A program made the position numbers and the translations under genes. From Symbiodinium natans (lineage: Eukaryota > Sar > Dinophyceae > Suessiales > Symbiodiniaceae): a stretch of 64,000 bases of DNA. The notes under the pieces are model-generated. The model ran no database searches, was not told where the DNA came from, and was given only the letters and a program-made list of their open reading frames with translations. Shown in pieces: positions 1 through 64,000 of the stretch (position 1 is its first letter; each line of letters starts with the position of its first letter). The stretch covers positions 823,501-887,500 of the forward strand of contig CAJNDS010002113.1 of the NCBI GenBank assembly GCA_905221605.1. Reading direction: 5' to 3'.

Positions 1-764
1 TAGGTCCTATTTGAAGCACTCCAGACAAGGGGGAAAAAGGGCGGGGAGGAGAAAAAGGGGGGGCAGGGAAAGGAGGGGGGCGGGGAAGTAGAGGAGAGGG
101 GGGAGTCTGGCCAGGAGCTTCAAGAAGATGCTGGGAGGCCCTCCGTGGAGGCGTACCGCAAGCGATTAAGAGCCCCCTTCTTTTTGAAGTTGCGAGTTGA
201 GGGTTTAGGGCTTAGTTCAGAAGTTTCGGGTTCAGAAGGAAAGGTTTGATTTTCCGTAGGGGTAAGGTAAGGAATTTGGGGGCTCGCTTTTTCGGGGCCT
301 TCAGTCTGTAGAAGCACGCTTCTTCGTGGGCTTCCCACCCTTCGGAAGGAGGAAGCTCAAGAACCAATAGGAAAAGTCATTGTTGATCTCGTTTGGGAAC
401 TTCGCAGATCTAAACCCTTCTTTCGCACCCGTGATGTCCAACAGCTCGAGTGTCGTAGTCCGTACGCGGGATTGGGCGATGATGGGTGCATGCTATTTCG
501 AAGTTCTTGTTGTGCTGCATCTTCTACTTCGCAAATGTATCTGCCTCGCCTCCTGGTGCCAGCATGAGAGCTCAAGCCGTGCTTTCACCATAGGGTTCAT
601 GAAAGGGTTCTTAAGGGAGGGGGGTTCAAGGGGGTAGGTACCTGGGGAACCTTAGAGAAGCTTAGGGAGCCTTAGGGAGTACTGGGGAGTATTAGGGAAC
701 CTTGGGTTACATACCCCCCCCTGGAACCCCCCGTCCCTTAAGGACCCTAAAACTTCGAAGCAAG
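1..764. other. Low-complexity lead-in with no supported gene
   Basis: Purine-rich sequence opens the window. A short frame near 107-165 (GQELQEDAGRPSVEAYRKR) could be an exon of the coiled-coil gene that follows, but splice signals are weak. A stretch of repeated 'cttagggagc/ccttaggg' fragments at 645-720 resembles a decayed foldback element. Nothing else can be supported. Confidence 0.4.
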
Positions 765-3050
765 GCCCGCCACTTGGCGCGCGAAAACGAGATCCTCGAA
801 AACGAGACCTGTCTGGAAGTCGGAGTTTAGGGTTTAGTGATTAGTGTTTAGGGTTTAGGGTATCTGAGACAAATTGAGGTGTCGTGCTGAGTTCTGAGAA
901 AAACCCCCCCTCTGCCCCCTGCTAGACGCTCACAACCGCTAAGCCTTGCGCTGTAGGAGCCCACATCCTCACCAATTGTTATCGGTTCCCCTTATGATGA
1001 TCACTACTCTCTATCATAGACTACCCAAAGATTCCCATTCTAGTAAAGTACCCCCCACCCCCCCCCCCGATTACGGCTCAGCTGCTGAGGAGAAGATGGA
1101 GTTGGTCTTGGCCAAATCACGGAAGGTGGGCCTGCATCCAGCTGTGGAGGGAGTGGGGGTGGGGGGGGGGGGGCTTAAATTTTCAACTCCCGTGTGTCAT
1201 TTTAGAGCTTGTTGCTTTCGGGGAGGGGGGGCTCTGCTTGAGGGAATGGACTCCAGTTCGCCTTGCTGGACAGACTAAGGGGCTCATACATGAACCCAGC
1301 CCAGTCCCGAAGCCCAAGGTTACGAGCAACATGCCATTTTGGGACGGGGTTGTTCTTCAGGGTCCCCTTTTCTGGTAGAGGAATCGACGCACAGCAGGGG
1401 ACCCGAATTTTGGAACAACCCTCTTTGGCGCACCAACCCTAAACCTAAACCTCAAACCTCAAACCCTAAACCCCACCGTACCATGCATGTTCTCCCCCTT
1501 GAGGAAAGCCGTGTCTCTGCAGAATCCCCCAATCATCACGATTGAATAACGTGTGCCTTTCCCTGCAGCGCGATGTTACCACCAGCTAGGTGGGTGGCAA
1601 AACAGAACCTACCCTAAACCCTGAACCCTGAACCCTAAACCCTAAACCCTAAAGTCGAAACCCTAAACCCTAAACCCTAAACCCTAAACCCTAAACCCCA
1701 AACCCTAAACCCTAAACCCTAAACCCTAAACCCTAAACCCTAAACCCTAAACCCTAAACCCTAAACCCTAAACCCTAAACCCTAAGCCCTAAGCCCTAAG
1801 CCCTAAGCCCTAAGCCCTAACCTACCATAAACTGTTGACGAACTGTGGACCCACCTTAGGAGACAGAGCTCTTCAACCTCACCAACGAGCTTGAGGCCGG
1901 GTCTTCGGGTGCTCACATGGCAAGGCCAAGGGGAGCCAGGGGGCTTTGACTCTTTTCGGCCATTACTGGATTCACTATTGTTATGTTATTCTACAAATAT
2001 CTATATGATTCCAGTTGAAAAGTTTAGAACACCCTTTTATCATACTACTATATCAGAATATTGAAAGGGAGGCCTAAAGCTAGGGTCGAGAATTGAGAAT
2101 GTAGAAAGTGTGGAGTCGAATACTCATTTCTTCTTGGGCTGCGCAGTGAGGACCGTGTCGCCGACCTCAAGAAGGAGCAGAATCTGTTACGGGAGGCCAG
2201 TGGGGCGAGCTGTTTGTGGTCACTCCTCTTGTGTTTTTGAGGGCGGGGCTGCCCGAAAGCCCAGGCTTGAGTTTCGAGTGGACTGTCTACCACCGCAAAA
2301 TCCCGCAGACAGATGTGCAGCGGAACGAGATACGAATTAGTAACAGGTTGTGCGGCCAAAGCAACTTTCCAAGGGTGTCCTTGCAAGCGTCGCGAGAGAA
2401 ACAGCGGAGGATTGCTTTTTGAAGAAGGGTCGTGGACATCTCCCCTTGGTTTGTATCCATGTGTGTTGCAGTAAAATGGTCTGGACGGTCTGGATTGCTG
2501 GCCTCGTTCTGTTGGCTCTATGATGCTTTGCTACGGCTGCTGCTGTTCGTGCCGTGCCAGCGCAGATTTGCAATGTCCAGAACTCTATCTATCTATCTGT
2601 CTATCTATCTATCTATATACATTTACGTACATACAGATATATATGTATAGTGATTTAATTATTTATACTTGTATTTGTATTTTTAATGTATGCACGCAAT
2701 TAGAACATGTAGTAGGTACCATCTACACAAGTACAATCTAACACATTACAAAAGAACTTGTTCGAAAATCAGCAGGACGTCAGTCATGCCGGAGCAAGGT
2801 TCGTCAGGGATGCGCTGGCGGAGATTTAGGGTTCAGGGGGTTTGGGGCTGAGACCTCGTTGCTTAAGAAACCCCCCCACCCCAAAAAAAAGGTACTTTTC
2901 CTAATAAGGGGAATATAGGGGTTAAGATACTTTTCCTGGGGGGTCTGAAGCAAGTAGTAGGAGAGAGATGCTAATGTTGGTGCAGGTGCAGGAGAAGCTG
3001 CGGGAGCTTCAAGACATGGAACAGCGCCTGGGAGGCACTGTTGTGTCATG
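765..3050 (+). CDS. Coiled-coil protein gene in microexons (partial model)
   Basis: I do not recognise the protein. Five short segments, each after an AG and most before a GT, encode charged heptad-like peptides: 765-818 (ARHLARENEILENETCLE), 1082-1135 (AEEKMELVLAKSRK), 1860-1900 (ETELFNLTNELEAG), 2147 to about 2210 (EDRVADLKKEQNLLREASGA) and 2961-3050 (REMLMLVQVQEKLRELQ, then a TAG at the end). Two exons are exactly 54 nt. The gaps between them hold polyC, a telomere-like array and a family F foldback element, as expected of introns. Phases do not all agree, so some exons are missing or boundaries are off by a few bases. Inference: a structural coiled-coil protein, perhaps of the cytoskeleton or flagellum. 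The C-terminal exon call rests on the in-frame stop only. Confidence 0.45.
1612..1820. repeat. Interstitial telomere-like array (CCCTAAA)n passing into (CCCTAAG)n
   Basis: About 28 tandem 7-bp units. Units change from CCCTAAA to CCCTAAG at the right end, and one frame break (AAAGTCGAAA) lies near 1650. It sits between two coiled-coil microexons, so it is probably intronic. Confidence 0.9.
2583..2740. repeat. (CTAT)n microsatellite and AT-rich tail
   Basis: Tandem CTAT units at 2583-2620 grade into TATATA and TTTATT-type sequence. The reading frames through it, rich in Ile and Tyr, are artefacts. Confidence 0.8.
2864..2960 (+). mobile_element. Family F foldback element, copy 1
   Basis: The left end reads GCTTAAGAAACCCCCC and the right end GGGGGGTCTGAAGC, an imperfect terminal inverted repeat, with ATATAGGG in the middle. 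Related copies are at 28806, 31272 and 61445. The right end runs into AGTAGTAG directly before the exon-like segment at 2961, so the copy probably forms all or most of an intron. Confidence 0.6.
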
Positions 3051-3059
3051 CCCATAGGC

Positions 3060-4560
3060 TTAGGGTTTAGGGTTTAGGGGGCTCCCTAAACCCGTAAACC
3101 CCTAAACCCTAAACCATGTTCCTTGCGAAGTGATCCCAGAGGGGGTCAGCCAGGCAGGTGGGAAAAAAAAAACCCTAAACCCTGGCATAAGTTGAGTGGC
3201 GCCATGAGCAACAGAGTTCCACCAGTTTCTCAGACTCTTATGGGGAAACTGATGCCGGCCACAGCTAAGGAAGCAGAGAGAGGACTCGTTGCCACCCAAA
3301 TCCCAGCATTTGTCGTTTGTGGGAATGTTCAAAGGGTTTACAGGGGCATCCCAGTGGGAGGGAGGGTCTCATTTTGGGACTTGCGTCCGGCCGGATGCGG
3401 AAGCGCCCGAGAGCAACAAGGAAGTTTACAGCAAGAGCAGATGAGCCGGAAGGGCTATCAGCAACTCAGCGACTAAGCAACACAGATGCGCAAAGTGCTC
3501 TGTCATGAGAAATATGTATGCATGTGAGTGGTATATATGTATGTATATATATATATATATTATACGTATACATATATATATATATATACCTATATCTGTA
3601 GTTGCTTGACCCCCCTTTCCCAAACCAAAGTCCGAAAGAGTTGCTGCAGTGCCACGGGCTTGAGGTTTTTCCCAGCTACTGTACACATCTACAACTGAAT
3701 AAGTTGCGAAAATTTGGTTTTAAAAGCAATGGTTTTCGATAGTGCGAGGACTGATCACAGACTTGAAGGTTTATGGGTAGTCAAGTAGGGTACCAATCAT
3801 TATACCTGGTCAGAACCAAATTTGGAGTACTTCTATTCCTACTTGTAACTACCCATAAACGTCCAAGCAAGGCATCATAACCCCTAAACCCCTAAACCCT
3901 AAACCCTGAACCCAGCCTTGTGAGGAGCTCGGAGAAGCGGACCCATCAATCCGCCCGTTGTGATTGCAGAGACCACCAGAGGCCACTTAGAACATACCTT
4001 CAGAACCCGACACCTACGGTTTTCTGTAGGTTAGACAAGAATCCCCTCAGGGGCTTTAGAGTAACAACCTACAACAAGCAAGTAGGTAGGTAAGTGGTGA
4101 TGTGATTGCATTGCCGGTGAAATCATGAAACACCTGCGGCTCCTGCTAAGGCCCGCTTGCAGCTAGCACCTGCTTGTCCATGTGCACTTCAAATGCGACA
4201 TGAAAGTCTAAAGCCCAAGCTCTGAACCATGTTTCTGCCGTCCACTCTGCTCATGTAAAGCGAATAAAGTGCAAGCTGCAGCACACCCTCAGCCCAGACC
4301 AGTGAACTGCAGTGTTTCCTCGGAAGGTGCTGTGCGTTTAGCGGGCTCTCTTCCGAGGGCGGCCTCCGAAACAGAATGCGGATGCACACTCGACAGCCGC
4401 AGGAGGGCACTCAAAGCAAATGGGACATCAATGTCTCGGCTGCGTTTCCGCAGATTCGGAGACCGTTCATGTCAAGAGTTGTTTTTGCAGTTCCCGGCTT
4501 GACCCTGCGTGCGTGGACAATGAATGCCACAACCGCAGCCAGACAGCGCCCAAATGCGCC
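3060..4560. other. Intron-like or intergenic stretch with short repeats
   Basis: Short TTTAGGG/CCCTAAA runs at 3060-3115 and 3880-3910, an AT dinucleotide tract at 3536-3590, and one family A element listed separately. A possible short exon lies at 3916-3955 (PCEELGEADPSIRP). Open frames across 3123-3476 and 4189-4502 lack splice support and are not called. Confidence 0.4.
3772..3867 (+). mobile_element. Family A foldback (Stowaway-like), copy 1
   Basis: The left end CTTGAAGGTTTATGGGTAG and the right end CTACCCATAAACGTCCAAG are inverted repeats of about 19 bp around a short centre. This is the shortest copy (96 bp). The TA flanks seen in other copies are degenerate here. Confidence 0.75.
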
Positions 4561-4758
4561 TAGCAACCAATCAACTGCTTCTTGGGCAGAGGAGAAGAGC
4601 GGCAGAGTTGCCGTGACCTGTTCCAGCAGTTTCAAGTGTCAGTTGGATCGGTCTGAACGGTTAGGTCATTAGAACTAGATCTACCCCACCGGGCCTGATT
4701 CGATGTAGTTCGGCTGCTCACAGCACACGCCGGTCTGACGCTTCAGCTTTGTACAAGC

Positions 4759-4941
4759 TCATGCCCTCTGTGTTGCTTCTTGCTCGGCTCTGACGATGTG
4801 AAATAGTCGGTAATTAGATTGGCGCGGCTGCCCATCATGGTGGCCATTGTGGAAGACGTCGACGACGACGTGTGTCCCGACGTCGAGGTTCATGCGTGAG
4901 ATGATCAGATAGCATCCGCCGTCAGCTTTGCGTTGTTGCAT
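4759..4941 (-). CDS. Short minus-strand frame, unknown protein
   Basis: A 60-codon frame on the minus strand contains an orderly beta-rich segment (LDVGTHVVVDVFHNGHH) and is GC-rich against an AT-rich right flank. No family was recognised and no splice sites were assigned. It may be an exon or the relic of a mobile-element gene. The plus strand here has no competing frame of quality. Confidence 0.3.
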   Translation of the reverse strand: MQQRKADGGCYLIISRMNLDVGTHVVVDVFHNGHHDGQPRQSNYRLFHIVRAEQEATQRA

Positions 4942-4979
4942 GTTGGCATGTGCAAATCTGGTTTGCTTGATTCCGTTTT

Positions 4980-5535
4980 ACATTTACGTATTTTTGTTTA
5001 CATAATATATATATATATAGATAGATATTTATTTGTTTATTCATTTCTTTGTTTGCATATTTCTATTTATACTCATATTTGTATGTATATGTATATTTAT
5101 ATTCATATTCATATTTATATTTATATTTATATTTATACTCATTTTTATACTTATATTTATATTCACATGTAAAGGTAAATTTATATTTATTTCTGATTTA
5201 TTTATATTGTTATTTATGTTTTTTGCTATTGGTTTCTTCTTCTTTCACATGACTATATTGTTACATTGTTTTCGTCTAGAAATCTTATGATCTTGGTATA
5301 CTCGTATACGTTCATATGACTAGGTTTCCATATTCTTCGAGTCGTAGAAGGGGGCATTCACCCACAGGTGACGGGCTCGTCGGCGAGTGCAGGATCTAAG
5401 CGGCCTCTGGCCGCTGCCCCGCGCAACACGCCATTTGTGTCGCAAGATCGGTTCTTATATGATTACATGGTTGTATTGTAACAGGATGTTATGATATTAC
5501 CATATAAGCATATTAGGAGATTCTTGTAATATTAT
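4980..5535. repeat. AT-rich degenerate TTTATA/TTCATA repeat with a short GC-rich insert
   Basis: 4980-5170 is a tandem of 6-bp TTTATA/TTCATA variants. 5170-5330 is plain AT-rich DNA. 5340-5450 is a GC-rich island without a good frame. 5455-5535 is AT-rich again and contains GATGTTATGATATT, a 14-mer also present at 54474. No gene is supported. Confidence 0.55.
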
Positions 5536-5574
5536 ATCGGGTCGTTGTCAGCCCTAACCCATCCTCCATACACG

Positions 5575-6940
5575 TCGGAACCCAGGGCCAACGTTTGCAT
5601 TGACGACGATATCGAGGAGGACCGGGGCACGGCGCTTTCGGCAACCATCCGCCGACTTGGCCCCGGTTTCAGGACGTGTGCATCCAGCCGACCAAAGCCA
5701 AAAGAGCTCGGTCTGCGAAAGGCCTGGTGGTCAAGACCTAAACCCGAAACCCTACAAGTTGCTTGCGAGCCGGAGTCAAAAAGCTCAGCCTGAACCATCG
5801 AAACCGGAGTCGCCTTCATGAGAGATGTAGGGTTCAGCGATTGTTCAGTCTGTAGGGAGGCTGAGGCTGTGAGCCTGGATGCTATATTGGGCTCACCGAC
5901 TGAAAATATTGAGACGAGTGTGCACGGAATGTGTCTTGGGCTTCTTCCTGCTCACTCCTCAGCAGGCTTGGGATGCATTCTGATTTGCTTCCCTTTGTCG
6001 AGCAAGTTGGCGCTGACCTTCCTTCAACAAATCCCTAAGCCCGACATGCCAGCCCAAGAGTTGCAATCAGAGCCTGAGCCATCGTTTCCATGGTCTGGTC
6101 ACAACACAAAGCTTACATTACCTTTGGGGGGGGGGGGGGGGGGCAAAAAATGGGTGCAGTGGCCCAACCGTACACCAAAACCCCACCCCAGTTGGCGGAG
6201 GCACTGCTGTCACTGTCGTGGAATCCGATTCTGACAGCTCCAGCTCAGGCTCCGTGAGGGGTTTCCAGGGTTTAGGGTTTAGGGTTTATTTGGGGTACCT
6301 GTTGGAGTCCTGATTGTAAGGGGATCCTACTTTGTGGGGGTCTTTATTAGAGGCTCCATATTTTCGGAAAACCCCAGTCGAAGCCCAGAAGTGCTGAGAG
6401 GGTTCCACCACTGTTCGTGCAGGTCCCTGCCAGGTACCCTTTGCCCCCAGACCACCCTCTTCGGGTTTAGGGTTTAGGGTTAGCGGAGGAGGCAGCTGGC
6501 AGTCATCAAGTCCGGTTTCGAAAGGGTTAGTTCCTGTTCCTACATTCCGGCCGATGGCAAAGAGAACAAGAGGTCGTTGCGCCTTCCACGTGAACGTTTT
6601 GCAGTGCAGTGGACCTACAGACACTTGGGAATCCGAACCTGGCACCCGCGACCCAGAAAGCTCCCTGAGCTCCGAACCTATAGAGGCCCTGTACTCTGGG
6701 CACTCCCATCTTCAGGGATGTTCCCCCTGATACTAACAGTCCTTAGGAGCAATTATAGCACCCCCAAGTATAATCCCTATCAAGGACTGTTAGTATAAGC
6801 GGGGAACATCCCAACCGAAGCCCTTAACCCTAGCAGGCTCTTCTCGCAGCCGTACCCTGAAGCGTCGGGGCGGTGCTGCCGCCGCTGCCGCGCTGCTTTC
6901 GCAGTCCACGCCCTTGGATGTGGACGAGGCAGACATCTGA
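5575..6940 (+). CDS. Acidic, Ser-rich protein gene, C-terminal part (unknown function)
   Basis: Exon-like pieces on the plus strand share an acidic, disordered composition. They are: about 5575-5720 (CIDDDIEEDRGTALSATIRR); about 6043-6100 (MPAQELQSEPEPSFPWSG); 6192-6260 after CCCCAG and before GTTTCC (AVTVVESDSDSSSSGSVR); 6605-6719 after TTTTGCAG (TDTWESEPGTRDPESS); and 6837-6940, ending in TGA (LLSQSTPLDVDEADI, with a six-Ala run before it). If the donor is the GTTCCC at 6720, inside family B element 6715-6812, and the acceptor is TAGCAG, the last two exons join in frame. Introns hold a family E element, a polyG tract and family B. No domain was recognised; a nuclear or regulatory tail is a guess. 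Confidence 0.5.
6285..6376 (+). mobile_element. Family E foldback, copy 1
   Basis: Contains the family core GGGGTACC-TGTTGGAGTCCT with GGGGGTCT near the middle and a right end ATATTTTCGGAAAACCCC that is roughly complementary to the left. Compare the copies at 9572, 29748 and 37372. It lies between two exons of the Ser-rich gene. Confidence 0.5.
6715..6812 (+). mobile_element. Family B foldback, copy 1 (probable intron)
   Basis: The ends GGGATGTTCCCC and GGGGAACATCCC are perfect inverted repeats. Inside them is a second inverted pair, ACTAACAGTCCTT and AAGGACTGTTAGT. Copies are at 12014 and 37530. It lies exactly between exons ending near 6719 and starting near 6837, and its left terminal repeat holds the likely GT donor. 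Confidence 0.75.
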
Positions 6941-6944
6941 CTCG

Positions 6945-8455
6945 GAAATAGACGTCGGGATGGTTTTTACATACCACGGTAGAAAAAATATGCCCAAAAA
7001 AAACAAGTACCTCGGTTCCGGGTGCATGTAATGCTCTGGGTCACGAGTATGGAGTTTTTGTTGTTCTGTTCTGTGCGCATGAGAGTCGAGACTATATTGC
7101 GTTGCTCTCGTTCAGGCTCGATTTGCATATTGTAAGCCGCACTTGCCTGTAGGCAACGGGCAACAGGTAGAACCAGCATCAAGTGACCAATGTTGCTGAT
7201 GGATTGTGGGCTTGCGCGTCAGGGGGGGGGGGGGAAGCACTAACTAGCAGTGTTCAGATTCGGTGGTTCGATGTGGATGTGCTTTTACTTACACGCAACA
7301 ACTGAGAGAGGCATGCACCGAACGCATGTTGCATAGCCTGCGGTGTACAACATGAGTCACCACCGGTTTGCGGCTCGACTAGGTTTTTTTGCTTGCTCAC
7401 AAGCACGGTTCGTGTTTTGGGTGTGAAGACTCCAACACATTTTGCCAGCATGCTTGGAACTCCTGTGTGTGTCTACAAGACAACCTTTGTGCGAGTACCC
7501 AGGGCATCAAGAGCAGAACAGCTTCCCATAGAGTTCGGTTCCGACCCCTGGTTGATGATGGGCTTACACCCTAATCCCTGAACACGACATCTTAAGGTTC
7601 TAACCTCTGCACACATCACATGAAAGTCTTGAGCACGATTCCAACCCTTTTCAAAACAATTCTGCCACAGGCAGAGACATCGAGCACAAGCCCATACAAC
7701 CCTTGTGGGGCAGAAGGGGCCGTATTTTCACTAGCCTCAGAGTAGAAAGTCGTGAAGCTTGACAAGGCTTCCCGGCTTGTTTCGCGCACGCTGACGCTCC
7801 CGACGCTCTGCAGCGAGATTGGGTTCTAAGCCCCAGAGTCCGAAGCATCGCGGTTAGGGTTCCCTGCATTGAAGCTGAGAGTTCTGTGTCTCCCTCCTGG
7901 GGCGACCACCCAAAACGAGCACTTGTTAGAGTTTTTGGGCGCGGGCCCTCAATAGACCTCGACATCGGAACAGCAGATTTACCAGCACCAACGGCCATTC
8001 ACATGATTTCCGGGAGATCCTTTTGAGAGGCATGTGCTGAAGTCAGATGAAACCAGTCACGAGACAAGTTCTGCCCACCTTGGCTGATGCCCCAAGTCTT
8101 TGACCACAGACATGCCCCTCTAATGATGAAGGGAACCGGCTTGGAGCCCTTTCATGGGTTCTCTTTGAGAGAGGGGTTGGGGAGTTCTAGGGCTCAGAAG
8201 GCTTCCATGGATTTACATCTGGAGTCCTCAGTTTCGGATTGGTAGTTGGCGTTGGTTCGGGCTACTGGTAGTAACCTCAAGAGCTTCCCCAGCCGCAACC
8301 CTTGACTCCGACGCCTCTTCCCGCCCCGTGGCTTCCAACAGCCTAGCAAGGCCGTTTCCCAGCAAAAAACAACTTCGCGGTTAAGAACCCTGCGTGCCCC
8401 AAACCCCTATGCCCCAATTAAGACCTGAACACTGATGCTGGGTCAACTCCCTCAA
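6945..8455. other. Intergenic stretch, two weak frames
   Basis: A plus frame at 7393-7581 (VRVLGVKTPTHFASM ... GSDPWLMMGLHPNP, then stop) reads like a terminal exon, but no clear acceptor was fixed. A minus frame at 7651-7998 overlaps TTTAGGG-like bases and is doubtful. A polyG run is at 7220-7233. 8100-8450 holds only scattered telomere-like heptamers. Confidence 0.35.
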
Positions 8456-8460
8456 TCCTC

Positions 8461-8695
8461 CCCTAAACCCTAAACCCTAAACCCTAAACCCTAAACCCTA
8501 AACCCTAAACCTAAACCCTAAACCCTAAACCCTAAACCCTAAACCCTAAACTCCTACCCAAGGACGAGCTTTGCCGGGCCCTTGCAGCACGAGGGCGGCC
8601 TCGTGGTTGTCATGGCCGCGCCTTTTCTGAGGATGGCGTCAATGTTTAAAAAGTTAGGGTTTAGGGTTTAGGGTTTAGGGTTTAGGGTTTAGGGT
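8461..8695. repeat. Head-to-head telomere-like arrays flanking one exon
   Basis: (CCCTAAA)n at 8461-8550 and (TTTAGGG)n at 8653-8695 face each other across an 81-nt exon-like segment. The same arrangement recurs at 15.65-15.94 kb and 34.12-34.31 kb. Confidence 0.85.
8563..8643 (+). CDS. 81-nt exon between two telomere-like arrays
   Basis: After CCCAAG and before GTTTAA, a 27-codon phase-0 segment begins DELCRALAARGRPRG and ends AFSEDGVN. It is GC-rich and open only in this frame. The array on the left would end the upstream intron and the array on the right would begin the next one. The protein is not recognised. Confidence 0.45.
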
Positions 8696-8699
8696 TGCA

Positions 8700-9795
8700 T
8701 GTCTGCCGGCAGCCCCAAAGTCGCTGCTCAAAAGGTTCAGGGTCCAGGGCTTTTCTGGTCTGAGGGTGACATTGGGGGTTTGGGTTGAGAGTGGATGGTT
8801 TTGCTTGGGTTTACAGGGTGTGCAACGCGTCGCGCAGCCTCTGGGATTATTGAGAAAGCTGGGTTTATCTGGGCTCGTACAGCATGCCTTATAAGGTTCA
8901 GGCTTATCGGGCTCAGAGGGCGTTTATGTTGTTCAGGGTTTATTGCGCTTAACAGGCCTTATGCGGTTCAGAGCTGGAATTAAGAGGGCTTTTGAACTTA
9001 TCGTGCCCATTCTGCTAAAGACTTTCTGCAAGTGGGAACATCGGATTTTGGGTTGTAGGCTTGTGGAATGGAAAAGGCCTGCTTTGCTGTTCGATGTTTT
9101 CTTCCAGGTTTCGGAGTGTGCTATAAGTTTTCGCGTATATAAGTATGTATGTGTACATATGAACATATGTACATACTCTGGGCCTCTAGATAAATACTTA
9201 GGTATATATGCATTTTATGTTCGATTTTTCAACATGGAGATGGGCTGCACACACCGGCGTTTGTTGTTTGGTTGAGGTCCAGGCAAATTCATCAGCAACG
9301 ACCAGCATATGGCATCGGGAGAGAATAGGATCGCGTGCAGAGTGGCGCAGAAGGTTGCAGAGATTTTGCGGTCCGGACAACTCGTAGCTTGTTTTGTTGA
9401 TGCTTTGCCTTCACCTCAGGAAACTGGTGCCAATATCAGTGTTCAGCAGGGGGCATCTGCCACAGACACGGCTGTCTCTGTGGAAGGCCCGGGGTCAAGA
9501 AGAAGACACAGTCTTGTAAAGCAATCCAAACCCGTATGCCCCACGCAATGCCCATAATCCTCGGGTTCACATACGGGGGTTTACGATACTAGGGGTACCT
9601 TATTGGGGTCCTTATTATACGGGAATATTATTTGGGGGTCTAGGTTAGGGCCCCCTATTTTCGTAAGCCCCCATATGAAACAGGGTTTATGGTACTGTTA
9701 TTGGTGAGTGTATATAGGGTTCCTTTATAATATTGGTGAGTGTATATACCTGGTGTCCTTTCGGGGGTACAAGAAATATAAACCCTACTTCATAT
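8700..9795. other. Mostly unexplained; one weak frame
   Basis: A plus frame at 9309-9557 (MASGENRIACRVAQKVAEIL...) has fair amino-acid composition, but its exon limits are unknown. 9120-9220 is AT-rich. Loose GGGTTTA/GGGCTTA heptamers occur throughout 8730-8960. Family E copy 2 is listed separately. Confidence 0.3.
9572..9676 (+). mobile_element. Family E foldback, copy 2
   Basis: Left GGGGGTTTACGATACTAGGG and right TTTTCGTAAGCCCCC form an inverted repeat. The interior reads GTACCTTATTGGGGTCCTTA, which appears in reverse orientation in the copy at 29748. This is the best-preserved copy in the window. Confidence 0.7.
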
Positions 9796-9798
9796 CAG

Positions 9799-10030
9799 CG
9801 TCAGAGCTTTGGGAAAAATGGGGCCTGGAGGCACCAGCGAAGCTGTTGGCAAAGCTGCCGCGCAGATCCAGCAGTTGTATGATGAGTTCGCCGAGGCTTC
9901 TCCATCACTGCTGATTTCTATATCATCCCCCTTGCGAATTATTTTGTATGTTTGTTCATATAAAACCCAAGAGGATATTAAAAAAATGATATTTTTACTA
10001 ATGTGCTAAGGGGAGTATAGATTTATTGCC
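9799..10030 (+). CDS. Exon followed by a family G element used as intron (tentative)
   Basis: 9799 to about 9910 is open after CATATCAG. One frame gives AVGKAAAQIQQLYDEFAEAS, an amphipathic helix; a second frame (SELWEKWGLEAPAKLLAKL) is also open, so the frame is uncertain. The family G foldback at 9919-10022 follows at once. Its right end AAGGGGAGTATAG precedes further unique sequence. The protein is unknown. Confidence 0.35.
9919..10022 (+). mobile_element. Family G foldback, copy 1
   Basis: Left CTATATCATCCCCCTTG and right TAAGGGGAGTATAGA form inverted ends, and the middle contains AAAACCCAAGAGGATAT. A near-identical plan is seen at 39842 (same internal AAAACCCAAGAGGATGTTGA) and a shorter one at 42755. 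Confidence 0.7.
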
Positions 10031-10460
10031 ATGGCAGTTCCAGAAAAATGTGACCATCAGCCTGCCGCAGGGCTGTTTGAGCTTAGTTAGAGTCTTTCGA
10101 TCAGGCAGATGCGTAGTTGCAGGCCAGGCCAAGCATCGTGCGTTTGTGTGTGCACAAGGTGAGGACCAGCGTTTTCTTTGCAGAGCTTGTGTTTGACTTC
10201 GGCTAGCAGGCTTAGATCCTGATGCGAGTTGTTGATATCATTGGGGGTATTGTTAGTATAAGCCCTCAGGTCCGCAGGCATTCTGACGAAGCCATGAAAC
10301 CTTGCTAACCCAAGAACACGATGTTCTTGCCCTGGGAAAGTTGGCAAGTCATGGACCACAACAGGTCCATGGTAAGGCCGCAAACCCTAAACCCTAAGCC
10401 CTAAACCCTAAGCCCTAAACCCTAAGCCCTCAGCCCTAAAGCCCTAAAGGGTTTGGGCAG

Positions 10461-10522
10461 GCCGAGCGGAAGGCGAAGCTACAAGCCGACTGCGAACACA
10501 TGGAATGCTGGCCGCACCGCAT
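10461..10522 (+). CDS. Coiled-coil exon after a (CCCTAAG)n tract
   Basis: After GGGCAG the frame reads AERKAKLQADCEHMECWP. The upstream tract at 10381-10446 mixes CCCTAAA and CCCTAAG units. The donor was not fixed. It may belong to the same gene as 11286-11380. Confidence 0.4.
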
Positions 10523-10529
10523 CCCCAGG

Positions 10530-11280
10530 GCTCCAAGTATACAAATAGTATCTACATTGGGGTCTAAGGGTTTAGGGTTTAGGAAAAAAGGGTTTAGGCT
10601 TTAGGGTTTCGGGTTCAGGGTTTAGGGTTTAGGGTAAAGTCTATACCTCGTAACTACTTTGGGCTGTTTGGAGCCTTAGGGCGTAGCATCTCTTGAAGCT
10701 TCGTTTTCCTAGAGGCACTTCGCAATCAGGGCGTGTTCTTGCAAAGACGTCTCAGAGTAGTTGCTGGCCACCTGGCATAAGCCTTCATTCAACCCCCTAG
10801 GCCGCCCAATACACTTGACTAAACCCCTGAACCCTTAAAACCCCTGAACCATAGAGGGCTTCTTAGGGGTATTGGGCTCCCCTTGACCAGCTCTCCGGGA
10901 ACGGGGAGATGCAGAGTTGGCACCCTAGATTTTATGGTTTAGGATTTAGGGTTCATAGCTCTTGGGGTCGTTACGTCCCTAATATGGGCCCTTAATTGGG
11001 CCTGTAAAACCCAAGGGCCCATACTTCAGAACCCGTTAAAAAAAGAAGGTGAGGGACCAGGGTGTATGGCTGACAACATGATGAGCAATTCCAGGATCCC
11101 TGCAAGCCTTTTGTAAACGGTTTGCAGGTATTGAGGTGGTTGTCACGTTCACCCGGCACTGGAGGGAACGCTACTCCATCTTCCCCAAGCAAACCTTGGT
11201 GATTGCTGGAGCCCTTTAACCCCTAAGCCCTAGGCTACATGAACGAGTATTTAATTAGGGGTGTGGGGGGGGGGAATATT
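10530..11280. other. Intron-like stretch
   Basis: TTTAGGG fragments at 10565-10635 and 10925-10950. A partial family D element is at about 10970-11035 (GGGCCCTTAATTGGGC and the facing CCCAAGGGCCCATA). No exon was identified. Confidence 0.4.
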
Positions 11281-11285
11281 TTCAG

Positions 11286-14200
11286 CCGAACCGAAGCCGC
11301 CCCCAAAAAAGGACCAGGTGGAAATCCCGCAGAAGCTTTTGAGCGCGGCCGTGGGCCCCAACGGCTCCGACTTGCCAAAGGTAAGCCGACTTGGAGAAGC
11401 ATGCAGTAGAGGGCTTGGGGGTTTAGGGTTTAGGGTTAGGGTTTAGGGTTTAGGGTTTAGGGTTTAGGGCTGCTAGTAAGGGTGTTTTGGTTGCGCGCCG
11501 TTGCGCTGAGATCGCGGAGGAAGTGCGCCAAATAGAAGGCTGCGGCGGCGGCATCGTGCAAGTGGCTGTTGTGGGCCGGTGAAAAAACCACTACCAGGTC
11601 ACTACCAACCCAACCCAAGGACCCGCAAAGCAGCAACAGTTTCCATGTCATCATCCATAAGAATGAGCTGAACATGTAGGCAACCTTGGCAACGTTTGCC
11701 TGTGAAATCGCTTCGCATTTTTGCCAGAGACTGGGGCCAAGCAAGGTGCGAGATCGTTGTGGCGGCGTGATGATCGCGCCTCTTGGGCTTAAATGTGCCG
11801 ACCGGTCGAACCTAAGAAGCATGCGCAAGCTACGCGCAAATCAGACCCTGACCCTTGACAGGGTTTCCGAAAGAAGGTGGTGCCCTTTTTGGTGGGTTCC
11901 TAAAGTAAGGATTATACTATTTGGGGGGGCATATTGAGGGTTCTCTAGCCCGCCATCTTCTTCCAAAAGATGGTTCGCTAGGACAACCCCTTGAAGCTTT
12001 GTCAGGCCTGCAGTTGGGATGTTCCTCCTTCTTCCTAACAGTCCTTAATGGGGATTATACTAGGGGTGCAATTTTGTATGTAGGAGCTGTTATAGTCCTT
12101 ACTGTAATTGGGATTACAATTATAGTCGTGGGGACAAAAATCCCTGTGAAGGACTGTTAGGAGAAGGGCGGAACATCCCAAAGCGTGCAGTTTCAACGGG
12201 AAGGTTCTAGTCTAGGCCTCCAGCACAAGCCGCGAAGTGCTCAATCTGCACTAAGTCGTCTCAGTCTTAGGCAGAAGTCCCAAAAGCCCCCCTAAACCCC
12301 AGACACCCGAAACCTAAACCCACACAGCCCATAAACTTAAAACTTAAACCACATAAACTCCAGGAACCCCTTTGAAAAACATAGAGTATATGTATATGTA
12401 TATACAGATATACACATATACATATATACATATATACATATATACATATATACATATATACATATATTTTTGTTCATATATACACATATTTACACATCAA
12501 GACCCCACGCACGAAATAGCGCCCGAGGCTGATGCCACCCTCTGCGGGAGGCCACCTGACGGCCTTCATCGGTCCGGGGACGGCGGAGCAGGCGTGCCTT
12601 CGAGGGATGAGGTTTCAGGGTGGTTCGGGTTTGGGGTTTAGGGTTTAGGCTTTAGGCTTTAGGCTTTAGGCTTTAGGAGGGTTTAGGGTGCGGAGCATAA
12701 TTTGGAATTAGGGGGGTTAGGGATTGAGGGCTTCTTTGTAGACGACTAAGTCAGCAATTTTTCTTGGGCAGAGGAATCCGTGTAAGTAGATCAGATTATG
12801 GGTTAAGGTTTAACCTTCAGCGAATCTCGGCACAGGGGGGTGGGGAAGGAAAGGGAGGAACTTTGCTCCAGGAGTTTACGTGTGCGATGGGTCAAATAGT
12901 GCGCCCTTCGTGGCATCGGCCAGACCTCCAGCACAAATTGGAAACTCTGTTGCGGCGCCGAATCCGAAAACGATGTCGAGCGAGACACGCGGGAGTACTA
13001 GCGGTACGCACACCTATGATGGTGGCGCTCGTGCGAGACTGTTAAATGTTGAGGCATCCACAGATAGAAGCGCAACAAGCAGACTGGGCCGCGCCATACC
13101 CATGGCAGGATCATTGTGGTGGACCAAAAAGCGAGAACGCCAACTCAGCCACTCGGACCTGCCGTTCACAAAGAATCAGGAGAGACTTCCACTGAAAATT
13201 GCCACAATTCCGCCGGCGGAGAGCGACGCGACATCTCTGTGCGCCGTATGAGTCTGGTCAGCCACCCTCAATATGACCACGCGTTCTCAGGAAGGCTGCA
13301 CAGACATGTTGACCTCATGACACCCAACGACAACATCACTCTCATGTCGAAGGTTGTTGTGGTGAATTCCGAAAAAAAGCCCCGAAGTTGTTAGCCTGCA
13401 GTGTGGCTGGTCTACTTAACGGGTACCGGGTAGCCGAGCCTCAACTGTCAACCCTCACGCATGAACCCGACGCCAGGTCCAACAGGCAAAGGAAGAACTC
13501 CTGGGCCGTGTTCAGCGAGCGGAGGCTGGAGAGGCACGGCTGGGGCGTTTGAGGGTTTCCGATGCCCATACCTACCTCCTGCCCTTTGTTTTTTTTCAGT
13601 CCCAGGCCCTCCCGAACCCCCGGGCCCTAAACTGGAACCCATCCTACTAGTAAGCCGAAAAATTGACCTGCTTTGCCGCATTCTTCTCCGACTTGTCGCG
13701 GCAGGTCCCTGCACAGGAGCCGGCACCCAGGCCACGGAATCGTAAGATCAAGGGTCCCCCCCAAAAAAGGCCGGTTAAGATTTTAGGGTCAGGGCAGGCT
13801 TTCCTGTGATGGCCGACTGTAGCGTGGTTCTGGGCTTTGGAGTTCAGGGTTCAGGGCTTAGAGGCGGAATCTCTTCTGCGCAGATATGGCGCGACCGCGC
13901 CAGGAAGTCGGGGGTGGGGGGGTGGCAGCATGTGGCGCATAGCGTGTGCGTCGACCAGATCAGGAATCTAGAGAATCTGGCCATTCCGTTTTACCTCCCC
14001 CACTGCGCGAAGCACCCACATTTATCCTGAACCGCATCTGTTTTCAGGGGCTGCTTCAAAGGTCTCCGCCCCCCTCCATGAGCTTTCAGGGCACGTGGTG
14101 GGATGGCACAAAGAAGGTGTTGCACCTACAGATATGGCGCCACCTTGAACTTGAGAGGGATACGGGCCAGCGCGGCCCAGGGTGGAAATCGAGTGCTAAG

Positions 14201-14672
14201 GGGCGAGAGGAGATGGAAACACCGCGCGGAAAGGGATGTGAAGGGCTTCTTGGAAAGCTTGGCTTCGCCTGATCTTCTGTGTAGATGTAGAGTTTAAAGC
14301 CTTCAGGGTCCGATGTAGGGATTCGGGGGATTAGGTGTTCTGGAATCCAGAGGGGATTAGGGGGATTTGATCTGGAATACAGATGAGATTCCTATTGCAA
14401 GGGGCACCATGTGGCGACCGAGTTGCGGCGACCGAGTTGTGAATGAGGAAGACTGGCGCACTTGGAAGCCCGAATTCGGCTCTCCTGCGCGCGTCCTTTG
14501 TTCCACAAATTCCAGTACAAACAGTTGGCTACCAGGGGACACCTTTTGCCCCACTTGAGGTCCTCAACCCTAAGACCGAATCCTAAGCCCTAAGCCCTAA
14601 GCCCTAACCCCTCTTGACAAGGCCGAAGCTCGCAGACGAGTTCGAGGCTCTAATGGCAGATGTGGATGGCAA
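11286..14672 (+). CDS. Multi-exon gene, unknown product (several well-bounded exons)
   Basis: 11286-11380 follows TTTTCAG and precedes GTAAGC, the clearest canonical exon in this part (PKPPPKKDQVEIPQKLLSAA). About 11495-11578 precedes GTGAAA (CAEIAEEVRQIEGCGGG). About 11951-12013 (DGSLGQPLEALSGLQ) and about 12191-12264 (EGSSLGLQHKPRSAQSALS) flank a family B element. About 12509-12608 reads HEIAPEADATLCGRPPDG. 13477-13554 after CGCCAG and before GTTTCC is a perfect 26-codon coiled-coil exon (VQQAKEELLGRVQRAEAGEA). 14622-14672 precedes GTGAGA (KLADEFEALMADVDG). These may belong to more than one gene. Open frames at 12880-13251 and 13116-13394 are Ser/Thr-rich and possibly coding, but lack splice support. 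No domain was recognised. Confidence 0.45.
11415..11470. repeat. (TTTAGGG)n array
   Basis: About seven units just downstream of the canonical exon donor at 11381, hence inside the intron. Confidence 0.85.
12014..12181 (+). mobile_element. Family B foldback, copy 2 (probable intron)
   Basis: TTGGGATGTTCC at the left and GGAACATCCCAA at the right, with CTAACAGTCCTTAATGGGGA facing GTGAAGGACTGTTAG inside. At 168 bp it is the longest copy and carries extra GGATTA/TAATCC pairs. CAG immediately precedes it and GTGCAG lies just after it. The coding-like sequences on both sides are similar in character. Confidence 0.75.
12385..12480. repeat. (TATATACA)n microsatellite
   Basis: Tandem ATACATAT-type units; the frames rich in Tyr and Ile are artefacts. 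Confidence 0.85.
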
Positions 14673-14679
14673 GTGAGAA

Positions 14680-15500
14680 AGGGAGCAGCAAAGGGGGTTT
14701 CTCGTGCCGCCGCATCCAACCTAATGCAGTGAACTCCAGAAAGTTGGAACATGGTTTAAGGGCGATTAGAGCTGGGATTTCACCTTAACACCCTAAGCTC
14801 TAAACCAGTACGAAACAAGCCGTTTCATGGGAACAGGGGTCCTGAACAAGAGGCTCTGTGAGTACAGTGAAGCTTCTAGAACCCCCAATTCCAAGCCACC
14901 CCTGCTATGGAAGGTTGCAGGCTTGAGGATTGCAAGTCAGCTTCGGGTCAACTCCTTGAAATGGGGTTCAGAGGTTGGGGTAGCTTCCCTGCATCTTCTC
15001 CACACCTGCTTAAGGGGCAAGGGGGTAAGTAGCCTATCGACAATAAATGTATACAACCCAGACGCGGTGGCTTCGGTCGCAGCCCTTTTGGCACAAGTCT
15101 GGAGCGGCCCATGCTGGCAACAACGGGTCAAGGCCAGCAGAACTTCCCTGGCATGGCGCAACAAAATTTCGGGTGTGCGGCTGCGGGTTTCTCATGTCTT
15201 TGGGGCATCGTAGTGGTGTTCATGCGTTTAGGGGAACCCAGCAACTTACAACAGAAAACCCTAAGCCCTAAACCCCATTCCTAGTTCCAGACTGGACTTC
15301 CTTCAACCGACTCTTTGCTTCTGAAAGGTATCCGGAAGCAGGAAGCTTGGAGTCGACCCCCCAAACCCTGATCCGGAAAAACTGGCGTTCATTGTCAGTT
15401 CTCAACATCAGGGCCCCTTTGTTGGGTACACTTAATCTAGAACCCGCCTTACAATGGTAACCCCTCAAAAGGGACCATAACTTAGAGAGGTGGCCCTCTA
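14680..15500. other. No supported gene
   Basis: Frames of 75 to 128 codons overlap on both strands at 14827-15213. The minus one contains CAKRAATEATASGLYTFIVD, which looks protein-like, but neither strand shows convincing exon borders. Loose CCCTAAG units are at 15260-15276. Confidence 0.3.
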
Positions 15501-15514
15501 TCTATGGGAAGTTG

Positions 15515-15628
15515 CATGGCCCTTCATGGGGCCCCTTATCTTCTTTGCAGGCTTCCGAAGTGTGGGCCCTTGGGGGTGATGGGTATACAAGACTCCCCCA
15601 GATAAGGGGCCCATATCAAGGGACCATG
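15515..15628 (+). mobile_element. Family D foldback, copy 1
   Basis: CATGGCCCTTCATGGGGCCC at the left faces GGGGCCCATATCAAGGGACC at the right. The interior GGCTTCCGAAGTGTGGGCCC is shared with the copy at 21382 (GGCTTCTGAAGTCTGAGCCC). Confidence 0.65.
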
Positions 15629-15654
15629 AATCTACCCGTAGAATCTGGTTAAAC

Positions 15655-15822
15655 CCTAAACCCCAAACCCCAAACCCCAAACCCTAAACCCTAAAACCCA
15701 AACCCTAAACCCTCAAACCCTAAACCCAAACCCTAAACCCTAAACCCCAAGCCCTAAACCCTACACCCCAAACCCTAAAACCCTAAACCCTAGACCCCAA
15801 GCCCTAGACCCTAAGCCCTACA
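15655..15822. repeat. Degenerate CCCTAAA/CCCCAAA array
   Basis: Mixed units (CCCTAAA, CCCCAAA, CCCTAAAA, CCCTAGA, CCCTAAG) show more divergence than the pure arrays nearby, so it is probably older. It ends just before the exon at 15832. Confidence 0.85.
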
Positions 15823-15831
15823 GCGCATCAG

Positions 15832-18123
15832 GCAAGTCCGAGTCCCCCCGCCAAAGGAGGCGTTAGAGGGGGGCCCATGGTCGGACTCTCCGGCGCAATT
15901 GCACCAAAAGGGTTGTAGGGTTTAGGGTTTAGGGTTTAGGGCTAGAACGGTATTTTCAGATAGTTGAGTAGGGATTCTACCGGAACCATAATTTGCAACT
16001 ACCCGGATCTGCTCATGCGTTCGGTGCTCAAGATGGGTTTCGAAGATCCAAATGTCCTAAGCAGACCGGTTTAGGGTTTAGGGTTTAGGGTTTAGGGTTT
16101 AGGGTTTAAACGCCCCGCGCAGCCAGGCTCGGCACGAGCTCCGGAGAGTGAGGATGGGAGCGGTCGCGAGGAGAGGAGTCAGGGTGCGCTCGAAGACGAA
16201 AACCCCAAAACTCCAAGCCCCTCGTAATCCCTTACCCAACCAAAGCCCCCAGGCCCTGCCGCGGGAGCCGATTAGGGTTAAGGGTTTAGGGTTTAGGGTT
16301 TAGGGTTTAGGGTTTAGGGTTTAGGGTTTAGGGTTTAGGGTTTAGGGTTTAGGGTTTAGGGTTTAGGGTTTAGGGTTTAGGGGGAAGTTCTGCGAGCATG
16401 AACCGTGGGCCACAGGATGTATCGCAGTCGCCTTCGGCTTTCAACCAGTCAGCCCGATCGGCGTCTTCAGCCGAGGATACCCGTGAGAAGGCGTCGGGAA
16501 GTGAGGGTTTAGGCTTTAGGGTTTAGGGTTAAATGCTGTGGCATGCTTTCCCGTCAAAGCGCCTCAGGCTTAGCACGGGTGCAGGGGCAGGGTTGTTTGT
16601 ATGTCTCCTCAAGCACGAGTTCTGGGCGAGAAGTGTCCATCTTTCAGTGTGCTGTCGCCGGCATCAATCATGCTTGGAAACGAGGGTTTCTGGGCTGAGG
16701 GACCCGAAACCGGAACCCCTAGCCGTTACCTAACCTCTAACCCCTAACCCCTAACCTCTGTAATACATGCGCTGGGACGCAGGGTTTAGGGTTTAGGGCG
16801 CAGGTTAGCTGAGAGGGCTTTGGGTTTGCACAATTCGAGCTATCAACAGGCCCTTTTCCAGTGGAGATGACTTCCTTGCAAAGGTTCCGAGACCTTTGTG
16901 CAGGTAAGCATGCAAAACCCCTCAGTCCCTCGAGCTTGTATCCTAAACCCTAAACTCTAAACTTTAAACCTTAAACCCTAAACCCTAGACCCTAAACCTT
17001 AAGCCCTGAAGGATCGGAGATCTGGCCGCGCATCCAGGGCAGGCAAAAGCAGCTGGCATGCACCCAATATGACTGGTAGTGTTACCTTATGGTCCCCTTG
17101 TAATCATACACCCGTGGCTGTGAGCGATGATCTGAATGAAGGGCGATTTGGCGGTCTTGATCATAGTATATGCCCATGTGTGCATATATTATGTTGCTAT
17201 ATATGCACACCTACGAAAAAAAAAATATATATATATATATATATGTATATATAAACCTCCACACGTGTCCATCTTGCCGGTTTTGATCGTGAGATTTTCT
17301 CGGCCTAGAATTAGAAGTGCTCATCTGGATGTGAAACATTGCCCCCCCCCCCCCCCCCCCACACCCCACCCCCCACCCCACCCCCGACCCCCCACCCCCC
17401 CACCGACCCCCCAAAAAAATCCAACAACCCTCAGATGGCATCAGCCCAGGAGTACCCAGTCCCTTGCAACACGAGGTCGGAGAAAACTGGGAGGGGTTTC
17501 AGGGTTTCAGGGTTCAGGGTTCAGGGGTGTCAGGATTTCAGAATACAAGGGCTTCAGGGACTTTAAGGCTTTCAGGGTTTGCAGATCGGAGGGCTTCAGC
17601 GTTGTGGGGTTTTGCGGGTTTTAGGCTTCAGGCCTTGTTTAGCCTTCAAGGCTTTTAGGGTTCGTGTGCAGGCCCTGTAGGCGGTCAGATGGGTCTGCAG
17701 AGATGGGCACAAGCCTTGGACTGCCGGGGCGTCCGGCGGATCTTGCAATTAAGGGTTTAGGGCTTAGGGTTTCTGCAAGTGGCACCGCGCTAGCCCCAAA
17801 CCCGAAGCCCGAAACCCTAACCACATTCCGCCCGACGTCAACATCCCACGTTGTCCTGCATCGTGGCTCATTTCCCAGCATCCCGAAACTGCTGCCAGCT
17901 GGCGTTGTCCTAGCAACCCCAACCCTTCCAACCCCCGAACCTACTTGAAGGTTCATGGGTAGCTATCAGTGGGGCTATAAGTAGGGTAACTGCAACTATA
18001 ACTGGTTATCAATCCTTATTGAGGGTACTTAAAGACCCTACTTATAGCTACCCATGAACCTCCAAGTACATCTCCGATTCACGCGCGGTCAGGTTTCTGG
18101 AAAGATTCGCCAGCTCAGCGAGG
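15832..18123 (+). CDS. Disordered-protein gene with array and foldback introns
   Basis: Exons: 15832-15911 (ASPSPPAKGGVRGGPMVGLS) after GCATCAG and before a GTTGTAGGGTTTAGG array; about 15997-16068 (DLLMRSVLKMGFEDPNVLSR) directly before GTTTAGGG; 16123 to about 16187 (GSARAPESEDGSGREERS), which joins the previous one in phase; 16388-16506 (QDVSQSPSAFNQSARSASSA) with TTTAGGG arrays on both sides; a 42-nt exon 16862-16903 between TTTTCCAG and GTAAGC; and about 17822-17950 joined to 18067-18123 across family A element 17944-18066, where reading continues in frame (NPSNPRTYLK then YISDSRAVRFLERFASS). A Ser/Glu-rich linker composition dominates. The product is unknown and the set may span two genes. 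Confidence 0.5.
15917..16105. repeat. (TTTAGGG)n arrays acting as intron starts
   Basis: Arrays at 15917-15942 and 16069-16105 each begin within a few bases of a coding segment, so the first GTTTAG or GTTGTAG is the likely donor. Confidence 0.8.
16267..16384. repeat. Pure (TTTAGGG)n array, about 16 units
   Basis: One of the most homogeneous tracts in the window. It is followed by GGGGAAG and the exon at 16388. Confidence 0.9.
17218..17412. repeat. AT dinucleotide tract and polyC/CCCCA tract
   Basis: 17222-17254 is an AT repeat and 17341-17412 is nearly pure C with A interruptions. The Pro-rich frame across it is an artefact. Confidence 0.85.
17944..18066 (+). mobile_element. Family A foldback (Stowaway-like), copy 2, acting as an intron
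   Basis: Left CTTGAAGGTTCATGGGTAG, right CTACCCATGAACCTCCAAG, flanked by TA on both sides (17942-17943 and 18067-18068), as for Tc1/mariner-type elements. Splicing AAG|GTTCAT to CCAAG|TA removes all but seven bases of the element and keeps the frame open across the junction. Confidence 0.8.
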
Positions 18124-18164
18124 GTACTGCAGGGCTCGCTTGTGCGGCTTTAGGGTTTAAGGGT

Positions 18165-18560
18165 TAAGGGTTTAGGGTTTAGGGTTTAGGGTTTAGGGTG
18201 CACATGCAGCGCCTGATTTACAGGAAGGGGAGCGGGGGTGGAGTTCGTGACATCCGAATTATTTCCGATGAAGCGCATTATTGGCAGTGGCAATCCTCAA
18301 GCCCTTCTAAAGAACCCAAAACAACCCAAACTCCACTTCAAGCCTGCAGCGAAGTAATGTCTCTGAGCACCCAGATTGAATGTAGGATGCACCAAGAATT
18401 TTGAGAAAAAAGCAAGATGTATACATGTGTGTATATATATATGTAATGTATGTACAAGTTTCCCATATCTTATCGTCAACCTCAAACTCCAAACCAGCCG
18501 GAGCTTGCTGATCCAAGTCCTCAGCCGCGAACCACTCTGCTAAGCACAGCTTTCGCATCT
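18165..18560. other. TTTAGGG array, plus frame and a minus exon-like segment
   Basis: 18165-18200 is a short TTTAGGG array. A plus frame at 18198-18404 starts MQRLIYRKGSGGGVRDIRII. On the minus strand 18558-18465 reads CLAEWFAAEDLDQQAPAGLE followed by an acidic stretch, and has better coding character than the plus strand there. Neither is recognised. Confidence 0.35.
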
Positions 18561-18574
18561 TCTTCTCTGGTTAC

Positions 18575-18743
18575 TTGGAAGCTCTTTCGGCTTAGTAAGT
18601 CTACTTAGCATCCCCTAGAAACACGTGGATAGACCCCATAGCCCAACCTAGTAGGTCTACTCAGTATCTCCCAGAAACCCTTGAATCGTCCCCACAGCGC
18701 AACTTACCTACCCTGAATCTAAGTTAACACGGCTTCCAGCAAG
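18575..18743 (+). mobile_element. Family H foldback, copy 1
   Basis: TTGGAAGCTCTTTCGGCTTA at the left against TAACACGGCTTCCAGCAAG at the right, with AGTAAGTCTACTTAG near the left end. AGTAAGTCTACTTAG is exactly shared with the copy at 62214. The internal CTAGTAGGTCTACTCAG repeats the left motif. Confidence 0.65.
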
Positions 18744-20261
18744 CCTATCGCTGTGGACACTTGGGGTCGAGCGGAAGCATATGGCTCCTTAGAGTTCACC
18801 GAGAAATGCCCATGACTTCACTGAGTCCCCAGTCCCGAATGAGGGTTTAGGGTCTGCTTCGTTTAGGGGCTGAGGGGCCTCAGTCGAGGGGAAGTGAGGA
18901 CACGAAAGGCGTCCCCGGAATATCTAAAAATTGAACCTGCTCAACCCTGAAAGAGCAGGACCCAGAGTGGGACTTGATTCCCTTTTGGGGGGGGGGGGGG
19001 TTTGGGTTCCCTTTTGAGCTGCTCTTGCTAGGTTATTTTTTTGTCTAGAAGCTGAAACTGCCAGGCACTAACGAGCCCCAGGCCAATCGACTGTTTGTTT
19101 GCGGGGTTGAGGGTTCAGGGTTTAGGGTTTGTTTGCGGGTTCAGTGATTTGGGGGTCGAGGGTTGCTAGGGTTGTTTTGGAATTTCTTTCGGGTTCTGTA
19201 TTTCCCTCCCCCTCCCCCTAAATTCAGACCTATAGAGTTGAGATTTGCCAAGTTTGCTGACGAAAGGGGTATTTAACATCTTTTCTTGTTATGGTTTTGA
19301 TGTGATTTCGGTTACGATCAGGTGAAGTGAAGCGCTTCCTCGGGCACATTTGATTTCCGTATGGAAGGCAGTCTATTGTTTTTTTGGCCCCAAAACCCAC
19401 TCCGCTACCCCAGTTTTCGGCATTCGTGCGGATGCACGGGCGTAGACTTAGAAATTTGGGCGGGAGAGACATAGAGAGAAAGAGAGAGGGAGGTACAGGG
19501 GTCCATTTTGCCTCACGTGCCATTTTGGCTAGGTGGCCTATACTTGGCAACTCAAATTGCTTCCGCTTACAGGGCAGTGGACCACAAACGGCTCCAAATT
19601 GGTATCATGCGTGGCTTACTCCAGCAGGCTCTCTTGGCAAGAACAGGGGCCATGGCACATGCTGGCCACAACCAACTGGCTTCTATGCTGCTTTGTGCCT
19701 GAGCCAGCACCAAACCGCTATTCATGCTGACATCTCTGAACGCACAGAGTCTGGACATTCGCGGGCAAACATTTCCACCCAAACCACAGCAAACGCATAC
19801 ACAGAGGCTGAGTGCATTCTTGACCCGCTCGGTGCACAACTGGGGCCAGGAGCTACTTTCGCGACAGCATTTGCTGCTAACAGTCACGAGTCCGGCAGCG
19901 GAGACTGGTGGTGAGGAGTGCTAGCATCTGCCTGGAGGAGACTCTGCCACAGCTTCCAGCGCATCGCTTGTACATCCACCCAGCGAGTCTAGTGGGACAT
20001 CGCGTATATCAGGTGTCGCCCTACGTGTCACTGTGTTGCTCCCACCCACCACCCTAATCCTACCAAGCACATCCTGAAAACAAACACTACACCTCGGAAT
20101 GATGCTCCGATCCATTGGGGAATCAATTGGGGTTGTTGTCTAGTCTGTCTGATGTCTCGTCCAGCGGCCCGGGGGGAACGCGGTCGTGGATTCCAACACT
20201 GAGAAGTGCGGTGTCACACCGACAGGGAAGGCGGGTGCACATTGCACCCGGGGGCTTTGGG

Positions 20262-20380
20262 TTTGGGGTGCATGGGCAGTTACAAGTGCGGCTATAAGTA
20301 GGGGCACTATAATTATCTCTGATTATGACCTTATTTAGGGTAGTTGTAACCATCCTGAAAACTACCCATGAACCTCCAAG
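20262..20380 (+). mobile_element. Family A foldback, copy 3 (left end decayed)
   Basis: The right end CTACCCATGAACCTCCAAG followed by TA is perfect. The left end (GGTGCATGGGCAG) has lost the first bases. The interior GCTATAAGTAGGG and TTTAGGGTAGTTGTAA matches copies 2 and 4. Confidence 0.7.
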
Positions 20381-20519
20381 TAGGCTTCGGATGTAGAGTT
20401 CGGAGGTTGGAAGGAGGGAAGTCCATTTGAGAGGGCTGTGGTGGCTGAGGGCCACTGGACTGTGGCCCAGCCAGTACTCCCAGTGGAATTAGGGTCTAGG
20501 ACTTGGGGTCTAGGGTTTA

Positions 20520-20580
20520 GGATTTGGGGTTTAGGGTTTGGGGTTTAGGGTTTAGGGTTTAGGGTTTAGGGTTTAGGGGC
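20520..20580. repeat. TTTGGGG/TTTAGGG array
   Basis: Alternating GGTTTGGGGTTTAGGG units becoming pure TTTAGGG to the right. Confidence 0.85.
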
Positions 20581-21381
20581 TAATTCCCCCCTGGCAGTCT
20601 GAGCCTGCACTCACAAGGCGGAGGCTTCTGGAGGAAAGCGACGACGCCCGGGCGCATCTTTGGGGGCGCATGATACTTCCCTTTTGGGGGGTGCTCATTT
20701 TTCTTGTTGCATCTCAACAGTTTGCACTTGAGAGGGCTGCAAAGTCTTGGGGGTCCCAGCAAAACTGCGCAGTAGAAGGCGGAGCGAAACTCAGAAAAGG
20801 GGTCCCGCCATGCTGGCAAGACCTAGGACTTGAGGTAAGGTCTTGAACTTTGGTTGTGGGAAGCTCCTAAACCCTAAACTCCATACCCTAAATCCTAAGC
20901 CCGCTTTCTACTTACTGGGAGCTTAGGCCTGGATGTGTCGGGCTTCTGTGTCGAGTCGCAGCCCATCAATCCTGAACCCAACCTGTGTCTCACCCATGTT
21001 TGGGGTTTAAGGTTTATGCTTGAGGGTTTTGGGGTCTGGGTTTTAGGGCTTAGGGTTTACCACAATTCGTGAGACTTTCTTTTTTGCCCTCACACTTAAC
21101 TCTTTCCCGGCTGCAGGAGACCTGGATGCAAAAGGGTTACTGTTGTGGAAGGGGCTTTGAGTTGCGGGGGAGCCCCTAGACGCCACGCTTGCCGCTGCAT
21201 CCGGCACACCTTGATGACACGCAGAAAGAAGCGCTCTGCAGTAGCAGCAGTACATCAAAAAACCGACCGCAAGGTTCATGTTTCCAGGGATTTTTGGGGA
21301 TCCGCATTGGAGATACCTGGACCCTCAATCCGGAGTAAACGGTTCAGGGTATGCAGGGTAAGTTCAGGGCTGAAGGAGTTT

Positions 21382-21507
21382 CATGGGCCCCTAATCTGGT
21401 CCCTTAGCTTCTTTGAAGGCTTCTGAAGTCTGAGCCCTTGGGTTGTATAGGGTACATAAGGGGCATAGAAGAACCCTTTGAAGGACCCATATTATGAAGG
21501 GACTATG
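21382..21507 (+). mobile_element. Family D foldback, copy 2
   Basis: CATGGGCCCCTAATCTGGTC at the left against ATTATGAAGGGACTATG at the right, with GGCTTCTGAAGTCTGAGCCC inside, as in copy 1 at 15515. It ends 40 bp before the exon at 21548. Confidence 0.6.
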
Positions 21508-21547
21508 TAACCCTAAACCCTAAACCCAAAACACCCTGCCTAAGCAG

Positions 21548-24500
21548 ACCTTGAGCCCCTGGGATCAACGAGTTTACCAAGGCTCCATGGTGCCCTTAGG
21601 AGGCGACTACATCCGGGTGCAAGGCTGGGACAGCGATGAGTCGGGAACCACGTGGGGTTTATTTCGGGTTTAGGGTGCAGGGTTTTGGGTTTAGGCTTTA
21701 GGGTGCAGGGTTTAGGATTTTGGGTTTAGATCACTATCTCCCTGCCAGTCCCTACCCCCACCCCACCCTAAGTCTTAAACCCTCAAATGCATGACAAAGA
21801 ACCTTCAACTGCAGCAACACCACCAAGTGCAGGTCCTTGCTTGGTTTATGTTGTTTGTTGGGAGTGTTTTTGACTGAGCAAGGAACAAGGACTGCTTGAT
21901 GACTACCATACTAGTCGTTCTGGTTTAGAATATAATGTCATGTAATATGAATATAAAAAGCCAACAATGATAACCATAATGGTCATAGTAATACTGCCAA
22001 TACTACAAAAATCCCAAAGATATCGAGCCTTGAGGCCGCACTGCGAGCAAGGATTCGGCGAGCGGGTCGTCATGGTGGAACCGGAGACTTGATTCAAGGT
22101 AACCCCAAGCTCTAACCAAAAATCTCGGGAGTTGTGACTTCAACACCTCATTGCTGCTACAGTATCTGAAAACGGCTTAGGGTGTACCCGGCGGGAGGTT
22201 AGGGAGGGATCAGTTGTAGCAAAGACTATTCGGGCGACTTTCGATGCCCTCCAACAGCACCCGGCACCTCAAAGGAGAAACCGCAACCCCTGTTCATTCT
22301 CCAGCAGGGGCTTGCTGAACAATGGTCAGGCCCATGTCCCAACCGACAAATCGACTTCAAGCAGGGAGGCATCTTCTGTCTACGGGGGTAGGGGAAGAAC
22401 ATGTCCGTGTACGGGCTTGGCGAGACAATGCTGGCGTACTCCTATTTTTCGACATGTGAGAATGCTTTTCTTTCAACACGAGTCGGAAACCCTAACCCCT
22501 AAACCCTGTTCGATACAACAATTCCTTCTGACCATCGGGCCACAGAGGGGACACAAATAATGGCATCTCCTTGAATACAAGACGTATACCGTTGGGGACG
22601 TAAATTCACCGTACCCAAAAGAGCCCAGGGTCTAAGAATCATATACCTAAAATCGGCGAAGGTGTATGATCCCGATGTGTTTGGGTTCATGTCATCCCCA
22701 AGGCTAGGATGCCCAGTAGTACCCTTATTCCCTTTTTGGTAGGTTTAGGTTCCCTTATAAACCCCTTTAAGCAAAAAAGGGCACCCTTTGTCATCCTAGG
22801 TTACTGGGCAACCTAGAAGGTGTATGCCAGTGACTGAGCCCTTAGGACCCGCAAGCTGGCTTCCTGGCTGGTGAAGAACCATTATCTGGCAAACGCTTCA
22901 GCGATTGTGGTTATGTGCCTGGGCGGCATGTGGATGAGGGTTTCGGGGGGTTTTGGGGAGGCTTTTGTGGGTTAAACCGTTAACCCTAAACCCTAACCCG
23001 CTGCCAGACTTGTCTTGTCCCGAATCCAGCCTCCGCAGCTGCCTCCGAGGTTTGACACGTACCTTACCTGCGTTGATATAGACTCTCGGCCGCATCCGAC
23101 AGACACGTACACGTTGGAGGTTAGGAAGGGAAGGAAGGAAGGGAAGGAAGGAAGGGAAGGAAGGAAGGGAAGGAAGGAAGGGAAGGAAGGAAGGAAGGGA
23201 AGGAAGGAAGGGAAGGAAGGAAGGGAAGGAAGGAAGGAATCGACCAGTGGCATACGGCCACGGCCTCCTGCGCTCTTCCCCGCTGAGCAGGCCTTCGCCA
23301 GCGGTTGGAGGTTAGGGACAGCTGAGGGCGGCACAGTGTAGTCTTGATGTTGGCTCAAAGACTCCTGGAGTTGCGATCCGTAGGCTCGAAAAATCGTCAT
23401 GGTGTCAGCGGCCATTTCGATGTGCAGTGGTACCTCCGAAGTATGCTCGCACACGACCCCGAATCCTGAATCCCCGAGCCCATCAGCCTAAACCCTAACC
23501 CTTGATTCAGCCCAGAGCTTCGATGACGGAACCTAAGCCCTAAGGGTTTAGGGTTTAGGGTTTAGGGTTTAGGGTCTGAGACTGCTCGGGAGGTCACACA
23601 CAGAGATACTACATCGCACCAAGGACTATCGTGCTCTCGAAGAGGAGACCCCTACTCTAGTGGTGCGGCTGTCGGACTTATGCTTGCTCATGCACCTTGG
23701 CAAGGCACCGTTTCAGGAGCTACTTGAAGGTTCATGGGCAGTCATAAGTGGCGTTATAAGTAGGGTAGCTTGTAGTCTAACTGGTCAGAACCTCGTTTAG
23801 GGTACTTCTCACCCTGCTTATAGTTATCTACCCATGACCCTACAAGTATGTCTTTTGATGATTCATCTGTTCCCCTGGTGTGTATCAAAACATTAGGCAC
23901 CCCTTTCAGACCCCGCAAGCCAGGAATGTGCAGCTTAAGGCACTCTAAAGTTGAATACGAGGGTTTTTTCTCTTTGCTGCCAAAGGTCCGTGAAGGCTTG
24001 TTGCTCAAACGGTTTTGCATGCTTACCAGAATGCGTGCCGCCCACTTCAATGCCTTATCGGCCATGTTGCATAGATGCAGCTGCCATAGGAGTACTTACG
24101 CTTCGTCAAGAATCTGCCTACCTCCAACCTTCAGTCGAACATTGTTCCGCTTATCAGCCCTAAACCCTAGACCCTAAACCCTCAAACCAGAGGTACACCA
24201 TAGAACTCTTTCTCTTCCTCGCCGTGCACGGCATATCCATCGTCATGAAGCTCTGGCGTGACGCGTTTTTCATGCTACGGCCTCAGACCGTTTAGGGTTC
24301 ATAGGGTTTATAGGGTTTATAGGGTTTATAGGGTTTATAGGGTTTATAGGGTTTATAGGGTTTGTAGGGTTTATAGGGTTTAGAGGATTTGTAGGGTTTA
24401 CAGGGTTTATAGGGCGTACAGGGCTTATAGGGTTTATAGGGTTTATAGGGTTTAAAGGGTTTATAGGGTTTCTAGGGTTTAGGGTTTTGATGGAGAACGC

Positions 24501-25521
24501 GCTGTCAGCAACTTACTTCATGACTTAAAGGCGGGCCACCTCTTCCACTGAAGACTCAGGCCCAGAAGCCAAAAGAAGCTTTGCAAAAAAGTGAACATGC
24601 AGGGTTTAGGGTTTAGGGTTTAGGGTTTAGGGTTTAGGGTTTAGGGTTTAGGGAGGGTAACCCTAGGGTTTAGGGTTTAGGGTGCGAAGGGTAAAGCAAA
24701 GAGCCTTCTTGCAAACATTGGACACCCTTGAACCTAACCCAAAATTCCCCGTGGAGCAGTCCTAGACTCCTAGACGGGTAGCAACTACGCAAACTAGGCC
24801 TCGTGCGAGCGTGAGGGCCGAAACCCTTGCAGAAACCTGAAGGCATGATGCTTCCTTCATGTATCTTATAAGGCGGACAGGGGTTAGAATTTAGGGTTTT
24901 GGGTTTAGGGCTCATAAACCTTAATGTTCCTGCTTTGCGAGCTGTCTGCTGCCAGGATTGATGTTGGAGTTCTTGTGTGTGGCTACGTGCCCTGGCTGAA
25001 CTTGGGGGCCGTGGCTTTGTGGGTCTTCTTCAATTTGGAGAATTTGGAGCCCTAAACCCCAAACGCTAAACACTCCCTAAACCCTAAACGCTAACCCTAA
25101 ACCCTAAACCCTAAACCCCAAACACCTAAACACCTGAAAACCCTAAGCCATAAACCCTAAACCCTAAACCCTACACCCTACACCCTAAACCCTAAACCCT
25201 AAACCCGAACGCGGGGGTATTTAGGGTTGCTCGCACAGGCCAAAGCTGATGGACAGCTTGTCGGTTTAGGTTTAGGGTTTATTAGGGTTTAGGGTTAGGA
25301 AGCGCGAACACTGGTAAGAATGCACCGACGCATCAACGATGCAGGGGCTTAAGGTTTTGGGGTTTAGGCTACAAGGGTTTGCTGACTGCCGCATGTCCAC
25401 CTTAGACACTCTTTCCGAGCGCGAGGGCTGGGACTTAATCCCCGACTTTTGGAAAGCCTTCTCGTCTGGCAGTGCCCTTGCAAAAGTGCCCTTGCAAAAG
25501 CGCATTCCACATGCTCCGTGA
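21548..25521 (+). CDS. Multi-span membrane protein gene (unknown family)
   Basis: Exons: 21548-21656 after AAGCAG (QGSMVPLGGDYIRVQGWDSD); 22020-22098 before GTAACC (SLEAALRARIRRAGRHGG); 22856-22939, 28 codons, phase 0/0 (ASAIVVMCLGGMWM, a membrane span); 23624-23729 (LVVRLSDLCLLMHLGKAPFQ) continuing in frame across family A element 23723-23846; 24204-24289 (LFLFLAVHGISIVMKLW) directly before GTTTAG; 24956 to about 25040 (VGVLVCGYVPWLNLGAVALW); about 25383-25521 (TLSEREGWDLIPDFWKAFSS). At least three hydrophobic spans suggest an integral membrane protein such as a channel or transporter. The first and last exons may belong to neighbours. Introns contain family A and C elements, an AAGG tract and arrays. 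Confidence 0.5.
22704..22816 (+). mobile_element. Family C foldback, copy 1
   Basis: CTAGGATGCCCAGTAGTACC at the left and GTTACTGGGCAACCTAG at the right are inverted repeats of about 17 bp. The interior AGGTTCCCTTATAAACCCC and AAAAAAGGGCACCCTTTGTC defines the family. It lies 40 bp before the membrane exon at 22856. Confidence 0.75.
23119..23239. repeat. (GGAAGGAA)n purine microsatellite
   Basis: Roughly 120 bp of GGAAGGAAGGAA-type units. The Lys/Gly/Glu frame and its Phe/Leu/Pro complement are artefacts. Confidence 0.9.
23723..23846 (+). mobile_element. Family A foldback (Stowaway-like), copy 4, acting as an intron
   Basis: Left CTTGAAGGTTCATGGGCAG, right CTACCCATGACCCTACAAG, flanked by TA. 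The preceding exon reads QELLE up to CTTGAAG, GTTCAT is the donor, and ACAAG|TATG is the acceptor. The next codons (VCLLMIHLFPW) stay open and hydrophobic. Confidence 0.75.
24290..24490. repeat. Array of 9-bp GGGTTTATA units
   Basis: About 20 units of GGGTTTATA with occasional GGGTTTGTA, GGGCTTATA and GGGTTTACA variants, between single GGGTTTAGG units at each end. It begins at the donor of the exon ending at 24289. It is a lengthened derivative of the telomere-like heptamer. Confidence 0.9.
24600..24684. repeat. (TTTAGGG)n array
   Basis: Eight or more pure units, a short break, then three more. Confidence 0.9.
25050..25210. repeat. CCCTAAA array with variants
   Basis: Mixed CCCTAAA, CCCCAAA, CGCTAAA and CCCTACA units following the membrane exon at 24956. 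Confidence 0.85.
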
Positions 25522-25529
25522 ACTTGGCC

Positions 25530-26180
25530 TTCATCCAGTCGGCGTCCCCAGCGAAGGTTTTAGAATCCTCGTCGCTGCCTCACGACGACCCTACTTAAAG
25601 TCGTACACCAGGACATACCAGGGCCAAGCGTAGCCTCGTTTTTGGTTGGCGTCAGGTTCTCATACAAACCCCATCAAGCCAAGGAACCGAAACTGGCGGA
25701 AACGAAAACCTCGCAACCTACATAAATTCCCGACACCCCCTACTCCTCTGAAAGCAAGGTAGAGCTTGTGCTCAGCCTCACTGGGATGGGCGAATTCTTT
25801 GGTCGAATTGGCATGCGCCTGGGCTTGATTTTGAGGGTCCAGGATGCAGGGATTGCAGCTATATAGCAAAGTCTCATGGATCCATGAGGGTCCTTAGGAC
25901 GTTAAGGATGCAGGGATTGCAGCTCGATGCTCCTGAGAAGCATGATGCTTGGCCTGGGGCTTGGTTGGATGACGAGTTTCCAACACCCCCCCCCCCCCCC
26001 CCACAAACAAACAAGAAAAGAAAACCTCCTGAAACCCACGTCTTGGTGGCCTGCCTTTGGCTTATTCTTGCAGGGCTGATTCTTGTGGCACGGCTGAGTT
26101 TTTTCGGGCCGGCTGCCTTTTCATCAGTTTAGGGTGCAGGGTTGCAATTGGACGCGCTGGAATAGAGTTCTCTTTGGGGT
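25530..26180. other. No supported gene; polyC and a 20-bp direct repeat
   Basis: AGGATGCAGGGATTGCAGCT occurs at 25841 and again at 25905, flanking a small palindrome CTCATGGATCCATGAG. A polyC run is at 25986-26003. A Cys-rich minus frame near 25660-25869 is unconvincing. Confidence 0.4.
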
Positions 26181-26187
26181 CTGGGAC

Positions 26188-26286
26188 CCAGAGTTCGCCC
26201 TTGTCTCCTTTTTTAGGGTTAGGTTCCCTTATAAGCCCGTTGAAACCAAACAGGCCCACCCTGTGTATTCCTAGGTTACTCGTGGG
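26188..26286 (+). mobile_element. Family C foldback, copy 2
   Basis: The core AGGTTCCCTTATAAGCCCG and TTCCTAGGTTACT matches copy 1. The terminal repeats are weaker (GTTCGCCC and CGTGGGG). Confidence 0.6.
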
Positions 26287-26299
26287 GCTGGGGTTCAAC

Positions 26300-27450
26300 T
26301 CGGCTTTCCGTGAAGGTGGAAGTTGAGGCGATGTTTGGCCGTGATGGAAAGTGCTCGTTCAGCGTGGGGGTTTGTGAGTTTGTAGGGCCTTTGGGCTTCA
26401 GACTGTAGACTTTTAGAGGCTTCGGTGGAGGATTTTGATTTTAGGGGTGTTGAGGTCCAGCGCTTCAGGGTTTAGGTTCTGATGAGCCTGGGGCGACATT
26501 TTTGGTACGCATCTCAACTTTTCTGCAGTCCCAGCAGGGCCCGGCTGCAAAGGACGCCGCTCCACGAAAGCAACACAATAGGGTAGGGAGGTTAAGAGCT
26601 TTTGGTGTAGGGTTGAGGTCGGATTCTGCACAACAGAAGCTGGCCACGCCCTTCGACACGTCCGAATAACTCCGGCAGGCACCTAACACCGGACAGGCTT
26701 AATGCCAGTTGAAACTGTCTTACGAAGCCAGCTTAATTTGAAATGATAAGGCTGCTCATGTAGCCCACGGCTTCTTGCCCTCAATTGTATTGGGTTTTCT
26801 GTGACCCGCCAACCCAGCTCCGGAGTTGTGTGGGGGAGGGGCGGAGGGGGGGCGGAGGGGGGGCGGGGGGGGGGGCAGATTTGGGCCAAATCCATTCACT
26901 TTTTGTGTATGTGTGTATGTATGAATGAATGAACGAACGAATGAATGAATGAATGGATGTACGCATGTATGTATGTATGTATGTATGTATGTGTGTATGT
27001 ATGTGTATATATACATATGTACTAACCCTAGCTAAGCCCTATAAACCCCACACATATATACGCCACAGAAAGCTGTCTGTAGTGGCCCCCCAGTAGCCCA
27101 CCAGCGTCGGCCCAGGCTGCGTTTGCTGCGGGTCGCCCGAGTCCTGCGTAACTCGAATGGGAAGAATTGACCAGTGGCTGCGGGCGTATCAGGGTAAAGG
27201 GTTTAGAGTTTAAGCTTTAGGGTTAGAGGAAAGGCCCGCAAGCACAGTTGCAGAAAGGGTAAAGCGTATGTTTCTGGAGGCTTCCTCTGGGTCACAGCAT
27301 CCTTGCGTTTTGGGCTTCTGCAGCATTGAAGCGGGGTGTTGGGGGCTTGTAGAGCGCATCGTTTGTATATTGTCTAGGGATGAACTGGCGAGCTTCTTCC
27401 AAGTGCAACTCCTTGGAGTTCGTTCTGGGCCATCAGTTCACCCTGCGTGA
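26300..27450. other. Simple repeats; no supported gene
   Basis: 26820-26880 is a G-rich tract. 26900-27020 is (GTAT)n and (GAAT)n with AT at the end. Frames of 86-89 codons on the minus strand are low-complexity artefacts. The GC-rich unique sequence at 27080-27190 shows no clear exon. Confidence 0.5.
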
Positions 27451-27454
27451 CAAG

Positions 27455-27498
27455 TCCTGGAGTTTGAGAGTAACCTTCTGCACTATTTCAAGAACATG
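27455..27498 (+). CDS. 44-nt microexon
   Basis: Between GACAAG and GTAGGA the frame reads LEFESNLLHYFKNM, a good amphipathic peptide. Isolated; the protein is unknown. Confidence 0.35.
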
Positions 27499-27509
27499 GT
27501 AGGAGCTTT

Positions 27510-28800
27510 GGATACTTAAATCCCTCTTGTGAGCACGTCCGCACGTCGAGCTCATGTTTGCAGACGAAAATCGGCCATGTCCCTTCAAGGTTCAGCAACC
27601 GGTGGCCATGTTAAGACGGAAGTTTTGATGCAAAAAGCAGGGTGCGATCGAAAGTGCGCGGGGGGATTATGCTGAAGAGTCCACAGAACTCTCCAAGAAG
27701 TAAGGTATGCCTTTGCAAGAGACAGCCATACATGTAGTTGGATGTAGTTTACTGGGTTGCGGGGGTTCCTACTATAGCTACTTACACCAAACAAGTATGT
27801 ACTTTTTTTCCAGGGTCTACTCCAAAGTAGGTTCAGGGTTCTTCAGGTAGGGTTTTGGAACTCATGACAGCCAAGTCGCAGGTCTGACCCGACTCTTGCG
27901 GAAAAGCACCTCTCTAAAAGAGCTCCTTGGCTGGTTTGTTGGGATTTGGAATAAAGTTTCAAATCTCTGTGGTTCTGATCCCTATATACCTTCTGAAGCC
28001 ATAAGACATTTCGTTGTTGCAGATGCCTCCGTCGCGGCAGATCCCCAAACCCGGTTTTCTCACCGTGGTACGGCTTCCTGCGACTACGCTGAGCTCCGGA
28101 GCCTGACATGACTGGGCATGCTTGCGGCCGATGAGCTATAGTCGCGTTTTGGTTTTTACCGTTTATTCTCGCAGTGTTATGTACGTGTATATCACTTTAC
28201 TACTATACAAAGGTCTTAATGTTGATATGCTATGAATATATTAGTATACATATATATATATTTATATTTATTTATTAGTATGTATGTATGTATGTATGTA
28301 TGTATGTATGTATGTATGTATGTAGCAAAATATCAGTATATGAAGATACCTCTTGTTCTAATACTGTCTTGGGTGAATGCAGAGCGTTAGAAGCAACCCC
28401 CTAGGATGCCACAGGATGCTAGCAAAAGCAGGGCACTCGAACTGCCCACATCTGTCATTCCTGGGGACAAGACACATAGGCGTACCTCCAGCGTACATCA
28501 GCCTCAAACCCCGAACTAACAACGTCGCGTTGCCGGAAGTGCTGCAGCCAAAGTAAAACCCCCAAAAGCTGTCTCAAGGATAAGACTCGAGTCGAATCCC
28601 CAATGTGTTCCAGATGCACCCAAACATGGGATGTATAGTGTGCGTATATATAGATGTATATATATATATATGTATATACAAGTGCATATTTCCTAGCATA
28701 CGTATATATATATATACAGCTTAGACATGTATGGGTATACGAAGCACGCCTTGAGCGTTTCTTGTCCCGAAGCGTTACCCACCGACAGGGTAGCTGGTCG
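27510..28800. other. No supported gene; AT-rich and (TATG)n tracts
   Basis: Frames at 27843-28111 overlap on both strands without a domain. 28140-28330 is AT-rich and contains the (TATG)n tract at 28277-28326. 28640-28720 is an AT-type microsatellite. Confidence 0.5.
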
Positions 28801-28805
28801 GCTAG

Positions 28806-28925
28806 GACGAGGGCTACTATTCGCTTAAGAACCGACCAAAAATAGAAATAGTAATGCGTGTATTACCCTTATGAGGAGGAATATGTTTTTTTTTGAGAGG
28901 GGGGGGGGGGTTCTTAAGCAATTCG
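28806..28925 (+). mobile_element. Family F foldback, copy 2
   Basis: CGCTTAAGAACC at the left faces GGTTCTTAAGC at the right. CCCTTATGAGGAGGAATATG and a polyG run fill the centre, as in copy 3 at 31272. Confidence 0.65.
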
Positions 28926-29159
28926 TAGAGGAGTGAAGGCAGAGCCAACACCGGACTTCCTTTGCCCAAGGCTCCGTCGGCTTCTGACCATGATGGCCAC
29001 CTGTATGAAACTCGGGCCAGTTCGGAAATGTTGTCTTATTTCTACGGAGCTTCAAATTTTTCCGTACATCCCAATAAAACCCCATTTAACCCATACAGTG
29101 AGGACCAAAAGAAGCCCCAAAGTATACTACAGCAGTTGATAGACCATGAACCCTTTTAG
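28926..29159 (+). CDS. Possible terminal exon, unknown protein
   Basis: The plus frame ending at the TAG at 29157-29159 reads MLSYFYGASNFSVHPN and then QKKPQSILQQLIDHEPF. Codon choice and the hydrophilic end look genuine and there is no array inside. The preceding family F element could be the upstream intron. Two other frames are also partly open. Confidence 0.35.
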
Positions 29160-29228
29160 GGTTCATGTGGTTTTGCTTGGGTTCACTTCTTTACGCCTAG
29201 ACCCGAAACCCTAAACCCTACCCGCCAA

Positions 29229-29296
29229 GACCCAAGGAAAGCCCTGGGCTGGTCTTTTCTGATCTGCTTCGGCGTCATGCAGCTGGGCGAGTCGAT
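29229..29296 (+). CDS. Membrane-span exon between CCCTAAA tracts
   Basis: Between CCAAG and CCTAAAACCC the frame reads DPRKALGWSFLICFGVMQLG. The donor is not a clear GT; a GT or GA within GAGTCGATACC is possible. It could be an upstream exon of the channel gene at 31.4 kb. Confidence 0.35.
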
Positions 29297-29361
29297 ACCT
29301 AAAACCCTAAACCCTAAGCCCTGTCCGAGTATGACTTCCCCCTAGCTGGGTTAACTTCAGC

Positions 29362-29440
29362 TAGGCTGCCCAGTAACAAAGGCTTAAAAAGGGTGCCCTT
29401 TTTTGCTTCAAGGGGTCTATAAGGGGGGGGTTATAGTAGC
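29362..29440 (-). mobile_element. Family C foldback, copy 3 (inverted)
   Basis: On the minus strand it reads GAAGCAAAAAAGGGCACCC and then TTGTTACTGGGCAGCCTAGC, as in copy 1. The other end is masked by a polyG run. Confidence 0.6.
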
Positions 29441-29747
29441 TTAGGGTGTTTGGAGGGTTTAAGAGGTCAGAGGTTTAGGGCCAGGGGGTTTAGAGCGCTA
29501 GGGGGGTTTATGGGACTTGTGCTTTGTCTTCATTCTAAATTCTCTGGGTTCCTGGCTCTGGCGAATCTAAGTTGACAGTTCCTGGCGTCCTTCGCCCCAT
29601 TCCCGTGTGCCTAGCCTAGCCATGTGGGTTCGGAGTGGGCCCTGCACCACACACCCTCAGCCTTCAACCCAGTTCCGGAATGTGAGAGACCCCTTTGATG
29701 CAGCGTGGTTGGGGGGCTAAGGCCCGTTGAGAAGGGCCACCCAGAAT

Positions 29748-29838
29748 CGGGGACCCCCGTATATAGATCCCCAAATAGGATTCCCTTATGATAAGGACCC
29801 CAATAAGGTACCCCTAATTTCGGAAACCCCCTTTTGGG
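29748..29838 (-). mobile_element. Family E foldback, copy 3 (inverted)
   Basis: The minus strand reads GGGGGTTTCCGAAATTAGGG and then GTACCTTATTGGGGTCCTTA, the same order as copy 2. Confidence 0.65.
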
Positions 29839-29998
29839 CATGCTATCTTGACCCAGATTTTGACGCTTGGGTCTGCGACTGGACGCTTGGGGGATGCCGC
29901 GCTCTCCTCATAACGAGGTCTCTCAATCGTGGGGGTTACATTATACATATATATAGTACTATATTGAGATCTTGATGTCTTAATATATCTTGAACATT

Positions 29999-30046
29999 TT
30001 TTAATTTTAACGCTACGCGACCCGCCTCGGCCTGGCCCAGTGCAGC
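29999..30046 (-). repeat. Dispersed GC-rich repeat, copy 1
   Basis: AATTTTAACGCTACGCGACC followed by CGCCTCGGCC is repeated at 44560 with two mismatches in 30 bp. On the minus strand both read GRGGSRSVKI, so this may be the end of a dispersed retroelement or another repeat. Confidence 0.55.
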
Positions 30047-30149
30047 CCCCTGAGCTTGTGGAGCATGCAGCCCATCCAAAGGTGTCAAGCAAGAAGTTGC
30101 GCACGGTAGTTTGGGCCTCAACGCCAAATGCTAGATTGATGTGATGCGA

Positions 30150-30900
30150 GGCACGCGGCACACATGCTCAGCAACAGAGGCATGCTTCAGACACGCATAT
30201 CGCTTGCTGCGGACCGCACCCCGCATGGACCCCTTATGACCATGGACCCCCTATGCCCCCCATGCACCCCAACTTGCCATTACCTTTCTGTGCCCCGGAA
30301 CCGACCTCTACTGGAGGACCCCTTTGGCAGTAAGACCACACCTAGTCTAAATGCACCGGGCAACACTCCGCCATTGCCAAGGACTTTTTGGGCTATGCTC
30401 ATGGTGGAGATTGTCAACCCGTCCTCTGGCAGACATTCAGTGCTTGGCTTTTTTGCTGGCGTACCGGCTTTTGAGTTACTTTAGAGGGGTTTTGAGGCCC
30501 AGGGTAACCTCGTAGTTCATGACCGGAGGGGAAGTAGGGCAAGAACTGATCAGGCAATTCTTCTAGAGTTCGCTTCTTCTTCGGAGCAGTGGCGAGCAGC
30601 ATGTTTCTTGATGTACAAGTACTTCCATAAGCAACAACTTCAAGATTCAGCTTTCATTCCTGAAGATGCTCGGATGGAAACAGCTATGCGGGCACGTACC
30701 TGCTGCAAGTTGTCACCTCTTTGTTTTCGATGTCCATTTGCCGGGCGTATAGTGACTGTAGATTCTCTCTGGTTCGCGTAAGGCCTCATCGTCATGTTCT
30801 GCAGTCCAATACAAAAAAAACCCGCAAGCGGGCCTTTGCGCAGAAAACCTGCTGATGCCTGTTAGCACTTCGGTGCAAGTCGGCATTGCTACGGTAGCTC
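30150..30900. other. Weak frames only
   Basis: A plus frame at 30164-30484 ends in NPSSGRHSVLGFFAGVPA and a stop. A minus frame at 30713-30997 looks orderly (CAAAAVSAGTLLLQDGGA). They conflict with each other or with the zinc-cluster frame next door, so none is called. Confidence 0.3.
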
Positions 30901-30910
30901 CCCCATCCTG

Positions 30911-31063
30911 CAACAAAAGCGTCCCTGCACTAACTGCGGCCGCTGCGCAAGGATTGTCAAGGAGAAAGGGCATGCATACTTCGATGACTGCGCGCAATGT
31001 TTACGGGCCACGGGCTCCGCCTCTTGCCGGCAGAGGGCTTCTGGTTCGAAGACCCCAAAGCCT
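30911..31063 (+). CDS. Possible zinc-cluster exon
   Basis: One plus frame reads RPCTNCGRCARIVKEKGHAY and then FDDCAQCLRATGS, giving CxxCxxC and CxxC spacing that could bind zinc. A minus frame overlaps and is also open, so the strand is uncertain. The frame runs into CCTAAACCCTAAA at its end. Confidence 0.3.
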
Positions 31064-31271
31064 AAACCCTAAATGCCCGAAATGTGGCTTTAAGTCTGTG
31101 CAGTATCGCTTATGAACCCTGTGGAGCAGACCGCGGTAGCTGTTGTGGTTCATAGCTAGTGCCTAAATGCGTCTTCTGACTCAGTTGACACTCGGTTTAG
31201 GGCCGGTTTATAGAGCTGGGTTCCTGAATCCCATGATTCTGAAGGATTGGACAAAAGGTTGTGCAGGACAT

Positions 31272-31380
31272 AAGAACCCCACTTTTTGCTTAAGAACCAC
31301 CGCAAAGAACATATTCCTCCTTATAAGGGCAATATAGGATGTTTTTTTCGTGGGGGGGGGGGGGGGTATCTTAACCAAAT
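31272..31380 (+). mobile_element. Family F foldback, copy 3
   Basis: GCTTAAGAACC at the left and GGTATCTTAACC at the right. ATATTCCTCCTTATAAGGGC and a polyG run lie in the middle. It sits 36 bp before the channel exon at 31417. Confidence 0.65.
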
Positions 31381-31416
31381 GGCAGGTCCAGTGTCCTGCC
31401 TGACTGCGTCACTGAG

Positions 31417-34400
31417 GTCATGGATGCAAACCTTTTGCTGTTTAAGCCGCTGGCCCAGCAGACGACGTTGTCCCTGCATGATTCGATTCGCCTCCTACGG
31501 TAGGACATGTGACAGACGAACCTGTCCTGGTGGTTGACCCAGATGGCATGAACCTTTACCCTAAACCCTAAACCCTAAATAAACCCTTTGTGCACAACTG
31601 AGGACAGTGATCGCTGGTGACAGTTGGGGAGAGATCGCAGTACCCGTCATTGAGGACAGGAGTGGCCTTCCTCGTAGTCAACGCGAGCAATTCTGCAGCC
31701 TCTTCTCGGACCCAGGGATGCTCCTTCTTCCCCTTTTTTGGGTTTTAGGTTCCCTTATCAGACCTTTGAACCAGACAGGGCACCCTTGTTATTCCTAGGT
31801 TACTCTTGGGGTCTAGTCTTGGCTCTTGAAAGAACCCTCCAGAAGGAATTGGAGTCCATACAACCCTGAAGTGGGGATGAGCACATGGCGTCTCTAAACA
31901 TGGGCAAACATCCGGGACACGTTTCCCCCAGTTTTTGCTAGGGCAACCAGGGTTTTCGCTTCTGGGGCCCTTGAACTAAACGCTTAAACCCTAAGCCCGT
32001 TTAGGGTTTAGGGTCCTAGGAAAGGGTTTAGGACCCTAAATGTGCGTGCTAAGCATGCATGAGGTAGTGCCTCCTTGGTAACATGCGCGTGTTTTCTTGT
32101 GGACACCCTTTTGAAGACCTTGAGAACAGTGTTTCAAATTCTGGCTTGTTTGCTGCTAACAGTCATCAAGTCCGGTTTCAAACAAGGGTTTAGGGTCCTA
32201 CAAAAGCGGGCTGAAGTGCTCGCATGCGGACTGTGGTTCTTGTCCACTCGCTTCGTCTTGTTCTTCCCGTTGTTCATCTGACCCACTGTCTGCGACAACA
32301 TCCCGCCAATGGCGACGAAATCTGCGTGTCGAGTTGGTTATGTGTGTTTTTCCTTGAGCTCTGGGCAACAGCTTCTCGTTTCCTCGTCCGGGCATACTTG
32401 ACGAGGTGTAGTTTCGTGTGCAAGTGCGTCCTTGGTGCGCGAGGTTGTGTGCCATAGATTTGTGTTGCCTGTGGGCCGGAGTTCTCTTACGCACTGAGCA
32501 CATCGGCGCCTGTGAAGACTGACGGTTCCGTTAACCCTTGTCTTAGCTGAGGGTTTGCATGCTACCTGCTTCAAGCAGGTTTTTGCAAAGAGGAATGCGA
32601 ACAGAATGCAAATGTAGAACTGTGTGTTTGACCGTTTGCTACGTAGCCTGTGTCGGCGGATAGTTCTTGCCTCGGCGATGTTCCCACTGGTGGGTTGGCC
32701 AGAGTGCCTGCCAGGCTGGTGGCAAAAGGCTACCCTAAACCCTAAACCATGAGCCTCAAACCCGAAAACCCGCATGCCATCGTGATGGGCTTGCGAACGC
32801 TGCAATGCTCCAGCCAGGATCACCCCGAAACAGCTATGATATTCGTGGGATCCCAACTGACGTTGGTTTTCGGAGCCGGTGTCTCAGAGATGGGGGATTA
32901 CGAAAATAGGGAACCCCAATTCGGATCTGCAAAGAGTAGGCTAGGTGAGCAGGGCTGACGTTTTGGGAGCCTGTGTCAGGAAGCCATGTGGTTGCTGAGC
33001 TTGTAAACCATAAACCTTCTTGAAAGCCCCTTTTATCGAAAGTGTTGGGGCGGCCGGACAGCATGCAATCGTTGCGTGCACCCCGAGCTGCAAGTGAAGG
33101 CTCATGCGCTGCTGCGCACCTGAATAAAGCTAATAAACCCCAAAAACAGCACCCTCAACTCGAAGCCTAAGCCCGCTCAAGACCCTGAACCATGGAGCTA
33201 AAAGCAGGAACTTGGCCTGCCAGACCTTGTCAGGGTTTCCGTGAATCATTCCCATAATGCGATGATACTGTAGATCAGGGAAAGTTGAATAGTTGGGGGT
33301 AGGGGTGTTTCAGTCTAGGGGCAAATTGCCTCAAGGACACCCAAACTGTGTGAATTCACCCAGGTTTTAAATCTCATCGTCGCAGTGGAGCTGTCCTCAG
33401 CTGTCAGATGTTGTGAGCAGCATTGCAAGTGCATGAAGGAAAAAGAGAGCTGAAGTCTGCCAGATCACTCATCCCACTGTAGGAAGAGCTGTTTGCTGTC
33501 CTTCTCTGATCAACGGCTGCTTACTGACTCAAGCTTTGAGGGTGTTAAGGCGGTAAGGAATGCTTGGCTGTTCTGTTGTACAACACTTTCGCTGAGGTCG
33601 TGGACACCTTTGCAGAAGCGCGCCAGCACGATGTGCTGAATTTGGCTGAGGCTGGGTTCTTGCTTTTGTTGAGGTTTGCCTCATGGCTTCAGATTCCTCA
33701 TTCGCTGAGGTTGACGGTTGAAGTTTTCAAGAGGGACTTGTAGTTCTCGGCTAGAGTAAAACCGGGCACTTGCCAGAGCGAGAGCTAACAAGGGCAGATG
33801 TGGCTAAGGTTTGAAGGATAACCCTAAACCCTAAACCCTTAACCCTGAACCCTTAAACCCTAAACCCTAAACCCTAAATCCTAAACCCTAAACCCTAAAC
33901 CCTAAACCCTAAACCCTAGCGCGTATCCTTTGGGAAACCGTCAGGATGAAACAGGGGCGGGTCAGGGCAGCGCCAGGCCACTGCACACGGTCGGGGGGAG
34001 GGGGCGGGCAACAAAGGACACTTTAATATGTGAGAGCCGCGCACTTTCCCATATGTTGCAGTCAGAATTGCTTTTGGCGCGAGCTGTTCAGGGGTGGTTC
34101 TAGGGTTCGGGGTGAAAGGGTTACCCTAAACCCTAAACCCTAAACCCTAAACCCTAAACCCTAAACCCTAAACAGGCTTCCATCTTGTCTTGAGGAGCTG
34201 GAGCAGGACATGGCAACCGACCAGAAAGCCCTCCAGCGACTTGGGCCGCAGATCGCCGGGTTTAGGGTTTAGGGTTAGGGTTTAGGGTTTAGGGTTTAGG
34301 GTTTAGGGAAGGAAGTTTGGGGTGAAGAGCAAAGGGTAAGCCGTCCTGGAGAGACGCCCAGAGTCCGCACCACTTTGGAAGCCATTGCGCAGGAAGATCT

Positions 34401-34961
34401 TCAACCGCATCGATGCAGATGGAAGCGCCTGGGCAGACAAAGTCGCCAAGTGAAGGGCTGTCGGAGCACAAAGCGAGGCTCAAAGGAATGGCATTCTTCA
34501 GGTTACACAATGATTTCTGTTGCATTCGGAGTGCTGTCGCTCGGAAACTTGAAGAAATGCACGTGCATGGGAGTTTCGAAATTTCCGAAGGTTCCCCAAG
34601 CTGAAACGCCTGGGGACGTGCTGTACATCCCAAGAACCCTTAGTCAGGGAGGGTGCCTGAATTCCTAGCGGGCTGCTCTACGTGCATCACAAGTGCCGGT
34701 TCAGAGCTCCCATGCCAATCGAAAAACACACCCGAAACCCTGAACCCTAAACCCTAAACCCTAAACCCTAAACCCTAAACCCTAAACCCTAAACCCTAAA
34801 CTGAATTCCCACTTAAAAGGAGCCCATAACTTTTTGGGTTCTTACCTTGACCTGCCTTGCTCAGCCTCCTGTCAGGTGGTGAAGTGACCCTTTCGGAGCT
34901 AATCGAGGGCGCGCAGCGGGTTCCTGGGCGAAGCCCTGAAGCTATGAAGTGCCCGCCCTAA
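31417..34961 (+). CDS. Voltage-gated cation channel with EF-hand tail (partial model)
   Basis: 31417-31499 (LLLFKPLAQQTTLSLHD) splices in phase to 31603 to about 31715, which begins TVIAGDSWGEIAVPVIE. This is the pore-loop type GDSW/GESW motif of four-domain-like Na+/Ca2+ channels, in the form frequent in dinoflagellates. After the family C element, about 31811-31868 reads LVLALERTLQKELESIQ, resembling the end of S6. 34176-34259 (CLEELEQDMATDQKALQRLG), bounded by arrays, joins in phase to 34393-34449 (KIFNRIDADGS, an EF-hand loop) before GTGAAG. 34865 to about 34961 (GGEVTLSELIEGAQRVPG) resembles a second EF-hand and exit helix. Role by family: Ca2+-regulated cation entry at a membrane. The selectivity and N-terminal exons are unresolved. 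32000-33800 holds no exon I trust. Confidence 0.55.
31718..31805 (+). mobile_element. Family C foldback, copy 4, inside the channel gene
   Basis: AGGTTCCCTTATCAGACC and GGGCACCCTTGTTATTCC, then TAGGTTACT at the right. It lies between the pore exon and the next exon-like segment, so it is probably intronic. Confidence 0.65.
33817..33919. repeat. (CCCTAAA)n array
   Basis: About 14 units with a few CCCTGAA and CCCTTAA variants, inside the channel gene. Confidence 0.9.
34122..34310. repeat. Head-to-head arrays around an 84-nt exon
   Basis: (CCCTAAA)n at 34122-34173 ends in AACAG, the acceptor of the exon at 34176. (TTTAGGG)n starts at 34260 with GTTTAGGG, the donor. The array therefore supplies or touches both splice sites. 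Confidence 0.85.
34735..34801. repeat. (CCCTAAA)n array
   Basis: About nine units upstream of the last EF-hand-like exon. Confidence 0.9.
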
Positions 34962-35059
34962 GGTTTAAAACCCTGAACCAGCGCTTGCAGAAAAAGCCCT
35001 AAAGCCTAAACCCTACAGTGAACCCCAAAAAGTTGGAACTGAAGGTCCGTCACAAAGGC

Positions 35060-36295
35060 AAGTCCATTTTGAGGCCTGTTCCAACTCTCAAATGTTCCAA
35101 GCTTCATGTTACACTTGAGACTTGGAGCATTTGAGGTTCCAAGTTTCAGATTTGACGTTTTCAAATGTGTGAATGATGCAAAACTGTTTCAGAAATTCAA
35201 TTGTCAAAGCAGTTCAAAGAGGAACCAATTGAATGTTTCAAATGGCTCAATTTGAAAGTGTTTCAAATGACTCAATTGAAAAGTGTTTCAAATGACTCCA
35301 AAGTCTTTCAAATGACTCAATTTGAAAAGTTTCAAAATGACTCAATTTGAAAGTGTTTCAAATGACTCAATTTGGAAGTTTTTGCATGACTCAATTTGCA
35401 AGTCTTTCCAACGACTCAAGTTGAAAGTGTTTCAATGAACTCAATTCAATTTGAAAGTGTTTCAAACGAGCCAATTTGAAAGTGTTTGAAACGATTCAAT
35501 TTTGAAAAATTGGAAGTTTTTCAAATAAGTCAATTTGAAAGTGGTTCAAAAAGTCAATTCAAATGTTTCAAATGAGTTCATTTCAAAGAGTTCCAATGGG
35601 GTCAATTTGAAAGTGTTTCGAAATTCAATCTGAAAGTGTTTGAACATTCAGTTTGAAAGTGTTACAAATTACTTAATGTGAAAGCATTTCAAATGACTCA
35701 GTTTGAAAGCAGTTCACATGAATCAATTTCATTTTTTAAAAGCGTTTCAGACGAAATCAATCTGAAAAGGCAAAAAATGGCTCAATTCGAAAGTGTTTCA
35801 AAATGACTCAATTTGAAAGTGGTTCAAATGAATTACTTGAAAAGCTGTCAAATGACTCAATTTGAAATTGTTACAAAAAATCAAGATTCCAACTTTCAGT
35901 TTTGAAGAAACCTGAAATGTCAAGTTTTTGCTTTTTCTCCTGTCGAGTTTGGCCTTCACAATTTTAATTTGAAGATTCAAGTTGTGTTGCAAATATTGTT
36001 TCGATTCAATTTCAAAGTTTCAAACGGTTGATTTAGATGTTTATTTTCAGAAAACTGTGATTCAATTTGAAATTGTTCAAATGATTCAATGCTGTCCAAA
36101 TTGTTTCCGATCTCAGTTTGAAAGTGTTTCAATTTCCCAATTTGGCAGTTTCAAACCACTCAATTTGAAAGTGTTTTCCCATGACTCAATTGAAAAGTGT
36201 TTTGAATGACTCAATTTGCGGTCTTTCAAATGACTCAATTTGAAAGTTTCAAATCACTCAACTTGAAAGTGCCTCAAGTGACTCAATCTGTTGGA
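35060..36295. repeat. Degenerate minisatellite, about 24-25 bp unit
   Basis: Roughly 45 diverged copies of AATGACTCAATTTGAAAGTG plus TTTCA run for 1.2 kb. The unit contains the inverted pair TTTGAAA/TTTCAAA, so each copy can form a small hairpin. Base composition is AT-rich against GC-rich flanks. No telomere-like heptamers interrupt it. Frames inside it are artefacts. Confidence 0.85.
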
Positions 36296-36359
36296 ACATG
36301 CTCGAAAAGGGTCCTTACGACCCGGAAGCCATGTTCCAAGATTCAGGGGTTCACCATAA

Positions 36360-36495
36360 ACCCTACTTGGAGGTTCAGGGTACTTAGAACTCCAACCATA
36401 ACTGCACATAGAAGCCCCCAAAGTCTTCTCTAAGTAGGTCACAGGTACTGTAGAATTACAATTGGGGTTAGAGGTACCCCTGAGCCTCGCAGTAA
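36360..36495 (+). mobile_element. Diverged family A-like foldback, copy 5
   Basis: TACTTGGAGGTTCAGGGTAC at the left, GAGGTACCCCTGAGCCTCGC at the right. It is longer and more diverged than the other copies. Confidence 0.45.
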
Positions 36496-36499
36496 GCTT

Positions 36500-37000
36500 C
36501 TACAGTAAGCCCTTGAAACCTTTGGCCAGAACCCAAGCTGGGCCAGGTTTTGTCCCATCTGGTCACTGGTCAGGATGATGCTTCGTAGGGGCTTGGGTTG
36601 AGATCCTCAAAGCAACAGTTAGAAGCCCAAAACCTTGAATCCACTCAGACAAGCTCCACACGACAATCCAAGAATAGCTGCAGATGTGACTCGATGTGAC
36701 AGACCCCACACGAGATGGTTCCTTGGGATGCCCAATCTCTAAGAGAAGCGCGACAAAGAAAGTTTGCTCCACCGCTCGGGACGTTTTGGTTGAGGCTTTA
36801 GGGTTCATTTTCACGCCCAACTTGTTTGCCATTCTGCTCTTATTCTGATTCTGCGGTATCGGGCCCTGTCTGTCCCGCACCAATAGACCACCTGGCCTGC
36901 TGCTGCTCTCTAAGGGTAGTTGCATGGGTTGTATTGGGGGTGTGTAAGGGGTCCCCTTTCCAGGGCCCAGACAAGAGACCATGTAACTGCCCTATGATGC
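36500..37000. other. No supported gene
   Basis: A 139-codon minus frame (36563-36982) competes with plus frames. No domain or splice signals were trusted. Confidence 0.3.
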
Positions 37001-37004
37001 TCAG

Positions 37005-38175
37005 GACCCTGAATTTCGTAGCCGCCTTCAAGTCATGGACATCGACGAGGCGATTCCGTTGATTCGAGTTTGCAAGGGCATGCAGGTGATCATCAACTTG
37101 GTAGCAGTGGTGCCGTACGTGTTTCCCTTTTTGGCTTCTAGGTTGCCTTGTAGACGTCATCCCCCCCCCCCCAAAAAAAAATCAAAACACAATCATAATC
37201 AAATAGTCGCTTATTCTAATATGGTTGATTACTGTGCTGCCAAATCCCTCAAATAACCCTTTAGCCCCGAGCAAAAGAAGCCCTGAACGAAAGACCTTTT
37301 CAGGTGTAGACGGGAGTGACACAACTCATTTCCTGGCTGTCCCCCTCTGACTTCCGTCCTCCATGTGGGTATTTCCCCCAATAGGGGTACCCTGGAAATA
37401 CCACCAAAAATAGTACAATCCTTGTTATATGAGCCCCCCAAAACGGAACCCCTACTTTCGTAGACCGGACTCGGAGCCCCCTAGTTGTGCAGCTATGCTA
37501 GTGGCAACAAGAATCCTAAACCCTATAGGTTGGGATGTTCCCCCTTACACAAGCAGTCCTTCATAGGGATTCTAGTACCCCCCCCCTGTTATAATCCTTT
37601 GTTAAGGACTGCTAGTATAAGGGTGAACATCTCAACCACTAGGCCCTAAACCCTAAAACCTTGCACACTTCGGAGTCTCCCATGGGCCGCCAAGCTTGGA
37701 TGGACCCAGAGATTCCCAAAGCTTTGAGAACCACGGAATCATTCCGGTTTAGGGTCTAGGGCTTATACGGCGCCAGAGTGCTCCAGAAGGGTTTAGGGTT
37801 TGGGCCGGAAGGTTCAGCGCCGCTTTTTTTCAGAAGTTCATGATTGCGGGAGCTGCTTTGGGGAAATGTTTTCCCAGTTCTATGAGTCCAAACAAACCCC
37901 ATAGAAACGTTTAACAAAGACGTGTAAATTCTCCATAGAAAGCCCCCCCCCCCCACCCGTCCGAGCTTTGGCGGCTAAGGCCTTATATGAACACCCTAAG
38001 ATTCACAAGAATCACCAATTTTGACCCTCATAATCAAACAAAGTAACGGTCTTTGGGGGATATTTTGGGGGAATGGTTTTTGACGACGGATCCTTAGAGA
38101 CTGACCCCCAACCTCCGGGGGAAAGGTCGACCTCCAGCAGCTGTTTGAGATGATTGATATTGAAGGCCATTCAGG
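37005..38175 (+). CDS. EF-hand protein, probably a second ion channel tail (two exons)
   Basis: 37005-37085, after GATGCTCAG and before GTGATC, is 27 codons in phase 0 (DPEFRSRLQVMDIDEA ... VCKGMQ). 38126-38175, after GGGAAAG and before GTTCGAGGGTTTAGG, reads VDLQQLFEMIDIEGHSG, half an EF-hand. Phases match across the intron of about 1 kb, which holds family E and B elements. The order (regulatory linker, then EF-hand) follows the C-terminal part of dinoflagellate voltage-gated channels as I know them. It lies in tandem, same strand, with the channel gene at 31.4-35 kb, so it may be a paralogue. Flanking exons were not found. Confidence 0.5.
37372..37466 (-). mobile_element. Family E foldback, copy 4
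   Basis: CCCCAATAGGGGTACCCTGG at the left and CCCCTACTTTCGTAGACC at the right. It carries the same GGGGTACC block but is more diverged. Confidence 0.5.
37530..37635 (+). mobile_element. Family B foldback, copy 3
   Basis: TTGGGATGTTCCCCCTTA at the left, TAAGGGTGAACATCTCAA at the right, with GCAGTCCTT and AAGGACTGC inside. Intronic in the EF-hand gene. Confidence 0.7.
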
Positions 38176-38325
38176 GTTCGAGGGTTTAGGGTTGAGGGTT
38201 TAGGGCTTGGGGTTTAGGGCTTAGGGTTTAGGGCTTGCGGTTTAGGGCTGAGGGTTTAGGGCTTAGGGTGTAGGGTTGAGGGTTTAGTTGAGTATTCAGG
38301 GTATCAGGGTTGAGTGTTTAGGGCT
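38176..38325. repeat. Degenerate GGGTTTAGGGCTTA array
   Basis: Alternating GGGTTTA, GGGCTTA and GGGTTGA units, starting at the donor of the exon at 38126-38175. Confidence 0.85.
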
Positions 38326-38329
38326 AAGG

Positions 38330-38699
38330 ACCTTCTGGCACTTTGAAATTTTAGGTTGCCGCGTCATGGTCCCCTTGACCATTTTGAAGCTTGGTAAATG
38401 CACAACTGCCTCAAGACCCAGCCGAACTCTGCGTGAAGGTCTGTCAAGTGTGTCTATCAGGTAGCTCTGGGATCATGAGGGCTGGTGGACCAGAGTAGGG
38501 TCTGTGCTTGTCGGTCCCACACCTGTAGGTTGAGCAAGTAACCGACGCCTTGTGCGAACTTGTGTAGGGTAGTATGACACTTACAGAATCCCAAAGGTAA
38601 AGATTAGCCCCCAGAACGTGCGCCTTGCGGGGCACGGGCTGACGGCTATGTGCTGGAGCAGGTAGCTTGCTGCGCACTGCGTTGAGAGAAAGGGTTTCG
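38330..38699. other. No supported gene
   Basis: A 77-codon minus frame at 38444-38677 lacks recognisable features. Confidence 0.3.
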
Positions 38700-39440
38700 G
38701 GTTTAGGGTGTAGAGTTTAGGGTTTAGGGTTTAGGGTGTAGAGTTTAGGGTTTAGGGTTTAGGGTTTAGGTTTAGGGCCTGACTTCCCAGCGCACGCACA
38801 GCCACGGCATCTCGAGGCGAGGGGCAGGTCAAGGTGATGGAGTTGCTGGGTGGCAATTCTTGGAGGCGTAGTCCTCACTCAGTGATGAAGACCCGTACCC
38901 CTAAGGTTGCCCTAAAGGTGCCCTTTTTATATACTCCTAACATGGCCCTGATATTCCCTTAGAGATCCTTAAAAAGGGGCCTCAAAACCCAAGGGTACAA
39001 CCTTTAGGGTCCAAGGTAGAACCCCTGGACTCTCTGTGTTGTACAGGGGCCCGAGAAAGCCGAAGCCCGCAAAACTGGGAAGGTTGTCAACATTATGATC
39101 CCTGTTGGGGGTACGCTATATAGTAGCTGCCGTAATATAATAGGGATCCAAAAAGGGTGTAGGGTTTAGGGCTGAGGGTTTAGGGTATAGGGTTTAGGGT
39201 TTAGGGTTTAGGCTTTAGGGTTTAGGGTTCTTAATTTTGACAACCACCCAAGTGAGCTCCAAAAACCCGAAGGCCACTGGAAAACACCACTGAGGTTCGT
39301 CACGCCCCTCAGCCGATGGGTGCGCGACTCGAAGCCTCCCGGGTGTGCAAAGGGTTTAGGGTTTAGGGTTTAGGGTTTAGGGTTTAGGGTTTAGGGTTTA
39401 GGTTGAGTTTCGGGTTACTTCAAGGTTTAGGGTTTAGGGT
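38700..39440. repeat. Cluster of TTTAGGG arrays with short unique gaps
   Basis: Arrays at 38700-38780, 39143-39232, and 39356-39402 with a continuation at 39424-39445. Between them, 38895-39030 is a loose foldback (GGTGCCCTTTTT facing AAAAAGGGGCCT). Short GC-rich segments at 38800-38880 and 39040-39080 could be exons but are not resolved. Confidence 0.7.
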
Positions 39441-39644
39441 CTAGGGTCCCTAAACCCTATGATGTGTCCCTGTGCCCTACCAAGCCGGAGGTGTCGGGAC
39501 CTTCTAAGAACCTGCACTGGTTGGGCCAGGCTTCCCCAAGATAGGCTGTAGGCTACCCAATGGTATTCAACCCAAATACTACAAAACCCCAAACCCCAAA
39601 CAGCAAACCCCAAACCCGAAACCCTAAACCCTAAACAACCTCCA

Positions 39645-39752
39645 CTGAGCATAGAAGAAGCCGAGGACAGCGCCGCGCTTCGTCAAGTACAACATGATGC
39701 GCCTGATGCATCGGCACGAAGAGCAGCTGGCCTCAAGGGACTCAAGGGATCG
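39645..39752 (+). CDS. Possible exon before a TTTAGGG array
   Basis: Two plus frames are open: FVKYNMMRLMHRHEEQLAS and EEAEDSAALRQVQHDAPDAS. The segment ends at the array starting at 39754. Frame and product are undecided. Confidence 0.3.
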
Positions 39753-39753
39753 T

Positions 39754-39836
39754 TAGGGTTTAGGGTTTAGGGTTTAGGGTTTAGGGTTTAGGGTTTAGGG
39801 TTTAGGGTTTAGGGTTTAGGGTTTAGGGTTTAGGGA
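39754..39836. repeat. Pure (TTTAGGG)n array
   Basis: About 12 identical units, followed at once by a family G element. Confidence 0.9.
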
Positions 39837-39841
39837 AACCT

Positions 39842-39946
39842 AGGTACTATATCCCCCTTGAAAATTGTTTTTTATTCTTGCTTATACAAAACCCAAGAGG
39901 ATGTTGAAAATATCATGTTTATTACGGTTCTCAGGGGAGTATAGAT
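39842..39946 (+). mobile_element. Family G foldback, copy 2
   Basis: ACTATATCCCCCTTG at the left, CTCAGGGGAGTATAGA at the right, sharing AAAACCCAAGAGGATGTTGA inside with copy 1. It abuts a TTTAGGG array on its left and another TTTAGG on its right. Confidence 0.7.
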
Positions 39947-39949
39947 TAG

Positions 39950-42530
39950 GGTTTAGGCGTCCCAGCCAGCTTGTCCGAGTCTCGGCGCAAAAAGGTTTAG
40001 GGCCGTTTCGGGTTTAGGGCTTAGCAAAAAGGGTTTATATAGGGTTTATGTAGGGTTCAGAGTTCAGGGTTCAGGGTTTAGGCGCCCTTTAGTGTCGCAA
40101 CGCTTCAGATACTGACGCTACCCTCGGCGTCTGGAGGGTTCCCCCCCCGCCACGCATCTGAGTAGCCTACGGCACACAAATACCCCTTGAAGCCCTAGCG
40201 ACCTCAATACTACGGTAAACCCTTGAATCTGGCACTTCACAACCCTGAGGCTGTGGTGTTGGGGTCTCAGAAGCCCTGAAGTTGGGACCCTTCGGCCTTC
40301 AAACTTGGGCTTGCAAGTCGAAACATTGAAGTACTCTCCCCCACATTCCTCGGAGACAGCTTCGCACTTGCTGGCTCTTAGGGGGGAAATTTTTAGAAGT
40401 AAGACATTCGGCTTCTGTAGAAGGATACCAGGTGCCCAACTCCCCAACTCCCCAACTCCCTTTCAAGAGCTAGTCTGCTTAGGGTTTAGGATTGGGTTTA
40501 GGGTTCCTGCGATGCGAGCGACTTCTTTCCCCAGTATGCGCGTGCCTGTCAATACGTCCCAAATGCTCTCCATTCCCTGCAGCCCCGGTGAGTCTCAACT
40601 AGAGGTTGAAATTTATCAGCTGAGGCTTTAAGGCCAAATCTTAAAGTGACTCCGACTGGGCTGAAAAGGTTTGTCGGCTCCGTCGACGCTCGCTTCGTCC
40701 CTCGGCCGTGACCTGCGAGGGCTCGCCCTACGTTGAGCAAGAGAACCTACACCCTCAGACCCACACCTAGACCCCAAACCAAGACCTGCAATCCCTAGAA
40801 GGGTTCTAAGTTGGGGTTTCTCTTGAGGCCCTCCTGTAAGAAATAAAGTTCGAACTTACCTACGAGAGAAGGAACAAGCCCAAACCCTGTGTGAGTGTGA
40901 GAGCCGAAACCCTAACTCGGTCGTCCGAGTGTGAGCGATTATGCCCTAGACCCTAACCCCCCACCCCCCTTTTCCCCCCCTGCCCAAAAAAATAACAAAA
41001 ACAGAAAACAGAGATTCATGGCAGCTTGTGGGGCACGAGTAGTCCTCAACCGGGAAAGAGGCGGGTCTTGCTGAGAGCCGTGAGATGCCTTGGCCACTGC
41101 AAGTTGTGCAGTTTGCATCTCCCCGCACTTCTCACAAAATGCTGCGCGCAGAACATATGGCGTGTGGCTTCGGGTAAGCTGAGCCTTATGACGTGGATCA
41201 GGGCAGGCGGATTAAAAGGTCTTAGAACGTCTTGGAGTTTCTAACTCCGAGCCGCGCCCACCATACTTGCCTACGCCAGTTCTTCTAACTTAGGGTCCCT
41301 TGTAGTGTCCCTCCCGTAGAGTGTAGAGGATTTCCAGTGTCAATTTCCAGCAAGAGCCGAGGAGCTTCTTGCAGGGCATCTCGACGAGAAGCTCGGTTGC
41401 ACGCGTGCGGTTTCCTTTGGGCAAGGGCGTGCGGCAAGGTTGCTTGGAGCAAGTTGGAGATGCTGGCCCTTGCATCTGTCAAGCCTTATGGCTTCTTTGA
41501 TCTGCGCCACAAACGGCCGAATTTCAGAAAGGTGCACATATTTGCAGACAAGCCGTGCCGTATTAAAAGTTCTTCTTGTGATGCATGCTGACTACATATG
41601 CGCTTGCAAAGCGGTCTAAACTAGGGTCCCTTTTGGTGCTCGTGTCGTAGTGCCACCCCGCATATTAGGGCACCCACCACGAAACCATTAAAGTGAACCA
41701 CCGAAGTCACAACTGATCGTAGGAATTAATTTCACGGCATCTACTCCGACCTTGCCTCGTTGGGAGCTGTAAAGCACTCAAGCAGAAGCTTCCTGGAAGG
41801 AAGTCCTGTACCCTTACATGGGAGGTCTGGATCCATGATGATCCATGCTGTTGCTGACGTTTAAGCCATTCTTCGAGAAGTGGCCAAATGCACAGACAAT
41901 GGTAAAAGGTGCACGGCCTCTCAGGAACTGAACAACACCTAACAATGAACTTGCCGGAGGGCATCCAGTCTTTCAAAAAATGGTGACAAGGCGGCCCTGC
42001 ATGGGATGTCCCCGAGAACCCTTTATCAAATCCGAAGCTTCGTAAACCCGAAGTCCCTATTTACCCTAAACCTTAAGCCCGAAGCCCCGAACCCACAACC
42101 CTATTCATCAGGATGACTGATTGTCTCCGGTATCTCACCGGATCCAGGAGCCGGAGTTTTAGGGTGCAGGGTTTAGGGTATAGGGTTTAGGGTTTAGAGA
42201 AAACAGCAACAGTCTCGTTCAGACCGAAGCACAGTTCTAATAGGCCTGCTTTTTTTTCTTTTCTTTTGGGGGCCGCTGTGACCGTGTGGGGGGGGGGGGG
42301 GGGGGCCTTACCTACCAAACTTGGCCTTGCGCCGCGAGTTCAGAGTGGGACTGCGCTTCACGTACTAGCCGAGCAGGTAACCTGTAACCTTTTGGGGCAT
42401 ACATACAATCCTACCATAATTGAAAGGTGAACCTTGTTCTCGGGTCAGGGTACTCAGCAACTAATGAATCATGGCCCTTGGACCCTGAAGAGTCCAACCC
42501 GGGACCCTAAACCCCAAACCCTAAACCCTA
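39950..42530. other. Long stretch without a convincing gene
   Basis: Many 60-110 codon frames overlap on both strands (40118-40631, 41026-41591, 41707-41976) without domains. A short coiled-coil-like peptide at about 40590-40630 (ESQLEVEIYQLRL, stop) is the best exon candidate. A polyG run is at 42289-42306. Telomere-like units are sparse except at 42160-42200 and 42505-42540. Confidence 0.35.
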
Positions 42531-42669
42531 AACCCTAAACCACAAGTCTTCTAGCTTCTCAGAAGTGGAGGATCTCCGAGTCTTCCAGAAGCACTGAAGA
42601 GATGGAAGCAGGCCGCGGGCGGTGCAGGGTGTAGCCTTCTTGGGGATATTTTCGATTTGTACCGATATC

Positions 42670-42818
42670 TTTTCATGTATGTATATGTATATATATACAT
42701 ATATATATATATGTGTGTGTGTGTTTTTCATGTGTATATATATATATCTCATTATACAACCCCAGGAAAATTTTCAAACAATAGTTAATCAATTGAGGCT
42801 CCAAGGGGAGTATAGCAG
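42670..42818. mobile_element. AT/GT microsatellite and short family G copy 3
   Basis: 42675-42750 is TATATA and GTGTGT repeat. 42755-42818 reads TACAACCCCAGGAAAATTTT and then AAGGGGAGTATAG, a truncated relative of family G. Confidence 0.5.
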
Positions 42819-43129
42819 GGAGATGAAGCATGGAAGCTTTTGGTTTCAGAGCGGACTTGAGTTCAACCGACACCTTGTCATTGGACGGCAGCATGTGATT
42901 GACGCGAATGCAGCATCTTCTATCAGTGTGGCGTAAGACAAACAAGATTCGTAGCTGAATCCGCGCAGGCCTCGGATCAGGCCTCGGATCAAGCCTTCTC
43001 GGCAGCATGACTTTCGAGTCGCTGCGACACTCTCGCAGCGAAGGCTGGGCGCTGGAAGGGCTTAGATTCCTGCATCTAGCTGTCGTCCTTCAGTCGGTCT
43101 ATGAATAACGCGTCTCTTGTTGGGATGTG

Positions 43130-43610
43130 TTAATGTGTTCGGACATCTTTCCATCGTGCATCCTGTCCAAGTCCCTGGCTTGATCCAATGCAGCCTGTCA
43201 CGATTTCTGAAAATGTTTGGGCTGCGACCAAAAGGTCCTGCACTACAAGTATGCCTAGCACTATAGCAGGGACACGTGCAAGCTTGACGCCATGGTGTTC
43301 GCGAAGTAGAATGTCGTGCAAGCGTTGCGTGGCCTGTGCTCTCTGCCGGCCTTGTTGTCAAGGTGGGTTGTTAAATGCTCCGCGCCTGCCGGCAGTCTGC
43401 AAGATTCGATATTTCTAGTTGCGCAGTGGCCACATACAGCCAAAGCCGGATAAAACACGCCTTCCGCTGCGCAAGCTCATTGTCGTGCATGCTCGACATA
43501 ATATGTCCTGCAGAGCTTCGACTCTTGAACTTTGCACAGCATGCGCCCAAAAGTTCGCGAAAGTCCCACGACGAAAGCCAGGCAAGGTCCCGGCCCATCC
43601 GGGCCACCAA
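43130..43610 (-). CDS. Minus-strand exons, possible monovalent cation/proton antiporter-like protein
   Basis: On the minus strand about 43610-43395 contains ELAQRKACFIRLWLYVATAQ and about 43330-43130 contains VPAIVLGILVVQDLLVAAQT followed by FSEIVTGCIG. The 'LGILVVQD' segment resembles the conserved 'lG.LV.QD' helix seen in KefB/TMCO3-type CPA2 antiporters, but this rests on one helix and is tentative. Plus frames overlap without similar character. The limits of both exons are approximate. Confidence 0.35.
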
Positions 43611-43739
43611 ATCCGAAATCCATCGTTGTGTTCATCTGTCCTCCACGGCTGGGAAGTCTGGTGCCCCAAGCGCCTGCGTTAGCTGTATAGTCACCATTCA
43701 CAGGATCAGGGCTCCATAGATAGTTCCGTTTTGCCGGGG

Positions 43740-44345
43740 TTTAACCCTAAACCCTAAACCCCAAACCCCAAACCGCAAACCCCAAACCCCAAACCCCACC
43801 CACCCCAGCCTCAGCGGGGGCCGGAGGGAACCACACCATGAGGGGGGAAGGAGGACTGGGTGACACTGCACCATATATGGCCCAGGGCGTGTGGGTTGTC
43901 GAAAATTTTCGGGATTGATACGAATGAGATTCTTAGACTCTTAGACGGTTGGGGCATGTGGCTTCGGGTTGCAGGCAGAATTGAAGGCTGTCTTTGAGTG
44001 GTTCGGGTAGCGGTTTTGCTTTGAAAAAGACTTCGGCCAGGTCGCACACTGCTGCTGCTAGTGCTGCTGCGCTGCGCGATTTGTCCAGGGAGCCCAATCT
44101 TGCTTGCTTATGCTGCTTATAACCTCAGTATATCATAAGCTCAGAAGTAAGACCCTATAAGACCCTGGAATGTTGTTTAAGGTCAACCGGGCTCGGCTTG
44201 TAGCGAGGCGCCATCAGCGGCATTCACGGGTTCCCCTGCTCTCAAAAAACTACCCCCCCCCTAGGTTCCCTAGGTTCCCTAAACCCTAAACCCTAAACCC
44301 ATAACTAAGGCTATTTAGGGATAGTGGGGGAACCCATGAGGCATG
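43740..44345. other. CCCCAAA array, then weak exon candidate
   Basis: 43743-43800 is a CCCTAAA to CCCCAAA array. About 44030-44090 reads SHTAAASAAALRDLSREPN in a plus frame, a plausible exon without fixed borders. 44268-44300 is a short CCCTAAA run. Confidence 0.35.
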
Positions 44346-44350
44346 CTCAG

Positions 44351-44437
44351 CAGCCAGATGAGCCTACTAAGCGTGAAGCGTCACAAGACGATGATGGAAC
44401 CGAAGGCTTTCGATACGGTGGCTTGGCCGCAGTGCGG
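44351..44437 (+). CDS. 87-nt exon ending at a TTTAGGG donor
   Basis: After GCTCAG, exactly 29 codons in phase 0 (QPDEPTKREASQDDDGTEG ... LAAVR) end at CGG|GTTTAGGG. The next sequence is a TTTAGGG/TTTGGGG array at 44438-44502. Acidic and disordered; the protein is unknown. Confidence 0.5.
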
Positions 44438-44557
44438 GTTTAGGGTTGGAGTTTGGGGTTTAGGGTTTGGGGTTTAGGGTTTAGGGTTTAGGGTTTGGGG
44501 TTCATGATGTTGCTCGTCTGCGTTTGGCGGGTGGGGCATTTTCGCTCCTTGCTAGGG

Positions 44558-44606
44558 CACCAGAAATTTTAACGCTGCGCGACCCGCCCCGGCCGCCCCT
44601 GTCCAG
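44558..44606 (-). repeat. Dispersed GC-rich repeat, copy 2
   Basis: AATTTTAACGCTGCGCGACC followed by CGCCCCGGCC matches the copy at 29999. The minus strand reads GRGGSRSVKI. Confidence 0.55.
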
Positions 44607-44609
44607 CGG

Positions 44610-45300
44610 CGAGGCAAACCTGTTGTAACAGGCCGGCTCATGTATAGGCCACATGTGGACGCACCGTCCGCGGACGCTGTCGGCGAAGGGGGGGGTTACC
44701 CATTCCAAGAAAAGAAACCGTTGGCGTGATCAGCGATGCATCAGCTGCTTTGTACTACAAACACCTACGGCCCGAGGCCTCGGCGGATTGAGAGGAGAGT
44801 TTAGATCACCGCCCCTTAGTTGATTGAGATCAGCTGCCAGTAAAGAAGGGGGGAATGCCACCTGTGGATTCCATTGCCGTTTTGCGCGCTACATTGTTGC
44901 AGCACTCTGCTCCGGCGATGCTAGGAGACAACCACAGAGCTGGAGTGGGTGGAGGATGCCTTGGATGAGGTCCATGGCTGGGAAACCCTAAAACCCAAAG
45001 TCCTGAAGGCCTCTCACCGTGTGGCACTGACGGGGTGATGAGACATCCTGCAGGAAATTGTGGAGCAACCACGCTTCTCCAAGAGGGCGCATCTGCCGTC
45101 GTTGTTCAAGGACCAACGATTTAGGGTTGAGGGTGTAGGGTGCAGGGTTTACGGGGGGGGCATGGGCGGCTTGACACGCGGCCAAGTGCTCCATGGAAGT
45201 GCCACGATCGGGGTATTGGCGAGTCGCTCCACAGTAGGGTCCACAAACTGCTGTGGCACGAATGTAGCATCACGTGGGTGGAGAGTTGGACCGAGCCCGA
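44610..45300. other. No supported gene
   Basis: GC-rich with overlapping frames on both strands (44830-45072, 45060-45395). No borders are trusted. Confidence 0.3.
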
Positions 45301-45308
45301 CGGTGCAG

Positions 45309-46059
45309 GACCAGTGCTCGACGCAGCAGGAGACTCTCCAGATGCAAGAGAAAGCGCTGGCGTCAGCTTTCCATAATGCCGTGGAGGCATGGTGATAAGA
45401 CGGGCTGGGGATTGGAATTCTCACAACTTTGCGGCTTTCACGAACCAGGAATCTCTCTGACACTGCAGCCCTTCCTGTAGGCCTTGCACGCCCCAACGAG
45501 GAGGTCATAGTGTACGGTTCAGGATGGATTTGGGGTAAGTCCACTAGGAAGCCATCTGAAGCAGTGATGCTACTTCGGCAGTGCAACGTAATGTTTTGGC
45601 AGCACGCTTATTATTGTTGGTGGCCCAACACCCCTCAGCATCCCCCTCAACCCTAACCTTACTTTCTTCCGTGGCATCGGGGGTGGTGCTCCTCCCCGTG
45701 CGCTTCCTCCTAAACCCTAAGGTAAAGTCCTCAAAACCCATGAGCCCTTAGCCTGGCAAACCTTGGTTGTCGTTTCGACCTTTGCTCTTTCGACATAATC
45801 ATTCATGCAAAAGTCCTGCAGGGAAAAGCATGCATGAAAAAACACACGTGTATGTAGCACATATGTAATATGCCTACGGAGTTTGTGTGTCGACGCATGT
45901 GCACATACAAGTCTCTACAGAAAATACAACTGCACATCCCAAAGCTCAACACCAGGTCTTCAAGCAGTCGCTGCTGGACGCCACCGACCAGGCAGTTCAC
46001 AGCTCCTTGTCCTCGCTGGGGCTCGCGACGAAGGACGGCACGAGATGTTTGAGATTTTA
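45309..46059 (+). CDS. Coiled-coil protein, two exon candidates
   Basis: 45309-45391, after GGTGCAG and before GTGATA, reads QQETLQMQEKALASAFHNAV, an amphipathic helix. 45956-46059, after CACCAG and ending in TAG, reads LLDATDQAVHSSLSSLGLAT and ends CLRF. A long minus frame covers 45149-45586 but has no heptad or domain pattern. The two exons may belong to one gene; the product is unknown. Confidence 0.4.
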
Positions 46060-46061
46060 GG

Positions 46062-46520
46062 GCAGGTTGCACATGGTTGTGCCCAAAGCCCATTACCTCT
46101 CATGTATGCTGAACTCAGGCACCTTCCTGAAACAAGCTGTCTTGGTCTCCTGGGCTGTAGGGAGTATAGTGCTTATAGGATGCTTGATCTCAGGGTAGAC
46201 AAGGGTCGAACACAAGAATGAACGGAGGTGCAAAGGCACCTCATTCCCTAACTGTAGGGTTTGGGGTTTGGGTTTAGGGTTTAGGGTGCTCTGAGTTTGG
46301 CTTGAAAGGCCCTAGGAATGACCCGGAAAGAGTGCAGCCCAAAGCCATCGAAAACTGAAGCCAAGAAGTCTACAGTGTCGGCACCCTAACTCCTAAACGC
46401 ATGCGCCCCAAAAAGCCTGACTGACTTCAGAGCCTCCTGGGTTCTGAGCCTGCACGCTTGCAGTACAGCCACTCCAACCTCCAAGGCGGAAGTTGTGTCG
46501 GATTCCGACATCCTAGTAAG
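46062..46520. other. Intron-like stretch
   Basis: A short TTTAGGG run is at 46255-46290. No exon was seen. Confidence 0.35.
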
Positions 46521-46525
46521 AACCA

Positions 46526-46586
46526 GTAAGCTTAGGGAGCAAGAAGCTCAAAGACCACCGGAGCTTGAGCTGCTCAAGAGGTTCGG
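46526..46586 (+). CDS. Exon between AACCAG and GGTTTAG
   Basis: Reads KLREQEAQRPPELELLKRF, helical and charged, and runs directly into GGGGTTTAGGG. Another case of an array as the intron start. Confidence 0.4.
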
Positions 46587-46589
46587 GGT

Positions 46590-47770
46590 TTAGGGTTTAG
46601 GGTTTAGGCTTGAGCCCTTGACCCTTTCTGCACAGGGCTCCCGACCCTTAGTTAGGTGAATCGGCTGGAGGCGCTTCGGATATGGCCCTAAGCCTTACGC
46701 AAGAAAAGGCGCTTATTTTTTCCAAATTTCAATGGCATACGGAGATTCACGGATGATTTTTTAATTTACAGAATCATGTAGCACAGTTCATTGTATGATG
46801 GTTGCAGGGGGCGTACCTTCTTAGCCGCGTCAGGAGGCAAATGTCCTCCGGGGCGATGCTCATCCAGCACCAGAGAGAGCCTAGGTGGAACCAGTGGATT
46901 TAGAGTGTTCAGGGTTGAGGGTTCCACGATACTTGGCACAGAAATTAGGGTTTAGGGTTTAGAGCTTAGGGTTTAGGGTTTGGGGTTTGGGGTTTAGGGT
47001 TTAGGGTTTAGGGCCAAGAAGAGCCCCTTTGTGAGAAGCTGACTCTCCGCTGCTGGGGGTTGAGGACTCAAAAAGAAGGGGTTTTGGCTGTCAGTAGATG
47101 GTTACGCTACCTTACCCGAACACAGTCGCACGTCTTCATCTCCGACTCCTTGAAGCTGCCTTTAGACAGGAAGAATGGGAGGTTAACATAGGCTAACCTT
47201 ACTTCAAACCGCCTAGCTTGAGAAGCCTGCGCCCTCTGAACAATCTTGCTGGACCTGAAATCTTCTGAGCTTTGGAAGACCCCGAAATCGTCTGAGCTTT
47301 GGACAAGAGCCTAGGCCGGAAATCGCAACTGCGGCATGGTTCGAAGATGAGGACTTTGGGGCGTGCCAGCGATGAAGAGCAGCGAGCCCATCAACACCCG
47401 CAGAGTCCCCCCCCCCCTCAATTGGGGTTTAGGGTTTAGGTTTACAGGGTTTCAAGTTTAGGGTTTAGGTTTACAGGGTTTAAAGTTCAGGGTTTGGGGT
47501 TTAAGTTGAGGGTTTGAGGTATATATATTTTTTCAGAAAACGTCATACTGCAGGCCCGAGTTTTATGTACATGCCTTTTCGGGCTCTTTTTTTATCATAA
47601 GTATTTGCAACCTAAACAATGAGATGGATGGGTTTACGTCGGGAGGGTGGGCTGAGCAATGAGATAGATGGGTTTAAGTATGAAGTGTAGGCTGAACTAC
47701 ATCAGCTACGTTACCTTTAGCCCTTGGTCATAGAATCCTTACTCTGTGACTGGTTATAGAAGGGAGGGGA
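46590..47770. other. Arrays and a 42-bp tandem duplication
   Basis: TTTAGGG arrays at 46589-46610, 46946-47015 and 47425-47520. 47618-47697 holds two copies of a unit of about 42 bp beginning AATGAGATGGATGGGTTTA and AATGAGATAGATGGGTTTA. A short frame at 47365-47400 (ASDEEQRAHQHPQ) is a weak exon candidate. Confidence 0.45.
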
Positions 47771-47774
47771 AAGG

Positions 47775-47803
47775 ATAACAAAAAGGGGGGGGGGGGAAAA
47801 GAC

Positions 47804-47834
<31 letters not shown>

Positions 47835-48010
47835 AAGGGGGGGGGGGGAGGGGGGGGGGGGGGGAAAGAAAAAAAAAAAAGGGGGGGGGGGGGGGGGGCA
47901 AACGATTTTTTTTTTTTTTTTTTTCTTCCACCCCCCCCCCCCTCCCCCCCCCACTTTTTTTTTTTTTTTTTTTCCTTCCCCCCCCCCCCCTCCCCCCGCC
48001 CCCCTCCTTC
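47775..48010. repeat. Polypurine then polypyrimidine mirror-like palindrome
   Basis: About 115 bp of alternating G and A homopolymers are followed, after GCAAACG, by about 110 bp of T and C homopolymers. The two halves are roughly complementary, so the tract can fold as one long hairpin. Homopolymers this long are also a known weak point of sequencing and assembly. Confidence 0.8.
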
Positions 48011-48816
48011 TTCTTCCCCTTATAAAATATGTATGTTTACAATATGTATACAGAGAATCCTACTATATGCTGTAACCTTTTTTTTTGTACCTGTATCTTT
48101 GCTTTTACTTTCATCCGCACATCCGTCGCAAGGTACGGTCCCCAACTCATCCAGCTCCATGCGCAGGGAGCGTCAGTACATACAGATATACTGAGTCAGA
48201 TAAATATTATCTAGATACATATATGTACATATAAATTAGTAGTTTTACATATAATTACAATGTACTTTGGGAACTACGACTGAACGACGTGCATGTTCTT
48301 TTGGTAGATAAGCATAAAACACAAGATTTCTTCCATTATTTAACGATAATCTAGTGAGTTGCAGTGACTGTGACACACCCAGCACAGACTCGTGCTTGTG
48401 TCAAACCCAACATCTTTTCCGGATAAACGACATATGTTGCTGAGAGAAGATCTGTTTATCGTGAAACGAAATCGACATAAATAAAGATACATATGTGATA
48501 CTGTCTATTACGCACACACGTTTATACACACTTCATCCCTGATCGAATGTAGCAACTTTTCACACTCTATAGTGATAAAAACATGTAAACAGGCCCATGT
48601 TCGTCGTGGTCCTCGTGCCTGAGCATCGTGGCTGTCCCAGTCTTCAGGGTCTTGCCTGTCTCATCAGACTACTGATGTGTTGCTGTATATGACCGCCAAG
48701 TAGAACTTGCTGAACTTTCGCATCAACTTTCATACCGTCATCATTTCTCCTCAAGAATAGTTCGGTAGGGACATCACTGGTGCTGTGATATCCTGGTACT
48801 TGTTTACTCGTCGAAT
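48011..48816. other. AT-rich upstream region of the transposon-like gene
   Basis: No telomere-like heptamers occur and no long frame is present. It probably contains the promoter and the left end of the mobile unit, but no terminal repeat or core promoter was identified. Confidence 0.4.
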
Positions 48817-49073
48817 ATGAGCGAGCCGCCTGATGCGGCGTCGCGTGTCGGCGGTAGACCGTCTCCCGATGACTTAGAGAAGGACTTGGAGTCTCTCATG
48901 AACGAGGAATCAGAGAGACGAAACATGGGCTCACCACACATGGCTTCTTCAGCTCCAGAGCTAGCTGCGTCTGAATTGCCTCAAGATGCAGCACATCCAC
49001 CTCCAGCAAAGCGTCTTCGTGGTGCCCAGCTGCTACTACAGCCGCAATATCGCGTAGATTTTATATATATGTC
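48817..49073 (+). CDS. Probable first exon of the transposon-like gene
   Basis: ATG at 48817 opens an acidic N-terminal tail (PSPDDLEKDLESLMNEESE) with a basic cluster (AKRLRG) that could be a nuclear signal. The coding character ends near 49053. A GT at 49054 is the better-looking donor but is out of phase with the acceptor at 49401-49402 (ATTTCCAG). The GTGTAG donor at 49074 gives an in-frame join to FRAFSDLHEQDPPGG. The intron is AT-rich and lacks telomere-like repeats, unlike the host introns. Confidence 0.5.
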
Positions 49074-49402
49074 GTGTAGTATTATCTTGAACTGTCATAT
49101 ATATATATAATCTTTCCATCGTGGGGTTGCATGTATAATGCAATGTCTGTATAAACCTTTCCATGTCACAGCATTCGTTTTCTCTTGTCTTGTTAGACTG
49201 CTATACACAATATTTCTGATATCGTCTTATGTGTCCACTGCGTGTTCCTCCATAGACCTCCCACTGTCCTGCCATGGGTTTTATACATTATCCGGTGCAT
49301 AACTACCATTGTTGGATCGTATCATGTGTTTCATATCCATTAGCTGTACACATGCCGCTATGGTGTACTGCAATATCATACACACATACTTTTCATTTCC
49401 AG

Positions 49403-52400
49403 GTTCCGTGCCTTCTCAGACCTTCACGAACAAGATCCCCCCGGTGGTGAGATTCCCCATCTTCCTGCTGTTGATCCTGTTCCGCCGCCCAAGACGATTC
49501 TCGACATTGTGTCAGAGTATAAGTCCTGGAGTGTTGCCACGCATCCTAACGCCTGTCGTCACACTTGCCTCGTCCTGGCCGTCACCAAGTTTCTGTGCGA
49601 CATGAATGCCACCAACTACATGATGTCCAATGTTCAGAAACTGATACTCTTCCTCTTGATTGACGGAGACAACTGGCGTGCACATAAGAGACAACTATTC
49701 CACCTTTGTGATGGGGCGTGGGACATGGAAGAAAAATTGAGCTTGGAAGCTTGGGACTTCTTGTCAGCCGTCGAGGGCATCTTTGTTTCCATTGCCACAA
49801 GCATCGAGAACGATGAAAAGAACATACTCTGGTCGTGGGCAGACGCCAGAAACTATGTTTACAAAGCCATCGAAGGGTGCAAACGCCGTGGGGAGCTCGT
49901 TGACGTCTGTGCTCGTATAGCGAAGGAACATAGTGATCACGTCCGAGTTGTTACTAGCAACAAAACATGGAAGGCGACATGGGCTCGAAGAGTCGCTGAT
50001 ATGCTTGCTTCTTACAGGAAGGCGTGGGAGACTCAGACACACTCCGTGGTTCTCTCTCGTCTTTTCTTGCAAGACTGCGACATGCCCATGCCAAAATCCC
50101 AAGGTATATGCTTCAGTGACATCTACTTGACTTCCAACTGGGAGATTCGCTCCAAGCATGAGGCACAGGACTGTTACGTACGGTTCGACTACCCTTACTT
50201 CTACGAGAATACCCTTGCAGGAGACCCGTCCATCAATCTCCCTATGCTCAAAGAAAGGCTGAGACTCTTCCTGACCTCTCTCTACTACAAGAACGAGGAT
50301 GCTTTTCAAGCCAAGCTATGCTTTCTTTGTGCTGCCTTCCAAGGCGTCTGTACGGGAAAGATGCTGTTCCAGGTTGGTCGTGGAGGGGATGGTAAAGGCA
50401 TGGAGGCTATCCTAGATGCAGCTCTCTTTGGTTCGAAGTCTTCGGCTAGTCTGGACAGTGGTGTATTCTTGGACCGAGCGGAGTTCAGAAAAAGTGCCGA
50501 ACTTGTTTGGAACAAATCGAATGTCAGGATCCAGGAAATGGACTCCAAGGTTCGCTTCATATCCGAAATATGGAAACGGTTTGTGGTCGACGAGGAGATC
50601 GACTGCAGGGTAAACTATGGTTTCACTACCAAGAGACGCTTTGGTACGTCCATGAAGATCCAGGAACTGAACTATGAGAATGTACCGGTGATTGAGGAAA
50701 GCAAGGACATCAACAAGGCGTGCGAGCAACTTCGGAGACGTGTGGTCTGCATTCGCATGGGCACATCGACCTACACGTTGAACCCAAACGAAGTTGACCA
50801 TGATCGTGGCATTTACCTTCTGATTCCACAAGAGGAATTAGCGTCGGATTTACGTCATCCGGTCACTGCGTCGTTGTACCTCCGTGATTGGTGTCTGCCC
50901 TTCTTCAGAGAGAACCCGGTTGGGGAGTGTCTGACAATGTTGCATGATCTGAAGTCCATCAGTGACAAGCTGGAGATGGACACTCAGTGGCTTGCTGCAA
51001 AGTTGTCCGGTCGTGATCTAGTTCCTCCTGGGGATGATCGCATGCTGGTCGATGCCAATGACGAAATAGTTGAGTTGGTTCATGCCTCGATGCCGACCAG
51101 ACCCATTCTCAAGGAGTACTTGTTACACAAGATTGATGAGTTCCCAGGCTGTATTACATCAACTCGCGGTCGTACCACGAAGCTTCAGCGGTTCGTGTCT
51201 GCAATTGACCATTCCTCCCTCAAGCTCTTCAGACAAGTGGATCATAGTACTTTCGAGAAGCTGCAGATCAACTGGGCGAGGCTAAAGGAGTCGATGGCTC
51301 GACATGGCGGGGTTAACATCTTCGGGGATTGGACTCACTGGACATGCCCATTTGACTTGAAGCACATCATCCAAACATGGGACGGGAATGCATTTCAGGA
51401 CCATAGTACTTTCCTCCTCCAGCACTGCACAGTCAGAGGAGTTGGTGATGCGGTATTGCGATCGGCTGTCACTAGCCTGGACGAGACTGTAGACATTGAG
51501 CGACTCAAAGCATATGCACTTCAAGGAGTGGATCGTCGTCAAGAGATGCTTGAAAGGTACATTGCGCGACACGAGACTGCAGGACTCACGTCCAGTGACG
51601 GCATGGCCACCGTTACGGTGGAGTACTATACCCAACCAGGGTACGGTCGTCTACTTGCTAGAGGTGCAGCAGGTCAGAAACTCACAAGAGAGGCTAGAGC
51701 CGAAGCTTTCTTCCACTGCTCTGAAGTTGACGCTGCTTGTTGCCATCCACGGCTACTGCAACAAAAACTTTTCGACCTCGATGTCTGGTCCGATGGCAAA
51801 TACACCATCCTAGCACTCTTCATCAAGCATTACCAAGCGTGGCGCTACTGTGTGGCCGACTACATGGATGTCTCTGTGGGTCAGGCCAAAACGGAGCTCA
51901 TTCGCATTTTCTACGGAGGCAAACCCTCCTGCGAAATTCCCTTCCTCATGAAGCTCTGTGCAGAGGTCCAGACTGCTGCTCTCTCCATTGTTCATCATCC
52001 AAGCTCAAGAATGTGGCGGGATCTTTACTCGGATCGAAGGAATCCAGAGTTCTCACGTCTCTCTGGCATTCTGTCAATGGAAGAAGCCAAAATGCCTGAG
52101 TCAGTGTCAAGTTTGATGGGACAGGCTATGTGTGTACTGCTGTTTGATGGTGCCTACGTGCAGTGCCGTAATCTACATGATGACATTGCTCTGTGTCATG
52201 GGATGGAGACGCGCGACTCCAGGGTGGGGTTGCAGATCCGTCGGTGGGCTCCTTTGGCTTGCAAGTCCGTTCCTCGTCTTTTGGTCCGTCGAGGTCAAGT
52301 GCAGTTCTTTCGGACTGAAGATGTCGCAGACCTAGGAAACTGTTTGCTGACGTCCTTGTACTACATGGAAGATGACCTCGAACTGGAGAGCCTCAGTCAG

Positions 52401-54104
52401 AGCGATCTGCGTCACGGTATGTCCGCTCGGGATTTCAACTACATGACACTGGGCATGTCGCAAGGCGATGACGGCCAAGCTTATCTGCTGGAATGGCTTC
52501 CACACGGCTTCATTCGAGAGGAACTTCCGAATGGAGCATTGCTGGCCTTCCATGAGCCCAATTCATCTGGTACTTCGGGACATTGGTGGGCGGCCAAGAT
52601 ATGTGGTGACACAGAGGTCGCTATCTTCGACTCCCAAGCGCCAGAGTGTCTCCTAGGTGTTGCCTTCACCGTTTTGGAAGACGTTCTTCGTGAGACCCAG
52701 ACTGCGACTGCTTTCATACTCACCCGTGCTCACACAGTAGAAACTCTGCGCGTGCCAGAGTCGTCGGTGTATGACTTGCGTGGAGCCGGCCCAGACGACC
52801 CGGATGATCTCGTATCCATCGTGACTCCTCGTGACACTTGCTTAGAATGTGCTTCACCGCTGTATCCTGCACACGACGTCCAAGGCCGACTATACACATT
52901 GAATGGCGTGAAGAAGGTCACGGTCACGACCAAGCGTTGCTCTCGCAAAACGTGTCGAACACATCACCATTACAACTACAGGAAGGTAGACGGGCAGATG
53001 TACCACAGCCTGTCGCTTGGGGACATGAAGTACGTCTTTGTGAATAGTAAAGTCGGCTTTGACCGCACATTCCTGGACTATCACGAGGCCTTGCAGTTCC
53101 GAGGAGGTATCAGCCACAATGCCATTGAGTTCGCTCAGTCACATACTCTCTGGAATGACCCGGAGCAACACTACCGCTGGCACCGTGAATACTCGACTGC
53201 GCAGCTGTATTATGCTGTGGTTCAGGAAGCGCGTGAGATGTGGTGTGATTCCAGAAGCAACCAATCAGCCAGACTCTTCAACCTAGAGGTAACTCAGCCT
53301 CTCTCCGAGGCCTTCCTTTCTGAGTACAAGGATTGGTGGCAGCGTCAACAATTCTCTCCAGCGGAATGGCGCCGTGTCAAGGAGGTCGTTATGGACGGGC
53401 GCGAGAAGGTCGCAGCAAAGTGCCCAGGCAACACGCCTGCCCGCGTCGGTCGTCCCCGCAAGGATGGCCGCATCAGACAACATGAAAACGGATGGTTCAT
53501 GGCCATCGATCCCGCCACAGGGCTTGTGATGTCGGCAACCAATATGGCTTCACCAGAGAATAATGACATCGCTAAACAAGTCCTACAGAACATTGTGGAA
53601 CGTGCTCCCAACCTGGACTGCGTCATCTATGACAAGATGTGCGTATGTCAAAAGGCATTCCTGTCCGACGCGAAATTTCGCCAGGTGAAGTACTGGTGCA
53701 TTGACCGCTTCCATGCCAGGGCCCATGGTGACACATGTACATGCTGTCCTCTCGTCCATCGGCGCCTGGACCTTCGCCTACGCAATGTCAACTCGTCCAT
53801 TGCCGAGCAGACCTTCTCCTGGTTTCGCGGCTACGCATCTACCTTCAATGTGAAGAATCCATTGACGCATGTCTTCTATGTCCTACTGTACGTCAAGAAG
53901 CATAACCTCTTGATCCGCAAAGACTACCTTCGACACTTGAACCCTTTCAGTGCTCGTGCCAAGGCTGCCAAGAATGCTCGGGTGCTCATCCGTCCAGCTT
54001 CGAAGAAGTACATCTGTCGGCGTCCGTCTGCATCTTTGTCGTCCCACAGAGTCTTGAGGAAGCCGTCGAAGAAAGTCATCAAGCATCACATGAAGAAGAA
54101 GTGA
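49403..54104 (+). CDS. Fused SF3 helicase / TV-Pol-like polymerase / cysteine peptidase / DDE transposase
   Basis: The frame is open from an in-frame stop at 49341 to TGA at 54102. Residues below are numbered from codon 49509. SF3 (D5-like) helicase: Walker A GRGGDGKG 290-297, Walker B around VRIQEMD 339-345, then DCRVNYG and a sensor-like N at 'QELNYENVP'. Family-A-like polymerase: motif A D741 in SEVDAACCHP, motif B K794-Y802-G803 (AKTELIRIFYGG, the K-x7-YG of Pol I), motif C D880 in LLFDGAYV. Helicase followed by such a polymerase is the TV-Pol arrangement known from viruses and transposons. Papain-like peptidase candidate: C945 (GNCLLTSLYYM), H1025 (GHWWAAKI), D1041 (IFDSQAP). Zinc cluster: C1111, C1114, C1144, C1149 and H1152-1154. 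DDE transposase, KDZ-like by its layout: D1334 (AIDPATG), D1375 (IYDKMC), E1433 (IAEQTFSWFRGYA). A basic tail ends the protein. Inference: one polypeptide, perhaps self-cleaved, that replicates and moves its own DNA. No capsid gene was seen. Confidence 0.75.
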
Positions 54105-54624
54105 GACGTACATAGGTACTGTGCGACATGCGTGCCGTGAGGGTTTTCGTACCTTGTCATATAGGCTTACATATCATACGATGCTCATCAAATGGTATTC
54201 CGGGATATACATGATACACATATGCTTATGAGATGGAAGTACGAGATCACACGGTTGCGCTAGCATGTCACACGGGATACACAGAGGACATCCAAAGTGT
54301 CTTCTCACTATAAGTCTGAAAGCACACGCGGGGGCATACACGAGAAAAGTAAAAAACGTGATTCCTCGAGATTCAGTGCAGCACCATGCGTGGGTATAAT
54401 ATGGTATATAGATATGCACGGATATGCTTTGATGACTGAGGTTCAAGCCTCAGCTTCTGCGAGTGGCGACGTCAGATGTTATGATATTGCCGCGCTTAGT
54501 TGGGCAGGCTTGTGTTCTTATAACATCCTGTGTATGTTGTTTGTCCACATATACTAAAAATAAGGTAAAATCACGTAAAATACGTGTTTTGGACACGAAA
54601 AATACAGGCCTGTATTCCGACGCA

Positions 54625-54656
<32 letters not shown>
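54105..54656. other. 3' flank of the transposon-like gene
   Basis: AT-rich with no heptamer arrays and no supported gene. A CT/AT tract lies at 54624-54658. The GATGTTATGATATT 14-mer near 54474 also occurs at 5486. Confidence 0.4.
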
Positions 54657-54658
<2 letters not shown>

Positions 54659-54740
54659 GGTCACCCCCCCCCCTCGACAGACCCCGGAAGTATATTTCCG
54701 GTCTGTTCAGGAAGGGGGGGGGGAAAGCACCGCTCCAAAA

Positions 54741-55676
54741 TTCCTCGAGTTTCCAAAAATCCAAAAACCCAAAAAATCCAACCAGGGTTCCGCTTTTTGG
54801 AAACTCGAGCGGGAGCCTCAAAATCCTAAAACCGAGCAAATTCCTCGAGTTTCCAAAATTCCAAAATTCCAAAAAAATCCACCCCAAGGTTTGGATTTTT
54901 GGAAACTCGAGCGGGAGCCTCAAAATCCAAAAACCGAGCAAATTCCTCGAGTTTCCAAAATTCCAAAAATCCAGAAAAATCCACCCCAAGGTTTGGATTT
55001 TTGGAAACTCGAGCGGGAGCCTCAAAATCCCAAAATCGAGCAAATTCCTCGAGTTTCCAAAATTCCAAAAACCCAAAAAAACCCACCCCCAGGTTTGGAT
55101 TTTTGGAAACTCGAGCGGGAGCCTCAAAATCCAAAAATCGAGCAAATTCCTCGAGTTTCCAAACTTCCCAACCTTGGGGTGGATGTTTTTGGATTTTTGG
55201 AATTTTGGAAACTCGAGGAATTTGCTCGATTTTTGGATTTTGAGGAAATTCCTCGAGTTTCCAAAATTCCAAAAACTCCAACCCAAGTTTCGGATTTTTG
55301 GAAACTCGAAATTCCAAACCTTGGGGTGGCTTTTTTTGGATTGTTGGAATTTTGGAAACTCGAGGAATTTGCTCGATTTTTGGATTTTGAGGAAATTCCT
55401 CGAGTTTCCAAAAAAAATTCCAAAAACTCCAACCCAAGTTTCGGTTTTCTGGGAACTCGAGCGGGAGCCTCAAAATCCAAAAATCGAGCAAATTCCTCGA
55501 GTTTCGAAAGCTCCAAACCTTGGGGTGGGTTTTTTTTGGATTTTTGGAAGTTTGGAAACTCGAGGAATTTGCTCGATTTCTGGATTTTGAGGCTCCCGCT
55601 CGAGTTTCCAAAAACCCAAACCTTTGGGGTGGATGTTTGGATATTTGGACTTTTGGATTTTTAGAAACTGGATTTT
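54741..55676. repeat. 102-bp tandem array with CTCGAG palindromes, in direct then inverted copies
   Basis: CCTCGAGTTTCCAAAA recurs at 54743, 54843, 54945, 55047 and 55149 (period 100-102 bp). Each unit ends GGAAACTCGAGCGGGAGCCT, the inverse of its beginning. After 55180 the units occur in inverted and truncated form (GGAAACTCGAGGAATTTGCT), so the array is itself a large palindrome with many hairpin options. Confidence 0.85.
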
Positions 55677-55689
55677 CGATAAGAGTTTT

Positions 55690-56880
55690 TCAGGGGTTCT
55701 TATATGATTCATTATTATGTTTTAGGCTGCCTATTAAGTTTAATAATGTTCCTGATCTCTTTAATGGGAGTCCTCATTTAATTAATAAGACTCCTAATCA
55801 TTTTACTAGCATTCTAAGTGATCTTCAATGGGATTCCTGTATTTGTTTAATAGGGTTCGTATTAGATTTTAAGGATACCTATTAAAGGACTTTATTGCGT
55901 TTAGTATTGATTCCTATTCAGTTTAAGCAAATGCCAAATAATTGGAATACGATTCTGAGTAATTGTAATAGCATTCTTCTTCCTAGTTAGTTTTAATAAA
56001 AGTCTTAGAATTTTAATAAGCTTCATAACAGATTTTATATATATTGCTATTAATTTCAATAGGCTTCTTATTCATGTTCATAAGATGCCTTACAATTTCT
56101 AATTGGGTTCCTTTTTGCTTTGACAAGCTTCCTATTCATTTAAAAAGGCTTCTGAATAATTGGAATAGGCTTCGTATTCATTTTAACAGGGTTTCTCATT
56201 CATGTTGACAGGATTCCTAATAATGTTCATAGGATTCCTACTAGATTCCACAGTGCTCCGATTATGTTTTTAAATCCTGTTCCCTATTCATTTCAATTGG
56301 ACTCGAAGTAATGTTATTGTAACTCTTATTTGTTTTATTAGCAATCCTATTAATTAATGTTTTAATAGGGTTCATTATAATTCTAACAGTACGACTCTTC
56401 TTGTTTTAAATTTTGAAGGGCCCACATTACTTTTTAATCGAATTTTATTGGCTCCTCTTAATCCTTTAATAGGATTCATCTTCATGTTAAACGGATTCCT
56501 GTTACTCTTAAAAAGAATTCATAGATTCTTTTGTAGGGTTCCTATTAATTTTAATAGCATTCCTATGAATTCAAAAGGGTTCCTATTCGTTTGAATGGCC
56601 TTCCTATGGTTCCTCTGAATTTAGGACGCCAAGAAATTTTAATAGGAGCTTCTACGTATATTTCAACCAGGTTCTTATTAATTGTACTAGGATTCTTACT
56701 AAGTTTTCAAAAAAGACTCGTCTTAATTTCAATAGGGTTCTCATTCATTTTAATGGGGTTCCTATTGATTTAAATCGGATTCCTATTGAACTCATACGAA
56801 GCCTATGAATCCTAATAAACTCAATAGGAACCCAAGTAAAACTAAGAGCAATCTTATTAAAATTAATAGCAATCCACGAT
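55690..56880. repeat. AT-rich degenerate repeat built on ATTCCTATT/AATAGGATTCC
   Basis: GATTCCTATT, GGTTCCTATT and TTTAATAGG motifs recur every 25-30 bp for 1.1 kb. From about 56790 they switch to the reverse orientation (AATAGGAACCC, ATTAAAATTAATAGCAATCC). No gene. Confidence 0.7.
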
Positions 56881-57160
56881 GTCGAGCAAATTGTTCAGGT
56901 CCTTACAGCATGCGTCCTTCTCACATCTGTCTGCATCTTTCATTGCGAACACAAAACCGTACTAATCGAAAAAATATGCTCTATTGTGTGTTAACGTGTC
57001 TGGCTACTGTGTGCAGCTATGCTGTCCGTCGCGCCCTCAGCCCTTTTTTGCTTCCGGGGTCTGTCGAGGGGGGGGGGGGGGTGAGCATGTCTGATATATA
57101 TAGATACACACATTTTTGTGTAGTCCTTAGTCCTTGTATAACCTAAGTAGCCTCAAAAGT

Positions 57161-57300
57161 ACCCCTAAACCCTAAACCCTAAACCCTAAACCCTAAACCC
57201 TAAACCCTAAACCCTAAACCCTAAACCCTAAACCCTAAACCCTAAACCCTAAACCCTAAACCCTGAACCCTGAACCCTGAACCCTAAACCCTAACCCCTA
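57161..57300. repeat. Pure (CCCTAAA)n array, about 19 units
   Basis: Marks the right border of the array-free block of about 9.6 kb that begins after 47520. Confidence 0.95.
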
Positions 57301-57308
57301 AGCCCCCT

Positions 57309-60300
57309 AGGGTCCCTCCTTTGGCCCCTTCGTGGAAGGATCGCTCCAGCCTGAAGTCTATCTTGTACAGCAACTTGGTCGTCTTTTTGGTTTCTGGGTT
57401 CCTTATAAACTGATCAACCCAAAGAATTGTGCCCTTATCACAATTTTGGGTTTAGGGTTTAGGGTTTAGGGTTACTGGGATACCCAGGCAACCACAATGC
57501 CTTGGGCCTCCCGAGCGATGAGGAGCTGCAACACTGTTTAGACGAGGCCCTTGGAACGGACCGACTGGATCTCATGGACCTGGAAGATATCAAAGCCTGG
57601 TGGGACTTGCGAAGGTGGGGCCGAAATTGTATTGAGGGGTTTTAACGTTTAAAAACCCTAAATTGTATTAAAAGTGCAGCCCCTCCCCCCCCCCCCCCAG
57701 GTTGCCGAAATCTTGCGTGCGCCAGGTACATACAGATCGACTTTATGGATGAGTCTGCGATGATGGACTACTGCGGAGTTCTGACCATCATACTGCTGGC
57801 TGCCTTTGCGATCGCCGGGGTGTTAGACTCTTTGTGGGTTTAGGGTTTAGGGTTTAGGGTTTAGGTTTTACGGTTTAGGGTTTTGGTGCTTTACCGCAAC
57901 TTTGGGTCCTGAGCCTTTTTTTGGTTTTTGGGCTTCTTAATATAAGGCAGCTAAAAGCTTTAACTTATAGCCTAAACCCTAAACCCTAAACCCTAAACCC
58001 TAAACCCTAAACCCTAAACCCTAAACCCTAAACCCTAAACCCTAAACCCTAAACCCTAAACCCTAAACCCTAAACCCTAAACCCTAAACCCTACTAAGTG
58101 CAGCCAAGGACTGGCTGGCTCACGCCGACCTCTTCTCCCCTGGGCTGCTATTGATCATGGTACTCAGCGGATGCCTGAGCATCATCATGCTAGGTTTTAG
58201 GGTTTAGTGTTTAGGGTTTAGGGTTTAGGGTTTAGGGTTTAGGGTTTAGGGTTTAGGGTTTAGGGTTTAGGGTTTAGGGTTTAGGGTTTAGGGTTTAGGG
58301 TTTAGGGTTTAGGGTTTAGGGTTTAGGGTTCCCTTTTGTTGGGTTCTGGGCTCCCTTATGAAGTAGCCAACCCCAAAAAGGGGTGCCCTTGTCATAAGAT
58401 GATTCCTGGGCTACTCAGGATGTTATTCAGGTGTGCATCGACATCAACCACATCCTTGAGCGCGACAGATCCTGGGCTCCCATTTCGAGGTGATCAGAGG
58501 GTGTTCCCTGAACCCTAAACCCTAAACCCTAAACCCTAAACCCTAAACCCTAAACCCTAAACCCTAAACCCTAAACCCTAAACCCTAAACCCTAAACCCT
58601 AAACCCTAAACCCCTCCCAATGCAGGAGCTTGAGTTAATTCCTCATGTCATCCCTTTGCGACCCCTCAAAGGACGCGGCAGCGTGATTCTGGTTCGGGGG
58701 GGGCGAGTGAAAGTACGCACTAGCTCTATGCAGGAGTTGTTTTCTAACGTTTGGTGCCACATCTTAGACCCTAAACCTTAAAAGGCCTAAACCTAAACCC
58801 TCAACCCTCAATGCCCTGAACCCTAAAAAGGGCCCCAAACCTAACAAGCCCTGAACCCTAGAAGCCCTTAACCCTAAAAGCCCTAAAAGCCCTAAACCCT
58901 CAAAGGCCTAAACCCTAGAAGCCCTACACCCTAAAAGCCCTAAACCCTAAGCCCAAAACGCTAAACCCTAAAGCCCCCTAAACCCTACAAGCCCCAAAAG
59001 CCTTGAACGCCTCAAAAGCCTCAAAAGCCTTAAAAGCCCTAAAACAGCCTAAACCCTAAACTCTAAACCCTAAACCCTAAACCCGAAACCCCAAACCCTA
59101 AACCCTAAACCCTAAACCCTAAACCCTAAACACTAAACCCTAAACCCTAAACCCTAAACCCTAAAAGCCCTAAGCCCTAAGCCCTAAGCCAAAAGCCCGA
59201 AGCCCGAAGCCCGAAGCCCGAAGCCCTAAGCCCTAAGCCCTAAGCCCTAAGCCCTAAGCCCTAGGCCCTAAGCCCTAAGCCCTAAGCCCTAAGCCCTAAG
59301 CCCTCAGCCCTAAGCCCTAAGCCCTAAGCCCTAAGCCCTAAGCCCTCAGCCCTCAGCCCTAAGCCCTGAGCCCTAAGCCCTAAGCCCTTGACCCTTAAGC
59401 CTTAAGCCCTCAGCCCTAAGCCCTAAGCCCAAGGCCTGGTCCTGGTGGATGCCGCTGCCGACGCCATTCTGTCCAAGCGATCCGATCCTTGGGGAGGGCT
59501 TTAGGGGTTTGGTTCGATAGTGTTTAGGGTTTAGGGTTTTGGGTTTTGGGTTTTGGGTTCAGGGTTTAGGGTTTAGGGTTTAGGGTTTAGGGATTAGGGT
59601 TTAGAGCATGATGGATTTCTGTGAGTGTACAGAGGGACATATTGGGTGTCCTCTTGGGGATACTGGGAATAAACAGCCCTAGACCGCGACAATCCCTTTT
59701 GCATCCTGTGCACTTCGTAGCCTAAACCCTCTTGGTAGCCCAGCGATGCCCTTTTGCCCTTGTTTTCGTTCAAGGTTTAGGGTTTAGGGTTTAGGGTTTA
59801 GGGTTTAGGGTTTAGGGTTTAGGGTTTAGGGTTTAGGGTTTAGGGTTTAGGGTTTAGGGTTTAGGGTTTAAAGCAATCAACCCCAAAAGGGTTCCCTTGT
59901 TATGAGATGGTTGCTGGACTACCAAGCCCTTGGACCCCTGAGCCCCAACACCTTTGCACCTTTCACTCTTCAGCTAATCTAGGACCCAGAGTAGGCCCTT
60001 CTTCCCTTGTTGGGGGGTTTTTGGGGTTCCCCTAAACCCTAAACCCTAAACCCCTAAACCCTAAACCCTAAACCCCAAACCCTAAACCCCAAACCCTAAA
60101 CCCTAAACCCTAAACCCTAAGCCTCTTTCAACCAAAAAGGGCACCCTTCTTATTCCTCGGTTTGCTGGCCTAGTAATCTCCAAGGATGCCGTGGAGGTTG
60201 CGACGCTGCTGCGCGCAGTGGAGCGGAAGGCGGCTGGGCTGAGGGTTTAGGGTTTAGGGTTTAGGGTTTAGGGTTTAGGGTTTAGGGTTTCGGGTTTCGG

Positions 60301-61987
60301 GTTTAGGGTTTAGGGTTTAGGGTTTAGGGTGCGTCCTCGAGTGTGGGCCGCGATCTGTGTCTCTTGTCAAGCCGGGGTCGTAGGAGGGGAGGAGGAAGGG
60401 TCGAAAACTACCCTAACCCTGAGCCCTAAACCCGCAATTAGACCTTAACCCTTGACCCTTGACCCGACACCCTCAGCGCTGAATTCTAATTTTGTTTTTT
60501 GTTGAAAGTTGTTTTGAGGTTTTGTGCCTTACGTACTTGCGCTTTGGTCCGTGAATTGTCCTGGAAGGGCTCCCAGAGATGGGTTCAGGTCACATGACCT
60601 CTGGAGAAAATGACCCAGGACTAAGGTTTAGGGTTTAGGGTTTAGGCTTTCGGCTTTAGGGTTGTGATCGTGGGGCCTTGGACACGCTGAGGATCCCCAA
60701 AAACTTAAATTCCCGAAAAAAAAACCCTGAGGAAAACCTACCCGGCCCCAACCATTGATTCTTGAATCCTGAAAGATTCCTGAACAAAACCTGAAAATTC
60801 CGATTGGCCCCGAAACCATGTTTTCTTCAATCCTGAGTAAAAACTGAAAGATGCTCGGAAAAAACAGTTGCTATTCGCAAATTCCTCGGATTTCCTACGG
60901 TTCTTAGGAAAATCCTCAGGAATACTCAGGAACACTCAGGAATTCCTGATTGAATACGGTTTTTAATCGAATCTCTCTTAGGCGAACCCCTTAGAACCCT
61001 AGAAAATCCTGGATGCTTGTGAAAAGTAGGTTTTTTTTTTCCAGCTTTTCCAATGCAAAAGCTGAAAAAAGCTGAAAAAAGGCTGAACAAAGCTGAACAA
61101 AGGCTGCTTTTCCTTTATTTCTGGGATTGGGGTCAGGTTGGTTTTCGATTATTTTTCAGGATTTCTAAGGGACAGTTGTTTTTTGTTGTTGGGTTTTCTA
61201 GGTTTTTAATAAACAGCTTTTGCCAGTGTCTCCAAGCCCAACACGTTCACAAGTTTAGGGTTTAGGCTTTAGGGTTTAGGGCGGAGCTGTCCAGGACGTA
61301 GCCGTGAGTTTGATGGTGCCCTGCGCGAATTCGTAGACGGACCCAGGTTTGCCATTTTTCGTCGAAAATTGATCTATACTTCGCTGGCTTTGAGCAAAAC
61401 ATGCATCGAGTCTCTATACTATCTTGGAGAGGTTGTTTTGTTTGGGTGGGGGGGGGGGGGTGGTATATCTGCCATTTGCTTAAGAATCCCCAACATAAAA
61501 GACAATGATCCCTATATTGCCCGTTATAAGGGAATACATATGTATAGATAGATATGTATATATATATATATATGTATATATACAATATAATATAAACACA
61601 TGTTTTTCCCCATTTTTTTGGGGGGAGGGGGTTCTGAAGCAACTAGTAACTAGTAGATACAGCAGCAGGTTACATTTTCAGTTGCGCAGTACTTCTGCAG
61701 GGTTGGGGGCCCTCGCCTCAGCTACCCCCAAACCATGGGATGTGCGTTGTGCATCCCTTTCAACCCTCAACCGTCCATGGCAAATCTTCTAGCACACCCG
61801 AAGTTGGGAAACGTGTGACCAGGTCGACATGTTTGATGACCGGCAGCAGATTCTTGGAGTCGCCATGACTGCCAACTACCGAAACGGCTGGATCGTCAGC
61901 ATCCTGTTTGCCGCTTGCAGCGGCCTGTGGGAGATACTACGAACCATGCGCACGGACCTGGTGGACTTCGTGGCGTCCCAGGATGAG
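57309..61987 (+). CDS. Multi-span membrane protein gene with array-filled introns (partial model)
   Basis: Exons: about 57310-57370 (EGSLQPEVYLVQQLG); 57488-57614 (DRLDLMDLEDIKAWWDLR) joining in phase, through AG|G, to 57726-57819 (MMDYCGVLTIILLAAFAIAG, a membrane span); 58109-58193 (DLFSPGLLLIMVLSGCLSII, a second span); about 58419-58480 (DVIQVCIDINHILERDRSW); about 58626-58700 (ELELIPHVIPLRPLKGRG); about 59436-59494 (GLVLVDAAADAILSKRSDPW); 60185-60244, exactly 20 codons (DAVEVATLLRAVERKAAGLR); 61823-61987, 55 codons (NGWIVSILFAACSGLWEILR). Several donors are GTTTAG of an array. The phases of the 58.4 and 58.6 kb exons do not fit GT donors; GC or GA donors would be needed. A membrane protein of unknown family, possibly channel-like; more than one gene is possible. 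Confidence 0.5.
57371..57487 (+). mobile_element. Family C foldback with a TTTAGGG insert, copy 5
   Basis: The family core GGTTCCTTATAAACTGATCAA and GTGCCCTTATCACAATTTTG is followed by three TTTAGGG units and GTTACTGGGATACCCAG, the acceptor of the exon at 57488. Confidence 0.65.
57836..58097. repeat. TTTAGGG array, family C-like relic and CCCTAAA array within one intron
   Basis: TTTAGGG units at 57836-57888; TTTTTGGGCTTCTTAATATA at 57920-57950 resembles family C; (CCCTAAA)n at 57968-58094 ends in ACTAAGTGCAGCCAAG, the acceptor region. Confidence 0.8.
58196..58418 (+). mobile_element. TTTAGGG array plus family C foldback, copy 6, as one intron
   Basis: About 18 TTTAGGG units (58196-58328) run into GGGCTCCCTTATGAAGTAGC and GGGGTGCCCTTGTCATAAG, ending CCTGGGCTACTCAG at the next exon. 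Confidence 0.7.
58508..58613. repeat. Pure (CCCTAAA)n array
   Basis: About 15 units ending CCCAATGCAG, the acceptor of the exon at 58626. Confidence 0.9.
58765..59430. repeat. Large mixed array: CCCTAAAAG, CCCTAAA, then CCCTAAG
   Basis: Starts with 9-bp CCCTAAAAG units, passes through CCCTAAA (59050-59165), a short run of CCCGAAG (59195-59225), then about 28 CCCTAAG units. A stepwise change of the unit along one tract shows local homogenisation. Confidence 0.9.
59520..59610. repeat. TTTAGGG/TTTTGGG array
   Basis: Three TTTTGGG units embedded in TTTAGGG units. Confidence 0.85.
59728..59934 (+). mobile_element. Family C foldback split by a TTTAGGG array, copy 7
   Basis: GGTAGCCCAGCGATGCCC at the left and GGTTGCTGGACTACC at the right are inverted repeats. 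The array at 59774-59870 (about 14 units) sits between the two halves, and the right half AATCAACCCCAAAAGGGTTC is typical of the family. Confidence 0.75.
59993..60184 (+). mobile_element. Family C foldback split by a CCCTAAA array, copy 8 (intron)
   Basis: CCCTTCTTCCCTTGTTGGGG at the left, AAAAAGGGCACCCTTCTTAT at the right, with (CCCTAAA)n at 60026-60120 between. It ends in ATCTCCAAG, the acceptor of the 20-codon exon at 60185. Confidence 0.7.
60243..60330. repeat. (TTTAGGG)n array beginning at an exon donor
   Basis: CTGAGG|GTTTAGGG: the intron starts with the array itself. Two TTTCGGG units occur in the middle. Confidence 0.9.
60335..61440. other. No supported gene; A/T-rich stretch with short self-similar motifs
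   Basis: 60600-60660 is a TTTAGGG tract. 60700-61010 has many CCTGA/TCAGGAA and AATCCT motifs, loosely palindromic. 61050-61105 repeats AAAGCTGAAAAA-type units. A plus frame at 61053-61265 is low-complexity. Confidence 0.45.
61445..61640 (+). mobile_element. Family F foldback, copy 4, with an AT microsatellite inside
   Basis: Two half elements: TTTGCTTAAGAATCCCC with CCTATATTGCCCGTTATAAG on one side, and GGGGGTTCTGAAGCAACTAG on the other, separated by TATATA repeats at 61555-61585. The right end resembles copy 1 (GGTCTGAAGCAAGTAG). Confidence 0.55.
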
Positions 61988-61997
61988 GTGCGGGACT

Positions 61998-62213
<216 letters not shown>

Positions 62214-62334
62214 GCTTGGAAACTCCTTTGACATAGTAAGTCTACTTAGTTTCCTCTCGAGACCCTCGTATATAATCCCAATAACCCCGCTTTACTAACC
62301 TGTTATTACGTAAGTCAAAAGGGCTTCCAAACAC
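62214..62334 (+). mobile_element. Family H foldback, copy 2
   Basis: TTGGAAACTCCTTTGACATA at the left against GTCAAAAGGGCTTCCAAAC at the right. It contains AGTAAGTCTACTTAG like copy 1 at 18575. It lies between the trinucleotide repeat and the disulfide isomerase gene. Confidence 0.7.
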
Positions 62335-62440
62335 CCAAAAGTAAGAGCACCCCCCCCATCTTGCTGGCGAAAAAGTCTTGGCCCTGACGCCCGATAGCTC
62401 GGCAAGCCCGACGTTTCCCGCCCTTGAGCTGCCTCTTGCC

Positions 62441-62971
62441 ATGCTCCGCCCTGCCGCACTTCTCGCTCTCCTGGGCCTCGCCCAAGCCACCGACCTCACG
62501 ATGGAGTCGTGGGAGAAGAAGACGTGTTCGTCAAGTTTGCTGCTCCCTGGTGTGGCCATTGCAGGAGCATGAAGCCCGCGTGGGACAAGCTGATGGAGGA
62601 CTTCGAGAACAAGGACGTGTTGGTTGCTGACGTGGACTGCACCTCGAATGATGGAAAGGCCTTGTGCGAGAAGGTGGGTGTGCGAGGCTTCCCGACGCTC
62701 AAGTATGGCGATCCCGATGACCTTCAGGACTCTTAGTCGCCCAGCGGTACCCTTTCTGCCATTTTTTTTGGGGGGGGGTTTAAGGTTCCCTTATTACGTA
62801 ACCAACCCCCCAAAAAGGGTAACCCTTATTATGTTTCTTCGAATTATTCTTACTATTATGGTTATCATCATATGGTTGCTGGGCTACCTTCAGGCCTACC
62901 AGGGTGCCCGTGAATTCGACGCTCTCAACACCTTCGCCAAGGGTCTTGAGAGGAAGCCGATCCACCAGTAG
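62441..62971 (+). CDS. Protein disulfide isomerase, single thioredoxin domain, secreted
   Basis: Catalyses disulfide formation and rearrangement in the ER. ATG at 62441 gives a signal peptide (MLRPAALLALLGLAQAT) and then LTMESWE. The thioredoxin domain follows with FVKFAAPWCGHCRSMKPAW (CGHC active site), VLVADVDCTSN and VGVRGFPTLKYG, the latter with the conserved cis-Pro. The signal peptide and domain are in different frames: about two extra bases lie in the GA run at 62512-62520. This may be a slip in the assembly or a real break. Exon 1 ends at 62727 (DDLQ). Exon 2, 62894-62971, reads AYQGAREFDALNTFAKGL and ends KPIHQ-stop, fully in frame. The mature protein is short (about 100 residues), as in other single-domain PDIs of algae. 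The intron is the family C element. Confidence 0.75.
62728..62893 (+). mobile_element. Family C foldback forming the PDI intron, copy 9
   Basis: ACCTTCAGG occurs at both borders (62720-62728 and 62888-62896) like a target-site duplication. Inside, GCCCAGCGGTACCC faces GGTTGCTGGGCT, and the core AGGTTCCCTTATTACGTAAC with AAAAAGGGTAACCC is typical. The only in-frame join is CAG|GACTCT to TTCAG|GCC, so the donor is GA, not GT. Confidence 0.8.
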
Positions 62972-62974
62972 CGG

Positions 62975-63440
62975 GAGACCAGGCGGATATTTGCATCTTT
63001 TCCGCTGATTGGGTTTTAAGAGGATAAGTGCTAGGAGAATATTTCAGAGGGTTTTACTGGCCATCCATCCTAGGAGACCATGATCAGGGATGATCCGGGA
63101 AAAGGAGCACCTCCCAAACACTTTACTAAGCACTTGCGTTTCACCAGTTGGGCCTTCACATCAGGAGCAGACTTTTTTGTTGCGACAGTTGAGAAACAAA
63201 AAAGGCCTAGCGCGCAAAGATGCCGAGCGCACCAGCAAAAACTATTCGACAAAGCTTCTCTGGGCAGCTTGCTCAACAGTCTTGCAGACGAGGGTCCGCA
63301 TGTCATCTTTCGTTCTCTGGTGCCCCTTACCCTACTTGACCCTAAATCCTACTTCGGACCCTAAACGCTGGAAGCTTTAGGCCCCTGAACACTAAACCCG
63401 AACCCCAGTGTCATGCCATGCTGCACCAGGCTGGGGGGGA
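62975..63440. other. 3' flank of the PDI gene
   Basis: Overlapping frames on both strands at 63070-63380 have no domain. Loose CCCTAAA-like units begin near 63330. Confidence 0.4.
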
Positions 63441-63445
63441 TGGAC

Positions 63446-63688
63446 TGGACCCTCAACCCTCAACCCTAAGCCCTAAACCCTGAGCCCTAAGCCCTAAGCC
63501 CTAAGCCCTAAGCCCTAAGCCCTAAGCCCTAAGCCCTAAGCCCTAAGCCCTAAGCCCTAAGCCCTAAGCCCTAAGCCCTAAGCCCTACGCCCTAAGCCCT
63601 AAGCCCTAAGCCCTAAGCCCTAAGCCCTAAGCCCTAAGCCCTAAGCCCTAAGCCCTAAGCCCTAAGCCCTAAGCCCTAAGCCCTAACG
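63446..63688. repeat. (CCCTAAG)n array, about 33 units
   Basis: Almost every unit is CCCTAAG rather than CCCTAAA, with single CCCTAAA, CCCTGAG and CCCTACG variants. Confidence 0.95.
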
Positions 63689-63743
63689 CAAAGGCTGCTT
63701 GCTCTTGCCAGTGCTGTTCGCCTGCATAAAAAAGGGGGTGCCC

Positions 63744-63955
63744 TGAATATACACCCCAAACCCCAAACCCCAAACCCCAAACCCCAAACCCCAAACCCCA
63801 AACCCCAAACCCCAAACCCTAAACCCCGAGCCCCGCTAATCCTTATTTATAGGACTCCCCGCCACCCCCCGCCACCCAAACCTTAAACCCTAAACCCCCA
63901 AACCCTAAACCCTAAACCCTAGCCCTAAAGCCTGGACCCCCAAACCCTAAACCCA
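63744..63955. repeat. (CCCCAAA)n array, then mixed CCCTAAA
   Basis: About ten pure CCCCAAA units (63753-63815), then a short gap with a GCCACCCCCC duplication, then mixed units to 63955. A third unit type within 300 bp of the CCCTAAG array. Confidence 0.9.
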
Positions 63956-64000
63956 AAAAACAAGAGAAGAACTGGGGAACTCCCCAGGTCTTTTGGAATG

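Follow-up and report, generated by a model that had tools for sequence, protein, structure and literature searches.

Can a single protein both move a eukaryotic transposon and copy its DNA? The question is raised by a long open frame in the 64-kb stretch of the Symbiodinium natans genome analysed here (the window), in which an earlier note had read an SF3 helicase, a TV-Pol-like polymerase, a cysteine peptidase, a zinc cluster and a DDE transposase as one chain. The reading we favour, at a probability of roughly 0.6, is that of a recently active transposon of the KDZ (Kyakuja-Dileera-Zisupton) kind, whose one spliced gene gives rise to a fused replicase-transposase that would copy the element.

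One spliced gene with five modules

The + strand frame opens at 49404, is closed by a stop at 54102-54104 and comprises 1566 codons, or 1531 aa when counted from its first GTG at 49509. Among the ATG-, GTG- and TTG-initiated frames of the window this one (49403..54104) is by far the longest, the runner-up of 375 aa lying within a tandem repeat. Position 49403 is probably a 3' splice site and not a start, since an exon 1 encoding an acidic leader that ends in KRLRGAQL (48817..49031, +) joins exon 2 (49403..54104, +) in frame over a predicted GC-AG intron (49032..49402, +), and since the homologue P0015 is continuous across the junction. The two exons together encode 1638 aa, to which exon 2 contributes, in this order, an SF3 helicase of P4/D5 type, a family-A polymerase of TV-Pol type, a peptidase-like domain with a Cys-His-Asp trio, a zinc cluster and finally a KDZ transposase. 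Within the 7.1-kb element there is no further + strand frame of at least 150 aa, one frame of 181 aa is found on the - strand inside exon 2, and an Rfam search of positions 46000-58000 gave no match. The motifs on which the original proposal was built (Walker A and B, K-x7-YG with an upstream D and a downstream FDG, the Cys-His-Asp trio, the zinc cluster and D-D-E) are all present and conserved among 29 homologous proteins, for which counts are given below as homologues with the claimed letter over homologues with a letter at the position.

The helicase region (49581..50963, +; residues 60-520 of the 1566-aa frame, with Walker A at 50376-50399) aligns by hhalign with 15 P4-family helicases at Prob 63.2 and E 6.9e-5, with Walker A, Walker B, the motif C Asn and the arginine finger in register, and its key residues are well kept (Walker A K 27/28, Walker B E 26/26 and D 22/26, motif C N 26/27), which lends moderate support to the predicted SF3 helicase of P4/D5 type. 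TIGR01613 matched the helicase in 2/6 instances (best E 0.017) and a Pfam search gave no match; 80 P4-like viral loci were left out as a yardstick, being too alike. For the polymerase (51471..52247, +; residues 690-948, with R749, D776, K829, YG837-838 and D915-G916) a comparison with 118 TV-Pols gave Prob 98.0 and E 1.6e-13 over 174 columns, whereas 30 shuffled, one reversed and five other-domain controls all remained at E 0.0054 or worse, and a TV-Pol type, as had been claimed, is hence strongly indicated. D776 is found in 28/28 homologues, K829, D915 and G916 in 29/29 each, and the β-hairpin arginine R749 in 25/28 as well as in 118/118 TV-Pol references. The notion that FDG is unusual for a family A polymerase must be abandoned, since it corresponds to the HDG found at motif C of the TV-Pol references (H and D in 117/118, with one gap, and G in 118/118). 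At the fingers motif RxxxK, the residue four before K829 is V, L, I, M or T in the homologue family, and the same position is mainly V or I in the 118 references, where R is not among the six commonest letters.

The Cys-His-Asp domain (52251..52793, +; C980, H1060 and D1076) displays the papain-like order Cys-His-Asp/Asn, and the trio is conserved (C 26/26, H 27/27, D 26/28) at an overall identity of about 25%. The domain found no match among PDB sequences, and its Pfam matches were scattered, at E 0.05 or worse with one member each and no family match. The trio of the proposed cysteine peptidase is conserved, and it is for this residue conservation that we call the domain peptidase-like. A comparison of L019 with this domain was marginal (E 0.012). 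The zinc cluster that follows (52839..52976, +; C1146, C1149, C1179, C1184 and H1188) is suggested by conservation, C1146 being kept in 21/21 homologues, and by a weak CxC4 match; a separate relative, L012, matches CxC5 at 5.5e-5 and CxC4 at 0.02, both below the cut-offs. The transposase (53181..53993, +; D1331, D1410 and E1468) matches Pfam KDZ at E 0.0015 and 18.6-18.7 bits, below the Pfam cut-off of 26.6, and the same profile matches 8/20 family members at E <= 0.1 (best 1.3e-7). D1331, D1410 and E1468 are retained in 21/21, 16/17 and 10/12 of the homologues, and in 24/24, 21/22 and 24/24 when the 24 of 51 sequences aligning through the C-terminus are considered. The Pfam matches and the conserved D, D, E bear out the earlier assignment and support a transposase of the KDZ DDE type. 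Searches of Pfam, PHROGs, NCBIfam and PDB sequences with helicase, polymerase and peptidase returned nothing decisive; weak matches to endonuclease V (3/12 members, best 0.034), enterotoxin H (0.08) and RickCE (1/12, 0.05) were judged to be due to chance.

That these parts form one chain is likewise borne out, since in 9/29 homologues, Symbiodinium and Polarella proteins included, the key residues of every one of the five modules are retained; in the other 20/29 at least one key position has no letter. Besides P0001, eight homologues span at least 96% of the frame at 38-69% identity. Mean identity per 40 residues reaches 0.78 in the helicase, 0.63 in the polymerase and 0.72 in the transposase, and is 0.20-0.34 in the peptidase. 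Trees of the modules have 4/7 splits in common and some of their conflicts are well supported, and 14/18 shorter transposase homologues gave no polymerase match. These shorter proteins, and the 20 homologues incomplete at key positions, may be fragments, broken copies or forms with separate genes.

Ends, copies and target duplications

Common end bases in genome copies and unrelated flanks delimit a whole transposon of 7097 bp (47534..54630, +). The right end falls at the identical base in 5/5 copies and the left end in 4/5, and the flanks of the compared loci are unrelated except for a left flank common to the window and C1201. The left terminus (CAGAAAACGTCATACTGCAGGCCCG..., 47534..47571, +) and the right terminus (...ACAGGCCTGTATTCCGACGCACTCTCT, 54590..54630, -, mapped from genome copies) form an inverted repeat that is weak and imperfect, the local score of 11 being reached by 2.25% of 2000 shuffles, and repeat comparison furthermore reveals a 40-nt subterminal direct repeat in two copies with 82% matches (47617..47695, +). 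At least five dispersed, near-identical copies with proteins of 97-99% identity are present in the same genome; of the five found, three are unbroken and two broken, and the Nei-Gojobori dN/dS among the unbroken copies is 0.29-0.58. The copy number found (five, a lower bound) gives no sign of vigorous replication.

The same genome also holds sister KDZ elements (C1963, C735 and C1413) of about 5.4 kb with the ends CAGAA...CTCT, of which C1413 is without the last T, with a clear TIR of about 36 bp and a transposase 33-34% identical to that of the element. C735 carries a 594-codon P-loop frame and a separate 430-codon transposase frame. Among its 13 frames of at least 110 codons the best polymerase comparison was E 0.041 against TV-Pol and 0.079 against the family of the window protein, and only the transposase matched when all module profiles were used. 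In L012 and L021 the upstream P-loop frame was compared as a candidate for the same helicase and did not match (E 0.47 and 0.22; against SF3 0.49 and 0.014).

Putative target duplications of 7 bp were found in the polymerase-bearing element at C213 (7/7 bases) and C1201 (6/7), and in the sister family at C1963 and C735 (7/7 each); the pairs of the window, C2445 and C1413 have no duplication at the mapped boundary (3/7 bases each). The duplication is exact in 3/7 left/right pairs (1/4 for this element and 2/3 for the sister family) as against 1/49 mismatched pairs, whereas the 8-bp duplication first suspected, as in Zisupton, is exact in 0/7. Taking element and sister family together, 7-bp target duplications as in Kyakuja are moderately supported. 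The target duplications sit in low-complexity DNA. With its dispersed copies, common ends and, jointly with the sister family, 7-bp duplications, the element is best read as a DNA transposon of the KDZ kind that was recently active, and the mobility proposed from the frame is supported.

In 2/8 right ends, furthermore, seven bases of the left end directly follow, compared with 25 of 63,980 window positions. A circular or concatemeric intermediate may have left this arrangement behind, but one of the two footprints (C1413) lies in the sister family without polymerase match, and this trace therefore need not reflect self-replication.

Proposed self-copying and its alternatives

Since one protein joins DNA-moving and DNA-copying parts, the element may copy itself while jumping. 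The KDZ domain and the zinc cluster would bind the ends, and the DDE residues would cut the element out and insert it elsewhere, with A+T-rich repeats as the main targets. The SF3 helicase would open the element DNA and the TV-Pol domain would prime and extend new DNA, copying of the element taking place in a circular or concatemeric excised form or at the break. The Cys-His-Asp domain would probably cleave the chain and so separate a replicase half from a transposase half. In its full form, this amounts to a one-gene self-synthesising eukaryotic transposon with a self-cleaved chain, copied as an excised circle or head-to-tail concatemer and re-inserted with 7-bp duplications and occasional left-end bases, an account that we hold tentatively and at somewhat less than even odds.

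Alternatively, the element may be an ordinary cut-and-paste KDZ transposon with a captured replicase, the helicase-polymerase merely filling gaps or repairing the donor or target site. The sister elements, with similar ends but separate transposase and P-loop frames and, in C735, no polymerase match, speak for this notion, as does the low copy number found, but helicase and polymerase are well conserved with key residues kept in most homologues, and a ring-type helicase with a likely primase-polymerase would exceed the needs of gap repair; we consider it unlikely but not negligible. That the element is an integrated virus, or a virophage-like element, reduced by the loss of its capsid genes is improbable. 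A TV-Pol joined to a D5-type helicase is indeed the replicative protein of Sputnik (PMC2579912), and one long chain that includes a peptidase is reminiscent of a viral polyprotein. However, the 7.1 kb hold no other + strand frame of at least 150 aa, and the element carries a KDZ transposase between transposon-like ends; likewise, no relative was found in viral contigs with the few peptide patterns used for polymerase and helicase, in prokaryote contigs scanned with the polymerase, or in phage records searched with the polymerase. Still less probable is a domesticated host gene family that is multicopy by chance, for although constraint between copies is mildly purifying, the copies stop at common end bases within flanks that are unrelated, and 2/5 are broken. 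An assembly join of separate genes, put forward earlier as a possible refutation, is hardly credible and is refuted for the frame itself, which recurs in several genome copies and in homologues of other species, even though a misassembly or rearrangement may affect one right junction, the window and C1201 sharing their left but not their right flank.

Relation to known elements

Should the self-copying reading be correct, TV-Pol would be placed in a eukaryotic transposon of compact design, one gene providing helicase, primase-polymerase, processing and transposition. The element would then be a small system for testing if DDE transposons are capable of copying themselves and, with sister elements lacking a polymerase match in the same genome, a test case for the merging of replicons and transposons. 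Dinoflagellate genomes are large and repeat-rich, and the spread of such elements in them becomes a testable question.

The element shares the TV-Pol core motifs with the bacterial, plastid and Sputnik elements described by Iyer et al. (2008, PMC2579912), in which TV-Pol is likewise associated with a D5-type helicase and with a recombinase or transposase, but the helicase precedes the polymerase here and is C-terminal in Sputnik. The present element is moreover probably a nuclear, eukaryotic transposon, with the transposase in the same chain. At the level of KDZ, to which the comparison applies, it has the KDZ transposase domain, the Cys cluster and the DDE residues. Kyakuja, as described in PMC12730594, has 7-bp duplications, ends CA..TG and no TIRs, whereas the ends found here are CA..CT. 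In contrast to KDZ transposons, the transposase here follows helicase, polymerase and peptidase-like domain within one fused chain. The sister KDZ elements are close in their similar ends, related transposase and 7-bp duplications (in 2/3), but differ in their separate frames (C735) and in having no polymerase match.

Polintons/Mavericks carry a protein-primed PolB, a retroviral-type integrase, long TIRs and capsid genes, and casposons are self-synthesising transposons with Cas1 as integrating enzyme; to our knowledge such self-synthesising transposons use family-B polymerases. Like both, the element may itself supply the polymerase as well as the integrating enzyme, but its polymerase is family-A-like and matches TV-Pol rather than PolB, and its transposase matches KDZ rather than a retroviral-type integrase or Cas1. 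It further differs from Polintons in having one gene in 7.1 kb, a short and weak inverted repeat, no other long + strand frame and no capsid gene seen, and it would, if it does copy itself, represent a class of self-synthesising transposons built around a polymerase of family-A type together with a DDE transposase.

Modules of the encoded protein

Residues 690-948 of the window family (numbering starts at 49404; the spliced protein is this number plus 72) match a TV-Pol reference with a probability of 98.0 and E 1.6e-13, the arginine, D-x3-C-H, K-x7-YG and DG all being in register, against E 0.13 or worse for five further domains of the protein, 0.042 for the reversed profile and 0.0054 for the best of 30 column shuffles. 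The TV-Pol-like polymerase proposed in the earlier note is thereby upheld, and since the match is in register and above its controls, FDG is, judged by sequence, the family's own form of TV-Pol motif C; the references have HDG there, and the view that FDG is an unusual motif C has to be abandoned. The arginine of RxxxK is missing in the window family and is not conserved among the 118 references either. These references, all longer than 420 aa, were seeded with a Polaromonas plasmid protein found near a recombinase gene, whose homologues were included (120 of 297), and with Microcystis phage LMM01 MAP_030, which adjoins annotated transposase genes and which we infer to be the TV-Pol reported in that phage by Iyer et al. 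(PMC2579912, in excerpt). No polymerase came up when Pfam, PHROGs and PDB sequences were searched directly. In the excerpted text Iyer et al. argue that TV-Pols are primase-polymerases (PMC2579912), and a bacterial relative is described, in an excerpt of PMC10061031, as synthesizing DNA without a primer together with a partner protein.

The proposed SF3 helicase has moderate support: residues 60-520 match 15 P4-family helicases (P4 alpha and loci L135-L148) with a probability of 63.2 and E 6.9e-5, against 0.55 or worse for other domains, 0.25 or worse for 20 shuffles and 0.036 for the reversed profile, and the alignment places Walker A, Walker B, motif C and the arginine finger opposite their counterparts. 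Two of six members also match TIGR01613 (P4 primase C-terminal family; best E 0.017), and 'SF3 helicase domain-containing protein' is the UniRef name of three Cladocopium homologues.

In the back half a zinc cluster precedes the KDZ domain, and the DDE transposase proposed previously is supported by Pfam KDZ matches in 8 of 20 members (best 1.3e-7; 0.0015 in the window protein, under the curated cut-off) and by the acidic residues (D 24/24, D 21/22, E 24/24) in the 24 transposases which, among 51 sequences, align through the C-terminus. For the proposed cysteine peptidase the trio stood, C980 being kept in 26/26, H1060 in 27/27 and D1076 in 26/28 members, even at identities of only about 25% between most of them, and a family name did not emerge from searches of PDB sequences or Pfam, so that the domain can be called a cysteine peptidase only as a prediction. 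The frame at locus L019 (220-2166) runs through a zinc cluster into the beginning of a transposase, where it ends, and upstream of these it has a CHRD..HF..YD stretch, possibly a diverged version of this peptidase (E 0.012).

Gene structure and recurrence of the fusion

The main frame, 49404-54104, is open throughout its 1566 codons, and its 5' edge is probably a splice acceptor. Joined through a probable GC-AG intron, an upstream exon (48817-49031) extends it to 1638 aa with the reading frame kept, and homologue P0015 reads straight across the junction.

A protein search gave 30 homologues (E <= 0.001), and all 15 with a named organism come from dinoflagellates (Symbiodinium, Cladocopium, Polarella), for which reason we take the host to be a dinoflagellate as well. 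P0001 is 100% identical to the window protein over 96%, and eight others span at least 96% of the frame at 38-69% identity. With P0001 aside, nine of 29 homologues have the right key-position letters for all five modules in a single chain, one of them (P0013) with its helicase partly missing, so that the fusion is conserved; in each of the other 20 at least one key position has no letter, and many of these are short or incomplete models. Among 18 shorter homologues, found by a length-limited search with the back half alone, the polymerase profile matched four and gave no match in 14, which may be fragments or separate-gene forms. Front-half and back-half trees of ten sequences have four of seven splits in common, a number reached by 4 of 2000 label shuffles, and their well-supported conflicts at deep branches make some module exchange, or long-branch error, possible.

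Copies, ends and flanks

The element is mobile. In the window's own genome (759 Mb in 2543 contigs; copy counts are lower bounds) at least five gene loci, the window copy (C1801) and those on contigs C2445, C1201, C213 and C416, encode 97-99% identical proteins, the frame being intact in three and broken in two. Pairwise, the three intact copies give synonymous/nonsynonymous counts of 17/23, 12/24 and 11/11 and dN/dS of 0.39, 0.58 and 0.29. The right end (54630) is common to all five aligned copies and the left end (47534) to four, that of C416 not being found in the copy alignment. Flanks are unlike among the compared loci, except that the window and C1201 copies (L032, L003) have at least 3 kb of left flank in common and unlike right flanks; these two therefore represent a single ancestral insertion, or one right side is misjoined, the pattern reflecting either a rearranged segmental duplication or an assembly error at the simple repeat on the right. 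The nearest 60 bases of right flank are 78-100% A+T in four copies and 52% in the window.

The element's own inverted repeat is weak. A sister family of the same genome (C1963, C735, C1413; transposase 33-34% identical) has a clear inverted repeat of about 36 bp, and its elements begin with CAGAA and finish with CTCT (C1413 without the last T). Of the seven left/right pairs in the two families, three (C213, C1963, C735) are flanked by an exact 7-bp duplication, against one of 49 when left and right flanks are mismatched (one-sided Fisher test, 0.005), in flanks that are of low complexity and, given the left flank common to window and C1201, not fully independent; inexact comparisons gave 6/7 for C1201 and 3/7 for the window, C2445 and C1413. 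Kyakuja duplications are reported as 7 bp and those of Zisupton as 8 bp (PMC12730594, in excerpt).

Beyond the right end of the C2445 copy stand bases 2-8 of the left end, and beyond that of C1413 bases 1-7 of its own left end, so that two of eight right flanks show such a run (binomial 4e-6, post hoc; for the element's left end only, an equally good match occurs at 25 of 63,980 window positions). These bases could come from the junction of a circle or head-to-tail concatemer, or alternatively be filler DNA; the final three in C1413 may also belong to a target duplication, the trace then being four bases.

Telomere-like CCCTAAA/TTTAGGG arrays lie interstitially at 47425-47515, 57163-57305 and 57836-58000, and L021, L023 and C1413 likewise adjoin such repeats. 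Just inside the left end, at 47757-48015, a long stretch of purines gives way to one of pyrimidines, with 79-nt inverted arms about 80% complementary; other copies have similar runs, and the stretch may mark an origin or have arisen by simple slippage. Partly inverted 102-bp and 147-bp tandem repeats (54738-55650) lie immediately beyond the right end, followed by 1.1 kb of degenerate, TAGGRTTCCTATT-like repeats with a period of about 21 nt (55723-56875).

Proposed mechanism and relatives

The element carries a fused gene with conserved catalytic residues, and we class it as a KDZ transposon that brings along a replicase. Its back half would excise and insert by DDE chemistry, its front half would unwind DNA and carry out primed synthesis, and the Cys-His-Asp domain would probably trim the chain. 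The sister elements have a P-loop in one frame and the transposase in another, and profile tests on 13 frames of C735 gave no polymerase match; both observations fit a KDZ element that captured the polymerase.

Giant open frames (1624-2972 codons) occur at L027-L030 (G000 contigs C391, twice, C824 and C2018). The 1225 codons covered of L027 match the window helicase (probability 97.5, E 8.7e-12) and polymerase (78.8, 1.6e-5); their match to the TV-Pol reference is weak (E 6.9e-4). By eye L027 also has a putative RecB-type nuclease-like stretch; TV-Pols are never fused to nucleases according to the excerpted text of Iyer et al. (PMC2579912).

That the element represents a new self-synthesising class we hold at a probability of about 0.4. 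Among the open-licence PMC matches listed, no paper dealt with a helicase-polymerase-transposase fusion or with dinoflagellate KDZ elements, and an open-licence PMC text search gave none naming 'dinoflagellate' and 'Zisupton' together. Giant KDZ elements carrying extra genes are described in a brown alga, a polymerase being unmentioned in the excerpted text of that report (PMC12477816).
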